A DNA stretch of 64,000 nucleotides from Flexibacter flexilis DSM 6793 (GTDB lineage Bacteria > Bacteroidota > Bacteroidia > Cytophagales > Flexibacteraceae): the NCBI RefSeq assembly GCF_900112255.1, contig NZ_FOLE01000012.1, positions 1 to 64,000 on the forward strand. Direction: 5' to 3'. Below, in pieces: positions 1 to 64,000 of the stretch. Position 1 is the stretch's first letter. Each line of letters opens with the position of its first letter. Made by a program: the position numbers and the translations under genes. The notes under the pieces are model-generated. The model had not been told where the DNA came from, did no database searches, and worked only from the letters and a program-made list of their open reading frames with translations.

Positions 1-1330
1 AGATTACCTATATTATCAAACCAAGTATAATCATAAGTTCCACTTGGAGATATACTCAAATTGATGCTGCCGTCTGCGCCACTACATACACTCGGGTTTA
101 CTACACTTGATGACAAAGTATAAGGTGCTGGGCTATTTACAGCTCTTGTAATAACAGCCGAACAACCCGCCCCATCTTGTACAAGAATAGTGTAAACATC
201 TACTGGTAAGTTTGTTTGACTTGGGCTATTGCTACCCACATAACCACCTAACGACGTCCAAGTATAAGTAAGTGGAGCCGTAAATGTACCTGTAGTTGTC
301 AATGTAATTGAACCATCAGAAGCACCGCAAAGCGTAACATCAGTTACTGTTGCAGCCAAGCTAAATGGGGCTGGACTTGTGATAATTCTTTGAACAGAAT
401 CTACGCAGAATCCTTGTGCAATGATTATTCTATAAATACCTGCTGATAAATTCGTTGCCGAAGATGATGTTAAAGCCGATTGAACTATACCATTTTTCTT
501 CCAAACATACGTTAATGAGCCAGTAGCTCCCGTTACAGTCAATGTAATTGAACCATCAGCAGCATTACAAGCACTTTCATTCGTAGAACTAACAGCCACA
601 GCAAATGGAGCAGGACTAAATACTGTGGTAAAGGCTGTATCTGTACAGAAACCATCTGTTACAATGACACGATAATTACCAGCAGCCAAAATATTGCCTG
701 TTGATGCAGCCGTAGAAACATTATTATTGATTGGAGCAGATATTTTTTGCCACAAATAAGTAGTAGCCGCACTCAAACCAGTTGCAGTAACAGAAGCAGA
801 ACCATCTGTACTACCGCAAACAGTTGTAGGAGTAGATGTTGCTACCAAACCTGCGATTGGACTAGTTACTGTTACTGTAATAGAGTCCATACATGAATTA
901 TTTACAGCCACCACTACTCTATATTGTCCTGCGGCTAAGGCTGCGAGGTTTTGAGTATTAGCAATAAATGTTCTTGCAGGAAGTGCATACCACGCAAAAG
1001 TTGGCGCGGTAGAAAATCCTGATACAGTAAGAGCAATAGCACCATCTGCACTACCGCAAGAAGATGTACGTGTTACTACAGGAGTAACTGTTGTTCCTGC
1101 TGGCAATGGTGCAGTAATTGTAGCAGTATAAGAAGCCGAACATGAGGCATCTGTTACCGTTAAAATATAAGTTCCTGCAGGGAAATTCACCAAATCTTTT
1201 GTTGTCGCTACAACAGTACTTCCATCACTCCAAGAGAATGAAGGAGTAGTTCCATTAGTAATCGTTACTACAATAGAACCATCAGAAGCACCGCAAGCAG
1301 AAGCGGGTGTTACAACACTTGATACCAAAA
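1..1330 (-). repeat. Six SprB-like repeats of about 80 aa
   Basis: The conserved DGSI/DGAI turn recurs at about 70, 312, 552, 801, 1041 and 1278, a spacing of 237-249 bp. The copies are diverged in DNA, unlike the array at 1876-3180. They match the SprB-repeat pattern (Cys, ADGSI, beta strand, aromatic-Trp strand, L-x-AGxYxV). Confidence 0.7.
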
Positions 1331-4300
1331 GGCCAGGAACTACAGGTATTGAAATAGAAGCTGTAGCAGTAGGGCTAGCCAAACAGCCAATACCACTTGG
1401 TGTCATCACGACATCAACCGTTGTATTAGCTGTTAATCCTGTTACATTGAGCACATTACTTGTACCACTTTGAACTGGGGTAGAAGAACCATTCACAAAC
1501 CAATCATAAGTAGGCGTTGCACCACCGTTAGTAGGCGTTGCAGTAATCACTACATTATTTCCTATACATATAGAACCGCTTGGTGTACGAGACAATGAAA
1601 CAGAAGCAGTTATAATAGAAGTAACCGTTACATCAACTGTAAGTGGGGTGCTAGAACAGCCATTAGCAGAAGAAGTAATTGTATAACGAACAACACCTGT
1701 TCCCGTTAGTGCTTGAGCAATAGAGCTACCACTACCTGCCGAGAAACCAGTTACAGTACCACTCACTAAACTTGCTGTCCAGTTAAATACCGCTGCCCCA
1801 CTCGAACTACTTAAACTAATATTAGTAGAAGCCGTAGAACAAATCATTTCAGCAGTTGGCGTTGCTGTAACATCAGGGATTGGCGTTACTGTTACCGTCG
1901 CACTACCAGAAACAGTGCCCGTACAATTCGCATCACTCACACTTACCAAACTATAAGTCGTTGTCGCACTCGGACTTACACTGATTGTATGTGGCGAAGT
2001 TAAGATATTGTTTACGGTTACATTTCCTGTACCGTCATTATACACCAAATTCCATGGCGCACTGCCCGTCAACACCACACTTAAACTCGCACTGCCACCA
2101 GAACAAAAATTACCTGTGCCTGACAAACTCGCAGTTGGCAATGGTTTTACCGTTACCGTCGCACTACCTGAAACAGTGCCTGTACAGTTCGCATCACTTA
2201 CACTCACCAAACTATAAGTCGTTGTTGAACTTGGACTTACACTGATTGTATGTGGCGAAGTTAAGATATTGTTTACGGTTACATTTCCTGTACCGTCATT
2301 ATACACCAAATTCCATGGTGCACTACCTGTTAATACCACACTCAAATTCGCACTACCACCAGAACAGAAATTACCTGTGCCCGACAAACTCGCCGTTGGC
2401 AATGGTTTTACCGTTACCGTCGCACTACCTGAAACAGTGCCAGTACAGTTCGCATCACTCACACTCACCAAATTGTATGTCGTCGTTGTACTTGGACTTA
2501 CACTGATTGTATGCGGTGATACTAAAATATTATTTACCGTAATATTGCTTGTGCCGTCATTATACACCAAACTCCATGGTGCACTACCTGTCAACACCAC
2601 ACTCAAATTCGCACTGCCACCAGAACAGAAATTGCCTGTGCCTGACAAACTCGCCGTTGGCAATGGTTTTACTGTTACCGTCGCACTACCTGAAACAGTG
2701 CCTGTACAGTTCGCATCACTCACACTCACCAAACTATAAGTCGTCGTTGTACTTGGACTTACACTGATTGTATGTGGCGAAGTTAAGATATTGTTTACGG
2801 TTACATTTCCTGTACCGTCATTATACACCAAACTCCATGGTGCACTACCTGTGAATACCACACTCAAATTCGCACTGCCACCAGAACAGAAATTACCTGT
2901 GCCCGACAAACTCGCAGTTGGCAATGGTTTTACTGTTACCGTCGCACTACCTGAAACAGTGCCTGTACAGTTCGCATCACTCACACTTACCAAATTATAT
3001 GTCGTCGTTGTACTTGGACTTACACTAATTGTATGCGGTGATACTAAAATATTATTTACCGTAATATTGCTTGTGCCGTCATTATACACCAAAATCCATG
3101 GCGCACTGCCCGTCAACACCACACTCAAATTCGCACTGCCACCAGAACATATATTACCTGTACCCGACAAACTCGCCGTTGGTAGTGGTTTTACCGTTAC
3201 ATCTACTGTTATAGTATTTCCACTACAACCATTTGCACTAGAATTTATAGTATAACGTACTACACCTGAGCCTGTTAGTATTTGGGCAATGGTACTACCA
3301 CTACCTGCTGAAAAACCACTCACTGTTCCACTTACCAAACTGGCTGTCCAGCTCATAGTCGTAGTGGGTACTGTACTCGTCAAGGCTATATTAGTTGCTC
3401 CTCCACTACACAATGTCTCACTAGATGGTGTCGCTGTTATTACTGGCAATGGTTTTACTGTTACTGTCGCACTACCTGAAACAGTGCCTGTACAGTTCGC
3501 ATCACTCACACTCACCAAATTGTATGTCGTCGTTGTACTTGGACTTACACTAATTGTATGTGGCGATACCAATATATTATTTACGGTTACATTTCCTGTG
3601 CCGTCATTATACACCAAACTCCATGGGGCTGTTCCCGTCAACACCACACTTAAACTCGCACTGCCACCAGCACATATATTACCTGTACCCGACAAACTCG
3701 CAGTTGGAGCTTGTTTCACTGTTACATCTACTGTTATAGTACTTCCACTACAACCATTTGCAGTGGCCGTAATTGTATAACGAACTACTCCAATGCCCGT
3801 AAGTGTCTGAGCTATAGTGCTGCCACTGCCTGCTGAAAAACCTGATACACTGCCACTTATGCCTGATGCCGTCCAGCTAAACGTAGCACCCGCTACACCA
3901 CTCGTCAATGCTATGTTCGTACTTGTCCCACTACAGATTGCATCACTTGGTGGGGTAGCTATTACATTTGGCAACGGATTTACTGTTACTGTTGCACTAC
4001 CTGATACAGTGCCAGTACAATTCGCATCACTTACACTCACCAAACTATAAGTCGTTGTCGCACTAGGACTTACACTGATTGTATGTGGCGAAGTTAAGAT
4101 ATTATTGACTGTTACATTTCCTGTACCGTCATTATACACCAAAACCCATGGGGCACTGCCCGTCAAGGCTATACTAATGCTGCTACTTGCTCCACTACAA
4201 ATAGTGCCAACACCCGAAAGGGTTGCTGTTGGTAATGGTTTTACCGTTATATCTACAAAAATTGCACTTCCTGTACAACCATTTGCACTTGAATTTACGG

Positions 4301-5870
4301 TATAGCGAACCACGCCTACACCACTGAGTGCCTGTGCAATCGTACTGCCACTACCATCAGCGAAGCCAGTTACTGTTCCGCTTAGCAAACTTGCTGTCCA
4401 AGCAAAAGTAGCAGAAGGCGTTGTACTGGTAAGGGCAATATTCGTAGTGCTGCCACTACAAACGCTTGCAGGTGACGGACTTGCCGCTACATCAGGAATC
4501 GGTGTAACCGTAACATCAAAGTTGGCGGTATCTTTACAACCATTCGCTGAAGTATATACATACTGAATAGTATATATACCAACACCTGCCACCGACGGTG
4601 TGAAAACGCCACCAGCCGTAAGACCCGTTTGAGTAAGGAAAGTTCCCGTACCTCCTGCTGGCGTACCGCTGCCCACCGCTGTTACTGCAGGGTCATTAAT
4701 ACAGTACGAACTATTTATACCCGAAATAGAAGCCACAGGGGTCTCAAGTACATTAAAGCTCTGAGAAATAGAGTCTTTACAACCCGCAGCGTTAATCGCT
4801 ATAAACTTAATCGTATGCGAACCCAGCGAAAGAGCCGACGGGTTCAGTATATAATTAGTAGTGGAAGTGCCTACAACTGCCTCATCTAACTTAAAGGTAC
4901 CTGAAGTAGAACCACCTGTAATAGTGGCCGCCGAAATATTATTACAATACGAAGAAGATAAGCCAGTGATTGAGGCTGTTGGATTATTAAAAACTGTAAT
5001 ATTTTTAGTTGCTTTACCTCCGCAAACAGAAGGATTTGATACTGTAAGTACAATACCATTACCAGCATTACTTGAAAACCATCTTACTTTGTGAGGGCCG
5101 TACCCGAACTTAGTTGTACCGCCACCCAAAAATTCTCCTAAACCTGCAAGTTCCCACTTATAGGTAAAAAAAGGAGAAAATGCTACAGATGCAGCCACAG
5201 TAGTGTATTCATTAATACAGACAGACGTAGGAGAGTAAGTAAAATCAACAGGAGATGATGGTTTTATATTAACATTAAAAGTAGTGGTATCAGAACAACC
5301 TTTTATATCTACAAAAACACAAGTAAATAGCACATTACCTACTGCAAGTTGACTTGGGTTAACATAATCAATACCGACATTTGTATTAGATTTTACCAAA
5401 GTTTGTAAGTTATTAGACGCGTCTAAATACGTCCAAGTAAATGTACCAGGCAAAGCATCTGCATTTGTAGATGTTTTGATTTGGAAGGGCTCAGCATTAG
5501 AACATACACTGGAAGTAACAGTTGACGTTAAAGTGATTTGAGGGTTTTCTGTTATTTCAACAGACAGTGAATACGAAGTAAATATATCATTAACTAGGAC
5601 TATAAATATATTATAATTAGCAGCAGCACATAGGTTTTCTCTGTGATATAATCCAGTATCGGCACTAAAACCCAAATCTTCCCAATAAAAGATATAATCA
5701 TTATAGTTTCCAGTAAAATTAGGAATATCTGTAATAGTAATAGAACCATCACAAGCATTATAACATGAAACATTTGTTACAGTTGCCGTCTGTGCCTGCG
5801 CAGTATTTCCCCACAAGGATAAAAGCCCAAAGAAAACTATTGGTAGAAATAAAGTAAATATCTTTTTCAT
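1..5870 (-). CDS. Giant secreted repeat protein, SprB-like adhesin (3' end beyond left edge)
   Basis: One open frame of about 1,956 codons runs from an ATG at 5870 to the left edge without a stop, so the C-terminus lies outside. The N-terminus is a signal peptide (MKKIFTLFLP, hydrophobic core, cleavage after AQA near residue 25). A variable region follows to about residue 450. Next come alternating PKD-like/Ig-like domains of about 87 residues with motifs such as ICSG, GVVRYT and DVTVKPLP, then at least six repeats of about 80 residues of the SprB type (C-x-x-x-DGSITLTVTG, ending in AGxYRVxV). Each domain has a Cys pair. Proteins of this kind in Bacteroidota are usually exported by the type IX system and act as gliding adhesins or matrix proteins. 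The T9SS tail is inferred, because it would be off-window. No upstream partner is visible; the leader is about 500 bp from the next gene. Confidence 0.85.
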   Translation of the reverse strand, partial: MKKIFTLFLPIVFFGLLSLWGNTAQAQTATVTNVSCYNACDGSITITDIPNFTGNYNDYIFYWEDLGFSADTGLYHRENLCAAANYNIFIVLVNDIFTSYSLSVEITENPQITLTSTVTSSVCSNAEPFQIKTSTNADALPGTFTWTYLDASNNLQTLVKSNTNVGIDYVNPSQLAVGNVLFTCVFVDIKGCSDTTTFNVNIKPSSPVDFTYSPTSVCINEYTTVAASVAFSPFFTYKWELAGLGEFLGGGTTKFGYGPHKVRWFSSNAGNGIVLTVSNPSVCGGKATKNITVFNNPTASITGLSSSYCNNISAATITGGSTSGTFKLDEAVVGTSTTNYILNPSALSLGSHTIKFIAINAAGCKDSISQSFNVLETPVASISGINSSYCINDPAVTAVGSGTPAGGTGTFLTQTGLTAGGVFTPSVAGVGIYTIQYVYTSANGCKDTANFDVTVTPIPDVAASPSPASVCSGSTTNIALTSTTPSATFAWTASLLSGTVTGFADGSGSTIAQALSGVGVVRYTVNSSANGCTGSAIFVDITVKPLPTATLSGVGTICSGASSSISIALTGSAPWVLVYNDGTGNVTVNNILTSPHTISVSPSATTTYSLVSVSDANCTGTVSGSATVTVNPLPNVIATPPSDAICSGTSTNIALTSGVAGATFSWTASGISGSVSGFSAGSGSTIAQTLTGIGVVRYTITATANGCSGSTITVDVTVKQAPTASLSGTGNICAGGSASLSVVLTGTAPWSLVYNDGTGNVTVNNILVSPHTISVSPSTTTTYNLVSVSDANCTGTVSGSATVTVKPLPVITATPSSETLCSGGATNIALTSTVPTTTMSWTASLVSGTVSGFSAGSGSTIAQILTGSGVVRYTINSSANGCSGNTITVDVTVKPLPTASLSGTGNICSGGSANLSVVLTGSAPWILVYNDGTSNITVNNILVSPHTISVSPSTTTTYNLVSVSDANCTGTVSGSATVTVKPLPTASLSGTGNFCSGGSANLSVVFTGSAPWSLVYNDGTGNVTVNNILTSPHTISVSPSTTTTYSLVSVSDANCTGTVSGSATVTVKPLPTASLSGTGNFCSGGSANLSVVLTGSAPWSLVYNDGTSNITVNNILVSPHTISVSPSTTTTYNLVSVSDANCTGTVSGSATVTVKPLPTASLSGTGNFCSGGSANLSVVLTGSAPWNLVYNDGTGNVTVNNILTSPHTISVSPSSTTTYSLVSVSDANCTGTVSGSATVTVKPLPTASLSGTGNFCSGGSASLSVVLTGSAPWNLVYNDGTGNVTVNNILTSPHTISVSPSATTTYSLVSVSDANCTGTVSGSATVTVTPIPDVTATPTAEMICSTASTNISLSSSSGAAVFNWTASLVSGTVTGFSAGSGSSIAQALTGTGVVRYTITSSANGCSSTPLTVDVTVTSIITASVSLSRTPSGSICIGNNVVITATPTNGGATPTYDWFVNGSSTPVQSGTSNVLNVTGLTANTTVDVVMTPSGIGCLASPTATASISIPVVPGLLVSSVVTPASACGASDGSIVVTITNGTTPSFSWSDGSTVVATTKDLVNFPAGTYILTVTDASCSASYTATITAPLPAGTTVTPVVTRTSSCGSADGAIALTVSGFSTAPTFAWYALPARTFIANTQNLAALAAGQYRVVVAVNNSCMDSITVTVTSPIAGLVATSTPTTVCGSTDGSASVTATGLSAATTYLWQKISAPINNNVSTAASTGNILAAGNYRVIVTDGFCTDTAFTTVFSPAPFAVAVSSTNESACNAADGSITLTVTGATGSLTYVWKKNGIVQSALTSSSATNLSAGIYRIIIAQGFCVDSVQRIITSPAPFSLAATVTDVTLCGASDGSITLTTTGTFTAPLTYTWTSLGGYVGSNSPSQTNLPVDVYTILVQDGAGCSAVITRAVNSPAPYTLSSSVVNPSVCSGADGSINLSISPSGTYDYTWFDNIGN
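1876..3180 (-). repeat. Five tandem 261-bp near-identical repeats (87-aa domain A)
   Basis: The same hexamer (ctgatt, or ctaatt in one copy) recurs at 1981, 2242, 2503, 2764 and 3025, exactly 261 bp apart. Neighbouring copies differ at only scattered, mostly third-position bases. Each copy encodes one Ig-like domain with the blocks WSLVYNDGTGN, SPHTISVSPS and SDANCTGTVSGSATVTV. The whole-codon period keeps the frame open whatever the copy number. Confidence 0.9.
3181..4500 (-). repeat. Alternating A/B two-domain repeats with a 525-bp period
   Basis: Domain A anchors occur again at 3550 and 4075, each 525 bp from the previous one, because a B domain (PKD-like, with GSGSTIAQ and GVVRYT blocks) sits between A copies. 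The order from the N-terminus is B-A-B-A-B, then the five-copy A array, then another B at about 1615-1875. Confidence 0.8.
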
Positions 5871-6365
5871 GGCACTTAAGAGTATAGGGGAATAATTGAA
5901 TACCAGCGAATTTGTGTTTTTGTGTGTCATCTGACTATAAGCACTACGATGTATAAACCGACTTGACCATAAACAAGTATAGCCTCCCTTGTCATCGCAA
6001 GGAGGCCTCTTTCGACTCAAATAACAACGGTTCTGTCGGTTCATTTGTTTTTGATTGGAATTAGCAAAACAACTAACAACGATGTTGTAACTATTTATAT
6101 CATTCGGAGTGGTATGGTAAATATTCTAATCAATACTTCTAATATTTTTTATAATTTTATCAATAAAACACAAATGACATCCCAAGCGAATTTCGCTCCA
6201 TAATAAGTCAGTGTACTTGTCTTCAAATCAACCTAAATAATATAGCGAGTACGCAGGTTCCTTAATAGATAAATCATAACAAAACTATCAATTTTCAACA
6301 AACAATCACAACATACTGCCATTTTTTTTACGCAACAAACACATAAAACACTAGCAATCAACAAA
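5871..6365. other. 495-bp intergenic leader upstream of the giant gene
   Basis: No plausible gene is present. It contains an imperfect GC-rich hairpin at 5982-6006 (arms gcctcccttg and caaggaggc, one bulged base) without a T-run on either side. A possible minus-strand promoter, TAGTTTTG at 6287-6280 with a TTG at 6311-6309, would give a leader of about 400 nt. The rest is AT-rich and featureless. Confidence 0.4.
6280..6311 (-). promoter_or_regulatory. Possible promoter of the giant repeat gene
   Basis: On the minus strand, TAGTTTTG matches the Bacteroidota -7 box TAnnTTTG, with a TTG 21 nt upstream. The spacing is slightly long and the site is far from the ATG at 5870, so this is tentative. 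Confidence 0.25.
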
Positions 6366-6788
6366 TTACTTCCTATCTTGTGACGGTTGAAAAAAACTAT
6401 TGGTTACATCAAGCCAGTACTTAGACCACTGTTGCCACCAAACCCCATAATCAAACATGGCCACAGGTGGTTGTGTTGGTTGCGCTATTCCGCCCTCGCT
6501 TTCCACTAATTTTTTAGTAACCGTTTCTAATATCTGTTCGCAACTTTGGCCACGCTTATAGGCAAGCAACTTAATCTGATTGGCAATCACATCCTCTGAC
6601 AGCCAAGCGTCCGTTTCCTCGTCCGCAAATGCCGTGATGCCGCCCACTTCAAGTGTTTGATCGTCTTGAACAATATTATTCACGTTCATGCTGGTAACAA
6701 AGCCAGCAAAATTATTGCCAGAAGCAGAAACAAACTGCTCCGACAACTCACTATTGTTGGGTATTCTGGTGTTATTTTTGTTAGCCAT
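6366..6788 (-). CDS. Hypothetical protein, 140 aa, last gene of the TerD cluster
   Basis: I do not recognise this protein. It has no signal peptide or membrane segment. The N-terminal 40 residues are polar and Asn/Ser-rich. A central acidic stretch (FADEETDAWLSED) leads into a predicted helical part containing one Cys (RGQSCEQILETV). The C-terminus is aromatic (GVWWQQWSKYW). It follows the TerD-family gene at 6926 by 137 bp on the same strand and may be co-transcribed. It does not show the TerB signature. Real coding is supported by a clean start, codon use like its neighbours and no competing frame. Confidence 0.6.
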   Translation of the reverse strand: MANKNNTRIPNNSELSEQFVSASGNNFAGFVTSMNVNNIVQDDQTLEVGGITAFADEETDAWLSEDVIANQIKLLAYKRGQSCEQILETVTKKLVESEGGIAQPTQPPVAMFDYGVWWQQWSKYWLDVTNSFFQPSQDRK

Positions 6789-6853
6789 CGTTCTTCTATT
6801 TAATTTTTAGTCTATGCCATTGGCACATCTTCCCAATAAATAAACGTTGCGTA

Positions 6854-6916
6854 GCCTCTCATCTGCCTTCATGTAAACATTCACAAGGCAGAGGCCATCA
6901 GCAATACCTTGTGAAT
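6854..6916 (-). promoter_or_regulatory. Two mutually exclusive hairpins between terD-like gene and orphan
   Basis: A perfect 10-bp inverted repeat, attcacaagg (6879-6888) and ccttgtgaat (6907-6916), overlaps a second one formed by gcctct/tgcctt (6854-6859 and 6864-6869) and aaggcagaggc (6885-6895). The two stems share the middle arm, so only one can form at a time. No T-run follows on the minus strand. Possible RNA switch or processing site. Confidence 0.4.
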
Positions 6917-6925
6917 GAATAAACC

Positions 6926-7561
6926 TTATAAATATTTTTCTTGAATAAGCGTAATTGTATCATCAATACGCTGAGTATTAGCACCTTCGCCAATGGCTAT
7001 AAAATCCCAACCATTTCCGCGACGTACCAATTTACCCATAATCATGGCCACACAACCCGCAAATGCTTGTTCGGCAGACAAATTAAAAGTAGCCAAAACA
7101 TCTCTCACCTCTGTATTGTTTCCTTCAAAAATGCGGATTTTTGAATATGGAATACTGGCAAAATCTTGGCCTTTGTAAGAATTTAGGAAAAAAACAATAG
7201 TTTGCACTTCAGGCATCACCTTCGGCAAATCAATTTGAATAATTTCATTGTCGCGGCCATCATCGCCCGACGCATCACCCGTCAAATCGTCGCCACTGTG
7301 GCGCACGGCACGGTCTTTTGAAATCGTTTTGTGATAATAAACCGTATAAAGCAACTGTCCGTCTTTATCAAAAGCCGAAACACTACCGTCCAAATCAACA
7401 GCATCTTTGCTTTTTAACAAACCAAAAAAGGCCTTACTTTCAATTACACCCCAGTTAAGCCCAACGCACACTTGATGCAAATGGCGACCCGCTTTTTCTA
7501 ATGAGATGCTTTTACCCTTAGTCAGGTTTATTCCTGTTTTTTTATTGAGTGAGATAGACAT
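6926..7561 (-). CDS. TerD-family protein, divergent (211 aa)
   Basis: This is a TerD-domain protein, a cytosolic Ca2+-binding beta-sandwich linked to tellurite and general stress resistance. The start MSISLNKKTGINLTKG is typical. The two acidic ion-binding segments are present: DLDGSVSAFDKDG near residue 60 and SGDDLTGDASGDDGRDNE near residue 95. It differs from the three paralogues upstream: it is about 25 residues longer, has TerZ-like extra acidic residues and ends in an extra helix. It probably has its own promoter at 7696-7724. The exact subfamily (TerZ or TerX) is uncertain. Confidence 0.85.
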   Translation of the reverse strand: MSISLNKKTGINLTKGKSISLEKAGRHLHQVCVGLNWGVIESKAFFGLLKSKDAVDLDGSVSAFDKDGQLLYTVYYHKTISKDRAVRHSGDDLTGDASGDDGRDNEIIQIDLPKVMPEVQTIVFFLNSYKGQDFASIPYSKIRIFEGNNTEVRDVLATFNLSAEQAFAGCVAMIMGKLVRRGNGWDFIAIGEGANTQRIDDTITLIQEKYL

Positions 7562-7695
7562 AAATCGCGTTTTTTATTTAAAAACCTAAGCCATAAAACC
7601 TTTAAAAATAGGTTAAGTCCCTGTGGCTGCAAGTTACAAAATATCAACTGACTATGAAAAAATTAGCTGATACACAGACTTAACGTACCATAGTA

Positions 7696-7724
7696 CAAAT
7701 GTAGGTTTTTCTTTGGAAAAACAA
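7696..7724 (-). promoter_or_regulatory. Promoter for the divergent terD-like gene
   Basis: The minus strand reads TTG, 18 nt, then TACATTTG (7703-7696), matching the Bacteroidota -33/-7 pattern. It lies in the 172-bp gap after the paralogue ending at 7734 and would give a leader of about 130 nt. Confidence 0.45.
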
Positions 7725-7733
7725 TATTTACGC

Positions 7734-8294
7734 CTAAGCAAATGCGTTTACATAACCTTCCAAACCTTTATTACTACCCACGCCGACCGCCGTAAAATGC
7801 CATTCGCCATTTTCATTGTGCAATTTCCCAAACTCAACGTCTGTATTGTTACCAAACTCGGCATCGAGGTCGTAACGCAAAACTTCGCGCTTAGTTTCCA
7901 CATCTACGATACGGATATAAGCATTTTGCAAAAGACCAAAACTATGACGACGCGCCGCAGCCTCGTGTATCGAAACAGTTACCAATATATCTTTCACGGC
8001 ACTATTGACTATCGGCAAATTCACCAAAATCATTTCGTCATCCTCGTCGCCTGCACCCGTGCGGTTGTCGCCTGTGTGCTGCACTGAGCCATCGCCCGAC
8101 TTGAGATTATTAAAAAACACAAAATACTCCTCTCCTACCAGTTTGCCATTAGAGGCAAGCATAAAAACAGAAGCATCTAAATCAAGTTTCTGACCTTGAG
8201 TCATTTCCCAACCCAAACCAATCATGATTTTTTTAAGCGCAGGTTCTTTTTTGGTAAGGTTAAAAGAAGAACCTTTTTGAAGTGATATTGCCAT
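7734..8294 (-). CDS. terD: TerD-family protein (186 aa), paralogue 2
   Basis: A full-length TerD domain starting MAISLQKGSSFNLTKKEP. Ion-binding acidic motifs are DLDASVFMLASNGK near residue 40 and HTGDNRTGAGDEDDE near residue 75, followed by the conserved MILVNLP strand. The C-terminal FTAVGVGSNKGLEGYVN is shared with the next two genes. It is third of four tandem terD genes on the minus strand, 77 bp after the one at 8372. Protein similarity among the three 186-aa copies is very high by eye, indicating local duplication. The role is inferred as stress-related Ca2+ binding; the substrate is unknown. No TerC or TerB gene adjoins. Confidence 0.93.
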   Translation of the reverse strand: MAISLQKGSSFNLTKKEPALKKIMIGLGWEMTQGQKLDLDASVFMLASNGKLVGEEYFVFFNNLKSGDGSVQHTGDNRTGAGDEDDEMILVNLPIVNSAVKDILVTVSIHEAAARRHSFGLLQNAYIRIVDVETKREVLRYDLDAEFGNNTDVEFGKLHNENGEWHFTAVGVGSNKGLEGYVNAFA

Positions 8295-8371
8295 TATTGT
8301 ATTTAATTCGTTTAAAATTATAAACTAATATAGTTAAGTAAAACACGAGTAATGCCACGCCTAAGGCAGAT

Positions 8372-8932
8372 TTAGACATAAATATTCACGTAGCCTTCCA
8401 AACCTTTGTTATTGCCTACACCCAATGCCGTAAAATACCATTCGCCATTTTGTTTGTGCAATTTACCAAACTCTACGTCTGTATTAGTTCCAAATTCGGC
8501 ATCAAGGTCGTAACGCAAAATTTCGCGTTTGGTTTCCACGTCCACGATGCGAATGTACGCATCAGTCAGCAACCCAAAGTTATGGCGGCGTGCCACTGCA
8601 TCATGAATCGTAGCCACTACCAAAATTTCCGTAACATTCTGACTCACCAGCGGCAAATTCACCAAAATCATTTCGTCGTCCTCGTCGCCCAAACCCGTGC
8701 GATTGTCGCCTGTGTGCTGTACAGAGCCGTCTGGCGATTTGAGGTTATTATAAAAAATCAAATATTCGTCTGAAGGCAATTTGCCATTCGCGCCCACCAT
8801 AAACACCGACGCGTCAAGGTCAAGTTGTGCGCCTTGCTTGAGTTCCCAACCCAAACCAATCATAATTTTTTTGAGTGCTGGTTCTTTTTTTGTCAGGTTC
8901 AACGAAGAACCTTTTTGCAATTGTATAGCCAT
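8372..8932 (-). CDS. terD: TerD-family protein (186 aa), paralogue 3
   Basis: Same architecture and length as its neighbours, with start MAIQLQKGSSLNLTKKEP. It carries DLDASVFMVGANGK and HTGDNRTGLGDEDDE as Ca2+ ligands and ends GLEGYVNIYV. Only 21 bp separate it from the upstream copy at 8954, so the two are almost certainly co-transcribed. Codon use differs from its copies mainly at third positions, so the duplication is not very recent. Confidence 0.93.
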   Translation of the reverse strand: MAIQLQKGSSLNLTKKEPALKKIMIGLGWELKQGAQLDLDASVFMVGANGKLPSDEYLIFYNNLKSPDGSVQHTGDNRTGLGDEDDEMILVNLPLVSQNVTEILVVATIHDAVARRHNFGLLTDAYIRIVDVETKREILRYDLDAEFGTNTDVEFGKLHKQNGEWYFTALGVGNNKGLEGYVNIYV

Positions 8933-8953
8933 TGTCGTTCTGTTTTTTTGTGT

Positions 8954-9514
8954 TTATAAATAAGCATTCACATAACCTTCCAAGCCTTTGGTATTGCCTA
9001 CGCCCACCGCCGTAAAATGCCATTCGCCATTCACATTGGAAAGCTTACCGAACTCTACATCAGTGCTTTGTCCAAATTCTGCATCAAGGTCATAGCGTAC
9101 AATTTCGGTTTGTGTTTCCACGTCCAGAATACGAATATACGCATCAGTGAGCAGCCCGAAATTATGGCGGCGTGCGGCAGCTTCGTGTATAGTTACCACC
9201 ACCAACATTTCTTTCACGGCAGCATTTACCAACGGTAAATTCACCAAAATCATTTCGTCGTCGCCATCTCCTACGCCGCTGCGGTTGTCGCCTGTGTGCT
9301 GTACCGCGCCGTCTGGCGATTTGAGGTTATTATAAAAAATCAAATATTCGTCCGAAACCAATTTGCCATTGGCCGCCACCATAAACACCGACGCGTCAAG
9401 GTCTAAGGCCGCACCCGCTTTCAATTCCCAACCCAGCCCAATCATTACTTTTTTGAGCGATGGTTGCTTTTTGGTAAGGTTCAGAGAAGAACCTTTTTGC
9501 AGAGATATACCCAT
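8954..9514 (-). CDS. terD: TerD-family protein (186 aa), paralogue 4, first of the cluster
   Basis: TerD domain starting MGISLQKGSSLNLTKKQP at 9514. An in-frame extension to 9637 is open but rejected: it would add 41 residues absent from the paralogues and would run through the cphA terminator hairpin at 9622-9657. Acidic motifs are DLDASVFMVAANGK and HTGDNRSGVGDGDDE. It heads the four-gene terD run. Stress-response role from family knowledge. Confidence 0.93.
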   Translation of the reverse strand: MGISLQKGSSLNLTKKQPSLKKVMIGLGWELKAGAALDLDASVFMVAANGKLVSDEYLIFYNNLKSPDGAVQHTGDNRSGVGDGDDEMILVNLPLVNAAVKEMLVVVTIHEAAARRHNFGLLTDAYIRILDVETQTEIVRYDLDAEFGQSTDVEFGKLSNVNGEWHFTAVGVGNTKGLEGYVNAYL

Positions 9515-9621
9515 TTCTATATTTTTAATTATTTTTAAAAATAAATAAAAGAAGTTCTTGTGATTAAAAACTTCGGCGAAAGATAAATGTCTGGTTTTGG
9601 CTTTCCAACAAATTATATAAA

Positions 9622-9657
9622 AAAGCAGCAGGCACATTATAAACGGCCTGCTGCTTT
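9622..9657 (-). terminator. Terminator of cphA
   Basis: Perfect 12-bp inverted repeat aaagcagcaggc (9622-9633) and gcctgctgcttt (9646-9657), followed on the minus strand by a T-rich run. It lies just past the cphA stop. Confidence 0.9.
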
Positions 9658-9686
9658 GATGAAGGAATTGTTATAGTATTATTATC

Positions 9687-12335
9687 CTAACGATTTGGAA
9701 TATCTGCCTGCGTAATCTGTACTACGGCTTCTTGCTCGCGCAAACGCAACACTGCTTCTACTACTTCGGAGATAGCGTCCGAACACACCACGATAAACGC
9801 GCCTGTCGGGGCAGTAGTTACCGCAAATTCTACGGCAGCCACTTCGTCTGGAATATTCGTAATTTTCATAGACGGACGACTTTGGCGGATACCAGCTTCC
9901 AAAAGCTCCACGATTTCGTTGTCTTGGCGGCCACGCAAGTTTTTATCTTGCCTAATGATTACCTCGTCAAAAATTTCGCCAGCCAACACGCCCAACTCCA
10001 TTATATCCTCGTTGCGGCGGTCTCCGACACCCGTCAGAATACCGATTTTTGGCGCATCTTCTATCCTTTCCAAGAAACGCCCCAACGCCTGCAAGCCCGC
10101 AGGATTGTGCGCATAATCTATCATTACCGTAAGCCTGTTGAACTTAAACATATTCATACGGCCTGGCGTTTGAGTCGGCGACGGGATAAACGTTTCCAAA
10201 GCCACACGAATATCTTCCGTTTTGAAATTGCTCAAAAATCCAGCCAATACCGCAGGTAAAATATTCTGAATCATGAAGATAGCCTTACCCGCAAATGTCA
10301 ATGGGATATTCACGATTTTGGCAATACGAATTTTCCAAGTGCCTTTACAAACCGTGATATAACCGTTTTCGGCAATGGCGGCGTAGCCTCCCGCTTGGCA
10401 ATGCTCGATAATGCGCGGGTTCGTTTCGTCCATGCTAAATAGCGCGATTTTAGACGAAACCGACTTGCCCATATTGTACACCAAATCATCATCAGCGTTC
10501 AAAATCGCATAGCCGTCTTTTTTCACGCTTTCCACTACCACGCCTTTTACTCTGGCCATCTCCTCCACCGTATTGATGTCGTGCAGGCCTAAGTGGTCGG
10601 CGGCTACGTTGGTCACGATGCCAATATCTGATTTATCAAAACCCAAACCAGCCCGAATAATGCCACCTCTGGCGCATTCCAACACCGCAAACTCAACAGT
10701 TGGGTCTTTCAAGACAAAAGCGGCACTCACAGGTCCCGTGCAATCGCCTTTTTCTACCATTTGGTTATGGATATAAATGCCGTCGGTAGTAGTGAAACCC
10801 ACCTTAATACCCGTCGTTTTGACGATATGCGCAATCAGGCGCGTAGTCGTCGTTTTTCCGTTTGTCCCCGACACGGCGATAATCGGAATGCGTGCGTTGC
10901 TGCCAGGCGGATAAAGCATATCCAACACAGGTTCGGCCACGTTGCGCGGCAGTCCGCTGGTTGGGGCAATGTGCATCCTAAAACCTGGGGCTGCGTTTAC
11001 TTCCAACACTGCACCGCCACTTTCGTTGAGCGGAATGCTAATGTCGTGCGTCATTACGTCTATACCGCAAATATCCAAGCCAATAATACGCGAAATGCGT
11101 TCGGCCATAAACACATTGTACGGGTGTACCAAATCGGTTACGTCAGTGGACGTGCCGCCCGTACTCAAATTGGCCGTTGCTTTCAAGTAAAGCTCTTCGC
11201 CTTCTGGTAGCACAGAATCCAACGTCAGGCCTTTTTCTTTCAAAATATCCAAAGAACTTTGGTCTATCTTAATGGCTGTCAGCACTTTTTCGTGCCCGTA
11301 ACCTCTGCGCGGGTCGGAGTTTACCACATCTACCAATTGCTGAACCGTAGATTTGCCATCGCCCACCACCGCGGCAGGCGTGCGTTTGGCGGCTGCCGTA
11401 AATTTGTGGTCAATGACCAAAAGCCTGTAATCGTGGCCAGTAATGAATCTTTCAAAAATAACCCCCGAAGAAATGCGCTGCGCCACCTCAAGGGCTTTTT
11501 CGGCTTCTTCCCACGTTTTTATATTAATGGTTGCGCCGCGTCCGTGATTACCGTTTACGGGCTTGGCCACCAACGGAAATCCTACGCGATTCACGACCGA
11601 ATGTAAATCGTCTATATCATACACAATATCACCCGAAGCCACAGGAATAGAAGCCGCTTCCAACAGGTTTTTGGTTTCTTCCTTATCGCAGGCAATTTCT
11701 ACGGCGATATTGCTCGTTTGGCCTGTAACAGTGGCCTGTATGCGTTGTTGGCGAATGCCATAGCCCAACTGTACCAACGAATGGCGGTTTAGGCGCAAAA
11801 ACGGAATATCTCTGGCAACGGCTTCGTCCACGATAGAACCCGTACTTGGCCCCAAACGCTCATCTTCGCGTATTTCGCGCATGGTTTGAAGGTCTTTTTC
11901 CAAATCCAAATACGGTTCGCTTTTTACCAAAGCCTCCGCAATACGCACCGACGCACGCGCGGCATACACACCCGCTTTTTCTTCCATGTACGCAAACACC
12001 ACATGATAAACGCCGTATTGCCCAGTACTACGCGTGCGGCCAAAACCTACGTCCATGCCTGCAAGCGTCTGTATTTCGAGGGCAATATGTTCTATTACGT
12101 GTCCCATCCAAGTACCTTCTTCCACACGTTTAAAGAAACCGCCTGAGCAGCCTTCCGAACAACGATGTTCGTACAGCGTCGGGAGCAATTGCTCCAACTT
12201 TTCTCTAAAACCTTCTATGTGATTGGTGGGGCGTTCTTCGAGTTCTTCGAGGTCGAGCTTCATTACGATGAGCTTGTGTCTGCGAACAGACCAATAGTTG
12301 GGGCCGCGCATAGCCCGAATATCCAGTATTTTCAT
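9687..12335 (-). CDS. cphA: Cyanophycin synthetase
   Basis: 882 aa, the usual length for CphA, which makes multi-L-arginyl-poly-L-aspartate, an insoluble nitrogen reserve, using ATP. Three parts are visible: the CphA N-terminal domain (about 1-160, starting MKILDIRAMRGPNYWSVRR), an ATP-grasp domain (about 215-475, with GNHGRGATINI and EVNAAPGFRMH) that adds Asp, and a Mur-ligase-like domain (about 480-870, P-loop GTNGKTTTTRLIAH, DYAHNPAG) that adds Arg. No cyanophycinase or isoaspartyl dipeptidase gene lies nearby in the window. It is a single-gene unit with its own terminator. A CphA-like enzyme with other amino-acid specificity cannot be excluded. Confidence 0.93.
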   Translation of the reverse strand: MKILDIRAMRGPNYWSVRRHKLIVMKLDLEELEERPTNHIEGFREKLEQLLPTLYEHRCSEGCSGGFFKRVEEGTWMGHVIEHIALEIQTLAGMDVGFGRTRSTGQYGVYHVVFAYMEEKAGVYAARASVRIAEALVKSEPYLDLEKDLQTMREIREDERLGPSTGSIVDEAVARDIPFLRLNRHSLVQLGYGIRQQRIQATVTGQTSNIAVEIACDKEETKNLLEAASIPVASGDIVYDIDDLHSVVNRVGFPLVAKPVNGNHGRGATINIKTWEEAEKALEVAQRISSGVIFERFITGHDYRLLVIDHKFTAAAKRTPAAVVGDGKSTVQQLVDVVNSDPRRGYGHEKVLTAIKIDQSSLDILKEKGLTLDSVLPEGEELYLKATANLSTGGTSTDVTDLVHPYNVFMAERISRIIGLDICGIDVMTHDISIPLNESGGAVLEVNAAPGFRMHIAPTSGLPRNVAEPVLDMLYPPGSNARIPIIAVSGTNGKTTTTRLIAHIVKTTGIKVGFTTTDGIYIHNQMVEKGDCTGPVSAAFVLKDPTVEFAVLECARGGIIRAGLGFDKSDIGIVTNVAADHLGLHDINTVEEMARVKGVVVESVKKDGYAILNADDDLVYNMGKSVSSKIALFSMDETNPRIIEHCQAGGYAAIAENGYITVCKGTWKIRIAKIVNIPLTFAGKAIFMIQNILPAVLAGFLSNFKTEDIRVALETFIPSPTQTPGRMNMFKFNRLTVMIDYAHNPAGLQALGRFLERIEDAPKIGILTGVGDRRNEDIMELGVLAGEIFDEVIIRQDKNLRGRQDNEIVELLEAGIRQSRPSMKITNIPDEVAAVEFAVTTAPTGAFIVVCSDAISEVVEAVLRLREQEAVVQITQADIPNR

Positions 12336-12527
12336 ACGAAAAGCGGTTAGTAAAATTCCCTATAAGCGATGATTATTTAGTTTTAAATAAAACAGACAAC
12401 ACTAATAAAATGTATCTTGGCATTAAACTAATACATTATTTTGAATAAATCCACTTTTACGGAATAAAATTTACAACTTTTTGATAAAAATATTTTCACA
12501 AATCCAAGAAACAGACCTAAATACAAA

Positions 12528-12577
12528 AGGGGTATTGCCAGAAAAAACAATTTTTCACAGCAACACCCCTCTTTTTT
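12528..12577. terminator. Terminator downstream of aroB
   Basis: Arms aggggtattgc (12528-12538) and gcaacacccct (12560-12570) pair with one mismatch. T-runs flank both sides, so it can stop minus-strand transcripts from aroB. Confidence 0.75.
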
Positions 12578-12619
12578 GAAGGCATTTTCAAGAAATTTAC
12601 TTTTAAGCTAAAACTGCTT

Positions 12620-13651
12620 TTATCCTTCTCTATAAAAATTCAACGCTTCTTTAATGTCTTTGGTCGTAATGGCTTGGTCGTAGTTGGCTTCGCCTATTTT
12701 TTGCAGCAACGAGCACATAATTTTGCCTTGCTTATTCTTTTTGTCTTGGCTCACCAGTGGCACAATGGCTGTTAAATCTTCCTCCGAAAGCGTTATTTTT
12801 CCAAAGTAAACATAGATAAACTCCTCAATTTGAGCGAGTTCTTTCTCTGAAATAAAACCTTTTTGCTGAGAAATAAAGCTTTCGCAAATCATCCCGACGG
12901 CGATGGCCTCACCGTGCAACAATTGTTCTTTGGCGGGCTTGGTCAGGAAATGACTCTCGACGGCGTGGCCAATCGTATGTCCAAAATTCAAAATCTTGCG
13001 CAAACCTTTTTCGGTTGGGTCTTGCGCTACTACTTGCTGTTTGATGGCTACCGAATGTTGTACAAGTTCCAAAAATGGCTGCTCGTGCAAATCGTAGCGG
13101 CGCAACTTATCCCAACGCGTCGCATCGGCAATAAGGCAATGTTTTATTACTTCCGCAAAGCCCGAACGAAGTTCGCGTTCTGGCAATGTTTTGAGAAAAT
13201 CCGAGAAAATCCAAACCGAAAGCGGCTCTGCAAACACGCCAATTTGATTTTTAAAACCCTCAAAATCAACACCAGTTTTGCCGCCTGTGGCCGCATCAGC
13301 TTGCGCCAGTAGCGTAGTGGGCAGTTGCACGAAACGAATACCGCGTTTGTAAAGAGCCGCACAAAATCCGCCCATATCCCCTATCACACCGCCGCCCACA
13401 TTGAGCAAAAGCGCATGACGGTCGGCAGCTACCGCACCCAATTTGTGCCAAATCTGCTGGCAAGTTTCAAGGTTTTTGTGTAGCTCGCCTGCTGGAATTT
13501 CCAACAGCGTATGTTTGGGCAAATGCGGTTTTACTAACGGATAACAATGCTTTTTGGTGTTTTTATCCAACAATACAAACAACTGTGAATAAGGAACTTG
13601 TGCTAAATATTCGGCCAAAGCCGCATCAGGCGCAGAATAAAAATGAAGCAT
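12620..13651 (-). CDS. aroB: 3-dehydroquinate synthase
   Basis: 343 aa. Converts DAHP to 3-dehydroquinate in the shikimate pathway, with NAD+ and a divalent metal. The NAD-binding segment NVGGGVIGDMGGFCA (near residue 85) is followed by PTTLLAQADAATGGKTGVD, and the metal-ligand segments GFAEVIKHCLI, NFGHTIGHAVES and LLHGEAIAVGM are all present in order. It is slightly shorter than the E. coli enzyme, as usual in Bacteroidota. It lies 109 bp downstream of rpmB, separated by a terminator, so it is probably transcribed on its own. Confidence 0.96.
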   Translation of the reverse strand: MLHFYSAPDAALAEYLAQVPYSQLFVLLDKNTKKHCYPLVKPHLPKHTLLEIPAGELHKNLETCQQIWHKLGAVAADRHALLLNVGGGVIGDMGGFCAALYKRGIRFVQLPTTLLAQADAATGGKTGVDFEGFKNQIGVFAEPLSVWIFSDFLKTLPERELRSGFAEVIKHCLIADATRWDKLRRYDLHEQPFLELVQHSVAIKQQVVAQDPTEKGLRKILNFGHTIGHAVESHFLTKPAKEQLLHGEAIAVGMICESFISQQKGFISEKELAQIEEFIYVYFGKITLSEEDLTAIVPLVSQDKKNKQGKIMCSLLQKIGEANYDQAITTKDIKEALNFYREG

Positions 13652-13687
13652 AGTTTTGGGGTTAATGAATGTTCAAATTAGGCAAAA

Positions 13688-13721
13688 AAAAAGTACGACG
13701 CTCGCAAAACATCGCACTTTT
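13688..13721 (-). terminator. Terminator of rpmB
   Basis: On the minus strand aaaagtgcga and tcgtactttt form a stem (one G-T pair), followed by a long T-run. Confidence 0.8.
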
Positions 13722-13760
13722 AAACAAAACAACTAAAAATCACAATTACTCGAATTGTTC

Positions 13761-14000
13761 TTAGAACAATAAGTGTCCTTGCTCTACTGCTTTTTTCAAC
13801 ACTGAGTAAATACCATTCTTGTTGATTGTTCTGATAGCAGCAGAAGAAACTTTTAATGTAATCCATGCATCTTCCTCAGGCAAGTAGAATTTTTTTACGT
13901 GCAAGTTAGGGAAGAATTTACGCTTAGTTTTATTGTTAGCGTGAGAAACATGATTACCCACTATGGTTCTTTTACCTGTGATCTGACAAACTTTCGCCAT
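13761..14000 (-). CDS. rpmB: 50S ribosomal protein L28
   Basis: 79 aa starting [20 protein letters not shown]. The start at 14000 is chosen because the open frame upstream (to 14042) adds residues foreign to L28. It has the L28 motifs [11 protein letters not shown] and the C-terminal ALKKA-like helix. In many Bacteroidota rpmB is followed by rpmG (L33), but here a terminator and aroB follow. A good promoter lies at 14031-14061, giving a short leader. Confidence 0.96.
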
Positions 14001-14030
14001 TTTAGTAAACTGATTTTGTGAAACGGAGTG

Positions 14031-14061
14031 CAAATATCGCAAAAATTAGTTTATATCCAAA
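14031..14061 (-). promoter_or_regulatory. Promoter of rpmB
   Basis: The minus strand reads TTTG (14061-14058), exactly 19 nt, then GATATTTG (14038-14031), one base off the TAnnTTTG consensus. Position and spacing fit a strong ribosomal-protein promoter. Confidence 0.6.
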
Positions 14062-14275
14062 CCGAAAAAACAAATTTAACACGCAACTTTCCGAAAAAAC
14101 GCAAAAATACAAGTATAAATACCTGAAAAATAACATATTATAGCTAACAAAAGCATTGGACAAGCCCAAACCATCAAATAGGTTTTTTCTCAAAAAATAT
14201 AATTTTTATTGTATTTAAGGAAAATAAAAAAGTATATTTACTGATGCTTTTATTACAAACATTATCCCTGAAAAC

Positions 14276-15283
14276 ATGAAAAAACTCAACTTGGCATTGC
14301 AAGGCGGCGGCTCGCACGGCGCATTTACGTGGGGCGTAATTGATAGGCTGCTTGATGAGCCCGACATCGAAATTGAGGATATGTGCGGCACGAGTGCAGG
14401 CGCAATGAATGCCACCGTGTTGGCCTACGGACTCAACGTGGGTGGGCGGCAAAAAGCCAAAGAGCTTTTGTGTGATTTTTGGAGTAAAGTTTCTATGGCA
14501 GCCAAACTTTCCCCGCTCCAACCTAGTATGCTAGATCGTTGGCTTGGAAGTGGAAACATGGATTATTCGTTGGGCTTTCTGATGAGTGAATTTGTGGTAC
14601 AAAATTTCTCTCCTTATCAATTTAACCCAATGGACTACAATCCCCTAAGAGAAATTGTATTAGGAATTATAGATTTTGAACGTTTACGCCATTGCCACCA
14701 AAACAAGCTTTTCTTGTGCGCAACCAACGTACGCCGCTGCCGTACCAAAGTATTTCCGTTGGAAGAAATAAGCATTGATGCGGTGATGGCTTCGGCTTGC
14801 CTGCCTTTTTTGTTCAAGGCCGTAACCATCGACGGCGAAGACTATTGGGACGGCGGTTACATGGGGAATCCGCCTATTTTCCCGCTCATAGATGGCTCTA
14901 CTAGCAGCGACATTATGATTATTCAGATCAATCCCATCGAAATCAAACAAACACCAACCACCGCTATTGAAATCCGCGACCGCATCAACGAAATCACATT
15001 TAACTCAAGCCTGATGCTTGAGATGCGCCGCGTAAATTTTGTACAAAAACTGCTCGAACGCGGCTTTGATTTGGATGGAAAACTACATACGTTACGCATA
15101 CATACCATTAACCCACAAGAAGATATAGCACCGCTTAACGTATCTAGCAAGCTGAATGCTGACTGGGAATTTCTGATGTATCTGTTTGAGCTTGGGCGCA
15201 AATACGCAACAAATTGGCTCAAAGAACACAAAGACAAAATCGGGAAAGAATCAAGTTGCAATCTTGTTGAGACGTTTTTATAA
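14276..15283 (+). CDS. Patatin-like phospholipase
   Basis: 335 aa, cytosolic or membrane-peripheral, no signal peptide. It has the oxyanion motif GGGSHG (residues about 10-15), the nucleophile elbow GTSAG (about 39-43, catalytic Ser) and the catalytic Asp motif DGGYMGN (about 199), which together define the Ser-Asp dyad of patatins. Family members hydrolyse phospholipids or storage lipids. It is the lone plus-strand gene between two minus-strand runs. An overlapping hairpin ends both it and the convergent membrane-protein gene. Confidence 0.92.
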   Translation: MKKLNLALQGGGSHGAFTWGVIDRLLDEPDIEIEDMCGTSAGAMNATVLAYGLNVGGRQKAKELLCDFWSKVSMAAKLSPLQPSMLDRWLGSGNMDYSLGFLMSEFVVQNFSPYQFNPMDYNPLREIVLGIIDFERLRHCHQNKLFLCATNVRRCRTKVFPLEEISIDAVMASACLPFLFKAVTIDGEDYWDGGYMGNPPIFPLIDGSTSSDIMIIQINPIEIKQTPTTAIEIRDRINEITFNSSLMLEMRRVNFVQKLLERGFDLDGKLHTLRIHTINPQEDIAPLNVSSKLNADWEFLMYLFELGRKYATNWLKEHKDKIGKESSCNLVETFL

Positions 15284-15325
15284 AAAAAGAGAGAGTCAAA
15301 TACAAAATGACTCTCTCTTTTTTTT
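15284..15325. terminator. Bidirectional terminator between convergent genes
   Basis: Perfect stem agagagtca/tgactctct extended by A/T runs on both sides. It abuts the patatin stop at 15283 and overlaps the start of the stop codon of the minus-strand gene (15324). Confidence 0.92.
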
Positions 15326-17069
15326 AATGTGCAGGTGCCATATCTCTTTCAAATTGAACAGCATGAACTAACATTTTATTTATGGGAAACGATGCTATTT
15401 CTTTAAAATGGCCCGTAATTCCATAGTGTTCTTTCATAAACATTAAAATGTTATCTAAATCAGGGTGCTCAAGTACTGAGGATTTAACTCTCTTATCCTT
15501 ATATAAAAAAACAAAATTGGGATTATCTAAATGCTTAAGCAGTAAACCATCTTTAATTCCTATTTTATTTAATGTACTCATCATGGCAGGGGAATTTTGC
15601 AAAGTTCCCAGTGATACAATTTTTGTTTTATGCAGTTGATAAACATTTGAATAAGCAGGAATATGCTCATTGCAACTAGCTCCTTTAAAAGAGAAATAAG
15701 TATATTTTTCTTCGTTAGAAATCAACCAATTGACATAGTTCTTATACTCCCCAGAATTATGTCTTAAGTTGTTATCAGCTTTTATAATACGAATATTATT
15801 TAGGGCAAAAATTAAAAAAATTAAAAAATAATAGTAATTTTTTTTTCCAAATAATACTATTTTATCAATCAACAAAAAAGAAAATACTACTATAGCCCAC
15901 AACATCCCTTCTAATACTCTATTTGGTGGTACTTTATAAAATATAGAAATAGCAATAAACAAAAGTGCTACAATAAAAAGTATCGTTACCGATATGATAA
16001 ACTCTTTCTTTTTTCCATTTATCAATGCTATAAAAAATAAAAACAAAGTTAGCACGAACATTTTACTTGCAAATTTTTTTAGGTCTTTTGACTTCAAAAG
16101 ATCCACTGTTAAATGCAATAAATGTGTCTTATCTGTTATCTTATCATTGGTATATTCATGAATTATTTTCAGCTTTTCAAGGCTATATACATTGGAATCA
16201 GCAAAAAACCATGAGCATATACTTTTTTTATCATTCTCACTCCACTGAACTTTTTGTAGTAACTCTTTATTTTCCTTGTCAGTTAGTTTCTCAAATGCAT
16301 CATAATCTACGATAGTTGCTCTATATACATTATATTCCATAAAATTACCCCACTTTTTATATGCCGCATTATTATATAAAAAACCTGCAATTATTAAGAA
16401 AAAAGAAACAACTAAAATACCAAATCTTTTTAGCAAATAAACTTTATTAAGGAAAAATATATAGAAAAATACGGGAGAAAAAATAAGAGAAATAAGAAAA
16501 AATGAGTCAAATCTTATGAGAGAAGAGAAAACAAATAATAATACAGCTACTAAATAACGAACGACTATATTCTCATTCTGGTTGTCGCTTTTATAATCAT
16601 AAAACAATAACATATATGCAGAAATAGCAAGAATTGATGCTGTTTTTGTAAACTGCAACGCAATCAAACTATTCACTCCATAAGTAAAAAATATAATTAC
16701 ATAAAAAAGTGTTGCATATTTATAACCCAACCTTTTGATAAGGGTATAAAATAAAATAGAATACGAAGCAAAAAGAGCTAATATAATATAAATTGTATGC
16801 CAAGGGATTTGGTTGTTTATTATGTTAAGGTTTTTTAAAATTTTACCTAAAAGAATATTACTAAATAAAACATATTCGGAGGGTTCGAGCATATTACTAT
16901 TGCCTGACTCTATAATAATCATTCCTACATCATCATTCGTTTCATAAGTAGGCGTAACAAGTAATAGTACTAACCCAAAAAGTAGAAAATTAACTAAAAA
17001 TGCGTACTTCATTGTACTGCCAGCTAATTTATAAAAGCGTTCTAAGTAGGTCTTTAGCAAAGTTATCAT
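15324..17069 (-). CDS. Polytopic membrane protein with ETNDD motif, unknown function
   Basis: 581 aa with about ten hydrophobic segments through residue 430 and a soluble C-terminal part. After the first membrane helix it has TPTYETNDDVGM, an acidic periplasmic loop resembling the loop that binds sugar-phosphate lipid in GT-C glycosyltransferases and related uncharacterised membrane proteins. I assign no enzyme activity. The gene is clearly richer in A+T than its neighbours, with heavy use of AAA, TTT and ATA codons, suggesting transfer or relaxed selection. It has its own flanking terminators and no obvious partner. Confidence 0.75.
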   Translation of the reverse strand: MITLLKTYLERFYKLAGSTMKYAFLVNFLLFGLVLLLVTPTYETNDDVGMIIIESGNSNMLEPSEYVLFSNILLGKILKNLNIINNQIPWHTIYIILALFASYSILFYTLIKRLGYKYATLFYVIIFFTYGVNSLIALQFTKTASILAISAYMLLFYDYKSDNQNENIVVRYLVAVLLFVFSSLIRFDSFFLISLIFSPVFFYIFFLNKVYLLKRFGILVVSFFLIIAGFLYNNAAYKKWGNFMEYNVYRATIVDYDAFEKLTDKENKELLQKVQWSENDKKSICSWFFADSNVYSLEKLKIIHEYTNDKITDKTHLLHLTVDLLKSKDLKKFASKMFVLTLFLFFIALINGKKKEFIISVTILFIVALLFIAISIFYKVPPNRVLEGMLWAIVVFSFLLIDKIVLFGKKNYYYFLIFLIFALNNIRIIKADNNLRHNSGEYKNYVNWLISNEEKYTYFSFKGASCNEHIPAYSNVYQLHKTKIVSLGTLQNSPAMMSTLNKIGIKDGLLLKHLDNPNFVFLYKDKRVKSSVLEHPDLDNILMFMKEHYGITGHFKEIASFPINKMLVHAVQFERDMAPAH

Positions 17070-17134
17070 AAATAATATTATTTTTATACCAAAAGCAAAG
17101 TTATTAAAAAAAGCAAGAAAATCTCATTGATTAC

Positions 17135-17183
17135 AAAAAAAAGTTCCATTTCAAGCCAATATGCCCAAAATGGAACTTTTTTT
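17135..17183 (-). terminator. Terminator of pfkA
   Basis: Stem aagttccattt / aaatggaactt with long A and T flanks, 15 bp past the pfkA stop. Confidence 0.9.
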
Positions 17184-17198
17184 GTAATATTTTAATGA

Positions 17199-18170
17199 CT
17201 ACACGCTCAAAATATTCACCAAACGAATAAGGTCTGGGTGAATCGGTTTGCGTTTGGTAATCGTGTCGTGGAATGGCGTGAAAACCACTTCGTTGTTGAT
17301 TACACCAGCCATCACATTTTTGCGGCCAGCCATCAAACCTTCTACGGCAGCCACACCCAAGCGGCTTGCCAAAATACGGTCTTGTGCCGTTGGCGAACCA
17401 CCACGTTGCACGTGGCCAAGCAATGTTACTTTGATGTCGCCGTAAGGAATATGCTCTTTTACTTTGATAGAAACCTCATTTGCGCCGCCTTCTTCGTCGC
17501 CTTCCGCTACCACAATGATAGACGAAGACTTAGAGCGAGTCCAGCCCGATTTTAGCGTTTCGATTACCTCTTCGATAGCCGTGTCCGTTTCTGGCACCAT
17601 CACGAGTTCTGCGCCACCGCCCAAACCCGATTGGATAGCGATATAACCAGAATCGCGCCCCATCACCTCGATAAAGAAAATGCGGTCGTGAGAGTCTGCC
17701 GTATCACGGATTTTGTCGATAGCATCAAGTGCCGTATTCACTGCCGTATCAAAACCGATAGTATTGTCTGTGCCGTACAAATCGTTGTCGATAGTACCAG
17801 GTGCGCCTACTGTCGGGATGCCGTATTCGTTAAAGAAAATCTCTGCACCCGTAAACGTACCGTTACCACCAATGGCGATAAGCCCTTCAATACCAAGATT
17901 TTGCAATTGATCAAAAGCCTTTTTGCGTCCTTCTGCCGTGCGGAACTCGTCGCTACGAGCCGACTTCAGAAGCGTACCGCCTTTCTGTACGATATTGCTC
18001 ACCGAATGCGATTCGAGCTTCACAATGTCGCCTTTTATCATCCCGTTGTATCCTCTGCGGATACCATATACTTCTATTCCATAATACACCGCCGCGCGCA
18101 CTACTGCTCTAACACAAGCGTTCATGCCTGGCGCGTCGCCACCCGAAGTAAATACTGCAATTCGTTTCAT
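17199..18170 (-). CDS. pfkA: 6-phosphofructokinase, ATP-type
   Basis: 323 aa, the standard length for bacterial PfkA. Phosphorylates fructose 6-phosphate in glycolysis. Visible motifs are TSGGDAPGMNA (residues 8-18), PGTIDND (124-130, catalytic Asp), EVMGRDSGYIA, VAEGDEEGG and LLGHVQRGG. Gly104 predicts ATP rather than pyrophosphate use. Unusually, the Mg-ATP motif GGDGS/T reads GGNGT: residue 103 is Asn (codon AAC) where Asp is expected. All other active-site residues are kept, so the enzyme may still be active. Confidence 0.93.
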   Translation of the reverse strand: MKRIAVFTSGGDAPGMNACVRAVVRAAVYYGIEVYGIRRGYNGMIKGDIVKLESHSVSNIVQKGGTLLKSARSDEFRTAEGRKKAFDQLQNLGIEGLIAIGGNGTFTGAEIFFNEYGIPTVGAPGTIDNDLYGTDNTIGFDTAVNTALDAIDKIRDTADSHDRIFFIEVMGRDSGYIAIQSGLGGGAELVMVPETDTAIEEVIETLKSGWTRSKSSSIIVVAEGDEEGGANEVSIKVKEHIPYGDIKVTLLGHVQRGGSPTAQDRILASRLGVAAVEGLMAGRKNVMAGVINNEVVFTPFHDTITKRKPIHPDLIRLVNILSV

Positions 18171-18486
18171 AATGATTTACTGTTTTCTAAAAATTTATCC
18201 GAATGTATAACAGACTGATTGGCAGGCAAATTATACAAACACGTACAAAACGTTATTAAGGTTATGTTAAATTTTCGATGCTAAAAATTGTACTTGGTTT
18301 TGTGCTATTTGCCAAAACCCAAATGGCTGTTTTTTTCTTAAAGAAATACAGCACTCTTGCAAAGTAACACAATTGAGAGACAAAAACAAAAAGAAGCTAC
18401 TCGGCTGAGCAACTTCTTTTGTGCAAAGTTCGTAAGTATTTCGTCTGTTTTTTCAAACAAACGTTTGCCTTATTTTTATATCAAAC
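18171..18486. other. 316-bp intergenic region between pfkA and glmM
   Basis: Holds the glmM terminator at 18388-18420 and the upstream region of pfkA. I see no gene and no convincing promoter box. Confidence 0.5.
18388..18420 (-). terminator. Terminator of glmM
   Basis: Stem aaaagaag.../...cttctttt with two internal mismatches and a tight loop. The minus strand continues with two T-runs. Confidence 0.75.
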
Positions 18487-19875
18487 TTATTTATTTGATA
18501 TAATTTCTTTAATGTCTGTTATGATTTTATTAGCCAAAAATTCGGCTGTAACCATTGTTTCAGATTCTGAATAAATGCGAATAATCGGTTCGGTATTGGA
18601 TTTGCGCAAATGTACCCATTGCTTATCAAACTCAATTTTCACGCCATCAATCGTGTTAATTGGCTGTTTTTCATAGCGTTTCTGAATATCCACCAACACT
18701 TTATCTACATCTATCTCTGGCGTAAGTTCTATTTTATTTTTGGAAATAAAATAGTTCGGATAAGAGGCTCTCAACATCGAAACCGACTTGCCATATTGCG
18801 CTAAGTGCGTGAGGAACAAAGCAATACCAACCAACGCGTCGCGGCCATAGTGCAATTCTGGATAAATAATGCCGCCATTGCCTTCGCCACCAATCACTGC
18901 GTCAGTAGCTTTCATCATTTCCACTACATTTACTTCACCGACAGCCGCCGCAGCATATTTTCCGCCAGCTTTTTCGGTTACATCGCGCAAGGCACGTGTA
19001 GAAGAAAGGTTTGAAACCGTATTGCCTTTTTTGTTTTTCAGGATATAATCCGCAACAGCAACCAACGTGTATTCTTCGCCGAACATGCTGCCATCTTCGC
19101 AAACAAATACGAGTCTGTCCACGTCTGGATCCACCACGATACCCAAATCAAATTTGCCTTTTTGCATTTCGCCAGAAATATGGCGCAAGTTCTCAGGCAA
19201 CGGCTCAGGATTGTGCGGAAACCAGCCCGTAGGCTCGCAAAAATGTTTGGTGATTTGCTTTACGCCCAACGCCTCCAAAAGCATTGGCACAGCAATACCG
19301 CCCGTAGAATTAACGCAATCCAAAATAACACTGAAATTGCGCGAAGCAATCAAGTCTTTGTTTACCAAAGGCAAGGCCAAAATCGCGTCAATGTGTTTCT
19401 GAATATAAGTATCGTCTGTACTATAAACTCCTAATTTTTTAACTTCTGCAAAATCAAATGCTTCATTGGCAGCAATATCCAACACTTCTTGCCCGTCTGC
19501 TGCCGAAATAAATTCTCCTTTATGATTCAAAAGTTTAAGCGCATTCCATTGGATTGGATTGTGGCTCGCCGTCAGGATAATGCCACCGCCTGCGTTTTCG
19601 GCAGGAACGGCCATTTCTACGGTTGGCGTAGTAGAAAGCCCCAAATCCAATACATTAATTCCCAAGCCTTGCAACGTACCCACCACAATTCTATTGACCA
19701 TTTCGCCCGAAGGACGCGCATCACGGCCTATCACAACTTTATTATTTCCAGTGGTTTTAAGAATCCAAGTACCAAAGGCCGCCGTGAATTTCACGATGTC
19801 TAAGGGAGTAAGCGCGTCGCCCGTTTTCCCGCCAATAGTGCCTCTTATTCCTGATATTGATTTGATTAATGACAC
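18487..19875 (-). CDS. glmM: Phosphoglucosamine mutase / phosphohexomutase
   Basis: 462 aa of the alpha-D-phosphohexomutase superfamily. It has the phospho-Ser loop TASHNP (near residue 100), the metal loop DPDVDR (near 240), the sugar loop GEGNGG and the C-terminal phosphate loop RKSNTEPIIRIYSES. GlmM makes glucosamine 1-phosphate for peptidoglycan and LPS. Bacteroidota carry related mutases of wider specificity and the metal loop differs from the usual DGDADR, so phosphomannomutase or phosphoglucomutase activity is possible. It is transcribed alone on the minus strand. Confidence 0.85.
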   Translation of the reverse strand: MSLIKSISGIRGTIGGKTGDALTPLDIVKFTAAFGTWILKTTGNNKVVIGRDARPSGEMVNRIVVGTLQGLGINVLDLGLSTTPTVEMAVPAENAGGGIILTASHNPIQWNALKLLNHKGEFISAADGQEVLDIAANEAFDFAEVKKLGVYSTDDTYIQKHIDAILALPLVNKDLIASRNFSVILDCVNSTGGIAVPMLLEALGVKQITKHFCEPTGWFPHNPEPLPENLRHISGEMQKGKFDLGIVVDPDVDRLVFVCEDGSMFGEEYTLVAVADYILKNKKGNTVSNLSSTRALRDVTEKAGGKYAAAAVGEVNVVEMMKATDAVIGGEGNGGIIYPELHYGRDALVGIALFLTHLAQYGKSVSMLRASYPNYFISKNKIELTPEIDVDKVLVDIQKRYEKQPINTIDGVKIEFDKQWVHLRKSNTEPIIRIYSESETMVTAEFLANKIITDIKEIISNK

Positions 19876-20040
19876 TTTTCTTTTCGTTTAGATGAACTAT
19901 TATAATTTCTTAAAACAAAACAAGTTTCCCCTTGCTATGTTATATTTAACACTAAAAATATGCGCAAAAGTAATTAAAATTGTTAGCAATCGCCTTTCTT
20001 TTTCTAACTATTTGCAAAAAGTGGTACAAAGATAGTAGGG

Positions 20041-20082
20041 AAAAAACAGCCCATCAAGGCTTTTGGTTCGCGTTGATGGGCT
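20041..20082 (-). terminator. Terminator of lepB
   Basis: Perfect 10-bp stem agcccatcaa (20048-20057) / ttgatgggct (20073-20082), then six T on the minus strand. Confidence 0.9.
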
Positions 20083-20111
20083 AAAGTTTTTTATCAATTG
20101 TACTAAAAGTG

Positions 20112-21212
20112 TTATTCAATAAATCTAAATAACCTGTTCCAACGTACTTTATCAATCAGGCCGCCGTTCGGGTCGAGCGAAAGCCACACGAGCCACGCCT
20201 TCCCAACGATGTGGTCTTCAGGCACAAAACCCCAAAAACGCGAGTCAAGAGAGTTGTGGCGGTTGTCGCCCATCATGAAGTAATAATTTTGCTTGAAAGT
20301 ATATTCTTTCACGGCTTGGCCGTCTATTACCAATTGTCCGTTCTGTACTTCTACTTTGTCGTGGCCTTCGTAACGGCTAATCACAGGCTCGTATTTCGTG
20401 ATATTTTCTTCGGTAAGCTGAATAGTTACGCCTTTTTTCGGAATCCATAACGCGCCGCATTGGTCCACATTCCAAGGGTATTTGGACGAATGCGGATAAA
20501 CCGTCATGCCTTGTTCCACTTCCGAAGGCTTAAACATTTCCTTCGTTACGCTTTCCACATAGCTCAACTCTCTGAATTTCTGTGCAGTTTCTTCTGTGCC
20601 TTGTATGCGGTAAGTGCCTTGTCCGTCTTCTTGCACGTCGTCGGTTACGCCCATGCGCAAGAAAAGACGCTGATTAAGAGGCTCTTGCGATTTTACCAAA
20701 TAGCTACTTTGCATTTTTGGCGGGTTGGCCGCAGGATTGCCATTGATATAAACTTGTTGGTCGCGAATGGCCAATGTGTCGCCCGCAATGCCGATACAAC
20801 GTTTTATATAATTGGTTTTCAGGTCAGACGGATGGCCTTCTTCGGCTGGCCAGTTAAACACCACCACATCGTTATTTTTTACTTCCGAAAAACCAGGCAA
20901 GCGGAATTGTGGCAACTGTAGCGCATCGGTATAAGACGGAATATTCGTAAGCCAAATTGTTTGGTGCGTCAGTGGCATTTGCAATGGCGTTTTGGGGGTG
21001 CGTGCGCCGTAGTGAAGTTTACTTACAAACAAAAAGTCTCCAACCAACAAAGATTTTTCCATCGAAGAGGTCGGAATCGTGTAAGCCTCCACCGCCAACC
21101 AACGAATCAGGGTCGCGGCAATCACCGAAAATACGATAGCGTCGCCCCATTCGCGCAAAGGCGATTTTTGCGGTTTGGCCTTTTTTGTTTTTTCTGAATT
21201 AGATAACTGCAT
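20112..21212 (-). CDS. lepB: Signal peptidase I
   Basis: 366 aa from the ATG at 21212; an ATG at 21263 would add 17 residues and cannot be excluded. It cleaves signal peptides at the outer face of the inner membrane. One N-terminal membrane helix (about 25-42) precedes the catalytic serine box IPTSSMEKSLLVGD (Ser50), and the lysine box NYIKRCIGIAGD has Lys137. The late box MGDNRHNSLDSRFWG is present. An insert of roughly 130 residues between the Lys box and the last box is typical of Bacteroidota LepB. Confidence 0.95.
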   Translation of the reverse strand: MQLSNSEKTKKAKPQKSPLREWGDAIVFSVIAATLIRWLAVEAYTIPTSSMEKSLLVGDFLFVSKLHYGARTPKTPLQMPLTHQTIWLTNIPSYTDALQLPQFRLPGFSEVKNNDVVVFNWPAEEGHPSDLKTNYIKRCIGIAGDTLAIRDQQVYINGNPAANPPKMQSSYLVKSQEPLNQRLFLRMGVTDDVQEDGQGTYRIQGTEETAQKFRELSYVESVTKEMFKPSEVEQGMTVYPHSSKYPWNVDQCGALWIPKKGVTIQLTEENITKYEPVISRYEGHDKVEVQNGQLVIDGQAVKEYTFKQNYYFMMGDNRHNSLDSRFWGFVPEDHIVGKAWLVWLSLDPNGGLIDKVRWNRLFRFIE

Positions 21213-21362
21213 GGGTTTTATTTTGTTATAAAAAAGCTGCTTCAATATTAAATCAAAGCCCAAAAGTACGTAAATATTGTTACAATTTAAGCAACGGCTT
21301 TTATACGGACAAATTGCACGTTACAAACGGCCATAAGCTCCAACCAAAGGTAAAAAAACGAT

Positions 21363-21397
21363 ACAAAAAAGTCCCGTAAACGATATTTACGGGACTT
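21363..21397 (-). terminator. Terminator of the yqeY-like gene
   Basis: Perfect 12-bp stem aagtcccgtaaa (21369-21380) / tttacgggactt (21386-21397) followed by a T-run on the minus strand. Confidence 0.92.
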
Positions 21398-21416
21398 CTC
21401 TGCACTTATCAATAAA

Positions 21417-21872
21417 TTATGCGTTTGCTAACAATGCTTTTACTGTTTCGGAAATCGCTTTACCGTCGGCCATGCCTGCCAATTCTTTGGAAGCTACGCC
21501 CATTACTTTGCCCATGTCGGAAGGAGCTTTTGCACCCACTTGCGCGATGATGGCCGTTAGTTTCTCTTTTAGCTCTTCGGCAGAAAGTTGTTTTGGCAAA
21601 TAACGCTCAATTACAGCCAATTGTGCGATTTCTACTTGCGCCAAGTCTTCACGGTTTTGGGTTTTAAAAATATCGGCAGATTCGCGGCGTTGCTTGGCAG
21701 CTTTGGTCAAAAGGCCAAGTTCGTCGGCAGCTGAAAGTTCGCCGTTACCGCCTTCTTTGGTTTCTGCTAACAAAATAAGTGATTTAATCGCACGCAACGC
21801 GCTCAATGTTTCTTTGTCTTTTGCCAACATTGCTGCTTTAATGTCGGCATCAATTTGCTGTTTTAAAGCCAT
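21417..21872 (-). CDS. GatB/YqeY domain protein
   Basis: 151 aa, all helical. The YqeY family resembles the tail domain of GatB, the amidotransferase subunit that corrects misacylated tRNA. The start MALKQQIDADIKAAMLAKDK and the segment LSALRAIKSLILLAETKEG are typical, as is APSDMGKVMGVASKELAG near the C-terminus. Its role as a free-standing protein is not established; tRNA binding is assumed from the family. It lies between neuB and lepB and has its own terminator. Confidence 0.9.
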   Translation of the reverse strand: MALKQQIDADIKAAMLAKDKETLSALRAIKSLILLAETKEGGNGELSAADELGLLTKAAKQRRESADIFKTQNREDLAQVEIAQLAVIERYLPKQLSAEELKEKLTAIIAQVGAKAPSDMGKVMGVASKELAGMADGKAISETVKALLANA

Positions 21873-22003
21873 GATATAATTATTTTTTGAATTTTAAATT
21901 AAAATAAAAATAAACCGCTTGGGTTTATTTTTGCAGTAAAGTACAAACATATTACGCAAAATCGGATTTTTCAAACCCAAGCAAGCCATTTTTCCTAAAA
22001 CAC

Positions 22004-22035
22004 AAAAACCTGACACACGGCGGCATCAGGTTTTT
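22004..22035 (-). terminator. Terminator of the neuB-like gene
   Basis: Stem aaaaacctga / tcaggttttt around a 12-nt loop, ending in T's on the minus strand. Confidence 0.88.
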
Positions 22036-22058
22036 GCAAAATCGTTAAAGCAAGCAAA

Positions 22059-22940
22059 TTAGCGAGTACGATATTTCAGTTTGTCGCGTTGCACTTGCTC
22101 AATTGCCAAGATTTCTTGGTTTTTGAATTGCAAAGACTCATGTGCCTGATGCAAATTGCGAATCAATTTTTGCAAACCTGGTTGCTCCAAAGAAGCAGCG
22201 TGGTCAGTACCTTTCCAAGTACGATCTTTGGTGAAGTGACGTTCGATCCAATGCGCACCCAATGTATAAGCGGCAATATCAATGCCAATGCCTAAGTGGT
22301 GGCCAGAGAAGCCGATAGCTTGTACGCGGTCGCCGTATTTTGCATACAAACGATTGATTTCCAACAAACAAACATCTTTAAATGGCACAGGGTAACCAGA
22401 CGTACAAGAGTAGATAACCAAACGACCTTTAGCCGCGCCAGTTTCCTCGAAGAAACGAACGATTTCTTCTTCTTCTTCTTGCGTAGTCATACCAAAAGAC
22501 AAGTGAACATCACCTTTGTACTCGTCGCGCAACACTTTCAACATCTCGAAGTGATTGTTACAAGCCGAAGGAACTTTGATAAACTCAGGCTCTAACGATG
22601 CGATTTCGCGTGCTGAAGTAGTTTCCCACACCGATGTAGCGTAAGTAACACCGATAGACTCACAATATTTTTTTAATTCACCGTGCTGCTCTGTGGTGAA
22701 CTCCAAGTATTCGCGGTGTTCGCCATACGTTGGGCCATAAGAGTTCCAAGGATTTGGGTGTGGTGTATTGTATTGTTCCTCTGTAAGCAATTCTTTGTTA
22801 TTGCGCTTTTGGAATTTGGCAACGTCTGCTCCTGCTTCTTTAGCCATTCTGATAAGTTCCAATGCTATTTCAAACTCGCCCATGTGATTGCAACCGATTT
22901 CAGCTATCACTTTAGGGGCTTTGTAGTTAAAGTCGAACAT
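22059..22940 (-). CDS. neuB: NeuB-family N-acylneuraminate (sialic-acid-like) synthase, barrel only
   Basis: 293 aa. The TIM-barrel motifs of NeuB are present: VIAEIGCNHMGEFE, DVAKFQKRN, FIKVPSACNNH, SFGMTTQEE, IGFSGHHLGIGI and WIERHFTKDRTWKGTDHAAS. The family condenses phosphoenolpyruvate with an N-acetylated mannosamine-like sugar to make sialic, legionaminic or pseudaminic acids. The usual C-terminal SAF (antifreeze-like) domain of about 60 residues is missing; the protein ends soon after the barrel. It lies 85 bp downstream of the polysaccharide genes on the same strand. The sugar product cannot be predicted. Confidence 0.88.
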   Translation of the reverse strand: MFDFNYKAPKVIAEIGCNHMGEFEIALELIRMAKEAGADVAKFQKRNNKELLTEEQYNTPHPNPWNSYGPTYGEHREYLEFTTEQHGELKKYCESIGVTYATSVWETTSAREIASLEPEFIKVPSACNNHFEMLKVLRDEYKGDVHLSFGMTTQEEEEEIVRFFEETGAAKGRLVIYSCTSGYPVPFKDVCLLEINRLYAKYGDRVQAIGFSGHHLGIGIDIAAYTLGAHWIERHFTKDRTWKGTDHAASLEQPGLQKLIRNLHQAHESLQFKNQEILAIEQVQRDKLKYRTR

Positions 22941-23025
22941 ACGATTTATTATAAAAAAACTAATTAGGTGAATGATATTACAAAAGTATAATTTAACCTT
23001 TAAAGAGCAAAATTAGTTTTAGGTA

Positions 23026-24054
23026 TTAAAGGGTAGGCTTGTAATATTGCAGATACCATTGTACGAATTTCTGGATACCTGACTGTATTTGTTCTTTGGG
23101 CTGATAACCAAAATCTTGAGTGCTTTGGTCAATGTCTGCCCAAGTGCGCACCACATCGCCTGCTTGCATGGGCAAAAAGCGTTTTTCCGCCTTTTTTCCT
23201 AAAGCATTTTCAATGGATTCAATGAAAGTACCTAAGGCAACAGGTTGATTATTACCTAAATTATAAACTGCAAACGGGGGCACACCTTCTTTTACGGGAG
23301 GTTTGGCCAAAATTTGTTGCAGTCCGTCGGTAATATCGTCGATGAAAGTAAAATCACGTTGCATATTACCATTGTTAAATACGTCAATGGTTTTACCTTC
23401 AATAATGTCTTTGGTAAAGCTAAAATACGCCATATCTGGTCTGCCCCAAGGGCCATAAACCGTAAAAAAGCGCAAACCAGTAGCAGGCACACCATACAAA
23501 TGGCTATAAGTATGCGCCATCAGTTCGTTGGCTTTTTTGGTAGCCGCATAAAGGCTTACAGGCGTGTCGGTGGCATCTTGTACCGAGAACGGGATTTTAG
23601 AAGCCAAACCATAAACACTTGAACTACTGGCAAATACCAAATGTTTTACGGGGTTATGTCGGCAAGCCTCCAAAATATTCATAAAGCCCATCACGTTGCT
23701 ATTGATGTAGGCATAAGGATTTTGGATAGAATAACGCACACCAGCTTGTGCCGCCAAATGCACAACAGCTTCAAATTTTTCGGTTTGAAAAAGATTGTCT
23801 ATCAGTGTTTTATCTTCCAAATTGCCTTTCACAAAGCGCAACGAAGGATATTTTGAACTTTGTATCACGCTACCATCTTCCAGACTTTCCGCCCCGTCTA
23901 TGCCCAATTCGGCCAAACGAGCATATTTAAGACGTGGGTCATAGTAATCATTAATATTATCAAAACCCACAATACTGACAGCAGATTGCAGGAGCTTATG
24001 CGCCAAGTGAGAGCCAATAAACCCTGCAATCCCTGTTAAGAATATTTTTGTCAT
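23026..24054 (-). CDS. NAD-dependent epimerase, UDP-glucuronate 4-epimerase type
   Basis: 342 aa, extended short-chain dehydrogenase fold. It has the NAD-binding motif TGIAGFIGSHLA (residues 8-19), the typical GFDNINDYYDPRLKYARL of CapI/LpsL-type enzymes, the serine block ASSSSVYG and the catalytic YAATKKA. It would turn UDP-glucuronate (or the N-acetyl form) into the galacto form for capsule or LPS. It starts 6 bp after the UDP-sugar dehydrogenase stop, so the two are co-transcribed and may act in sequence. Confidence 0.9.
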   Translation of the reverse strand: MTKIFLTGIAGFIGSHLAHKLLQSAVSIVGFDNINDYYDPRLKYARLAELGIDGAESLEDGSVIQSSKYPSLRFVKGNLEDKTLIDNLFQTEKFEAVVHLAAQAGVRYSIQNPYAYINSNVMGFMNILEACRHNPVKHLVFASSSSVYGLASKIPFSVQDATDTPVSLYAATKKANELMAHTYSHLYGVPATGLRFFTVYGPWGRPDMAYFSFTKDIIEGKTIDVFNNGNMQRDFTFIDDITDGLQQILAKPPVKEGVPPFAVYNLGNNQPVALGTFIESIENALGKKAEKRFLPMQAGDVVRTWADIDQSTQDFGYQPKEQIQSGIQKFVQWYLQYYKPTL

Positions 24055-24060
24055 AACTGC

Positions 24061-25311
24061 TTACAGTCTTGCATCTACCAACTCTTGAGGCAATATGGCC
24101 TTCGTATCGAATACGACGCACTCTGGTTTTTTATAGGCTGTTAAATCCATTTCGGCAAACTGATGATGCGATACAGCCAAAACTATACCATCATACTGAC
24201 CAGAAGGCGCAGCCACCAAGTTTACGCCATACTCTTCATGTACCGACTCCGCATCAGCCCAAGGGTCATAAGTATCCACGATTACGCCAAATTCTTCAAG
24301 CTCTTGGATAATATCCACCACTTTCGTGTTGCGAACATCTGGACAATTTTCTTTAAACGTAATGCCTAACACCAACACGCGAGCATTTTTTACTTTAATG
24401 TCTTGGTGAGTCATTAATTTAATCATTTTTTGCGCCACAAAACGCCCCATGTAGTCATTCACACGACGACCCGAAAGGATTACAGCAGGGTGATAACCAA
24501 CGCTTTCGGCTTTATGCGCCAAATAATACGGGTCAACACCAATGCAGTGGCCGCCCACCAAACCTGGTTTGAATTTCAAGAAATTCCATTTGGTAGCTGC
24601 CGCCTCCAAAACTGCTGTGGTATCAATGCCCAAGCGGTCAAAAATCAAAGCAAGTTCGTTTACAAACGAAATATTTACGTCGCGTTGTGCATTTTCGATG
24701 GCTTTAGAAGCCTCCGCTACGCGCATATTAGGCGCAAGGTGCGTTCCTGCCTGAATAATAGACTTGTAAAGTTCATCTACTTTCTGGGCTACTTCTGGTG
24801 TACTACCGCTGGTTACTTTCTTGATTTTCACCAAAGTATTTACTTTGTCGCCTGGGTTGATGCGTTCGGGAGAATAGCCGCAAAAGAAATCAACATTGAA
24901 TTTCAAGCCGCTAAATTTCTCCAATACAGGCACGCAATCTTCTTCTGTACAACCTGGATAAACCGTTGATTCATAAATTACAATATCACCTTTGCTCAAC
25001 ACTTTGCCTACTGTTTCACTCGCCTTAATAAGTGGCGTAAGGTCAGGGCTTTTGTGTTTATCTATGGGCGTAGGTACAGTTACAATATATACATTTGCAT
25101 CAGTTATGGCATCAGGATTGCTCGCAAAACTCAAATTAGCCGAAGAAAGCAGCTCATTTTTTTCTACCTCTAGCGTGCGATCATAGCCTTTGCTTAACTC
25201 CTCTATACGTTCGTGATTGATATCAAATCCAACCACTTTGTATTTTTTGCCAAACTCTACAGCCAACGGCAAACCAACATACCCTAATCCAATAATGGCG
25301 ATTTTAGTCAT
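24061..25311 (-). CDS. UDP-sugar 6-dehydrogenase, UDP-GlcNAc/GalNAc type
   Basis: 416 aa. Oxidises a UDP-hexose to the uronic acid in two NAD+-dependent steps. It has IIGLGYVGLPLAVEFGKKY at the N-terminus, STVYPGCTEE, NINPGD-like ERINPGD, and the catalytic Cys in GGHCIGVDPYYLA (near residue 260). The sequence is closer to the WbpO/TviB type (UDP-N-acetylhexosamine) than to UDP-glucose dehydrogenase, judged from ERINPGDK and VDPYYL. Spacing to Wzc upstream (9 bp) and epimerase downstream (6 bp) indicates one operon. Confidence 0.92.
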   Translation of the reverse strand: MTKIAIIGLGYVGLPLAVEFGKKYKVVGFDINHERIEELSKGYDRTLEVEKNELLSSANLSFASNPDAITDANVYIVTVPTPIDKHKSPDLTPLIKASETVGKVLSKGDIVIYESTVYPGCTEEDCVPVLEKFSGLKFNVDFFCGYSPERINPGDKVNTLVKIKKVTSGSTPEVAQKVDELYKSIIQAGTHLAPNMRVAEASKAIENAQRDVNISFVNELALIFDRLGIDTTAVLEAAATKWNFLKFKPGLVGGHCIGVDPYYLAHKAESVGYHPAVILSGRRVNDYMGRFVAQKMIKLMTHQDIKVKNARVLVLGITFKENCPDVRNTKVVDIIQELEEFGVIVDTYDPWADAESVHEEYGVNLVAAPSGQYDGIVLAVSHHQFAEMDLTAYKKPECVVFDTKAILPQELVDARL

Positions 25312-25320
25312 TGTTGTAAT

Positions 25321-27783
25321 TTATTTTTTTCTTTTTTTGCTAAACAAACCAAATAATTTTTGATACCAAGTTGCTGGTTTTTCAAAATAGCTATAACCAT
25401 AATCATAACCATAACTTGTATATCCATAGCCGTAACCAGCCATTTTCTTACCAATATCATTAATTACAATACTGATATTTTTGACTTTTTTCTCCACGTA
25501 CAACTCATTAATCTTTTTCAAAAATGATTTACGTGTATAATTATGTCGAACAATATAAACACCCGCGTCAATAAACGGACTAAGAATAAACCAGTCAGCT
25601 AACAAGCCAAGTGGCGGAGTATCTATAATAACGCATTCGTAATCTTCACGAAGGCGATTAATTAGCTCTTCCATCGCGGGCAGTCCTAATGTTTCGGCCG
25701 GGTTAGGAGGAATAGGCCCAGCAGGCAGTACATATAAGTTACTGAATTTCGTAATCTGTACCGATTCGTCGTAAGTTGACTGCCCTGTCAAATAAGTGCT
25801 CAACCCTTTTGATAAATCAAGACCCAATTCTACTTCATACTTAGGCTTACGCAAATCCGCCATAATGACAACCGTCTTTTTTCCCGCCAGAGCAAACACC
25901 GCTCCCAAGTTCATAGACAAGAATGTTTTACCTTCCCCACTAACCGAGGAGGTTACTCCTATTACTTTATGTTTTTTGTCAGGAGCAAAATAGGTCAAAT
26001 TCAGGCGTATAGAACGAAATGCCTCTGTGATAACAGACTTGGGATTATCATTCACCACCAGATAATCACCGCGTGTATTGTGGCCAATCAGCCCCAAAAT
26101 AGGGATACGCGAAATTCGCTCCACATCTTTTTTGCTTTGTAACTTATCATTCAATAGCATCATCAGTACCACAACTACAATCGGGAAAAGTAAACCCGCT
26201 AAAGCAGCAATGGCATAAATCTGTACTTTTTGCATACCAACAATAGTTGCATTTTGAGGCTTAGCGGTACTGATAACATTCACGTTAGGCGTAGTACCAG
26301 CTTTGGTCATGCCGATTTCTGTTCTTTTTTGAAGTAAAAAAGTGTAAATATTATCGTTGATTTTCAAGCGTCGCTCTATACTCAACTGTTGCCTTTCTTT
26401 ATCTGGTAAAGACAAGATTTGAGATTCGGCTTCCTTATAATTCTCATCTGCATTATGTAACTGCAAGCTGAGCATTCTAAGGTCATTCTCAACTACTTCT
26501 AATATTTGTTGCCTTAAAAAAACTATCTTTTGTTTGTATGAAATAATCGGCTTGTTATCATCATTTTGATAAAACTTTTTTTCCCTAAGTTTTGAAGAAA
26601 CACTCAACAACTCATTGATTAAGTTTGTCATGAGAGGCTCATCAATCCCCAACATTGCAGGAGCTACTATTTGATCAATAGGGTTATTACCCGAAAGGTA
26701 TTTTTTTAGATACAAATAATACTGCTGCCTTGTCTTTAAATGCTCTTTTTCCTTATCAAATCCCTTTAACTCAGAAAAAGCTTCAGCACTCATCTGTGAT
26801 ACACTCATAGATTTATTGAATTTCCGAAAACCGTCCAATTCGCCTTCCGTAGATTTCAAAATAGTTGAGACCTGAGCTAGTTGATCATCAATAAAATTGA
26901 CAGTATTAGACAAAGATAAATTGCGCTCTCTCATATCATTGACCGCATAGATAGCCATAAGCGTATTTATAATGTCAACTATTTTTTGAATATGAGGCCC
27001 TTTAATTGATATATTGATCAAATTACCGCCCTTTTTAGTTCTTTCAATTAGCAAAGTAGCGGCAATTTTTTCTGAAAGTTTTACTTTATCATGAATAATA
27101 AAGCAATTACGGGTCTTTTCTCCCAATTGTTTAGGAACCACTAAATTTGGCTGAATAAGCAGAAAAGAGCTATCCATAGCATATTTATGCCCCAAAAACA
27201 TTGCCTGATTTTTAGGCAATGTCTCTCTTTCTACAAATGTGCTGGTGATATGATTAAATACTAAGTTCTCACTATCAACAAGCAAATACTCGTTGTTAGA
27301 AACAGGCTCATAGTACAACAGTTTATTTACGAGCACACTCGGAATTTGCTCAAAATCAGTGGTAACTACATAAGGAGCATCTTTATACAATTCTAACCTA
27401 CTTAATTGGCCTTGAGCAAAATACGACACATTTAACTTGAGCGAATCAATCACCTGCTCTACCATTTGAGCAGATGTTAATTTAGCTAGTTCATTATCCA
27501 TACCGCCCCCGCCACCTAAAGAAATACCTTCTTCATCTATCAGTGCCTCTAAATCAAAGCTGCGTTTCTGCTGGCTCTTGAACATCACACTCGTACTTAC
27601 TGAATAAGTTGGAACGAGGTATTTATTATATATGTAAGAAGCTACTAGTGCTATTAGCACAGAAAACAACACATAATACCATATGTCATAGATTTTAAAT
27701 AATAGAGCTTTAAAATCAAAGCCTTCGTCTTCTTGTTGTTGAAATGTACTCACTGGTTTATTGAATGTTGATTTGGGGTGCAA
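25321..27783 (-). CDS. Wzc-type polysaccharide co-polymerase / BY-kinase
   Basis: 820 aa inner-membrane protein. A first membrane helix (about 35-55) is followed by a Wzz-type periplasmic domain with long coiled coils, a second helix near 520-540, and a cytosolic BY-kinase domain with Walker A VSGEGKTFLSMN (near 615), Walker A' VIMADLRKP and Walker B CVIIDTPP. The C-terminus is a tyrosine cluster GYGYGYTSYGYDYGYSY, the expected autophosphorylation tail. It controls chain length and export of capsule or exopolysaccharide. It heads the polysaccharide operon. No wza or wzy gene is seen in the window. Confidence 0.93.
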   Translation of the reverse strand: MHPKSTFNKPVSTFQQQEDEGFDFKALLFKIYDIWYYVLFSVLIALVASYIYNKYLVPTYSVSTSVMFKSQQKRSFDLEALIDEEGISLGGGGGMDNELAKLTSAQMVEQVIDSLKLNVSYFAQGQLSRLELYKDAPYVVTTDFEQIPSVLVNKLLYYEPVSNNEYLLVDSENLVFNHITSTFVERETLPKNQAMFLGHKYAMDSSFLLIQPNLVVPKQLGEKTRNCFIIHDKVKLSEKIAATLLIERTKKGGNLINISIKGPHIQKIVDIINTLMAIYAVNDMRERNLSLSNTVNFIDDQLAQVSTILKSTEGELDGFRKFNKSMSVSQMSAEAFSELKGFDKEKEHLKTRQQYYLYLKKYLSGNNPIDQIVAPAMLGIDEPLMTNLINELLSVSSKLREKKFYQNDDNKPIISYKQKIVFLRQQILEVVENDLRMLSLQLHNADENYKEAESQILSLPDKERQQLSIERRLKINDNIYTFLLQKRTEIGMTKAGTTPNVNVISTAKPQNATIVGMQKVQIYAIAALAGLLFPIVVVVLMMLLNDKLQSKKDVERISRIPILGLIGHNTRGDYLVVNDNPKSVITEAFRSIRLNLTYFAPDKKHKVIGVTSSVSGEGKTFLSMNLGAVFALAGKKTVVIMADLRKPKYEVELGLDLSKGLSTYLTGQSTYDESVQITKFSNLYVLPAGPIPPNPAETLGLPAMEELINRLREDYECVIIDTPPLGLLADWFILSPFIDAGVYIVRHNYTRKSFLKKINELYVEKKVKNISIVINDIGKKMAGYGYGYTSYGYDYGYSYFEKPATWYQKLFGLFSKKRKK

Positions 27784-27906
27784 TTATAGCACTTTAAAAA
27801 AAATAATTAAAATTTTATAAATAAAAGCTCTCAGAAAAGAAGATATTTACTCGCTAATGTTTGGGCTAAATCAGATTTAATCTAAAAAAGTAACCAAAAA
27901 AAACAT

Positions 27907-29268
27907 TTAAGCAACACGAAAACCAATAACCATAATGTCATCTATTTGAGAGTAACCCTCTTTCCATTGCTCTATTGTTTGGTCAAAAATAGCACATTGT
28001 TCATCAAAAGCTCGCTGATGAACAAGCATTACTAACTCCTTAAATTTTTTAGACATAAACTTCCGATTGTCTTTTCCGCCAAACTGATCCACATAACCAT
28101 CTGAAAATAAATAAATGTAAGTATGTGGCTCTATTGGCAAAATAACATCGGTAAACAATCGTTCATCTTCCATTTGTAGGCCACCAATCGAATGTTTGTC
28201 AGCTTTATACTCCTGCAGCTCATTATTTTGGATTAACAACAAAGGTCTGTTTGCACCTGCGTACAAAATTTGTTGTTTTTTGGTGTCCACACAACATAAA
28301 GCGATGTCCATACCATCACGATTTTTACTGTCCGCTTGGTCTTGTTTTAGGGCTTTACGTACCCCGATATGCAGTTTGCGCAACACTTCGGCTGGCGTGA
28401 TGTGTTGCTTCTCGTTTACAATCTGGTTGAGCAAGGTATTACCAATCATAGACATAAAAGCACCTGGCACACCATGTCCCGTACAATCCACTGCCGCAAT
28501 CCATGTCATGTCTTCTTTATGCATAAACCAATAAAAATCGCCACTTACCGTGTCGCGTGGTTTGAACAGCACAAAAGAATTTGGCAAATATTGCTGAATT
28601 ACCTCCAAAGAAGGCAAAATGGAGTCTTGAATACGCTTTGCGTAATTAATGCTGCTGGTAATATTGCGCGTTTTTTCCTGCAACTCGTCTTTTTGCTTAT
28701 TGATTTCTTCATAAGCCTTTTCCAAGTTTTCGTTTTGCGCCGAAATTTCCTCATAAGCCAACTGCAATTTGAGTTTTTCTTCCCTCAAATCAGCAGTACG
28801 CTCTTCCACCAAAGCCACCAATTGCGCTTCGCGCTGCTTGAGGCTTTCAATAATCGAATTATTTTGATTTTTGATACGACTAATCAGCAAGCGAATCAGG
28901 CCTTTGGTAACCTCTATGCGGTCGGCCATGATGCGATAAAAGTCATCTTGGTCCAAACGCAATAGCATGGTAGTTTCTACGGCGGTTACCGAAGCTGAAC
29001 GCGGTTCAGGATTCAGCAATGCTAATTCACCAAAAATTTTACTATTGCCCACATGCGCAATGGTATGTTCGCCATCATGTACTTTTACCAAACCGTTATA
29101 AATGATATACATACAGTTGCCTTGGTCGCCCTTGCGAATAATATTTTCGTTTGGGGCAATTTCTATCTCTTTCAACGCATGAGCCAAAGCCTCTAACACT
29201 GTTTCGGGTGTATCCGAAAACAGTTCTACTCCTCGTAGCATATTAATTTTATCGGCAATGAGTATCAT
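27907..29268 (-). CDS. SpoIIE/PP2C phosphatase with cyclic-nucleotide-binding domain
   Basis: 453 aa, cytosolic. Residues about 14-130 form a cNMP-binding domain whose phosphate cassette FGELALLNPEPRSASV (79-94) has the Glu81 and Arg90 expected to contact the ribose and phosphate of cAMP. A coiled coil (about 135-215) links it to a SpoIIE-type PP2C domain (about 230-453) with the metal acids in VSGDFYWF, AAVDCTGHGVPGA, FSDGYVDQFGG and QIDDIMVIG. It should dephosphorylate a Ser/Thr-phosphorylated partner, probably an anti-sigma-antagonist-like protein, under cyclic-nucleotide control. It lies downstream of the adenylyl cyclase gene at 29972 on the same strand. Confidence 0.92.
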   Translation of the reverse strand: MILIADKINMLRGVELFSDTPETVLEALAHALKEIEIAPNENIIRKGDQGNCMYIIYNGLVKVHDGEHTIAHVGNSKIFGELALLNPEPRSASVTAVETTMLLRLDQDDFYRIMADRIEVTKGLIRLLISRIKNQNNSIIESLKQREAQLVALVEERTADLREEKLKLQLAYEEISAQNENLEKAYEEINKQKDELQEKTRNITSSINYAKRIQDSILPSLEVIQQYLPNSFVLFKPRDTVSGDFYWFMHKEDMTWIAAVDCTGHGVPGAFMSMIGNTLLNQIVNEKQHITPAEVLRKLHIGVRKALKQDQADSKNRDGMDIALCCVDTKKQQILYAGANRPLLLIQNNELQEYKADKHSIGGLQMEDERLFTDVILPIEPHTYIYLFSDGYVDQFGGKDNRKFMSKKFKELVMLVHQRAFDEQCAIFDQTIEQWKEGYSQIDDIMVIGFRVA

Positions 29269-29347
29269 ATCTCAGGTATCAATTATAACAGACAATTATT
29301 TAAGAGTGTACGTTTTTGTAAGCAACCACTAACAAGCCCCTATTTTG

Positions 29348-29938
29348 TTAGACATCCAATCCCAACAATTCTTTGAGTTCGGCCAAATGCAATAGTTTAG
29401 TTGGTTGGCGTAATTTAATGGCAGAAGGCGTATGATACTGGTGTGCAGACAAAAACTTGTATTGCACTTCATACCAACTTTTCAGCGATTTGGTAAACAG
29501 ACCATTGTCCAGCCACTCGCGCCGCAAGCTCTGCGCTATCATATAAAAATCATCGCGACCCAAATAGTCCAGATCGGCATCGCAAAGAATTTCTTCAAGC
29601 AATGTTTTGGGTTGTTGTGGTACGGCAGTGGCCAAAATGCAGTTCGCCACAACCTCTACTTGCTCAGGCGAATAACCAAAAGAAGGCAATACTTCGCGGG
29701 CAAAATCTGCGGCAACTGGTTCATTTTTAGCATATTGGGTAATAAATCCCATGTCATGAAACCATGCCGCCGTGCGCAACAACGCAAGGTCTTCTTCTTT
29801 TACCTTTTCCAATTGCGCTAAATGCTCTGCTACATTACAAACGTCTTTGGTATGATGCAAACCATGGTAGTATAAATTACTGGGCAGCTCATTTTGCAAT
29901 CGTTTTAAGGCATATTCTTTTGCTGATAAGAAATCCAT
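29348..29938 (-). CDS. HD-domain phosphohydrolase
   Basis: 196 aa, single HD domain. Metal ligands are visible as YYHGLHHT (His near 25-29), WFHDMGF (His61-Asp62) and LCDADLDYLG (Asp near 120-124). HD proteins hydrolyse nucleotides or phosphodiesters; the substrate here is unknown. It lies between the propeller-cyclase (33 bp upstream) and the cNMP-binding phosphatase (79 bp downstream), all on the minus strand. Breakdown of cAMP is an attractive but untested guess. Confidence 0.85.
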   Translation of the reverse strand: MDFLSAKEYALKRLQNELPSNLYYHGLHHTKDVCNVAEHLAQLEKVKEEDLALLRTAAWFHDMGFITQYAKNEPVAADFAREVLPSFGYSPEQVEVVANCILATAVPQQPKTLLEEILCDADLDYLGRDDFYMIAQSLRREWLDNGLFTKSLKSWYEVQYKFLSAHQYHTPSAIKLRQPTKLLHLAELKELLGLDV

Positions 29939-29971
29939 AAACTCAAAAGATTAGGGGTCGTTGTGCTTGTA

Positions 29972-32900
29972 TTACTTTCTGTTTAATATCTTTTTGAAGG
30001 CTTCGTTTGGTTCAAAACCGTTGGCATCTGCCGCATAAGCCGCTTTGATGCGCGTAACGAAGTACATATCAATGTCGCCTTTATTTTTGGCAGGAATTTT
30101 ACCACGATACACACATTCAAAATATTCGTTTACTTGTACGTACGTATCGCCCGAAATATTGACTTTACCTACTTCCCCACTCGACTCCATACGGCTGGCC
30201 GTATTCACCGTATCGCCCCATATATCGTAAGCAAACTTCTTTTTACCAACTACACCCGCCACAATCGGTCCTGTATGGATACCCAAACGCAACTCCCAGT
30301 AGCTTTGGCCTTGTTTGGCTTTTTGCTCGCGCGTTTTTTGCATAAATTGCTGAATTTCAAGCCCTGCCATTACAGCATTCAAAGGGTTGGTTGGGTTGGG
30401 TAGCGGAATACCTCCCGCGCACATATACGCATCACCAATGGTTTTGATTTTCTCCAAATTATTGCGAACAATAATATCATCAAAAGCTACAAAGCAATTA
30501 TCCAGCTCGCCAATCAATTGTTCTGGGGTCATTTTCTCGGCCAAATTCGTAAAGCCTTTAAAGTCCGTGAACAACACCGAAGCAATGCCGTAATGCTGCG
30601 GCGTGGCCGAACCTTTTTCCTTTAGTTCATTGGCCGTCGCTTCTGGCAAAATATTGAGCAATAATTTATCAGACTTGTCTTTTTGCAACTCTACTTCTTT
30701 TTTCTGCTCCACCAACTCGGCAGTTCGTTCGGCTACCTGTTGTTCCAAAATCGCTTTTTGCCGCTCAATGGTTTTGATTCGGTTGCGGTAATACGACAAA
30801 CTTATACCGATAACCAGCAACACCGCCATAAGTCTCGCCCACCAAGTATTATACCAAGCAGGATGAATCACCAATGTGATAGACGTACCTACGTCATTCC
30901 AGTTGCCGTCGCGGTCTGCGGCCTTCACCCGAAACGTGTAAGTACCCGCATCCAAGTTCGTATAAGATTTGAAACGCAAATTATTCAACGGCACCCAATC
31001 CTTATCGAAGCCCTCCATCATACACATATATTCGTTGCGTTCGGGGGCTAAATAACTGAGCATCACAAATTCAAAATTGAATACGTTTTGCGCGGCCTTG
31101 AGTTCGATTTCCTTCATGTCAGCCAACTTCTGGCCTCTATAAAGCGTGTCATTATTGAAAATAACAAACGAAGTAAGCCAAACGGGAGGCATATAAGTAT
31201 TGTCCATTACCTGCGAAGGCAAGAATTGCACAAAACCATTTGTTCCGCCGAAATACAGTCTTTTATTTTCGCTTTTGAAAAATGCACCTTGAATAAATTC
31301 GTTGTTAAAAAGTCCGTCATCCGTATCGAAGTTGCGGAAAGTAGAAGCATTCAAATCGAAGCGAACCAATCCTTTGTTAGAAGTGCTAATCCAAAGCATA
31401 TTATCGGCTTCTACCATGCCCGTAATATCATTACTTACCAAGCCTTTAGCTGTGTTATAAACCGTAAATGTATCGGCTTTCGCATCAAGTTTGGCAATAC
31501 CGCCGCCAATCGTGGCCACCCACAACGAGCCATCGTGCGTTTCGGTAATGGCCGAAATTGAATTGTTGGGCAAACTGTTCGCCGCTTTCGGATTGTTTTT
31601 GTAGGTATGAAAAATACCTGTTCGGGGATTGAAACGACAAAGCCCCGCATCGCGTGTACCAATCCACATCGTACCATTTTTTGCTTCAAAAATAACCTTT
31701 ACAGCATTACTGCTCAATGTCTTAGCATTTTTAGGATTGTTTTGGTAGCTTGTAAAATTTCCGCTATTGGCATCAAAACGACACAAACCGCCGCCATACG
31801 TGCCAATCCACATGGTTCCATTACGGGATTTGAAAATAGTTTCGATGGAATTGCTGCTGATGCTGTTGGGGTTTGCAAAATCTTGGGTATAATACGTGAA
31901 ACGACTCGTACTGCGGTTCAAACGCGCCAACCCATTTTCAGCCGTACCAATCCACAAAGCCCCCGACGCATCTTCCGCAATAGAGGAAACGCCATTGTTT
32001 ATTCCCATAGAATCAACTACATACGACGTAAATTGGTCGCGGTTGCGGTCATATTTATAAAGTCCGTCGCTAAACGTTCCTATCCAAAGGTCATGGTTAC
32101 GGTCTTCGTACATGGCATTAACTGCCCCCGCCGTAAAACCTGCGGCGTATTTGCTATCACTCACAAAGGTAGTAAACTGCAACGTGCGGGTCTCGAAACG
32201 GCTAATACCTTTGCCGTCGGTGGCAATCCACATTAGCCCCGACTTATCCGAATAAATTTTATTGAGGTCATCAAACGGCAAACTGTTGATGTCGGCAGGG
32301 TCATTTTTATAGGCCAAAAAGCGTTCTTTTTGTTTGTCAAAAAGATTCAGGCCGCCGCCTTTGGTAGCCACCCACAATTTACCCAAAGCATCTTCCTGCA
32401 CCGAAAGCACATAATCACTACTAAGCGATTGCTCATTGAGTGTGTCGCGGCGATACGTCTTAAAGCGTTCTGTATTTTTATCAAAACGACACAAGCCGCC
32501 GCCATACGTGCCAAGCCAAAGCGTACCATTTTTGTCTTCAAACACGTCCCAAACATCGTTGCTGCTGATACCGTTACGGTTGCCTGATGCTACTTTATAG
32601 CTTTTAAATGTTTCTTTCGCGGGGTCAAAGCGACACAAACCGCCGCCATACGTTCCCAGCCATAAAATCCCGTTTTTGTCTGCAAGAATAGCAAAAACAG
32701 AGTTGTTACTCAAGCCATTAGGATTTGAAGGCGTGGCTACATAATTTTTAAACTTGCCCGTACCGGGATTCAGTTTGCACAAACCACCGCCAAACGTACC
32801 AACCCAAATATTACCGCTGGCATCTGCTGAGATAGCATAAGCATTGTTGGTGCTAATGGATTGCGGGTCGCGCGGATTGTTCTTGTAAATCGTAAATTTT

Positions 32901-33268
32901 TCGGTTAGGCGGTCATAGCGGCACAAACCACCATCAAAAGTACCAACCCAAATAAATCCCGCTTTGTCCTCATACAAGGCAATAACGTGATTACTGGAAA
33001 GCGAACCCATACTTCCCGTAGAATCTTTCAGATTGTGGCGGTAGGTTTTAAAACGATAGCCGTCATAACGATTCAGGCCATCTTTTGTACCAAACCACAT
33101 ATATCCTTTGCTATCTTGCAATGCGCAAAGCACATTTTTGTTCGATAAACCTTGCGGAACACTTATATTTTTAAAAGTAATGTTGTTGTATTGTGCATGA
33201 AGACGTGGGCTTGCCAAAACCAACAAGCAAACCAAAAAATAAAAAAGTATGTTGGAGAATTTTCTCAT
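29972..33268 (-). CDS. Two-component-type propeller sensor fused to adenylyl cyclase
   Basis: 1,098 aa. A signal peptide (MRKFSNILFYFLVCLLVLAS) precedes about 14 propeller blades (residues 30-700, recurring SxDG-, WIGTxGGGLCRFD-type motifs), a Y_Y_Y domain (about 720-795), a membrane helix (about 803-823), a coiled coil, and a class III cyclase domain (about 885-1080). Catalytic residues are complete: metal-binding Asp902 (FTDFKGF) and Asp946 (GDAYM), adenine-selecting Lys940 and Asp1015 (AYDIWGD), Asn1022 and Arg1026 (NTASR). This predicts cAMP, not cGMP. Such propellers usually feed a histidine kinase; here the output is a cyclase. It is first gene of the probable three-gene operon. Confidence 0.93.
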   Translation of the reverse strand: MRKFSNILFYFLVCLLVLASPRLHAQYNNITFKNISVPQGLSNKNVLCALQDSKGYMWFGTKDGLNRYDGYRFKTYRHNLKDSTGSMGSLSSNHVIALYEDKAGFIWVGTFDGGLCRYDRLTEKFTIYKNNPRDPQSISTNNAYAISADASGNIWVGTFGGGLCKLNPGTGKFKNYVATPSNPNGLSNNSVFAILADKNGILWLGTYGGGLCRFDPAKETFKSYKVASGNRNGISSNDVWDVFEDKNGTLWLGTYGGGLCRFDKNTERFKTYRRDTLNEQSLSSDYVLSVQEDALGKLWVATKGGGLNLFDKQKERFLAYKNDPADINSLPFDDLNKIYSDKSGLMWIATDGKGISRFETRTLQFTTFVSDSKYAAGFTAGAVNAMYEDRNHDLWIGTFSDGLYKYDRNRDQFTSYVVDSMGINNGVSSIAEDASGALWIGTAENGLARLNRSTSRFTYYTQDFANPNSISSNSIETIFKSRNGTMWIGTYGGGLCRFDANSGNFTSYQNNPKNAKTLSSNAVKVIFEAKNGTMWIGTRDAGLCRFNPRTGIFHTYKNNPKAANSLPNNSISAITETHDGSLWVATIGGGIAKLDAKADTFTVYNTAKGLVSNDITGMVEADNMLWISTSNKGLVRFDLNASTFRNFDTDDGLFNNEFIQGAFFKSENKRLYFGGTNGFVQFLPSQVMDNTYMPPVWLTSFVIFNNDTLYRGQKLADMKEIELKAAQNVFNFEFVMLSYLAPERNEYMCMMEGFDKDWVPLNNLRFKSYTNLDAGTYTFRVKAADRDGNWNDVGTSITLVIHPAWYNTWWARLMAVLLVIGISLSYYRNRIKTIERQKAILEQQVAERTAELVEQKKEVELQKDKSDKLLLNILPEATANELKEKGSATPQHYGIASVLFTDFKGFTNLAEKMTPEQLIGELDNCFVAFDDIIVRNNLEKIKTIGDAYMCAGGIPLPNPTNPLNAVMAGLEIQQFMQKTREQKAKQGQSYWELRLGIHTGPIVAGVVGKKKFAYDIWGDTVNTASRMESSGEVGKVNISGDTYVQVNEYFECVYRGKIPAKNKGDIDMYFVTRIKAAYAADANGFEPNEAFKKILNRK

Positions 33269-33441
33269 TGTTCAATAAATAAAATCAATGCAAACTGCAC
33301 GTGTGAGTATATAGAATGGTAACTTAGATTCAAGTTTCGTTAAAAAAAGCCTAAAATAATACAACCTTCAGGCCTTTTTGGAAATAAAAATATAGTTTTT
33401 TGCAATAATACATTTTTTTCAAGAGAAAATTAAAGAACATA

Positions 33442-33948
33442 ATGAAAATTGAACGTAACACACGTCTTATGGCCGATGCCAACGTACTGATAAATGACTT
33501 TTTTTATCGCCAACCAGACTTCGGAATGGGGCGCGTAGTACCCGAAAGACAAGCACAAATCGAATTATACCGCCAAAAAGTACATCAAACATTAGAAGAG
33601 TTGAGTAAAATAGATGGTATTCAAGTATTTATCCCTACTTATATGTTTTTGCGGGTAGCGTCTTTGCTGGCCGATTTGTTCGTACCCAACGAGCTAGCCA
33701 AACAAGAACTATTGTATTTGCGCAACAACTACAACATGATAGACATTACTTTGCCCGACATCGAACAAGTGCTTTGGCAGGTGCAAACCACACCCAACAC
33801 GGAACTGGATTTGGATATGGAAGATTATTTTTTGCTTCATGCCTGCCGCGCTGCACAATGCAGCCACTTGCTCACGTCCACGCGCAAGGGGTACGAATTG
33901 CTGGAAGAAATAGTGTTGGTACGTCCCGAAAGTGTGATTTTTGAATAA
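33442..33948 (+). CDS. PIN-domain-like protein
   Basis: 168 aa. The N-terminal ADANVLIND (Asp12) and the C-terminal DMEDYFLLHACRAAQCSHLL followed by the TSTRKGYELL and VLVRPESVIFE segments match the order of acidic residues in PIN nucleases. There is no antitoxin gene before it: the upstream gap is 173 bp and faces a divergent gene. It may be a solo PIN protein rather than a toxin. The assignment rests on motif order only. Confidence 0.65.
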   Translation: MKIERNTRLMADANVLINDFFYRQPDFGMGRVVPERQAQIELYRQKVHQTLEELSKIDGIQVFIPTYMFLRVASLLADLFVPNELAKQELLYLRNNYNMIDITLPDIEQVLWQVQTTPNTELDLDMEDYFLLHACRAAQCSHLLTSTRKGYELLEEIVLVRPESVIFE

Positions 33949-33979
33949 AAAGAGTCAGGACTTTTCTCTCAACAAATCC

Positions 33980-33987
33980 TATATTTG
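33980..33987 (+). promoter_or_regulatory. -7 promoter box of sufE
   Basis: TATATTTG is a perfect TAnnTTTG box 40 bp before the sufE start. No clear -33 TTG is seen. Confidence 0.45.
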
Positions 33988-34027
33988 CCGACGTACAATT
34001 TATTTTTGATTTAACAGAATCAACTCA

Positions 34028-34462
34028 ATGACTATCAACGAAATACAAAATCAAATCATAGAAGAATTTGAGGTGTTGGGCGGCGACCGCGAAATGATGG
34101 TGGATTACATCATGGAGCTTGGCCACAAACTCGCACCATTGCCCGAACAATACCAAACCGACGACAATCTCATCAAAGGCTGTATGTCCAAAGTGTGGCT
34201 GCACAGCCAATTCCAAGACGGCAACGTCGTGTTTTTGGCCGACAGCAACACGGGCGTAACCAAAGGACTTATCAGCCTGTTAGTGAGAGTTTTGTCTGGT
34301 CAAAAACCTGCACAAATCGCTAACGCAGACCTTTATTTTATCGAAAAAATAGGCATGAGCAACGTAATCGGCACGCAACGTTCCAACGGTTTGGCTTCCA
34401 TGATGAAGCAAATGAAACTTTATGCCATCGCTTACGCTGCCCAGCAACAACAAGCAGGCTAA
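34028..34462 (+). CDS. sufE: Cysteine desulfuration protein SufE
   Basis: 144 aa. SufE takes sulfur from the desulfurase SufS for Fe-S cluster assembly. The conserved persulfide cysteine is Cys52 in LIKGCMSKVWL, and the segment GLISLLVRVLSGQKP and the tail NGLASMMKQMK are typical. No other suf genes are in the window. It converges on the EVE gene with a 6-bp gap and no terminator between. Confidence 0.95.
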   Translation: MTINEIQNQIIEEFEVLGGDREMMVDYIMELGHKLAPLPEQYQTDDNLIKGCMSKVWLHSQFQDGNVVFLADSNTGVTKGLISLLVRVLSGQKPAQIANADLYFIEKIGMSNVIGTQRSNGLASMMKQMKLYAIAYAAQQQQAG

Positions 34463-34468
34463 CATTGA

Positions 34469-34879
34469 TTAATCAGTGTGCGCCATCAACAAAAGTTTAT
34501 CAAATTCTTCGGGTTTGAGGGCAATCACAGACAAACGCGACTGTCGGAGCAAGCCTATATTTTGCAAATCAGGGTTTGCTTTGATAGCCGCCAATGTTAC
34601 GGGCTTGGGCAAAGTTTCCACTGGCGCAAAATCCACCATCACCCATTGCGGCTCGGTGCTGGACGTGTCGGGATAGGCTTCGCGCACCACTTTGGCCACG
34701 CCCACGATTTCTTTGCCTTCGTTACTGTGATAAAACAAAGCCAAATCTCCTTCACGCATGGCTTGTAAATTATTACGAGCCTGATAGTTGCGCACACCGT
34801 CCCAATGCGTGCGGCCATCTATCAAAAACTTTTCCCACGCATATTTGTGCGGCTCTGATTTTATAATCCAGTAGTTCAT
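34469..34879 (-). CDS. EVE-domain protein
   Basis: 136 aa. EVE proteins share the YTH/PUA-like fold and bind modified bases in DNA or RNA. Typical segments are NYWIIKSEPHKYAW, HWDGVRNYQARNNL, MREGDLALFYHSN and the ending IGLLRQSRLSVIALKPEEF. The ligand cannot be read from the sequence. It is a single gene with no restriction or modification genes beside it. Confidence 0.93.
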   Translation of the reverse strand: MNYWIIKSEPHKYAWEKFLIDGRTHWDGVRNYQARNNLQAMREGDLALFYHSNEGKEIVGVAKVVREAYPDTSSTEPQWVMVDFAPVETLPKPVTLAAIKANPDLQNIGLLRQSRLSVIALKPEEFDKLLLMAHTD

Positions 34880-35057
34880 TTCTTGTAAAATTACTATTAA
34901 AACTCAGCCAATATTAAAGCAAAAAACATTGCCCTCCAAGATGGAAATCAGGAACTTATCTTGTTAAAAATATTTTTTCGTAAAAAATAAAGCTAAGAAT
35001 TTGACTAATAACCCTCTGGGCAGTCTAAGTCTTGGTTTTATTTTAACTGTCAATTTT

Positions 35058-36329
35058 ATGAAAAAGCTCACAACCCTTTCCGTTAGTCTATTGGTGCTAT
35101 TAAGCCTGTCTTTTTTTTCGGTTAATGCCCAAATCTACGACGACCCGAACATTTCCAAACCCTCCAGTGGCTACGGTGCAGAAGGCACGCACGCCATTGA
35201 CTCGGCCTCTTTTCCCAACCCCAACTACGCGGGGCAACGCGTGCAAGTTTTTTATCCCACAGACGTAACGGGGAAAGTCCCAACGATTTTTTATAACCAT
35301 GCCTATGGCGGTTATAACTCCCAAAACATACTGGGATTATTGCGATTTGCGGCCAAAAAAGGTTATGCTATCGTATTTGTCCCTTACCAAACCACAGGCG
35401 TAACCGTAGAACAACGTTACGACAACCTGCTGACAGGTTTTAAAATGGCCGCCCGAAAATATACCAGCATCATAGACACAACACGCGTCGGATTTTTGGG
35501 GTATTCGTTTGGTGGTGGTGCGGCATTTGCCAACTCACTGCATTGTTTTCGCAAACACAATTGGGGTTCTAACGGACGTTTTATTTATGCAATGGCACAA
35601 TGGTATTCGTACAGACTTACAAACCAACAATTAGCAGACAGTTTTCCGTCAAATACCAAAGTATTAGTGCAAATACTCGATGACGACGAAACCAATGACC
35701 ATCGTATGGCCGTTGATATCTTTTCGCGTATCAATATTCCTAATAGTGAAAAAGATTTTATCAAAATGCGATCAGATACCATCAACGGATATATTTACTC
35801 TACAGCCCATTCTATGCCTAACAGTGCTACTTTCGATGCGCTGGATTATTACGGCTATTATCGCCTGCTCGCCGCCTTGTGTGACTACACATTTACGGGT
35901 AGTTTGGTGGGAAAAAATGTCGCGTTGGGCAATGGCAGTCTGGCGCAAGTAACCATGCCAAGCGGCCTAAAACCTTTGCTGCAAACAGATTCACCAACAG
36001 TCATTTATCCCGAAAGTAAATACCTTTTTCCCTGCTCAAGCTCAGAAAATTTACGCCAAGCCTACTGCCCGTCAGCGATTACGGCTGTGGCGAAAATGGC
36101 GCAAAATGCGAAGGTAGCTATTTATCCCAATCCCGTTACCAACGTTTTGTACATTGACCTGAGCGAACAAACAAAATCCAATAGTTTGCAGATATTCAAT
36201 AGTTTGGGGCAAAAAATGTGGGAAGAAAATGTAACGAATCAACAAAATTTGCGTATTGATACAAGCCTATGGCCAAGCGGCATGTATTGGGTCAATGCGG
36301 GTACATTTAGCCAACAAATCGTAAAATAA
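35058..36329 (+). CDS. Secreted alpha/beta-hydrolase with T9SS sorting tail
   Basis: 423 aa from the ATG at 35058; an open frame from 35001 is rejected because MKKLTTLSVSLLVLLSLSFF is a clear signal peptide (cleaved near residue 24). The mature part is a dienelactone-hydrolase or chlorophyllase-like alpha/beta-hydrolase with nucleophile elbow GYSFGG (Ser150) and a HAYGGY oxyanion region near residue 81. The last 75 residues (VAIYPNPVTN... ending MYWVNAGTFSQQIVK) form a type A T9SS sorting domain, so the enzyme should be exported and attached to the cell surface or released. The substrate is unknown. Confidence 0.88.
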   Translation: MKKLTTLSVSLLVLLSLSFFSVNAQIYDDPNISKPSSGYGAEGTHAIDSASFPNPNYAGQRVQVFYPTDVTGKVPTIFYNHAYGGYNSQNILGLLRFAAKKGYAIVFVPYQTTGVTVEQRYDNLLTGFKMAARKYTSIIDTTRVGFLGYSFGGGAAFANSLHCFRKHNWGSNGRFIYAMAQWYSYRLTNQQLADSFPSNTKVLVQILDDDETNDHRMAVDIFSRINIPNSEKDFIKMRSDTINGYIYSTAHSMPNSATFDALDYYGYYRLLAALCDYTFTGSLVGKNVALGNGSLAQVTMPSGLKPLLQTDSPTVIYPESKYLFPCSSSENLRQAYCPSAITAVAKMAQNAKVAIYPNPVTNVLYIDLSEQTKSNSLQIFNSLGQKMWEENVTNQQNLRIDTSLWPSGMYWVNAGTFSQQIVK

Positions 36330-36346
36330 ATCATTGACTTTAAAAC

Positions 36347-36388
36347 AAAACCGCGCCAAACTTCTTAGCCGAAATTTGACGCGGTTTT
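36347..36388. terminator. Bidirectional terminator between hydrolase and hisIE
   Basis: Stem aaaaccgcg-ccaaa / tttg-acgcggtttt between two convergent genes, with a T-run on the plus side. Confidence 0.82.
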
Positions 36389-36394
36389 CAGTTT

Positions 36395-36994
36395 TTATTG
36401 ATGTCTTGATTTGAGTACATCTATCACATCGGCAAGCGGAATATTTTTGGCTTCGAGCAACACCAAGTAATGAAACAGCAAGTCGGCGGCTTCGGCTTTA
36501 AACAAATCGTCATTGCTGTCTTTGGCTTCAATCACGACTTCTACGGCCTCCTCTCCTACTTTCTGTGCTATTTTATTGATTCCTTTCCTGAACAAATGCG
36601 CCGTGTACGACTCCTTCGCATTTTCGAGGCGGCGGGCATGAATCGTGTCGCACAAATAACTGATAAACTGTAAATTATCGTCATTTTTTTCACCAAAACA
36701 CGTATCTGCTCCCGTATGGCAAACTGCGCCTTGCGGTTGAGCTTTTATCAAAATCGTGTCTTGGTCGCAATCAATCTGCACAGATTTTACGTGCAAAAAA
36801 TGGCCTGAAGTTTCGCCCTTTGTCCAAAGGCGTTGTTTGCTGCGACTGTAAAAAGTAACGACTTTTTCGGTGGTCGTTTTGTTAAAGGCTTCTTGGTTCA
36901 TGTAGCCGAGCATCAGCACCTTACCCGATGCAAAATCTTGTACGATAACTGGCACAAGTCCGTCAGCAGATTTTGTAAAATCAATATTGGTCAT
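36395..36994 (-). CDS. hisIE: Bifunctional phosphoribosyl-AMP cyclohydrolase / phosphoribosyl-ATP pyrophosphatase
   Basis: 199 aa. Catalyses steps two and three of histidine synthesis. The HisI part (about 1-110) has VLMLGYMNQEAF, TKGETSGHFL, the zinc/metal segment DCDQDTILIKA and CHTGADTCF. The HisE part (about 115-199) has KGINKIAQKVGEEAVEVVIEA and the DLLFHYLVLL helix. It is the only his gene in the window, so the pathway is split or the rest of the operon is elsewhere. Confidence 0.96.
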   Translation of the reverse strand: MTNIDFTKSADGLVPVIVQDFASGKVLMLGYMNQEAFNKTTTEKVVTFYSRSKQRLWTKGETSGHFLHVKSVQIDCDQDTILIKAQPQGAVCHTGADTCFGEKNDDNLQFISYLCDTIHARRLENAKESYTAHLFRKGINKIAQKVGEEAVEVVIEAKDSNDDLFKAEAADLLFHYLVLLEAKNIPLADVIDVLKSRHQ

Positions 36995-37083
36995 GGCAAC
37001 AATGTATATCTTTTAATCAGGCAAAACTAAGCCAAAGAAATGAAATCTTTCCTAAAAATCTACTTTAAAGGTGTTTACAAGGA

Positions 37084-37171
37084 TTTATTAAGACTTATTC
37101 TAAATAATTCTTGCATATAAAATCTTCCTAACATAGCTTTGCGGCACTTATTTAAATTAAGTCTTAATAAA
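37084..37171 (+). promoter_or_regulatory. Promoter region flanked by a 14-bp inverted repeat (putative operator)
   Basis: TTTATTAAGACTTA at 37084-37097 and its exact reverse complement TAAGTCTTAATAAA at 37158-37171 bracket the predicted promoter. The downstream copy overlaps a second palindrome, ttaagt (37157-37162) / acttaa (37172-37177). The layout suggests a repressor bound on both sides of the start site, perhaps iron-responsive. Confidence 0.55.
37111..37141 (+). promoter_or_regulatory. Promoter of the TonB-dependent receptor gene
   Basis: TTG at 37111-37113, a 20-nt spacer, then TAGCTTTG at 37134-37141, a full match to TAnnTTTG. The predicted start site is about 35 nt before the ATG at 37184. 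Confidence 0.65.
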
Positions 37172-37183
37172 ACTTAAATATAT

Positions 37184-39574
37184 ATGAAATCAAAATTTAT
37201 ACTTTCTGTTGTGTTGATGCTGCTATGCCAAATGGTCATGGCTCAAAGCAAAATTTCGGGAATTGTGAAAGACGATTTGGGTGCACCACTCAACGCCGTA
37301 ACGGTATTTTTGGAAGGTACACCTTATAATACAAGCACTGACGCAGAAGGCAATTTTACATTTACAAACATTGCAGATGGTAACTATACCTTGCAAGTTT
37401 CTTTAGTGGGTTATAAAGCCCAAAAACAAGAGATTAAACTCCCTTCGCAAGCCAATCAAACTTTTGCTTTCGCGATGCCTATCGCGGTGAGCACATTGGG
37501 AGAAGTAGAAGTATTCGGCGACCGCAACAAACGTCCCGAAAAGCTCGACGCGATTACGCGTTTGCCGCTCAAACCTTCGGAGCAAATCCAAAGCGTTTCG
37601 GTTATTTCAAACAAATTGATTGAAGAACAAGGCTCTATGACCATCACGGAGGCGACTCAAAACGTGGTTGGTGTTACGCTTTTCGGTTCGTATGGAAATG
37701 TGCGTGAAAGTATGTCCACGCGCGGGTATCGCGGTACGCCAGTGCTTAAAAACGGCGTGCGCATGGACTCGGATTTCAGAACGGGCAGTGCCGTAGCCGA
37801 TATGCAAGGCGTGGAAAGTATCCAAGTGCTAAAAGGTTCGGCTTCTATTACGCAAGGCATCGGCAACAGCTTAGGCAGCGCAGGCGGCGTGATTAACGTA
37901 GCCACCAAAACGCCAAAATTCGTGAACAAAGGCGAAGTTGGTTTGCGCGTGGGCAGTTGGGGACAATTCCGCCCAACATTTGACATACAAAACGTATTGG
38001 ATAAAGCAGGTACAGTAGCTTTCCGCATCAATGGTGCTTACGAACGCGCCGATAGCTACCGCCCAACCGTTACCAAAAACCGTGTTTACATCAACCCTTC
38101 GTTTGAATGGAGACCCAACGAACGCACCAGTTTTACCTTTGAACTTGACCACTTGCACGATGCCACTACGCCAGACAGAGGTACAGTCAATTTGGCCGAC
38201 GACAGCGTAAACGCTTTGTACGAAATGCCACGCGACAAATTCTTGGGCTTTGGTTCTGACAAATATATTCAGGATAACACTACCATTACCGCACGCCTGA
38301 CGCGTAACATTACTGACAAATTGGATTTGCGTGTAGCTTACTTCGCTTCTACTTGGGACGTGGACAATACGGGCATCGCCTCATTGACAACTATCGGCAA
38401 ACAACCTTATAACATTCGTAAACGTTCGATTACGCGTTCTACAAGTTCCGACGAAAACAGCACGTTGCAATTAGATCTTATCGGAAAAGAATTTAATACA
38501 GGCAAAATAAAACATACTTTCCAAACAGGTATTGATTACACGACTTTTGACAAAAGCACGGTTAGTTATAACTCCCTTGTCGTAGATACTATCAATGTTT
38601 TTGAGAAAATTTCTAACACATTGCCTTCTACCACGTCGTTAAGCTCACTTACGGCAGGTGCACCAACCACCAGCAAACAACAGAGTTACGGTATGATGGC
38701 ACAAGAAATTTTGACCGTAAACAAATACTTGCGTTTCATCATGGGCTTGCGTTATAGCTACTACGAAGCCAATACAGGAACATCTAGTGCCGTTACTACT
38801 GGCGATGCTTGGAATCCATTGGCGGGTGTGATGATTTCTCCTACCGAAAACATCAATTTGTTTGGCTCTTATACCAACACGACCGACTTGCGCAGTGCCA
38901 GCAACCCAATGATTGGTGGCGGAACTATCGGCGAATCGGTAACACGTCAGTGGGAATTTGGGGTAAAATCGGATTGGCTTAATAACCGCTTACGTTTCAA
39001 CTTCACGTACTTCGACATCTTGAACAGCAATTTGTCTTACTCAGAATACAACGCCGCAGGCAATGCCACTGGTTTCTATGGCAAAGCAGGTGATTTGGCG
39101 CGCAAAGGCATCGAAACAGAACTTACTGGCCGCGTATTGGAAAACTTCCAAGTGATTTTGGGTTATGCCTACCTTGATGCACAATACAACAGCAGCCCTG
39201 CTTATGTAGAAGGTTCTGCCCCATCTAACGCGCCAACACACACGGCTAACGCTTGGGCTTATTATACTTTCGATAAAGGCTTTGCCAAAGGACTTTCGTT
39301 TGGAGCAGGAGCTTACTATGTAGGCGAACGCCCAACCAACGAGTTTACCCAAAAAGTAATTATCCATAACACACAGCCGGGCGTAAAACCATTCAATATG
39401 GAGGCTTATACGACTGTCAATGCGCAATTGGGTTACTCTATCAAAAACCTAACGGCTCGCGTGTTTTTCAATAACATTTTTGACGTTTTAGGTTACAACT
39501 CATATTACAGAGGTGGTTTTATCAACCAAATCAACCCACGCAATGTGGCTGTAAACCTTGCTTATAAATTCTAA
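37184..39574 (+). CDS. TonB-dependent siderophore receptor with carboxypeptidase-like domain
   Basis: 796 aa outer-membrane receptor. A signal peptide (to MAQ, about 21) precedes a carboxypeptidase-regulatory-like domain (about 22-110: SGIVKDDLGAPLNAVTVFLEG), a plug domain (about 115-250: STRGYRGTPVLKNGVRMDS, VLKGSASITQGIGN, GGVINVATKTPK) and a 22-strand barrel ending in NPRNVAVNLAYKF. The plug resembles ferric-siderophore receptors of the FhuA/FoxA class. The gene has a strong promoter with flanking inverted repeats and a terminator, so it is a single unit. The ligand is inferred, not shown. Confidence 0.9.
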   Translation: MKSKFILSVVLMLLCQMVMAQSKISGIVKDDLGAPLNAVTVFLEGTPYNTSTDAEGNFTFTNIADGNYTLQVSLVGYKAQKQEIKLPSQANQTFAFAMPIAVSTLGEVEVFGDRNKRPEKLDAITRLPLKPSEQIQSVSVISNKLIEEQGSMTITEATQNVVGVTLFGSYGNVRESMSTRGYRGTPVLKNGVRMDSDFRTGSAVADMQGVESIQVLKGSASITQGIGNSLGSAGGVINVATKTPKFVNKGEVGLRVGSWGQFRPTFDIQNVLDKAGTVAFRINGAYERADSYRPTVTKNRVYINPSFEWRPNERTSFTFELDHLHDATTPDRGTVNLADDSVNALYEMPRDKFLGFGSDKYIQDNTTITARLTRNITDKLDLRVAYFASTWDVDNTGIASLTTIGKQPYNIRKRSITRSTSSDENSTLQLDLIGKEFNTGKIKHTFQTGIDYTTFDKSTVSYNSLVVDTINVFEKISNTLPSTTSLSSLTAGAPTTSKQQSYGMMAQEILTVNKYLRFIMGLRYSYYEANTGTSSAVTTGDAWNPLAGVMISPTENINLFGSYTNTTDLRSASNPMIGGGTIGESVTRQWEFGVKSDWLNNRLRFNFTYFDILNSNLSYSEYNAAGNATGFYGKAGDLARKGIETELTGRVLENFQVILGYAYLDAQYNSSPAYVEGSAPSNAPTHTANAWAYYTFDKGFAKGLSFGAGAYYVGERPTNEFTQKVIIHNTQPGVKPFNMEAYTTVNAQLGYSIKNLTARVFFNNIFDVLGYNSYYRGGFINQINPRNVAVNLAYKF

Positions 39575-39607
39575 TTAAATTTGTTTAGATTGTATTTTTT
39601 TACCAGT

Positions 39608-39646
39608 AAAAAACGGTTAGGCACTGCCCGACCGTTTTTTGTTTTT
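39608..39646 (+). terminator. Terminator of the TonB receptor gene
   Basis: Stem aaaaaacggt / accgtttttt around a short GC-rich inner stem, followed by further T's. Confidence 0.85.
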
Positions 39647-39729
39647 TTGGAGAAAATGAAAAATACGCCGCCAAGCGTACCGCTTTTTGAGTAACTTGCC
39701 CTTCTATTTTCTGTGATAACATTCCGATT

Positions 39730-40707
39730 ATGCGCCTGATTCATCGCCCCGTATTGTGCAACTATTATGTTACTTATCGCTGCAATGCGGCGTGTAGTTT
39801 CTGCGATATTTGGGAAAAACCCTCGCCTTACGTAACGCTGGAAAATGTCCGCGAAAACCTGCGCGACCTCAAAAAGTTAGGTGTAAAAGTCATTGATTTT
39901 ACGGGAGGCGAACCACTTTTGCATCGTCAGATTGACGTTTTTTTGAAAGAAGCCAAACAACAAGGCTTTATTACAACCCTGACAACCAACGGTTTACTTT
40001 ATCCAAAATTAGCGACCAAACTTCGTGGCTTGGTGGATATGTTGCATTTTTCGTTGGACTCTTCCGACCGCCAAACCCACGACACAGGGCGCGGCGTGGC
40101 CTGTTTCGATTTTGTCATGGAATCCATACAAATCGCCAAAAAATTAGGCGAACGCCCCGACATTCTGTTCACAGTTTTTGGGCACAATCTGCACGAAATA
40201 CAGCAGGTTTGGGAAAATATTTGTTTGCCCAATAATCTTATTTTGATTCTTAATCCAGCATTTGACTACAGCGACATCAAGGCGGGCGGCCAAATGACCG
40301 AAGCGCAATTGCAAAAACTCTCGTGGTGGGGAAAGCAAAAAAACGTGTACCTGAACGAAGGCTTTGTGGCTTTGCGACGCGATGGCGGCAATCAAATCGA
40401 AAACCCAGTATGCAAAGCGGCGAGCAGCACCATCGTTATTTCGCCCGAAAACAAACTTATTCTTCCTTGCTATCATTTGGGTATAGAACAGTTTGATATT
40501 GCAGGGAATTTGCACGAATTATATCAATCTACTGATATACAAGCACATATCAAACAAGAAGGCCGTTTGCCAGCCTGCCAAGGTTGCACGATAAACTGCT
40601 ATATGCAACCCTCCTTTGCGGTAGAAATCAATCGTTATTGGTGGCGTGCGCTACCTTCCACACTCAAATACAACGCCATGAAAGGCACTTGGAAGCAATT
40701 ATTATAA
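39730..40707 (+). CDS. Radical SAM protein with C-terminal cysteine cluster
   Basis: 325 aa. The N-terminal CNAACSFC (Cys18, 22, 25) binds the [4Fe-4S]-SAM cluster and FTGGEPLLH is the SAM-binding GGE motif. The C-terminus carries further cysteines (NPVCKAA, ILPCYH, PACQGCTINCYM), a SPASM- or Twitch-like auxiliary cluster. Such proteins modify peptides or sugars or activate enzymes; the substrate is unknown. No small precursor peptide gene is visible nearby. It follows the TonB receptor by 155 bp but after a terminator. Confidence 0.85.
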   Translation: MRLIHRPVLCNYYVTYRCNAACSFCDIWEKPSPYVTLENVRENLRDLKKLGVKVIDFTGGEPLLHRQIDVFLKEAKQQGFITTLTTNGLLYPKLATKLRGLVDMLHFSLDSSDRQTHDTGRGVACFDFVMESIQIAKKLGERPDILFTVFGHNLHEIQQVWENICLPNNLILILNPAFDYSDIKAGGQMTEAQLQKLSWWGKQKNVYLNEGFVALRRDGGNQIENPVCKAASSTIVISPENKLILPCYHLGIEQFDIAGNLHELYQSTDIQAHIKQEGRLPACQGCTINCYMQPSFAVEINRYWWRALPSTLKYNAMKGTWKQLL

Positions 40708-40710
40708 AAT

Positions 40711-40742
40711 AAAAAAGCCTCAATAAATGAGGCTTTTTTATT
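40711..40742. terminator. Bidirectional terminator
   Basis: Perfect stem aaaaaagcctca / tgaggctttttt with a 5-nt loop, between convergent genes. Confidence 0.93.
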
Positions 40743-40770
40743 TTATAATTTATTCTATACAAATAGTTAC

Positions 40771-41187
40771 TTATGCGCTTTTGGCTATTCCGCGAAAAAA
40801 CAACGATTCAAAAATTTCGGCGGTGATTGGTTTTGAATAATAATCACTAACACACTCGTAGCTAAGTGCTTTTTGGCGATCGGCTTCGCTCACCGAAGAG
40901 CTTAACATATAAACAGAAGTCTCATCCCATTGTTGAGAGAATTTCTTTTGATAAACATCAAGAAAATCCCAACCATTCATAATGGGCATTTCTATATCCA
41001 CAAATATCATTGATGGCGCAACTTCTTGGCTATCAATATGCGCAATTGCTTCCCAACCATTTATAAAACTAAATACCTGAGTGTCAGGGCAAATAAGTTT
41101 GATAAGACGAGCATTGATAAAGTTCATAATCTCGTTATCATCTATCAAATAGATAGACACAGGGACATGTGTTTGTTTGGTATTCAT
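40771..41187 (-). CDS. Single-domain response regulator
   Basis: 138 aa consisting of one receiver domain and no output domain. The acidic pair is Asp16-Asp17 (LIDDNE), the phospho-acceptor Asp64 (FVDIEMP), the switch Ser near 106 (MLSSSV) and Lys119 (YYSKP). It resembles the stand-alone CheY-like regulators that Cytophagales carry in large numbers. No kinase gene lies beside it. Confidence 0.93.
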   Translation of the reverse strand: MNTKQTHVPVSIYLIDDNEIMNFINARLIKLICPDTQVFSFINGWEAIAHIDSQEVAPSMIFVDIEMPIMNGWDFLDVYQKKFSQQWDETSVYMLSSSVSEADRQKALSYECVSDYYSKPITAEIFESLFFRGIAKSA

Positions 41188-41542
41188 AAAAATAGATGTT
41201 TTAGTAGTTGTAGTTATGTGTATTGTTTTAATGCCACGAAGTTACACATTTTTAACATACATTCAAAATGTGCTACACGAAGCAATACGACTAAATGAAT
41301 TGCAGCGTAATATAATAAATCAAAATCTACTATAAATGACGCTTCAGATCCAAAAACAAATCTTCTTACTTCTATATTATATGACAATTGTTATTAAACA
41401 TAACGATTTTTCCAGAAAAATAACATAAATTGTCCTTCTTCTCTCAACTTTACTCTTATGTACTGTTTTGTCCTAAAAAGTTTGTTGATCGTATAGAATC
41501 CGAAACCATTATTTTACCATACTTACTATTTTTATATCATTT
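41188..41542. other. 355-bp divergent intergenic region
   Basis: Between two divergent genes. It contains a short inverted repeat, cacatttt / aaaatgtg, near 41246-41272 without a T-run. I see no gene, and no promoter box that meets both -33 and -7 consensus. Confidence 0.4.
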
Positions 41543-42919
41543 ATGAATTTAAGGAAATTTTTTATTTTGCTGTGGTTGCTTGTCATAACATTAGCCACAC
41601 AAGCCCAAAATGCACTTCCGCGCAAGGGTTATTTAGGTATTAAGGCCTCAGACCTTACCGACGAAACAGCGATTAGTCAGGGGCTTAAAGTAACTTTAGG
41701 AGTGATCGTGGATAAAATTGCGCCACGCTCCACCGCCGACCGCCTACAACTACTTCAGGGCGACATTATTACACAAATCAACTTAAAAGAGGTTAATAAT
41801 CTCAATGATTTAGGTAAAATCACCAATGCACTCCGCGAAAACGACAAGATTCGCGTTCAGATTTGGCGCGAAGGCCAAAATATGGTGCTGGCTGGCAACG
41901 TATTGGCCAAACCATTAGAAACTGATTCGCTGACCGATGTCATTTACGGACAGGCTCGCACCAAACAGGGCGGCACGATTCGAACTATCCTTAACAAACC
42001 ACGCAGATTGGGTCAAATACCAGTAATTGTGCTTGTAACAGATTATGCATGCACACCTATTGAGCAGTTGCCAAGCACGCAATACGGATTGTTAATCAAA
42101 GATTGGTGCGCCGAAGGTTTTGCTGTTATGCGCGTCGAGAAATCTGGTTTGGGCGACAATCTTAGTACGCCAGATTGCGACCAAGCCGACTGGAAAACCG
42201 AAGCCGCAGGCTACGAAGCAGGTTTAAAAGCAGTTCGCCAATACGATTTCGTAGATACTAATGCCATTTTTGTGTTCGGACACGGTATAGGCGGCACGAT
42301 TGCGCCATACATTGCTCAAAAACAACGCGCCGCAGGCCTTATCGTGTATGGCACTACGTTTCAGACATGGTTTGAGTTTTTATTAAAAATGTATCGTTTC
42401 CAAAATGGGCTACGAAGTCTTGATTTTGAGGACTCGGACAAGCAGCTACGCACTTTACGCCAGTTTTTGGACGAATGGCTTTCGCAAAAGAAAAGCGTGA
42501 CTCTTTTGGCCAAAAATCCCCAATACAAAACATTGCTTACCAACGAATTATTGAATACGCCAAACACCAAAATGGTTTGGGGGCGACACGAAAAATTTTG
42601 GCAACAACTCGACTCTTTGCCACTAGCCACCGCGTGGCGCAAAGCCCAAACACCTGTTTTGAGCATTTGGGGTGCATTTGATACGCAGGCTTTTGAGCAA
42701 GACCATCTTTGTATGGCACAACATTTACATCAAAATGGTATCGTTGGTTCTGAATATATAAGGCTTGATAGTTCCAATCATTATTTCATCAAAACCAACA
42801 CCATAGAAGAAGGCCAGATGCTCATGCAGAGCCGCAACAGCCAAATGATGCACACTATGTTTAATCCAAAAGTCATAAATGTAACGACGGCTTGGATTCG
42901 TAAGCGAACATCTAAGTAA
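41543..42919 (+). CDS. Secreted PDZ plus alpha/beta-hydrolase-like protein, nucleophile missing
   Basis: 458 aa. A signal peptide (about 1-21, to TQAQ) precedes a PDZ domain (about 28-115, KGYLGIKA and LQLLQGDIITQIN) and an alpha/beta-hydrolase fold (about 150-455). The nucleophile elbow that should read GHSxGG is GHGIGG (residues 246-251): codon 248 is GGT, Gly, not Ser. The later acid (WGAFDTQAFEQDH) and His (SSNHYFIK) positions remain. It may be a binding protein rather than an esterase, or use another nucleophile. It converges on the plsC-like gene with a 2-bp gap. Confidence 0.8.
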   Translation: MNLRKFFILLWLLVITLATQAQNALPRKGYLGIKASDLTDETAISQGLKVTLGVIVDKIAPRSTADRLQLLQGDIITQINLKEVNNLNDLGKITNALRENDKIRVQIWREGQNMVLAGNVLAKPLETDSLTDVIYGQARTKQGGTIRTILNKPRRLGQIPVIVLVTDYACTPIEQLPSTQYGLLIKDWCAEGFAVMRVEKSGLGDNLSTPDCDQADWKTEAAGYEAGLKAVRQYDFVDTNAIFVFGHGIGGTIAPYIAQKQRAAGLIVYGTTFQTWFEFLLKMYRFQNGLRSLDFEDSDKQLRTLRQFLDEWLSQKKSVTLLAKNPQYKTLLTNELLNTPNTKMVWGRHEKFWQQLDSLPLATAWRKAQTPVLSIWGAFDTQAFEQDHLCMAQHLHQNGIVGSEYIRLDSSNHYFIKTNTIEEGQMLMQSRNSQMMHTMFNPKVINVTTAWIRKRTSK

Positions 42920-42921
42920 GA

Positions 42922-43665
42922 TTATAGCTTTATTAGAGTGTTATACTTCTGTATTTCAGTAGATAATAAGTTAAACACCTGCTCACGAAGGACAGGAACG
43001 TCCGCTTCGGTCATCCCTTTTGTTTCGATAGGTGGGTAAACAATAGCCAATGCTTTTCCGAAATTTGGTAACAGTTTGCCATCGTCGGGTAGTAAATACC
43101 AGTTCAGCGGCATACAAACAGGCACGATGGGCAAGCCTTTTTCGATGGCAATTCTGAACGCCCCATCTTTGAAAGGCGTAAGACCTGGTTGTACTTTTTG
43201 GTCTATTTTTCCCTCGGGAAAAATGGCCAAACTACGACCTCCTGCTGCTTTCTCCATTGCATCTACCAATGCCCGATGGCTATCTTTACGGCTCGAACGA
43301 TTTACCGTAATATGCAGTTTGACAAACATATAGCCAAACAAAGGCACTTTTCGAATAGATTCTTTTCCGATGTAAGCAAAAAAATCTGGGAGCAAATATA
43401 CCAACATGGCAATATCCAAAAAGGAACCATGATTGGCACAATACACATATTGCCCATCAGATTTTGGCTGAAATAAATAGCGTTTTTCAATGCGCAAACC
43501 AATGATTGTAAAAAAGGTATAAGACCAAATTTTATTAAGAATCACGGTATAAGGTTGCCAACTTTTACGCTGAATAAATAGCCAGAAAAAAGGGAACAAA
43601 AGTAAAAAAGTAAAAACAAACCAGAATAAAGCCCAAAATGAATACAGTCGGCGCAACAAAATCAT
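42922..43665 (-). CDS. 1-acyl-glycerol-3-phosphate acyltransferase (PlsC family)
   Basis: 247 aa, one or two N-terminal membrane helices. The catalytic HX4D motif is NHGSFLDIAM and the substrate-phosphate motif is FPEGKID. The family transfers a fatty acyl chain to lysophosphatidate in phospholipid synthesis, but some members act on ornithine lipids or lyso-lipids. It is a single gene on the minus strand. Confidence 0.92.
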   Translation of the reverse strand: MILLRRLYSFWALFWFVFTFLLLFPFFWLFIQRKSWQPYTVILNKIWSYTFFTIIGLRIEKRYLFQPKSDGQYVYCANHGSFLDIAMLVYLLPDFFAYIGKESIRKVPLFGYMFVKLHITVNRSSRKDSHRALVDAMEKAAGGRSLAIFPEGKIDQKVQPGLTPFKDGAFRIAIEKGLPIVPVCMPLNWYLLPDDGKLLPNFGKALAIVYPPIETKGMTEADVPVLREQVFNLLSTEIQKYNTLIKL

Positions 43666-43909
43666 AGCAGCGTAAGTTATCTTTTAAATATAAACTAACA
43701 AAACCTATACGAATAGCGTAATTTTGCAAAAATAACTAAAAGCTAATACTGTGCATCATTTTTGTGTAAAACCCAAAAATTGCCTATACAAGCAACTACA
43801 AAGCAATATTATCACAAAATATTACTTTGTTATTACTATAAAGTTCTTCGTTTTTTTTATTATCATTGCGTAACAGCAATCATTATACTATCTCTTTATT
43901 TTTAGGGTT

Positions 43910-45322
43910 ATGAAACCTGCATTTATTATACTGTTCCTTTGGATGAGTACAACTTTGAGTAGTTGGGCTGCACAAGAAGACGTAACCGTGTATGGGAAAA
44001 TACGCGGGGCGAGAAGTGGCGCAGTTAGTTTAGACCTCTTACAAGATTTTATCAACTTTAAAGAGGTTTCGTTGGAAGCTGAAATCGACACGGGCGGTAA
44101 CTTTACGCTAAACGTGAGCTTATCTTCTCCTTGTTTGGCCGAACTGAACTACAACGGCGCGACAATTCGTATGTACTTGCAACCCAACGATAATATTGAA
44201 CTGCATACTGATGCTGTAAATTTTGCAAAAAACATTATTTTTCAGGGAAATGGAGCTGCAGAAAACAACTATTTCGTGCTGTTTGCCAATGAGTTAGAGC
44301 ATTCGCCAGAACTTCGCCTTATTCCCACCAAAGTCCGAGACCTTGCGCCAAACGACTACATTGGAGCGGTTGCACTCAAAAAAACACTTTTGCGTACTTT
44401 TTTGGGAAAATATATGAGACAGCAGGCTATTAGTCCCTCGTTTGAAGCACTGATTAACAACGAAATAGACTACAATGCAGCTTATGAACTATTGGTTTAT
44501 CCCGAAATGCACAGCTATCTGACGGGCGAAAATATTTCGATGCCTGCCAACTATTTTGATTTTATCAAAAGTACTGCCGTAGAAAATCCCGCCGCACTGA
44601 TAAGCTATTGTTATGCTAATTTTTTGGAAGAATACGCACGCTATCTTTTTCGCGAAAGCAATATTTCGGCTGGTAGCACTTTCAAATACGCCTATTTGGC
44701 CATGTACGATTTGCTCAAACAGCAATTTAAAAACAAGCAAATCCGAGATTTTGTATTAGCCCAAGATCTTGTTAATGCGCTGGAAAACACAGAATTAGCA
44801 TTAATAGAGCAACCCTATCAGGATTATATGGCTTCTGCGCCACAAGCTGAATATGCAACGCTTTTGCAAGTAACCTATAATAAGCACGTTAAGTTGAGTA
44901 AAGGACACAAAGCTCCAAATTTTACACTCAAAAACACAGCAGGCAAAACCGTAAGTTTGGAGGATTTCAGGGGAAAAGTCGTGTACTTAGACTTTTGGGC
45001 TTCGTGGTGCAAACCTTGCCTTAAAGAGATTGAATACGCCAACAAATTGAAAGAAAAATTTGTAAACAAGGATGTCGTGTTTTTGTATGTTTCTTTGGAC
45101 GAAAACGAGCAACATTGGCTTCGTTCTATCAAAGCCCGCAACATACAAGGCATACATCTCAATAGCAAAGGGGTAGATTCTCAAGTAGCATTAAGCTATG
45201 ATATACAACAAGTTCCTTCATTTTTCTTAATAGATAAAGACGGAAATTTGTTTGACAAACAAGCCAAACGCCCCAGTAATGAGGCGTTGGCCGAAGATAT
45301 GATAATGCTATTACAACGATAA
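43910..45322 (+). CDS. TlpA-like thioredoxin-fold protein
   Basis: 470 aa, exported (signal peptide [20 protein letters not shown]). An N-terminal beta domain (DUF4369-like) and a central helical region precede a C-terminal TlpA/AhpC-type thioredoxin domain (about 325-470) with the redox motif [11 protein letters not shown] and the cis-Pro segment [11 protein letters not shown]. Such proteins reduce disulfides in the periplasm, for example for cytochrome c maturation or recovery from oxidative stress. The partner is not apparent. Converges on the thiolase gene (5-bp gap). Confidence 0.9.
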
Positions 45323-45327
45323 ACTTT

Positions 45328-46527
45328 TTAACATTTTTCGTAGATAATTGCTGCGCCTTGTCCCACACCAATACACATAGTGGCCAAGCCATAACGAACT
45401 CCTTCGCGGCGTTGCATTTCGTGTAGCAAAGTCGCCGAAATACGCACACCACTTGCCCCCAACGGGTGGCCGATGGCAATAGAACCGCCGTTTACGTTCA
45501 CAATTTCCGGATTCAGCCCCAACTCCTGCAAACAACCCAATACTTGAGCGGCAAAAGCCTCATTAAGTTCCACTAAATCAATATCTTGAAGGCGAAGTCC
45601 TGCACGACTAAGGGCTTTTTGTACGGCAGGAACTGGCCCCATGCCCATCAAATGCGGCGAAACGCCCGCCACAGCCATCGACACCACTCGCGCCATTGGT
45701 TTTAGATGATACTTTTTCAATGTCTCTTCGCTTACCAACAAACCAGCCGCCGCACCGTCGTTAATGCCCGACGAGTTGCCAGCCGTTACCGTGCCGCCCT
45801 CCACAAAGGCAGGTTTGAGACGCGCCAAATCCTCCAAACTCGACAAGCGCGGATGCTCGTCGGTACTAAAAATTTGCTCCCCGTTTTTCTTGGAAGCGAC
45901 CGAAACAGGCACGATTTCAGCCTCAAATTTGCCTTCTTCTTGCGCTTTTTTCCAACGCAATTGGCTCAAATGCGCCCATTCGTCCTGTGCTAAGCGACTG
46001 ATATTAAATTCTTTGGCTACATTTTCAGCAGTTTCGCCCATCGTGTACGGGTGATGCAGTGCCGAAAGTCGCGGATTAATAAAACGCCAGCCCATTGTTG
46101 TATCAAAAATTTCGGGTTGGCGGGAAAAAGGCGTAGCAGCTTTTGGCATCACAAACGGCGCACGCGTCATACTTTCTACGCCAGCCGCTATGTAAGCCTG
46201 CCCTTCACCAAGCATCAGGCCACGCGCCGCGTCCATGATGGCCTGCAAACCCGACGCACATAAACGATTGACAGTAAGACCTCCCGTATGCAATGGCAAA
46301 CCCGCCAACAATGCCGCCATACGCGCCACATTGCGATTGTCTTCGCCAGATTGGTTGGCCGCACCCATGATAACATCTTCTAAATCATCGGGTTGGAAAG
46401 TGGGATTACGGCTAATAAGAGCTTTGAGAACGTGCGCGGCCAAATCGTCGGGGCGAACCGAAGCCAAAGCACCTGCATATTTGCCAATGGGCGTGCGGAC
46501 GATGTCCACGATGTATGCGGTTTTCAT
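45328..46527 (-). CDS. Acetyl-CoA acetyltransferase (thiolase)
   Basis: 399 aa. The acyl-binding Cys lies in NRLCASGLQAI (near residue 88), the catalytic His in GSIAIGHPLGASGVR (near 350) and the second Cys in TMCIGVGQGAA (near 385). Both degradative (beta-oxidation, beta-ketoadipate) and biosynthetic thiolases share these. The sequence resembles PcaF/FadA-type enzymes. No fad or paa genes adjoin, so substrate length is open. A 3-hydroxybutyrate dehydrogenase lies 8 kb away. Confidence 0.93.
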   Translation of the reverse strand: MKTAYIVDIVRTPIGKYAGALASVRPDDLAAHVLKALISRNPTFQPDDLEDVIMGAANQSGEDNRNVARMAALLAGLPLHTGGLTVNRLCASGLQAIMDAARGLMLGEGQAYIAAGVESMTRAPFVMPKAATPFSRQPEIFDTTMGWRFINPRLSALHHPYTMGETAENVAKEFNISRLAQDEWAHLSQLRWKKAQEEGKFEAEIVPVSVASKKNGEQIFSTDEHPRLSSLEDLARLKPAFVEGGTVTAGNSSGINDGAAAGLLVSEETLKKYHLKPMARVVSMAVAGVSPHLMGMGPVPAVQKALSRAGLRLQDIDLVELNEAFAAQVLGCLQELGLNPEIVNVNGGSIAIGHPLGASGVRISATLLHEMQRREGVRYGLATMCIGVGQGAAIIYEKC

Positions 46528-46754
46528 TTCGTTTTATTTTTAAGATAAATTTTTGGTGTATGAATAATGTATTTTGTGTGAGCAAAGATAAAAGAAGATT
46601 GTAGGTCAGCAATTTTGAAAAACATTTAGATTTAAAATTGACTGAAAATCAAATATTTACCTTTTTAAATTTATCCAAAAGCAAATTAAATCTGCCAAAA
46701 AATGCTTGTTTTAGTATATTTAAACCACAGGATAACACTATCTATTTTTAATTT

Positions 46755-47900
46755 ATGTACCACGAACCCAACAATCAGACAGCCAAACATTACCAACTAG
46801 CCTTAGGATTTATTGCGGGAATCGGCGATATGCTTACGCGTCAACTCATCAGCTATTGCGGGTCGGCACAAGGCGTTTTTAGGCAAAATAAAGGCCAACT
46901 CATGCGTATTCCGAACATTGGAGAAGTGTTGGCCGATAGCATCATTAGCAGCCGCGATGGGGCTTTGAAGGCCGCCGAAACAGAGATTCGCAAAGCAGAA
47001 AACACTGGTTCGCAAATACTTTTTTATACGGATGACAATTATCCTGAACGACTAAAAAGCATTGCCAACGCCCCAACGGTTTTGTATTTGGCAGGCAATG
47101 TGGATTTGAATAATCCGAAGATTTTGGGAATCGTGGGGACGCGCCGAGCCAGCGACTATGGCCGCCGAATAACGGAAGAAATTTTGCAGGAATTAAGACC
47201 CCATAATTGCCTAATTGTAAGTGGATTAGCCTACGGAATTGATATAGCAGCCCATCGAGCCGCCTTGCGCGAAGGCTTGCCAACGGTGGGCGTAATGGCC
47301 AGCGGTTTGGATATTATTTATCCAGCAGAACACCAAGTAACAGCGGCCACCATGCGCGAAACAAATGGTGGTTTGCTCACCGAAAATAGATTTGGTTGTA
47401 CACCAGATGCACCGCGTTTTCCCGCCCGCAATCGTATTATTGCAGGTATGGTAGATGCCGTATTGGTGGTGGAAGCAGCCGCTTCGGGAGGCGCGTTGAT
47501 TACTGCCGAAATTGCTAATAGCTACAACAAAGATGTTTTTGCAGTGCCTGGTAACGTGCATCAAAAATCATCGGAAGGTTGCAACAATTTGATTTTCAAC
47601 AATAAAGCCAATTTGGTTACCAGTGCACAACACATCGAGTATTTGCTCAATTGGGCGGCAACCGATACGCCCACAACCCGAAACAAACAAAAAGCAAAGC
47701 CCAATTTTGAAGCACATAGCCCCGAAGAAACCGCCGTTTTACTCAAACTATACGAACAGCCCGAAATTCACATAGACGAATTGAGCTGGCAAACACAAAT
47801 TCAGATTAGCCAATTGGCCTCTATCCTACTCCAGCTGGAATTGCAAGGGCTTGTAAAAGCATTGGCGGGAAAAAAATTTGCGCTTACAATACTGACATAA
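46755..47900 (+). CDS. dprA: DNA-protecting protein DprA
   Basis: 381 aa. DprA loads RecA on incoming single-stranded DNA during natural transformation. A helix-hairpin-helix-like N-terminus (about 15-75) is followed by the Rossmann-fold DprA domain: GIVGTRRASDYGRR, IVSGLAYGIDIAAHRAAL, TENRFGCTPDAPRFPARNRI and AAASGGALITAEIA. A winged-helix DprA C-terminal domain covers about 315-381. It stands alone on the plus strand, with no other competence genes in the window. Confidence 0.96.
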   Translation: MYHEPNNQTAKHYQLALGFIAGIGDMLTRQLISYCGSAQGVFRQNKGQLMRIPNIGEVLADSIISSRDGALKAAETEIRKAENTGSQILFYTDDNYPERLKSIANAPTVLYLAGNVDLNNPKILGIVGTRRASDYGRRITEEILQELRPHNCLIVSGLAYGIDIAAHRAALREGLPTVGVMASGLDIIYPAEHQVTAATMRETNGGLLTENRFGCTPDAPRFPARNRIIAGMVDAVLVVEAAASGGALITAEIANSYNKDVFAVPGNVHQKSSEGCNNLIFNNKANLVTSAQHIEYLLNWAATDTPTTRNKQKAKPNFEAHSPEETAVLLKLYEQPEIHIDELSWQTQIQISQLASILLQLELQGLVKALAGKKFALTILT

Positions 47901-47992
47901 ATATTTGACTACAAATATTTTACAGGATTTAATAAATATTTTCTTTAAAAAAAGAACCCACAAATGGTTACTTTAAAAATAGATTCTGTATC

Positions 47993-48000
47993 TATATTTG
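47993..48000 (+). promoter_or_regulatory. -7 promoter box of the PrsW-like gene
   Basis: TATATTTG matches TAnnTTTG and lies 37 bp before the ATG at 48038. Only a weak TTTA is found 17 nt upstream as -33. Confidence 0.45.
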
Positions 48001-48037
48001 AAAATAAAAACAATTTTTAATTGAAATATTTACATAA

Positions 48038-48727
48038 ATGCCAACCTATACTCAAATTTTCAATATTCTGATTGCACCTGTTTTAAGTGTTATAGCCTAT
48101 TGGTTTTACAAAAAACGCTTAGATGTTATTTCTGCTAGTTGGTTAAGCAAAAGTTTTGCCAGTGGCGTACTCGCAATTGTTCCTATACTGGTTTTAAACC
48201 TCATAATAAAAGATTTAGAAATTTCTCCGATTGGGGACATATCAAACAGATTCACCTATTCTATCCTTATTAGTTTTTTAAAAGAATGGAGTAAATATTT
48301 AGTAGTTGTCTGGTTTGCGTTAAGTAGTCCAACATTTGATGAACCTTATAAGGGTGTAGCTTATACGTTAATGGCAGCCATGGGGTTTGCTTGTACCGAA
48401 AATATAATAGATACATTTTTTTATGAAAACATACAATTAATGCCTATTGCACTCTCCTCTGTTCTCTATGCCCTTTCGGCAGTAATGGTGGGCTATGGTT
48501 TAGGTAGAAGTAAAGATTACGGAGCGTCTGTCCTGTCCAATATTTCAGGGCTTGTACTCGCAATCACATTTCATGGCGCATGTTTGTTCGCAATTATCGG
48601 ACATTTGGATAAATTACTGGTTACAAACTTGTTAGCAGCGATATTAATTGTTAGCTTAGAATTAGTTAGAGCTACAAAAATACGCGAGAAGGCCTTGGCT
48701 TTCGAGGCTTATGCCAAAAGCGTATAA
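48038..48727 (+). CDS. PrsW-family-like membrane protein
   Basis: 229 aa with seven or eight membrane helices. PrsW proteases cleave anti-sigma factors. Two signature motifs are recognisable: GFACTEN (Glu121) and FHGACL (His189). The first motif, normally EExxK, reads KEWSK (82-86), so one of the two acidic residues is replaced by Lys. Activity is therefore uncertain; the assignment rests on motif order and topology. It is a single gene with a promoter and a terminator of its own. Confidence 0.7.
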   Translation: MPTYTQIFNILIAPVLSVIAYWFYKKRLDVISASWLSKSFASGVLAIVPILVLNLIIKDLEISPIGDISNRFTYSILISFLKEWSKYLVVVWFALSSPTFDEPYKGVAYTLMAAMGFACTENIIDTFFYENIQLMPIALSSVLYALSAVMVGYGLGRSKDYGASVLSNISGLVLAITFHGACLFAIIGHLDKLLVTNLLAAILIVSLELVRATKIREKALAFEAYAKSV

Positions 48728-48766
48728 AAGTCAAAATACAATAGATTAAGGTTAGGTTAGAGTAAT

Positions 48767-48801
48767 AAAAAAGTCCTTGGCAATGCGAAGGACTTTTTTT
48801 G
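48767..48801. terminator. Bidirectional terminator
   Basis: Perfect 12-bp stem aaaaaagtcctt / aaggactttttt between convergent genes. Confidence 0.93.
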
Positions 48802-48819
48802 TATGGTTTTCAGGATCAA

Positions 48820-49467
48820 TTATAAGTACAAAACTTGGTCGCAGTTCATGCCATAAGCATCTGAAAGCGAAGCCATTACCCAGCCGGCTTTTCTTTTACT
48901 GCATTCCTGCTCAATGAGTTGGGCAGCGGCTTGTATATTTTTTTCGTCCAAATGGCTAAAGGGTTCGTCAAGCAAAAGCCACTGAAAAGGTTGTGCCAAA
49001 GCTCGAATAATGGCGATACGTTGGCGTTCGCCGTAAGAAAATGTATTGGCTTTTTTCTCTAACAGATGCGTAACGCTCAGCGCGTCGGTCATGGCCGTAA
49101 TATGCTGAATATCTGGAGTTTTTGAATACAAATTTGCTTTGACCAAAATATTTTCGAGGGCTGTCAGGTGCGGAAAAAGTCGCAAATCCTGAAACACAAT
49201 GGAGACTTTTTCTTGTCGATAATCAGCCCACCACCCAAGCGTTTGTTTTTTCAGGTGATGGCCGCCGTAAGTAGCAGTCCCTTCGTAGTCGTGGCGCAGA
49301 CCATAGACAATACCAACGAAAGTGCTTTTGCCTTTACCGCTCGCCGCAGACACCAAATAGCATTTTCCTTGCTCCAAAACGAGATTTGTTTGCCATATCT
49401 GCGACGATAAACGAGTAACCCCGACAAGTGGTGCCGGGGTTACGTTATCAAAAATAATTTGTTCCAT
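48820..49467 (-). CDS. ABC transporter ATP-binding protein
   Basis: 215 aa, one nucleotide-binding domain. Walker A is SAASGKGKST, signature FSYGERQRIA (degenerate LSGGQ) and Walker B WLLLDEPFSHLD. The length and sequence fit LolD/MacB/FtsE-type ATPases. No permease gene adjoins. It starts 5 bp after the DUF4836 lipoprotein stop, so they are co-transcribed. Confidence 0.88.
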   Translation of the reverse strand: MEQIIFDNVTPAPLVGVTRLSSQIWQTNLVLEQGKCYLVSAASGKGKSTFVGIVYGLRHDYEGTATYGGHHLKKQTLGWWADYRQEKVSIVFQDLRLFPHLTALENILVKANLYSKTPDIQHITAMTDALSVTHLLEKKANTFSYGERQRIAIIRALAQPFQWLLLDEPFSHLDEKNIQAAAQLIEQECSKRKAGWVMASLSDAYGMNCDQVLYL

Positions 49468-49472
49468 AAAAA

Positions 49473-51074
49473 CTACTGCACGGGTTCTTCTTCGAGCGGA
49501 ACGGCAACAGAGGCCGTATCAGCTTCTATAATTTCTTGTTCTTCCATTTGCCATTGTTTGCGTTGCGCCTCATCAAGTTTTTTAACTTCTTGGCCATATT
49601 CCGCAAGAGCCTTCCAGCTACTTTCATTTTCGGGTTTGGTATGCAAAGAAAATACCGCTTCTGATTGTTTTTCAGATTTTTGTATTGCCGTTGCCTCAAA
49701 CGATTTGACGTACTTGTTAGCCAAACGAGAATAATCTGTGGCAAACTGACTCATTTGTTGAGTAAACACATCAAAATCCAACAAGAAATACATGGCATTT
49801 TCACCTACCTCAGCCTTGAATTTAGGAGCTTTGTTGCCAACTATCAAATCACGCATTTTGGCTGAGCTAGCAAACATCAATTTTTTGTCTCTTGGAATAA
49901 GTGAATAAATCGCTGGCACAACTCCTCCACCCACAAAATAGTCGTTTTCTTTTTTGATAAATGACTGCGAAGAAAGAATACCCAAGACTTTGTTACAGGT
50001 TTCGTTGTTGCTAATCCCAAGATTTACAAACACTTGAGGTGTTCCATTCATTTCAGCAGCAGCCTCTGTTGCCGCAACAATCACGTCACCCGAAAGCATT
50101 CCGAAAAAATCGTCAGGGCTTACACCAGCCATTGTGAGGCCACCTTCTACCTGCATGCTTACGCCTACTTTTTGCATGAGTTTACGCAAAAGAGGCACAT
50201 CAAGTTTGAGAGCCACCACACCCATTGGCTTGTCGCTTGGCACATCAGCAAGCAAATCTTTATTGATTGGTTGGCTTAATAATTTGCCATATTCTTTATC
50301 TGCTTCATTTTCAGAATAAAAATCAGACTTAAGAACAGCTTTACCTTTTTCAAAGTCTAAAGTAGCTGTCATAAAACGGCCTGTCAAAGCTTTATTCGTT
50401 TGGTCGGCTGCTGGATTGTTGGCTGTAGCCTCACTTGGCATCGCATCTTTAAGCGAAACCCAAAACGACAAAGCGCCACCATGCTCAAGCAAGCCCTTAA
50501 AATAAGTGTTAGACTCAGCCAAACTATTTTCTTCTGCTAACGTAAATAGTGTATTTGCGTGCGTTTTGAGTTGTGCCTCACCATAGTTTTTGAGTGTGGC
50601 TACAATCGCCAATTTATCGTCAAACATCACAACAAAATCATTATTTCCTGCCACTCTAAATCCATTTTCTTCTTTCACAACCAATGGGTGTTCCTTGTCG
50701 AAAGTTTCCAAAAATGCCTTGAATTTGGCTGCATCCGAAAGGGGCAAAAGCGCACTTACGGGAGCTTTGTCGAGCGCGCCAGTAGAAAATACATAACTGG
50801 TACTCAAAAAATCGATGCCCGCTTCCTGCAATTTTTTGCCTGTTTCGTCGCTGGTAGTATCTGTATTTTTACCAAAAATATCATCAAAAGAAATAATATC
50901 CCATGCTAATTTTTTGGTATCAATAGCCACCACCGCCGAAGCTTGCTTAGGAATGTGTTTAGCGTGCTGAGGCGTTTTGTTACAAGATGTGGCCACCCAT
51001 AACATCAAAACAGCCATTAAAAATGTTTTATAATTGGCAAAACCTTTTGCCTTACCTGTAAAAACTGAATACAT
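49473..51074 (-). CDS. DUF4836 family lipoprotein
   Basis: 533 aa. The N-terminus ends in a lipobox, VATSCNK (Cys31), after a hydrophobic stretch, so it is a membrane lipoprotein. The rest matches the DUF4836 pattern (KHIPKQASAVVAIDTKKLAWD), a family of Bacteroidota surface or periplasmic proteins without known function. The C-terminus is acidic (PLEEEPVQ). It precedes the ABC ATPase in a two-gene unit. Confidence 0.85.
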   Translation of the reverse strand: MYSVFTGKAKGFANYKTFLMAVLMLWVATSCNKTPQHAKHIPKQASAVVAIDTKKLAWDIISFDDIFGKNTDTTSDETGKKLQEAGIDFLSTSYVFSTGALDKAPVSALLPLSDAAKFKAFLETFDKEHPLVVKEENGFRVAGNNDFVVMFDDKLAIVATLKNYGEAQLKTHANTLFTLAEENSLAESNTYFKGLLEHGGALSFWVSLKDAMPSEATANNPAADQTNKALTGRFMTATLDFEKGKAVLKSDFYSENEADKEYGKLLSQPINKDLLADVPSDKPMGVVALKLDVPLLRKLMQKVGVSMQVEGGLTMAGVSPDDFFGMLSGDVIVAATEAAAEMNGTPQVFVNLGISNNETCNKVLGILSSQSFIKKENDYFVGGGVVPAIYSLIPRDKKLMFASSAKMRDLIVGNKAPKFKAEVGENAMYFLLDFDVFTQQMSQFATDYSRLANKYVKSFEATAIQKSEKQSEAVFSLHTKPENESSWKALAEYGQEVKKLDEAQRKQWQMEEQEIIEADTASVAVPLEEEPVQ

Positions 51075-51341
51075 AAGTGAGCTTAAATGTCTATATAATT
51101 GCGGTTAAAGCTATGTAAATAGTCTCAAAAATACAATCAAAATATTACATTACAACAAAATATTATTTTCGATATAAACTTAAAGCTTCAAAACAACGCA
51201 TTAGAGTTTTCTTTTAAATAATCCTGAAAAAGAGCTTTATTATGATTAAATTAGGGGTTTACTAAGTCCTGTTTTTTGCTAAAAATTACGCAGCTTTGCC
51301 GAAATTTTTCTTAATACGTGGGTTCTTTCCCAAACAAAACA

Positions 51342-53924
51342 ATGAGCAAACGCCTTATTTTTTTTACACTAATTATACTTTGGAGCAATAGCATTGAGGC
51401 AAGCAAGCCCAAACGCGCACTCAAGCAACTTTCTAAAAGTCAATTTGAGAAAGCCTACCAACTTTTATACAAATCATTACGCAAAAATCAGCAGCCGACC
51501 GCAGCCCATACAGTGTTGGCTTGGGCTTTCATCATGCCCGACAACCCTAACTACCATTTGGATTCGGCGCTTTGGCACATCACGGCTGCCCAAAGTGGGT
51601 ATAAACTTCTCACAGAAAAGCATTTACGCACACTCAAACGCTTAGACATCAACGACAGCACACTCTCGCGCACCAAAGCCAAAATAGACAGCTTAGGGTT
51701 TGAAGTGGCGCAAAAAGCCAATACCGAAGCCAGCTACCAAACGTTTTTGGATAAATTCCCGACCGCGCAGCAACGCCCTTTGGCCACCGAAAAAAGAAAC
51801 GCCATCGCTTTTGCTATTGCCCAAAAACAAAACACTTACGAGAGTTACAAACATTTTTTGGACAAATACCCCGACGCACGCCAAGCCAAAAATGCGAAAG
51901 AAATCTATGATATTTTATTGTACGAAACCAAAACCAAATCAGGACAACTTTCTGATTTAGAGAATTTTGTACGCACTTATCCGCAAAATCCGTATCGCGA
52001 ACGCGCCGAACAAAACATTTACTACATCTATACGGCTACGCATACGCCCGACGCTTACGCGCATTTTGCCCGACAATATCCGCGCAGCCAATACGCGCAC
52101 AAGGCTTTGCAGTGGCAAGCCGCTTTGCTGGAAGACGAACCCGATTGGCTTTTTCCGTTCATTGAAAACAATAAATTTGGATTTATCAATGAAGAAGGCC
52201 GCATAACACTCAACGCCCAATTTGATTCGATTCCCGAACCTTATTTGTGCGAAGGCATAGAAAGCAATATCGTAAGTATTTTTCGGGGGCGTGTGGCTGC
52301 CGCTGTGGGTCTGGACAACCGTCTGGCCTGTCCGTTGCGCTTCGAGTTGGCCGAGCCGCTGGCCACTGGCCTTGTGCGCGTACAGGAAAAAGGCAAATTT
52401 GGCGTTTGGCAAAAATCTAACCATGAGCTAATTAGCCCTATTTTTGATAAAATAGATACGCTAAACTCGCGCCTGATTTTGGTAACTGTCGGCAAACAAA
52501 AAGGACTTTATTCGATGCAAGGGCATCAACTTTTGCCGCCACAGTATGAGCACATTCGTTGGGAAGGCGGCTTGATTATTCTTGAAAAAAATCAGAAAAC
52601 GGACTTTATTACTGAAAATCAACTCTTTGCCACGCTTCAAAAAAAGCCGCTGGCCTTGTCTTTTGAGCTGGACGATTTGGGCGAATCGCACCCCAATTTC
52701 TTGATTGCGCAAGCCAATACGCGCTTTGGTTTACTCCAATCCAATGGCATTTGGGAAATAAAACCGCTCAATCTGGACATTACCGAAACACCTGAAGGCT
52801 GGATTGTGCGCAACGATAGCGGTTTTTATGCCCTCAACACGAAGGCGCAACGTGTTACGGGGACTTATACGCAAATTAGGCGCAATTCATTTTATTTTTT
52901 GGTGAAAAACGCGGCGGCAAAATGGGCTGTGCTGCAAACAAATGGGCAATGTTATAGCGATTTTGACTTCGACACCATCGCCTTTTTAAGTCCGAAAATT
53001 TTGTGGGGCAAACGCGGCGATAAAACGTCTGTTTCGTTCGGAAATGGTCAATGGCAAGATTTTGGGGCGTATAATCGGCTGGAAATCCTGACCGATGCAG
53101 CCACCAACAAAAATCCCGTTTATCTGCTGGCCGCTTGGGACAACAAACAAAAACTAACGCTTTGGAACAAGCAAGGCCGCATCATTAGCAAGAGCAAATT
53201 CAGCAAAATAAGTTTGCTCAACAAAACATATATCGCACTATCAAACAGCGACTTATGGAGCATTTTGGACACCAACGGAAAAGAAATTGACAGCCGACAA
53301 TACCAAGGACTGAGCAGCAACGCAGACGGCAGCCTTAACACGCTGCAAGCTGGCCGATTCGGGCTACTGATTCCTGCCCAAAACAAAAACATTGCGCCAC
53401 AATACGAGGCAAGTCTTGTTCCTTACACGCCTAAAGGACTGTATTACATGGCCGTTCGCAAGCAAAAATACGGGTTGGTCAATGCTCAAAATAAGGTTAT
53501 CGCACCATTTAATTTTGATGAAATTTTATTTTGGAAGAAAAACATTGCGCTGGTGCGTCGCGGGTCAAAATGGGCATTTTGGGATTTGGGAATCAGCAAA
53601 AAACTTTCTTTTGGCGAATTTGACGGCCTCGTTACACTGTGGCAAGAAGCTGATAATCTGCTCATTAAACTCCGAAGAGGCGAAAGCGAATTGCTTTGGA
53701 GCAACCAACGCGAACTACCGTTTCCGTTTGTGGAAAGTTACATTCACACCATCGAAAGCCCCGACGACGCGCACACGATTTTCATTGCGGTAGCTCCCCA
53801 AGCCAACGAAACACGCTACAAACTCACTTATTTTACGGACGAAGGGCGCGTGTTGCGCGAGCAAATCGTCTCGGAAGCCGAATACGACCGCATCGTTTGC
53901 GAAGGTTTCAGCGTAAAGGAATAA
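51342..53924 (+). CDS. Secreted TPR and WG-repeat protein
   Basis: 860 aa from the ATG at 51342; the in-frame ATG at 51318 is less likely because MSKRLIFFTLIILWSNSIEA is a complete signal peptide. Residues about 25-260 are helical TPR-like repeats, with recurring FLDKFPTA / FLDKYPDA and YPRSQYA segments as in BamD/CpoB-type proteins. From about 270 onward are WG repeats (KFGFINEEGRI, KFGVWQKSN, KYGLVNAQNKVIAPF), which form a beta-propeller-like or solenoid array. Function unknown; an envelope scaffold is a reasonable guess. Confidence 0.85.
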   Translation: MSKRLIFFTLIILWSNSIEASKPKRALKQLSKSQFEKAYQLLYKSLRKNQQPTAAHTVLAWAFIMPDNPNYHLDSALWHITAAQSGYKLLTEKHLRTLKRLDINDSTLSRTKAKIDSLGFEVAQKANTEASYQTFLDKFPTAQQRPLATEKRNAIAFAIAQKQNTYESYKHFLDKYPDARQAKNAKEIYDILLYETKTKSGQLSDLENFVRTYPQNPYRERAEQNIYYIYTATHTPDAYAHFARQYPRSQYAHKALQWQAALLEDEPDWLFPFIENNKFGFINEEGRITLNAQFDSIPEPYLCEGIESNIVSIFRGRVAAAVGLDNRLACPLRFELAEPLATGLVRVQEKGKFGVWQKSNHELISPIFDKIDTLNSRLILVTVGKQKGLYSMQGHQLLPPQYEHIRWEGGLIILEKNQKTDFITENQLFATLQKKPLALSFELDDLGESHPNFLIAQANTRFGLLQSNGIWEIKPLNLDITETPEGWIVRNDSGFYALNTKAQRVTGTYTQIRRNSFYFLVKNAAAKWAVLQTNGQCYSDFDFDTIAFLSPKILWGKRGDKTSVSFGNGQWQDFGAYNRLEILTDAATNKNPVYLLAAWDNKQKLTLWNKQGRIISKSKFSKISLLNKTYIALSNSDLWSILDTNGKEIDSRQYQGLSSNADGSLNTLQAGRFGLLIPAQNKNIAPQYEASLVPYTPKGLYYMAVRKQKYGLVNAQNKVIAPFNFDEILFWKKNIALVRRGSKWAFWDLGISKKLSFGEFDGLVTLWQEADNLLIKLRRGESELLWSNQRELPFPFVESYIHTIESPDDAHTIFIAVAPQANETRYKLTYFTDEGRVLREQIVSEAEYDRIVCEGFSVKE

Positions 53925-53930
53925 TACAAA

Positions 53931-53959
53931 CGCCCCTGACACCATCGGCATCAGAGGCG
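53931..53959. terminator. Hairpin between convergent genes
   Basis: Stem cgcccctga / tcagaggcg, one mismatch, without a T-run. It lies between the TPR/WG gene and the glutathione peroxidase gene; termination is unproven. Confidence 0.4.
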
Positions 53960-53981
53960 CATACAAACAGGTAAAATACAA

Positions 53982-54554
53982 TTATTCACTAATTGCCTTA
54001 ATCAGTTCGGGACTCATCGGCGCAACACCCGAAGCATATACTTTCACGAGCTGGCCTTTTTCGTTCACCAAATATTTATGGAAGTTCCATTTGGGAGCTT
54101 CGTCGTTCCAGCCGTTTTGGGATTTTTGCGAAAGCCACTGATACAGTGGATGTTGGTCGTCGCCTTTTACGCTAATTTTCTCAAACATTTGGAACGAAAC
54201 ACCGTAATTTTTCTTACAAAAACTCGCAATTTCGGTATTAGAACCTGGTTCTTGGCCACCAAAATTGTTGGCAGGAAAACCCAATATTGTTACTTTATCG
54301 CCGTATTTGGTGTGCAACTCCTGCAACTCTTTGTATTGGGGCGTGTAGCCACACTCGGAAGCCACGTTTACCAACAACACTTTTTTGCCTTTAAATTTCG
54401 CAAACTCAATCGGTTGCCCGTCCAAGCCATTGAGTTTGAAATCGTAAAAAGATTTGGCGGAAGCTTCTGCCGCGCCTTCTGGACGTGAAGTCGTTTTGTT
54501 CATACCCAAACAAGTAGATAAAAGTAATAGTGCTAAGAATGCTAATGTTTTCAT
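53982..54554 (-). CDS. Glutathione peroxidase-family lipoprotein
   Basis: 190 aa from the ATG at 54554; the open frame to 54629 is rejected because MKTLAFLALLLLSTC is a lipoprotein signal with lipobox LSTC (Cys15). The peroxidase tetrad is present: catalytic Cys68 (ASECGYTPQY), Gln (NFGGQEPGS), Trp and Asn (PKWNFHKYLV). Cys instead of Sec and the loop lengths suggest a thioredoxin-dependent peroxidase. It protects the envelope against lipid or hydrogen peroxide. Confidence 0.92.
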   Translation of the reverse strand: MKTLAFLALLLLSTCLGMNKTTSRPEGAAEASAKSFYDFKLNGLDGQPIEFAKFKGKKVLLVNVASECGYTPQYKELQELHTKYGDKVTILGFPANNFGGQEPGSNTEIASFCKKNYGVSFQMFEKISVKGDDQHPLYQWLSQKSQNGWNDEAPKWNFHKYLVNEKGQLVKVYASGVAPMSPELIKAISE

Positions 54555-54672
54555 ATAATTGGTGTTTGGGTTGTATAACCAAATCTGACATTTTTTTGTT
54601 TCATAATAACGCGTATTTTTCAATTTCACTAAAAAATAATACTATTTATTTCTTGTTTAAAATCAATTTATC

Positions 54673-54680
54673 TATCTTTG
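54673..54680 (+). promoter_or_regulatory. -7 promoter box of the hydroxybutyrate dehydrogenase gene
   Basis: TATCTTTG matches TAnnTTTG; a TTG lies 17 nt upstream (54653-54655). The ATG is at 54734. Confidence 0.5.
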
Positions 54681-54733
54681 AAAAAGTCTCATTCTTTTGT
54701 TTAATAATATTTAATCCATAAAAAACAACAATT

Positions 54734-55504
54734 ATGGCAAAGACAGTTTTGATTACGGGTAGCACAAGTGGCATTGGTTTGGGCATCGCCAAAGAATTTG
54801 CAAAAGCTGGTTACAACGTGGCTTTCAATGGTTTGGAAGCCAATGGCGCAGAAATTGCGGCAGCAATTGGCCAAGAATTTGGCGTAAAAACAACTTTTTC
54901 GGCAGCCAATATGCTCAACCCCGACCAAATCGCGCAAATGATAGCCGACGCGGAAGCTGCTTTTGGTGGTGTAGATGTGTTGGTGAATAACGCTGGTATT
55001 CAGTTTGTTTCGCCGATTGAAGATTTCCCGACAGCCAAATGGGACGCTATTATCGGCATTAATTTAAGTTCTGCATTTCATACCTCCAAAGCCGTTTGGA
55101 AAGGCATGAAAGAACGCAAATTTGGGCGCATTATCAACATTACGTCGGCGCACGGTTTGCGTGCTTCAGAGTTTAAGTCGGCGTATGTGGCCGCCAAACA
55201 TGGCGTAACAGGCCTTACGAAAGTGTTGGGGCTGGAAGGCGCGCCTTATAACATTACTTGCAATGCCATTTGCCCTGGCTACGTGCGCACGCCGTTGGTG
55301 GAAGGCCAAATCAAAGACCAAGCCACCGCACACGGTATGTCTGAGGCCGACGTAGTGGCCAAAGTCATGCTCAAAAAACAGGCTATCAAAGATTTTGTAA
55401 CGGTGGAATCGTTGGGCGCGTTAGCCGTGTTTTTGGCTTCCGATGCCGCATCCATGATGACAGGCGCATCTCTTCCAGTAGATGGTGGCTGGACGGCTCA
55501 ATAG
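54734..55504 (+). CDS. bdhA: 3-hydroxybutyrate dehydrogenase (SDR)
   Basis: 256 aa, classical short-chain dehydrogenase. The NAD motif is TGSTSGIGLGIAKEF, followed by NNAGIQFVSPIEDF, the catalytic Ser in NITSAHG and YVAAKHG (Tyr and Lys). NAICPGYVRTPLVEGQI and the ending LPVDGGWTAQ are diagnostic for 3-hydroxybutyrate dehydrogenases. It interconverts 3-hydroxybutyrate and acetoacetate. It is a single gene on the plus strand. Confidence 0.92.
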   Translation: MAKTVLITGSTSGIGLGIAKEFAKAGYNVAFNGLEANGAEIAAAIGQEFGVKTTFSAANMLNPDQIAQMIADAEAAFGGVDVLVNNAGIQFVSPIEDFPTAKWDAIIGINLSSAFHTSKAVWKGMKERKFGRIINITSAHGLRASEFKSAYVAAKHGVTGLTKVLGLEGAPYNITCNAICPGYVRTPLVEGQIKDQATAHGMSEADVVAKVMLKKQAIKDFVTVESLGALAVFLASDAASMMTGASLPVDGGWTAQ

Positions 55505-55650
55505 TTTTGCATATAACACATATATCTGACAAACATAACCCCTCCGCTCCTCCGAGTTTATTTTTACAATAACTTATTGGAATGGAGGGACTTTTAAGTT
55601 AAAGTTATCGAGTAGAACGATAGACAAGTCATTCAATTGATATATCTCTT

Positions 55651-56247
55651 TTAAATATAATTGGCCAGTTCTACGGTAAACATCGTACCCGTATAATGTA
55701 GTTTATACAAACACAAATTGCGATGTTCGAACATATCTTGATAGCGCAAATCGTAGCCCAACAAATGACATAATAATATTCTGATGGCACGTCCGTGCAT
55801 ACAAATCAGGATGGTACGCTCTTCTGGTCTGGACAGAATCAGGTCTATCACAGGTTTTTGACGTGCCACGACTTGCTCTGGGCTTTCGCCTCCGCGCATG
55901 GTTACGTGTGTCTGACCTTCGCGCCACAGTTGCAACGTACTATAATATTCGTCATTTTCTTCGGGTGTCGCAGCACGGCCTTCTTTATTGCCCCAACTAA
56001 TCTCGTTCAGGCCTGCGTGTTGCTCCCAAGGTACGCCGTTGGCAATAAAGCCGCTCATGCTTTGGTGAGTGCGTTTGAGTGCCGAGGTATAAACCTTATC
56101 GAACTTTACGTCATAATGTTTCTCGAAAAAGGCTTCAGCTTGCGCCAAACCTGTTTCGTTGAGACTCGAATCTACGCCGCTGCCCTGTATGAGTTTGCGT
56201 TTGTTAAATTCAGTTTCTCCGTGTCGAGTTAAGTAGATGGTTTTCAT
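55651..56247 (-). CDS. Histidine phosphatase family protein
   Basis: 198 aa. The phospho-His motif LTRHGETEFNKRKLIQG (His9) and ICMHGRAIRILL (second His near 150) define the branch-1 family (phosphoglycerate mutase / CobC-like). The substrate is not determined by these motifs. It lies 16 bp after the secreted unknown at 56264 on the same strand and is probably co-transcribed. Confidence 0.92.
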   Translation of the reverse strand: MKTIYLTRHGETEFNKRKLIQGSGVDSSLNETGLAQAEAFFEKHYDVKFDKVYTSALKRTHQSMSGFIANGVPWEQHAGLNEISWGNKEGRAATPEENDEYYSTLQLWREGQTHVTMRGGESPEQVVARQKPVIDLILSRPEERTILICMHGRAIRILLCHLLGYDLRYQDMFEHRNLCLYKLHYTGTMFTVELANYI

Positions 56248-56263
56248 AGGTAAAAAGGTTTTA

Positions 56264-57112
56264 TTATTGCCATTTAAACGTTTTAATCAAAGCATCAAAT
56301 TGCTTTTTCTGTGCAGTCCAATCCGCATCGGGCATCTGTACGTTTACCAATACGTGTTGACCTTTGTTGCTGAGCAAATACACCAAACGGCGCGTTTGAC
56401 GGCGATTGTGTTCGTAATACAAATCAAACCATTTGATATTTTTAGTGCCTGTAATCAAGCCTTGCGTGCGGTAATTTCCTTTTTCGGCAGCCAAAAATTT
56501 ATTCGTCAACTCCTGACTTTTCAGGCCATAACCCAACGGCGAGAAATCAATCCATAACGCAATATTGCTTTTGGTCGAAAACCACAGCGCATCGGTTTCC
56601 TGAAAATGCTTGACGGCTTGCCCCTGCCAACCCTTCGGAACTGTAACCGAATAGCCGTGCGCTTTGTTTGTATAAATGCTTTTGGCGTTGGCTTTACTTT
56701 GGTCGGCAACGGTCAGCGCGGGGCGCAAAGCCAGCAGCCAAGGCCAACCCTGACTGGCTGATTTTAGCTCCAAAATCAATTCGTGTTGGTCAGCACGCGC
56801 CACCGAATACAAAACCAACGCCGCACCACCCACAGGTTTAAACAAAACAGTACGCTCAGATTCAGAGATTTGAAATGTACCTTCGGAAACGGAAAGCGGC
56901 GTAAGACGAGCTTGAAACGTCTCGTCGTCGGTGAGCGTCAGGCTCAGAAACTGAAAGTCCAGATATTCGTCGCGGTTTTCGGCCTGATATTCTTCTGGCG
57001 AAATAATCCACTGTCCCGCCAAGGCATCCCAATCCAAACTGGTATATTGATCTTGCGCAAAACAGGTTAGTGTACAAAATAACAAACAACAAAGTACAAA
57101 ATATTTTTTCAT
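56264..57112 (-). CDS. Secreted protein of unknown function, 282 aa
   Basis: Signal peptide MKKYFVLCCLLFCTLTCFAQ, cleaved near residue 20; the Cys pairs in it do not form a standard lipobox. The N-terminal half (about 25-125) is beta-rich. The C-terminal half (about 145-282) starts YTNKAHGYSVTVPKGWQG and resembles PsbP-like or eukaryote-exported DUF domains with a stress or lipid link. I do not recognise a family with confidence. It precedes the histidine phosphatase. Confidence 0.7.
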   Translation of the reverse strand: MKKYFVLCCLLFCTLTCFAQDQYTSLDWDALAGQWIISPEEYQAENRDEYLDFQFLSLTLTDDETFQARLTPLSVSEGTFQISESERTVLFKPVGGAALVLYSVARADQHELILELKSASQGWPWLLALRPALTVADQSKANAKSIYTNKAHGYSVTVPKGWQGQAVKHFQETDALWFSTKSNIALWIDFSPLGYGLKSQELTNKFLAAEKGNYRTQGLITGTKNIKWFDLYYEHNRRQTRRLVYLLSNKGQHVLVNVQMPDADWTAQKKQFDALIKTFKWQ

Positions 57113-57173
57113 TATGATTTTTTAGAAAATTAAACAAAATACAACGTCCAACGGCTCACAAATTTGAGGCCAC

Positions 57174-57219
57174 AAAAAACGGCCTGCTTTGCGCTTTGTG
57201 AGCGAATAACAGACCGTTT
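57174..57219 (-). terminator. Terminator of the ABC transporter gene
   Basis: Outer stem aaacggcctg / cagaccgttt (one mismatch) followed on the minus strand by a T-run. Confidence 0.7.
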
Positions 57220-57232
57220 CTTTATCAGATAA

Positions 57233-60200
57233 TTATTTGTTCGTAGCCGCAGGCCTTATTTTTTTGCCCTTTTTCTCAACTACTTCTTCTACTTTTTTGC
57301 GGAAAGAAAGTTTGTTGCGCCATTTCTCTGGAAGTTTAATGGCCGATAGTTTATCTACCAAAACGCCAGCCTTATCCAACAGTTTTTTGAGCGATTCTAA
57401 GTACAAAGTAAAGTACAAGAACAACGACATTAACCAAACTACAACAATGTTAAAGTAGTAAGTATCAAACACTTTACCGAAAAATGGTTTTTCGGGCGCA
57501 AAGAAATGCGTACGATAATCTATCGGCAAACGTAACATATTTGGCTCGTTGTAAACTGGGTCAACTTGCTGCACGATATGATTATTAAACTCAATAAACT
57601 TATTTTTCGTACTTACGTTGCGCACCAAATCCGAAAGACTTTCATTGAAATACTTGTTTTTCAGCTCTGTAAGTGAATATTTGGTCGTTGGCTTAGCCTC
57701 GTATTTACTCAAAAGTTCGTCTTTCTTCGCGTTAGCTTTGTTATAACGCTCCGTGTAATACACGGCGGCTTCGTCGATGTACACACGCAACACGCTGGCC
57801 GTTGCCGTATTGAATTTTTCGGGCGAAAGTTCGTGTTTCAAATCCATGCCTTTGGTGAATTTCACCAATTTATCCGAATGCAACGCATTATACAAAATCG
57901 TCAATTCTTTCGCCACTTTTTCGCGCGTCTCAGCGTCTTTAGCCTGATAGTTGGCCGAGCAATAATTCAGTTTACTAATCAGTTCAGGCAACAAATACGT
58001 TTGGTAATAATTGGCTACGCTTTCTGCTTTTTCTACCTTAAAAATAAGGTCTTGGTAAGTATTGTTTTTGAATTGTTGTACGGTAATCGCTTCAAATCCC
58101 CAACGCGATGCCGTAAAATCGGCCAACAATGGCACGCGGCCTTTGGCACTTACTTGGTCGTTGAGTTTATCGAAATTGAAAATCGCACCGCTCAAAATCA
58201 TTTGCGGAATGAGCAAAAGCGGAATGATAATGTAAATCGTAACCGCCGAATTGAAAGTAGCCGAAATATTGAGACCCAATATGTTAGCAAAACAAGACGT
58301 AGTGAAAAGCACAAACCAATACGTGAACGTCATGCCTTCGATGTCCAGAATGTAATTGCCCAACAACACGAATGTAAGCGTTTGTACACCCGACAGCAAG
58401 AACAAAATTGTTACTTTGGATAATAAATAACTGGTTCGGCTCAGGTTCAGGAACTTCTCACGGCGTTGAATTTTTCGGTCGCGAATAATCTCTTCCGCAC
58501 TCACCGTCAGCCCCATAAACAAGGCCACAATAATGCTGATAAGGATAAACGCAGGAATGTTATCGTTGTAACGGAACACATAATCGCCCGAATCTGGCGC
58601 GTTGCGGAAGCGAATAATAAACGCCAACAAAAACGCCAACAAAGGAGCTTCCAACAAGTTGATGAGCATGTATTGCGTGTTGGTAACTTTACTCAAAAAG
58701 TCACGAATCGTAAACACCGCAAACTGCACAAATTTCGATGGAATATTGAGCGATTGCGGTGGCGCATCGGCCACATCTTCGCGTTTTTCTATCTTAAAGT
58801 TTTTGGCATAAAGCTCGTGCCATTGGCTCGGCGTTACTTTGCGGGAGTTCGTAAACTGCCCGTATTCGTCCACAACCAACGCTTCCACGATATTGAAAAC
58901 CTGTTCGGGGTTTACGTTACCGCAAGTCGGACACTGGCCTCTGTCGCTGTCGATTTGGTTGGTCGTAGTCTTGAAATAAGTAACCGCCTCCACAGGATTG
59001 CCGTAGAAAATCGGGAAACCGCCCGTATCAAGCAAAAACAGCTTGTCAAACATTTTGTAAATGTCCGATGAAGGCTGGTGAATTACCACAAAAATCAACT
59101 TTCCTTTGAGGGAAAGTTCCTTGAGCAAATCAATTACGTTTTCTGAGTCGCGCGACGAAAGACCAGAAGTAGGTTCGTCCACGAACATCACGGCAGGTTC
59201 ACGAATCAACTCAAGTGCAATGTTAAGGCGTTTGCGTTGTCCACCACTAATTTTTTTGTTCATCACATTGCCCACCGTGATGTCTTTGATGTGCAACAGT
59301 CCCAAACTGGCCAACGTATGTTCTACTTTTTTGACTATTTCCGCTTCGGGCAAGTCTTTAAAGCATAGTTTGGCATTATAATAAAGGTTTTGGAAAACGG
59401 TCAGTTCTTCCAACAAAATATCATCTTGGGCAATATAGCCGATAATGCCTTTAATGCGGTCGTCGGCCTGATGGAGATTGATGCCATTGATAAGCACTTC
59501 GCCCAAGCTTGGTTTTTCGATACCCGCCAACACATTGAGCAAAGTCGTTTTGCCCGCACCACTACCGCCCATAATGGCGATGAGGCGGCCTGCTCCTTCC
59601 GAAATATTTATATCGCGCAAACCTATCGCGCCGTTCGGGAATCGGAACTCTAAGTCATTAACATTAAACGAAAGGTTATTGGACTTAGCATCGCTCATAA
59701 ATTTATTCACCACATCGCTATAGTACAAAGGCGCACCTTTCGAGGCCTTAATGATACTACCATGAGAATACAAGTAAATGCGATGCGGAGCCACCGTAAA
59801 GCCGTTGAGAGAGGTTTCGCTATGCCCCGTGTATTTGACGAAATACATATCCTCGCTCTTGATGAAAAGGAAGATTATTTCCCCATCAAGTTTCTCAGAA
59901 TGAATATGTTTGGCAAATTGGAGGGGTGCGGTCTCGCGGCTATCGGCAATGAGTATATCACTATAATCAAGTTGCGAAATTTCTTCTTGTACCACAAAAC
60001 TTTCAATCATTTTATACTCTTCGTTTCGGATATTAAAAACGTCCGAAACTGTATCAATGATTTGCATACGCTGTGGCGTAAAGTTTTTGTCAATGGCTAC
60101 GAGTTCGAGCAACTTTACGAGTACGATAAATTTTTGCTTTTGGGTAAGAGTCTTGTTAATTTTCTTACAAATACCCAATGTTTTTACAGAGTCTTTTACG

Positions 60201-60433
60201 GACGTGAGCTTGCGTTTTTTGCCTTCTGCACCTTCCTCAGCAGAAGCCTCTTCTTCTTTTCCTTCTTCTGCAAATTTATCATAAAGTGCAATATACTCTT
60301 TTACAGCATCGTGCGCGAGTTGCTGCTGAAAGTATTGCAATACAAAATTTCTTTCTCGTTCTGTTACCCCGCCGTCCTGTTTGGTAATAATGGCAAACAG
60401 CTGGGTCAGGGCTTTGAGTATTTCTTCACTCAT
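57233..60433 (-). CDS. TerB-like domain fused to an ABCG-type ABC transporter
   Basis: 1,066 aa half-transporter. Residues about 1-140 form a TerB/DjlA-like helical domain (LFAIITKQDGGVTERERNFV). A small beta region (about 150-255, SDVVNKF, resembling an FHA segment) leads to the ATPase: Walker A GGSGAGKTTLLN (near 290), signature ISGGQRKRLNIALEL, Walker B VMFVDEPTSGLSS, H-loop VIHQPSSD. A CPTCGN zinc-ribbon-like motif lies near 505. At least six membrane helices follow (about 585-800, 1010-1030), with a long soluble domain before the last. White/ABCG-like exporters move lipids or drugs; the substrate is unknown. Confidence 0.88.
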   Translation of the reverse strand: MSEEILKALTQLFAIITKQDGGVTERERNFVLQYFQQQLAHDAVKEYIALYDKFAEEGKEEEASAEEGAEGKKRKLTSVKDSVKTLGICKKINKTLTQKQKFIVLVKLLELVAIDKNFTPQRMQIIDTVSDVFNIRNEEYKMIESFVVQEEISQLDYSDILIADSRETAPLQFAKHIHSEKLDGEIIFLFIKSEDMYFVKYTGHSETSLNGFTVAPHRIYLYSHGSIIKASKGAPLYYSDVVNKFMSDAKSNNLSFNVNDLEFRFPNGAIGLRDINISEGAGRLIAIMGGSGAGKTTLLNVLAGIEKPSLGEVLINGINLHQADDRIKGIIGYIAQDDILLEELTVFQNLYYNAKLCFKDLPEAEIVKKVEHTLASLGLLHIKDITVGNVMNKKISGGQRKRLNIALELIREPAVMFVDEPTSGLSSRDSENVIDLLKELSLKGKLIFVVIHQPSSDIYKMFDKLFLLDTGGFPIFYGNPVEAVTYFKTTTNQIDSDRGQCPTCGNVNPEQVFNIVEALVVDEYGQFTNSRKVTPSQWHELYAKNFKIEKREDVADAPPQSLNIPSKFVQFAVFTIRDFLSKVTNTQYMLINLLEAPLLAFLLAFIIRFRNAPDSGDYVFRYNDNIPAFILISIIVALFMGLTVSAEEIIRDRKIQRREKFLNLSRTSYLLSKVTILFLLSGVQTLTFVLLGNYILDIEGMTFTYWFVLFTTSCFANILGLNISATFNSAVTIYIIIPLLLIPQMILSGAIFNFDKLNDQVSAKGRVPLLADFTASRWGFEAITVQQFKNNTYQDLIFKVEKAESVANYYQTYLLPELISKLNYCSANYQAKDAETREKVAKELTILYNALHSDKLVKFTKGMDLKHELSPEKFNTATASVLRVYIDEAAVYYTERYNKANAKKDELLSKYEAKPTTKYSLTELKNKYFNESLSDLVRNVSTKNKFIEFNNHIVQQVDPVYNEPNMLRLPIDYRTHFFAPEKPFFGKVFDTYYFNIVVVWLMSLFLYFTLYLESLKKLLDKAGVLVDKLSAIKLPEKWRNKLSFRKKVEEVVEKKGKKIRPAATNK

Positions 60434-60481
60434 AGTACAAACAACAAACGGTATTTTCTAAAAATAACATTAGAGAGCCAG

Positions 60482-60507
60482 CCTCCCACAAGGATTTGTT
60501 TGGGAGG
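60482..60507 (-). other. Hairpin in the leader of the ABC transporter gene
   Basis: Perfect stem cctccca / tgggagg around a 12-nt loop, 49 bp upstream of the ABC gene start and just past the siaC terminator. No T-run. Confidence 0.4.
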
Positions 60508-60514
60508 TGTATAT

Positions 60515-60547
60515 AAAAAAAATGCTACTATTAAAAGTAGCTTTTTT
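60515..60547 (-). terminator. Terminator of the siaC-like gene
   Basis: Stem gctact / agtagc flanked by A and T runs on both sides, 29 bp past the stop at 60576. Confidence 0.8.
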
Positions 60548-60575
60548 GTATTGAGATCAAGGATTTTTGTCCTGA

Positions 60576-60938
60576 TTAATAGGTTTCAAATTCGAAAGGA
60601 ATTTCTACCAATTCCGAGAATTCTTGACCTGCTTCTTCCATATCTTCGTCATCTTCATGGAAATACCAAACCACGCTGGCATTATCCACATCTTCCAATT
60701 TAGAAAGAATATCTAAAATAAGTTTAGATGAGGCTGTGTTAAAGTATTCAAGTTTGAAGACGAATTTAGTCTCTGAATTAGGGCCATCGCTATATTTTTC
60801 AAGCCAGTCTAACACAGGTTGATAAAATTCGGCAGTATCTTCAGGAAGTGAACGGCCAGATATTTCAAAAATACCATTTTTGCTATCTAAGATGATTTTG
60901 GGGGTATCCTCCGTACCTTCAAGGCTTATGATTTCCAT
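60576..60938 (-). CDS. SiaC-family regulatory phosphoprotein (DUF1987)
   Basis: 120 aa, a STAS-like substrate of a partner-switching system. The phospho-acceptor motif NTASS lies at 67-71, with Thr68 at the position of the phosphorylated Thr68 of Pseudomonas aeruginosa SiaC. The DUF1987 features ISGRSLPEDTAEFYQPVLDW (27-46) and VVWYFHEDDEDMEEAG (93-108) are conserved. In Pseudomonas the unphosphorylated form binds the diguanylate cyclase SiaD. No SiaD gene is seen here. It lies 48 bp downstream of the SiaB-like kinase on the same strand. Confidence 0.9.
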   Translation of the reverse strand: MEIISLEGTEDTPKIILDSKNGIFEISGRSLPEDTAEFYQPVLDWLEKYSDGPNSETKFVFKLEYFNTASSKLILDILSKLEDVDNASVVWYFHEDDEDMEEAGQEFSELVEIPFEFETY

Positions 60939-60986
60939 ATATTATAAAAGATTTTTTTGTCGAAAAATAAAACCGTAGCTTAACTA

Positions 60987-61538
60987 CTAGTCCAGAGCTT
61001 TACGTGAAATAGTGGTTTTGAGCGAGAAGAAAAACACATTGTTTTCCAATGGTTCGAAGTCGTATTCAAGTTTTTGTCCAGACTTACGCGCCATATCAAC
61101 AAAACCCAAACCAGCACCTCCTTTATCCGAAAGGTCTCCGTTTTTAATAATTTCTTTGTACAAAGCCTTCAGACCTTCTTTGTCTAAGCTATTAATTTCG
61201 TCGAGTTTGTTGCGAAGCAAATCTACTTTATCACCTTTGATAGGGTTACCAGAAGTAATAACATAGTCGTCGTTTTCTTTTCCTATCATAAAGATAGCAC
61301 TGTTTCGCATATCAACAACAGCAGAAAACTCGTCGGCGTGCTTAACAATATTTTGTAAGCATTCCACCATCACGTTAAACACTTTACGTTTAATGCCCGA
61401 CTCTTCCCCAATGGAATCCATATTACGCTCAGCCATCGAAAGGACAGACTTGGTAATCTCTTGGGTGAATTCACCTTCGTAAACCAGCATCAACTTTCTG
61501 GATACCATGGTTTTGTGGAGTTCATAAATATATTTCAT
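60987..61538 (-). CDS. SiaB-family protein kinase (DUF6272, GHKL fold)
   Basis: 183 aa. GHKL ATPase fold: N-box NVMVECLQNIVKHA (near residue 55-68) and G-box DKGGAGLGFVDMARKSG (about 138-154). SiaB phosphorylates SiaC on Thr and so opposes SiaA. The order SiaA, SiaB, SiaC on the minus strand matches Pseudomonas. The start at 61538 gives MKYIYELHKTM. The gap to the phosphatase gene upstream is about 147 bp. Confidence 0.9.
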   Translation of the reverse strand: MKYIYELHKTMVSRKLMLVYEGEFTQEITKSVLSMAERNMDSIGEESGIKRKVFNVMVECLQNIVKHADEFSAVVDMRNSAIFMIGKENDDYVITSGNPIKGDKVDLLRNKLDEINSLDKEGLKALYKEIIKNGDLSDKGGAGLGFVDMARKSGQKLEYDFEPLENNVFFFSLKTTISRKALD

Positions 61539-61685
61539 AGACGCTTGATTTGGGAGCTTATTTATTTTACTGCATCATTAAGTTCTTTAATCGAACAAAC
61601 TTGGCCGTGCAATATATCATTTCGAGGCCAATATTATAAAGTTTTTGTGGAAAATAATTTATTTTTTTCAAGTTTATTTCAAGAA

Positions 61686-64000
61686 CTATAATCTGATACC
61701 AATCATCAGAACGTCGTCGGTTTGTTTTCCATCACCTTTCCATTCTTCAAATTCTGTATCATAAATATTAGATAGTTCCATCATTGGTTTGCTGCCATTA
61801 TTTTGCAATATCTCGCGAATGCGTTTTGGCGAAAACTTGCGATTATCCCTGCCACCGAATTGGTCTGGGAAGCCGTCGGAGCAGAATACCAACACATCAC
61901 CATCGTTGTAATCAATAGTTCTTGTCGCGAAATTCGAGCGGTTTTTGTATTGGCCACCACCGATAGGGAACTTATCTCCTTTGATTTCTTCCAACTCACC
62001 ATTAGCCGACAAGTAATAAAGCGGACGGTGCGCACCCGAAAACTGCATTTGACGAGTCGTTTTATTGATACGGCACAAGGCAATATCCATACCGTCACGC
62101 GTGGCACTATCGCCACCATCTTGGCGCAATGTTTTGGTTACGGCTTCATCAAGCGAATCTAAAATAGTACCCGTATCCGAGAAATCTTTCAATACGTTGT
62201 TGAGCAAGAAATAACCAATCAACGAAATCAAAGCACCCGGTACGCCGTGTCCCGTACAGTCCACTGCCGCAATAAAAATATCATCATCTTTTTGCAAGAA
62301 CCAAGGGAAGTCACCACTCACCACGTCGCGCGGTTTGTACAAAATAAACGAATCAGGGAACGTGTATTGTATCGTTTCGTTGTCTGGCAAAATGGCCACC
62401 TGAATACGTTTGGCGTAGTTAATACTTTCCGTAATTTTCTTGTTTTTGGTCTGAATCTCCAATTCGATGAGCTTACGTTCGGTAATATCATGCGATACAA
62501 GAAGCACCGATTCAAGGCGTTGCTCTTCGTTATATTCAGGAATGGCACTTACGTGCATCATTCTATTGCCCATGAACGAATTGAAATCAATTTCGGTCGC
62601 AACTTTATCTTGTTTTTCAAGCACTTGGTCAATAATGTTGCGCCAAGCCTCCAACAAGCCGCCTTCCAATGATGTTTCATTGATATTGGTACGCAACAAA
62701 TCACTTGGTTTCACACCTGTATATTGTTCGATTACAGGGTTGATATAGAAGAACTTCCCTTCTTTATTTACGCGCGTAATAAGGTCGGGACTATTCTCAG
62801 AAAGTGCCTGCATTTGGCCACGCATACGCGACTCTTTCTCTGCTCTGCGTCGTTCGGTAATATCGCGAGAGTTCACTACGATACCTTCAATAGCAGGATC
62901 GGAAAGTAAGTTTGTACCAGTCGCTTCCAACCAAATACGTTCTCCATTTTTGCGCATATAGCTAAACTGAATCGTAATGGTATGGTCTGGGTCAGCCATA
63001 AGGTCTGCGAACATTTTATCAACAGCAGCCACACCTTCTTCATGCACATATACAATGTCTTTGATGCCAATCATCTCCTCTGGACGATAGCCCAAAATCT
63101 TCTCTACCGAAGGGCTGATATAACGAATAGTTCCGTCTTCTTCGTAGATAGTAATAACTTCGGAAGCGTTTTCCAAAAGCACCTGCATACGTTTTTGGGT
63201 GCGATTTACCTCTTCGATTTGTTCTTCTAATTGAATGTTAGAACGCTTCAACTCTTCTTGTGTCGCAGCCATTTCCTCTGCATTTTGGCGCAACTCTTCT
63301 TGTTGTTGTTGCAACTCAAAACTCATCTTTTGTGATGCGGCCAACAAGTTACGAGTACGTTCGTTTACCTGAATATTGAAGATGGTACGCGCAATGATTT
63401 GGCTAATCTCTTGTACAAAACGTACCTGAGCAGGTGCAAAACGCTCAAAACCAGCCAATTCCAACACGCCATTTACTTCTTCGTTGGTAATAAGCGGCAC
63501 AATAAGGATACAGCTCGGACGGCGGTCGCCAAGCAAACCTGACGTAATACTCACATAGTCATAAGGAATTTCGGTGCGCAAAATTGTATCTTGCTCAATG
63601 GCAGCTTGCCCGACAAGGCCTTCACCAAAATTAAATTTAGCAGATAAGTATTTCTTTTTATTGTATGCGTAGCTTGACTTCAGCTCAATAGACGTTTTGC
63701 CGTTTTCCTGTCTGTCCACTACATAAAACGCGCCTTGTATTGCCCCAACTTTATTGGTAATAAAAGAAACGATTTCGTCGCCTAAGCTGGCAATTTCATT
63801 GTGTCGGCGCAAAATTTCGCCAATTTCGGCCACCCCGCGAACAATCCAGTTACGTTCATCATCACGTTTGGAAGCATCTTGAAGGCTTTGGCGCATGTTC
63901 ATCAACGACACGCCCAAAGTATCGCCTTCGCTCATTGGCTTAAAGTCAGCCTGAAAATCACCTTCCCCGATTTTGTGCGCAAAGTTGGCTGTACGTTTCA
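61686..64000 (-). CDS. SiaA-like HAMP-GAF-PAS-PAS-PP2C phosphatase (5' end beyond right edge)
   Basis: The frame stays open past the ATG at 63935 to the window edge, and the added codons (KRTANFAHKIGEGDFQADF) read as the end of a HAMP domain, so the start and probably a membrane sensor domain lie off-window. Residues are counted from 63935: GAF about 40-195, coiled coil to 255, PAS about 260-370 (YISPSVEKILGYRPEEMIG), PAS about 380-490, PP2C/SpoIIE about 505-749. The metal acids lie in VSGDFPWF, AAVDCTGHGVPGA, CSDGFPDQFGG and QTDDVLMIG. It should dephosphorylate the SiaC-like protein. Confidence 0.93.
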   Translation of the reverse strand, partial: KRTANFAHKIGEGDFQADFKPMSEGDTLGVSLMNMRQSLQDASKRDDERNWIVRGVAEIGEILRRHNEIASLGDEIVSFITNKVGAIQGAFYVVDRQENGKTSIELKSSYAYNKKKYLSAKFNFGEGLVGQAAIEQDTILRTEIPYDYVSITSGLLGDRRPSCILIVPLITNEEVNGVLELAGFERFAPAQVRFVQEISQIIARTIFNIQVNERTRNLLAASQKMSFELQQQQEELRQNAEEMAATQEELKRSNIQLEEQIEEVNRTQKRMQVLLENASEVITIYEEDGTIRYISPSVEKILGYRPEEMIGIKDIVYVHEEGVAAVDKMFADLMADPDHTITIQFSYMRKNGERIWLEATGTNLLSDPAIEGIVVNSRDITERRRAEKESRMRGQMQALSENSPDLITRVNKEGKFFYINPVIEQYTGVKPSDLLRTNINETSLEGGLLEAWRNIIDQVLEKQDKVATEIDFNSFMGNRMMHVSAIPEYNEEQRLESVLLVSHDITERKLIELEIQTKNKKITESINYAKRIQVAILPDNETIQYTFPDSFILYKPRDVVSGDFPWFLQKDDDIFIAAVDCTGHGVPGALISLIGYFLLNNVLKDFSDTGTILDSLDEAVTKTLRQDGGDSATRDGMDIALCRINKTTRQMQFSGAHRPLYYLSANGELEEIKGDKFPIGGGQYKNRSNFATRTIDYNDGDVLVFCSDGFPDQFGGRDNRKFSPKRIREILQNNGSKPMMELSNIYDTEFEEWKGDGKQTDDVLMIGIRL

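Follow-up and report, generated by a model that had tools for sequence, protein, structure and literature searches.

We suggest, at about even confidence, that Flexibacter flexilis DSM 6793 carries a SiaABC-type partner switch whose output would most likely be the activity of a TerB-FHA-ABC exporter instead of c-di-GMP. In Pseudomonas, a phosphorylation switch of this type controls the biofilm messenger c-di-GMP, and to our knowledge SiaC (DUF1987) has a demonstrated function solely as an activator of c-di-GMP synthase. The exporter is the likely target because the switch travels with it, and with two secreted proteins, across relatives. The DNA analysed, hereafter the window, is a stretch of 64,000 nucleotides (positions 1-64000 of contig C12) from a genome of 4.25 Mb in 48 contigs that is 99.84% complete.

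Results

As the earlier note had read from the sequence, siaA-, siaB- and siaC-like genes lie consecutively on the minus strand in the A-B-C order of Pseudomonas, and profile searches confirmed all three families. The siaC-like gene (60576..60938) encodes 120 residues of the SiaC (DUF1987) phosphoprotein family (PF09345, E 2e-40), and the siaB-like gene (60987..61538) encodes 183 residues of a GHKL-type Ser/Thr kinase family (DUF6272, PF19788, E 7e-44). The 3' part of the siaA-like sensor phosphatase gene (61686..64000) specifies the GAF and two PAS domains already noticed in the window, together with SpoIIE (E 8e-21). The entire gene runs from 61686 to contig position 65168, also on the minus strand, and encodes 1160 residues arranged as dCache-TM-HAMP-GAF-PAS-PAS-SpoIIE/PP2C; the membrane sensor looked for to the right of position 64000 is thus present, the off-window part of the protein adding the dCache and HAMP domains.

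The window's SiaC matches the SiaC structures in PDB entries 6kko, 6kkp and 7e6g (E 8e-14), its SiaB matches the SiaB chain of 6kko (E 2.5e-14), and the NCBIfam SiaB-family kinase model NF038262 gives 182 bits against a cut-off of 85. The NCBIfam equivalog cut-offs, which were set for the Pseudomonas proteins, are missed by far (SiaA 178.6 against 700 bits, SiaB 87.1 against 225, SiaC 83.7 against 150). The residues that the earlier note had picked out are in place. Thr68, in the window's own numbering, is the YFNT site of SiaC, and the phosphosite is Thr in 76 and Ser in 3 of 79 SiaC proteins from loci with an ABC gene. In SiaB, E59, Q62, N63, H67 and the GAGLG box (G141-A-G-L-G145) are invariant or near-invariant among 92 homologues. 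The phosphatase has the metal-binding acids D953, D970, D1028, D1098 and D1151/D1152, as assigned by motif reading and not by formal alignment to P. aeruginosa SiaA.

Upstream of the siaA-like gene and beyond the window, also on the minus strand, are genes for a TM-GAF protein (65212-66075), a CheB without a receiver (66072-66677) and a CheR (66702-67526). The 12 kb that was read beyond position 64000 contains no GGDEF gene; one beside the cluster would have counted against the earlier note's view of a switch lacking SiaD. Profile searches found 0 GGDEF matches and no EAL match in the whole genome, and the same GGDEF and EAL searches did give matches in control genomes, 8 and 6 of them respectively. 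Because the genome has neither GGDEF nor EAL, the absence of SiaD holds genome-wide, and a SiaABC-like switch without it is more strongly supported than when the note was written. A conventional SiaABCD system with an overlooked GGDEF cyclase acting in trans does have a precedent in Bacteroidota outside the window's class, where a GGDEF protein comes immediately after SiaC (L142-L144). In the window's genome, however, this explanation is largely refuted by those searches, and no GGDEF was found in the SiaC-bearing genomes of the class within a 296-genome sample of the phylum; we consider it very improbable. That c-di-GMP enzymes are scarce, as had been supposed, is true of the window's class, in which GGDEF is rare, but not of the phylum as sampled, in which 157 of the 296 genomes have it.

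The genome holds in total five SiaC, three SiaB and nine SpoIIE phosphatases, and the window's set is the only place where all three kinds occur together. The four further SiaC lay beyond the earlier note's view, as did the modular SiaC outputs found elsewhere in the phylum: those on contigs C2 and C7 each have a SiaB neighbour, that on C1 stands alone, and that on C8 is a fusion protein of 324 residues in which SiaC is joined to a coiled coil and membrane helices. We also considered that CheR might methylate the coil of the phosphatase, which stays a guess; the strict methylation motif occurs in just 3 of 68 phosphatases, and the window's coil (AATQEELKRS) is one position off it.

Next to siaC, and missed by the earlier note, is a minus-strand gene (57233..60433) for a 1066-residue protein that combines TerB, an FHA fold, an ABC ATPase and an ABC-2 membrane half-transporter. 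The note had left the target of the switch open; its description of a SiaABC-like system without SiaD stands, and this exporter is now a candidate for the output. Pfam assigns TerB, PF00005 (ABC, E 1e-29) and PF01061 (ABC-2, E 3e-18) to the protein, and the closest subfamily model is TIGR00955. A fold model of residues 1-254, built from 46 homologues, reached a pLDDT of 89.8. Of the 50 best Foldseek matches, nearly all place FHA domains on the second half of this head, and although the fold scores are moderate (best E 1.7e-3, above 1e-3, with probability 1.0; VIA Z about 7 for the FHA matches and 6.2 for 6cah, the FHA-2 domain of Rv1747) their agreement is consistent, and an FHA fold is predicted. 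Across the 46 sequences neither the Gly-Arg nor the Ser-x-x-His of phosphothreonine binding is conserved, and Asn-Gly (N210, G211) is the sole conserved canonical element. The fold itself is supported, but because the binding residues are not conserved we do not claim the FHA-like domain as a reader of SiaC phosphothreonine.

The 142-bp gap between siaC and the ABC gene contains a terminator-like hairpin with a T run (60524..60541, minus strand; GCTACTTTTAATAGTAGC ATTTTTTTTA), found by a consensus scan, a match that does not by itself imply a functional terminator. The window's locus keeps CheR through ABC, while the lipoprotein gene and two secreted-protein genes sit on contig C6.

We scanned 84,980 named species genomes and obtained 80 SiaC loci; the 79 named loci that were scored had been picked for their similarity to SiaC profiles headed by the window's protein. 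A nine-gene order recurs in them, CheR-CheB-TM/GAF-PP2C (SiaA)-SiaB-SiaC-ABC-lipoprotein-secreted protein, with typical sizes of about 1030 residues for the ABC protein, 304 for the lipoprotein and 145 for the small secreted protein. It is conserved as a unit: all nine genes are intact and in order at 46 of the 79 loci, SiaB is directly upstream of SiaC at 74, and the ABC gene is directly downstream of SiaC on the same strand at 68, with gaps of 11-316 bp. The carriers are Cytophagales, Marinilabiliaceae, Salinivirgaceae, other Bacteroidales, Flavobacteriales MAGs and one MAG labelled Chlorobiota. An alternative layout, in which SiaB-SiaC is convergent with ABC-Sec145-Lip304, occurs in additional families of the class (L188, L190, L191 and others). 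The conserved lipoprotein gave a good fold model with a pLDDT of 82.6, which matched nothing in the PDB with an E below 0.3.

Co-occurrence was counted in two samples, with relatedness ignored in both. Across the 296 genomes of the phylum sample, SiaC is found in 18 and the ABC head in exactly five (the window's genome, G049, G146, G186 and G045), all of which have SiaC and lack GGDEF. One family in this sample (f2) has both genes in three genomes and neither in four. Of 395 class genomes, 189 have ABC together with SiaC, 9 have ABC only, 24 have SiaC only and 173 have neither (phi 0.84). To judge from these sequences, the ABC exporter is the conserved partner of the window's SiaC branch in hundreds of genomes. 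The two are not matched one to one, because paralog numbers differ within genomes: three ABC paralogs can go with one SiaC, and up to 11 SiaC with one ABC. Nor is ABC the sole partner of SiaC, because, although several of the SiaC-only genomes are incomplete, others are complete.

These exceptions bear on a rather unlikely explanation to which we nevertheless give some weight, namely that the ABC protein, the lipoprotein and the secreted protein have a separate function and merely share the locus, the target of SiaC lying elsewhere, for example in a sigma or anti-sigma factor or a kinase. The SiaC-only genomes (24/395), the many SiaB-SiaC pairs with neither ABC nor stalk neighbours, and the hairpin that separates the window's siaC from its ABC gene all favour it. 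Against it, ABC and SiaC co-occur and remain adjacent in two different gene layouts.

The stalk just mentioned is another type of partner for SiaC. P. aeruginosa SiaC binds the helical stalk of SiaD near S50/Q54 and S82/Q86, with its Thr68 lodged between the helices of the stalk (PMC8457831). The same motif, with the consensus Y..LL......[IVL][SG]D..Q.KL, is present in SiaC-adjacent genes of other Bacteroidota. A 48-residue profile of it, eight of whose seeds were SiaC neighbours and most of whose later matches were not, has SiaD (7e6g) as its only PDB match with E<1, at both of the crystallographic SiaC-binding sites, and with the profile built from proteins other than diguanylate cyclases SiaD is still first (E 0.01). 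Strong matches occur in 14 of the 296 genomes, 13 of which carry SiaC, and many of the stalk genes adjoin SiaC. The stalk lies at the head of GGDEF proteins, class III cyclases, histidine kinases, a PP2C and membrane anchors, and is also found as stand-alone peptides of 77-99 residues.

A switch working in trans on some protein with a stalk, in the way that SiaC works on SiaD, would accord with the recovery of SiaD by the profile and with the concentration of strong stalks in the few genomes that have SiaC. Its target here would be the fusion on C8, where 'SISDRLQ' beside the coiled coil and the membrane helices is the genome's only recognisable stalk. We think this improbable. At maximum sensitivity the profile gives nothing better than E of about 0.1 in the proteins of the window's operon, so that no SiaC-binding stalk was found inside them, and G049, G146 and G186 (probably Cyclobacteriaceae) have the operon and SiaC, yet the stalk is nowhere in their genomes. 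The residues that P. aeruginosa SiaC presents to the stalk are also consistently changed in ABC-linked SiaC (D29, Y31, R103, L107 and D114 become R29, L31, D103, A107 and I/L114). A SiaC tree built on few columns, with long branches and many forks open, groups P. aeruginosa SiaC with stalk-linked proteins (support 95/89) and puts that of the window into a clade with 82 rows, 72 of them ABC-linked and none stalk-linked (98/88). Among 98 loci there are no SiaC-ABC gene fusions, and just one SiaC protein is long, namely the stalk-membrane fusion.

Discussion

In the mechanism that we propose for the exporter as output, SiaB would phosphorylate SiaC at Thr68, and the membrane sensor phosphatase, with its dCache, HAMP, GAF and two PAS domains, would strip the phosphate when a signal is present. 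The adjacent CheR, CheB and TM-GAF proteins might modulate the phosphatase. One phospho-form of SiaC, the modified or the unmodified, would bind the ABC half-transporter at its cytosolic TerB-FHA head and gate the export of its substrate, in whichever direction, and the conserved lipoprotein and the small secreted protein may act on the other side of the membrane. PMC3908365 is counted in support of the exporter as output. The weak points of this model are the hairpin between siaC and the ABC gene, the move of the lipoprotein genes to C6 and the non-canonical FHA domain.

The window's system resembles SiaABCD of Pseudomonas aeruginosa in having a PP2C sensor phosphatase, a DUF6272 kinase and a SiaC with Thr68, in the order A-B-C. 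It differs in that the SiaD cyclase is missing and the next gene is an ABC exporter, in that its sensor has the architecture dCache-HAMP-GAF-PAS-PAS and the NCBIfam SiaA model (NF038263) aligns over just the PP2C part, and in that its SiaC belongs to another clade and scores far under the equivalog cut-offs. The HptB-HsbR-HsbA-HsbD and Bgr switches likewise consist of a phosphatase, a kinase and a small STAS-like phosphoprotein, with the output controlled by binding (PMC8457831, PMC7647112). Their outputs are diguanylate cyclases, whereas the window's genome has none. On the exporter side the nearest likeness is Rv1747/PknF of Mycobacterium tuberculosis, an ABC-2 half-exporter with an N-terminal FHA fold whose gene lies beside that of a Ser/Thr kinase; in contrast to Rv1747, the window's exporter adds TerB and has one FHA-like domain, which lacks the residues that usually bind phosphothreonine. 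The window's kinase is a GHKL switch kinase that would be expected to act on SiaC, and not a Hanks-type kinase as in Rv1747/PknF.

Searches of the open-access literature returned nothing relevant on SiaC-, SiaB- or DUF6272-family proteins in Bacteroidota, and neither a TerB-FHA-ABC transporter of Bacteroidota, a SiaC-exporter partnership nor a stalk shared with other enzymes was found there. About half of the 395 class genomes carry SiaC although GGDEF is rare in the class. A broader proposal, which we hold somewhat more tentatively, is that SiaC is a general docking protein under phosphorylation control with at least two types of receptor. One would be the portable stalk; the other would be the TerB-FHA head of a new family of ABC exporters, the main output in this c-di-GMP-poor class, where the switch may gate an exporter directly. 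An exporter partner and separate stalk partners would give an orphan signalling family specific, testable binding pairs, and the exporter partnership would connect Ser/Thr phosphorylation with an exporter in Bacteroidota.

A stalk of the type through which Pseudomonas aeruginosa SiaD docks SiaC also lies N-terminal to histidine kinases, as well as to nucleotide cyclases of class III, in Bacteroidota genomes from classes other than that of Flexibacter flexilis (loci L150-L155, L159-L161 and L163-L168), and many of these genes adjoin siaC. Stand-alone proteins of 77-99 aa, hardly more than a stalk, are encoded immediately 3' of siaC at L147, L149 and L162 and may be decoys or adaptors. At L200 and L201, tandem SiaB-SiaC pairs are followed by small, membrane-anchored stalk proteins, with CheR, CheB and PP2C genes close to these arrays. 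In F. flexilis itself, a single 324 aa protein on contig C8 (171151-172125; L046:8152-9126) unites SiaC, a SiaD-like docking stalk (SISDRLQ), a coiled coil and membrane helices, and is possibly a membrane-bound, self-regulated form of SiaC.

In several families of the window organism's class, the gene immediately 5' of siaB encodes a putative lipoprotein of about 270 aa, from a family with a lipobox-like Cys close to the N-terminus followed by 'DTETQSA.DN' (L188:3301-4119, L189:4100-4906, L192:3587-4420, L194:4891-5727, L195:5219-6046 and L197:4698-5621). The F. flexilis genome carries two further paralogs of the TerB-FHA-ABC exporter gene, on contigs C9 (L175:4919-7987) and C6 (L176:6571-9609); one adjoins a gene for a lipoprotein of the family that accompanies the exporter in the conserved operon, and neither adjoins siaC. 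As read by eye from the translation, the window encodes another SpoIIE-type phosphatase (27907-29268, minus strand), which apparently has a cyclic-nucleotide-binding-like N-terminal region; its gene adjoins a polysaccharide chain-length/tyrosine kinase-like gene (25321-27783), likewise recognized from translation.

A SiaC paralog on contig C2 (L045:9303-9710) has Ser rather than Thr at the phosphosite (YFNSSS). Within the class sample, three genomes of one family (f54; G298, G339 and G453) hold up to 11 SiaC copies per genome versus one ABC head, and most of their SiaC copies must therefore have other partners.
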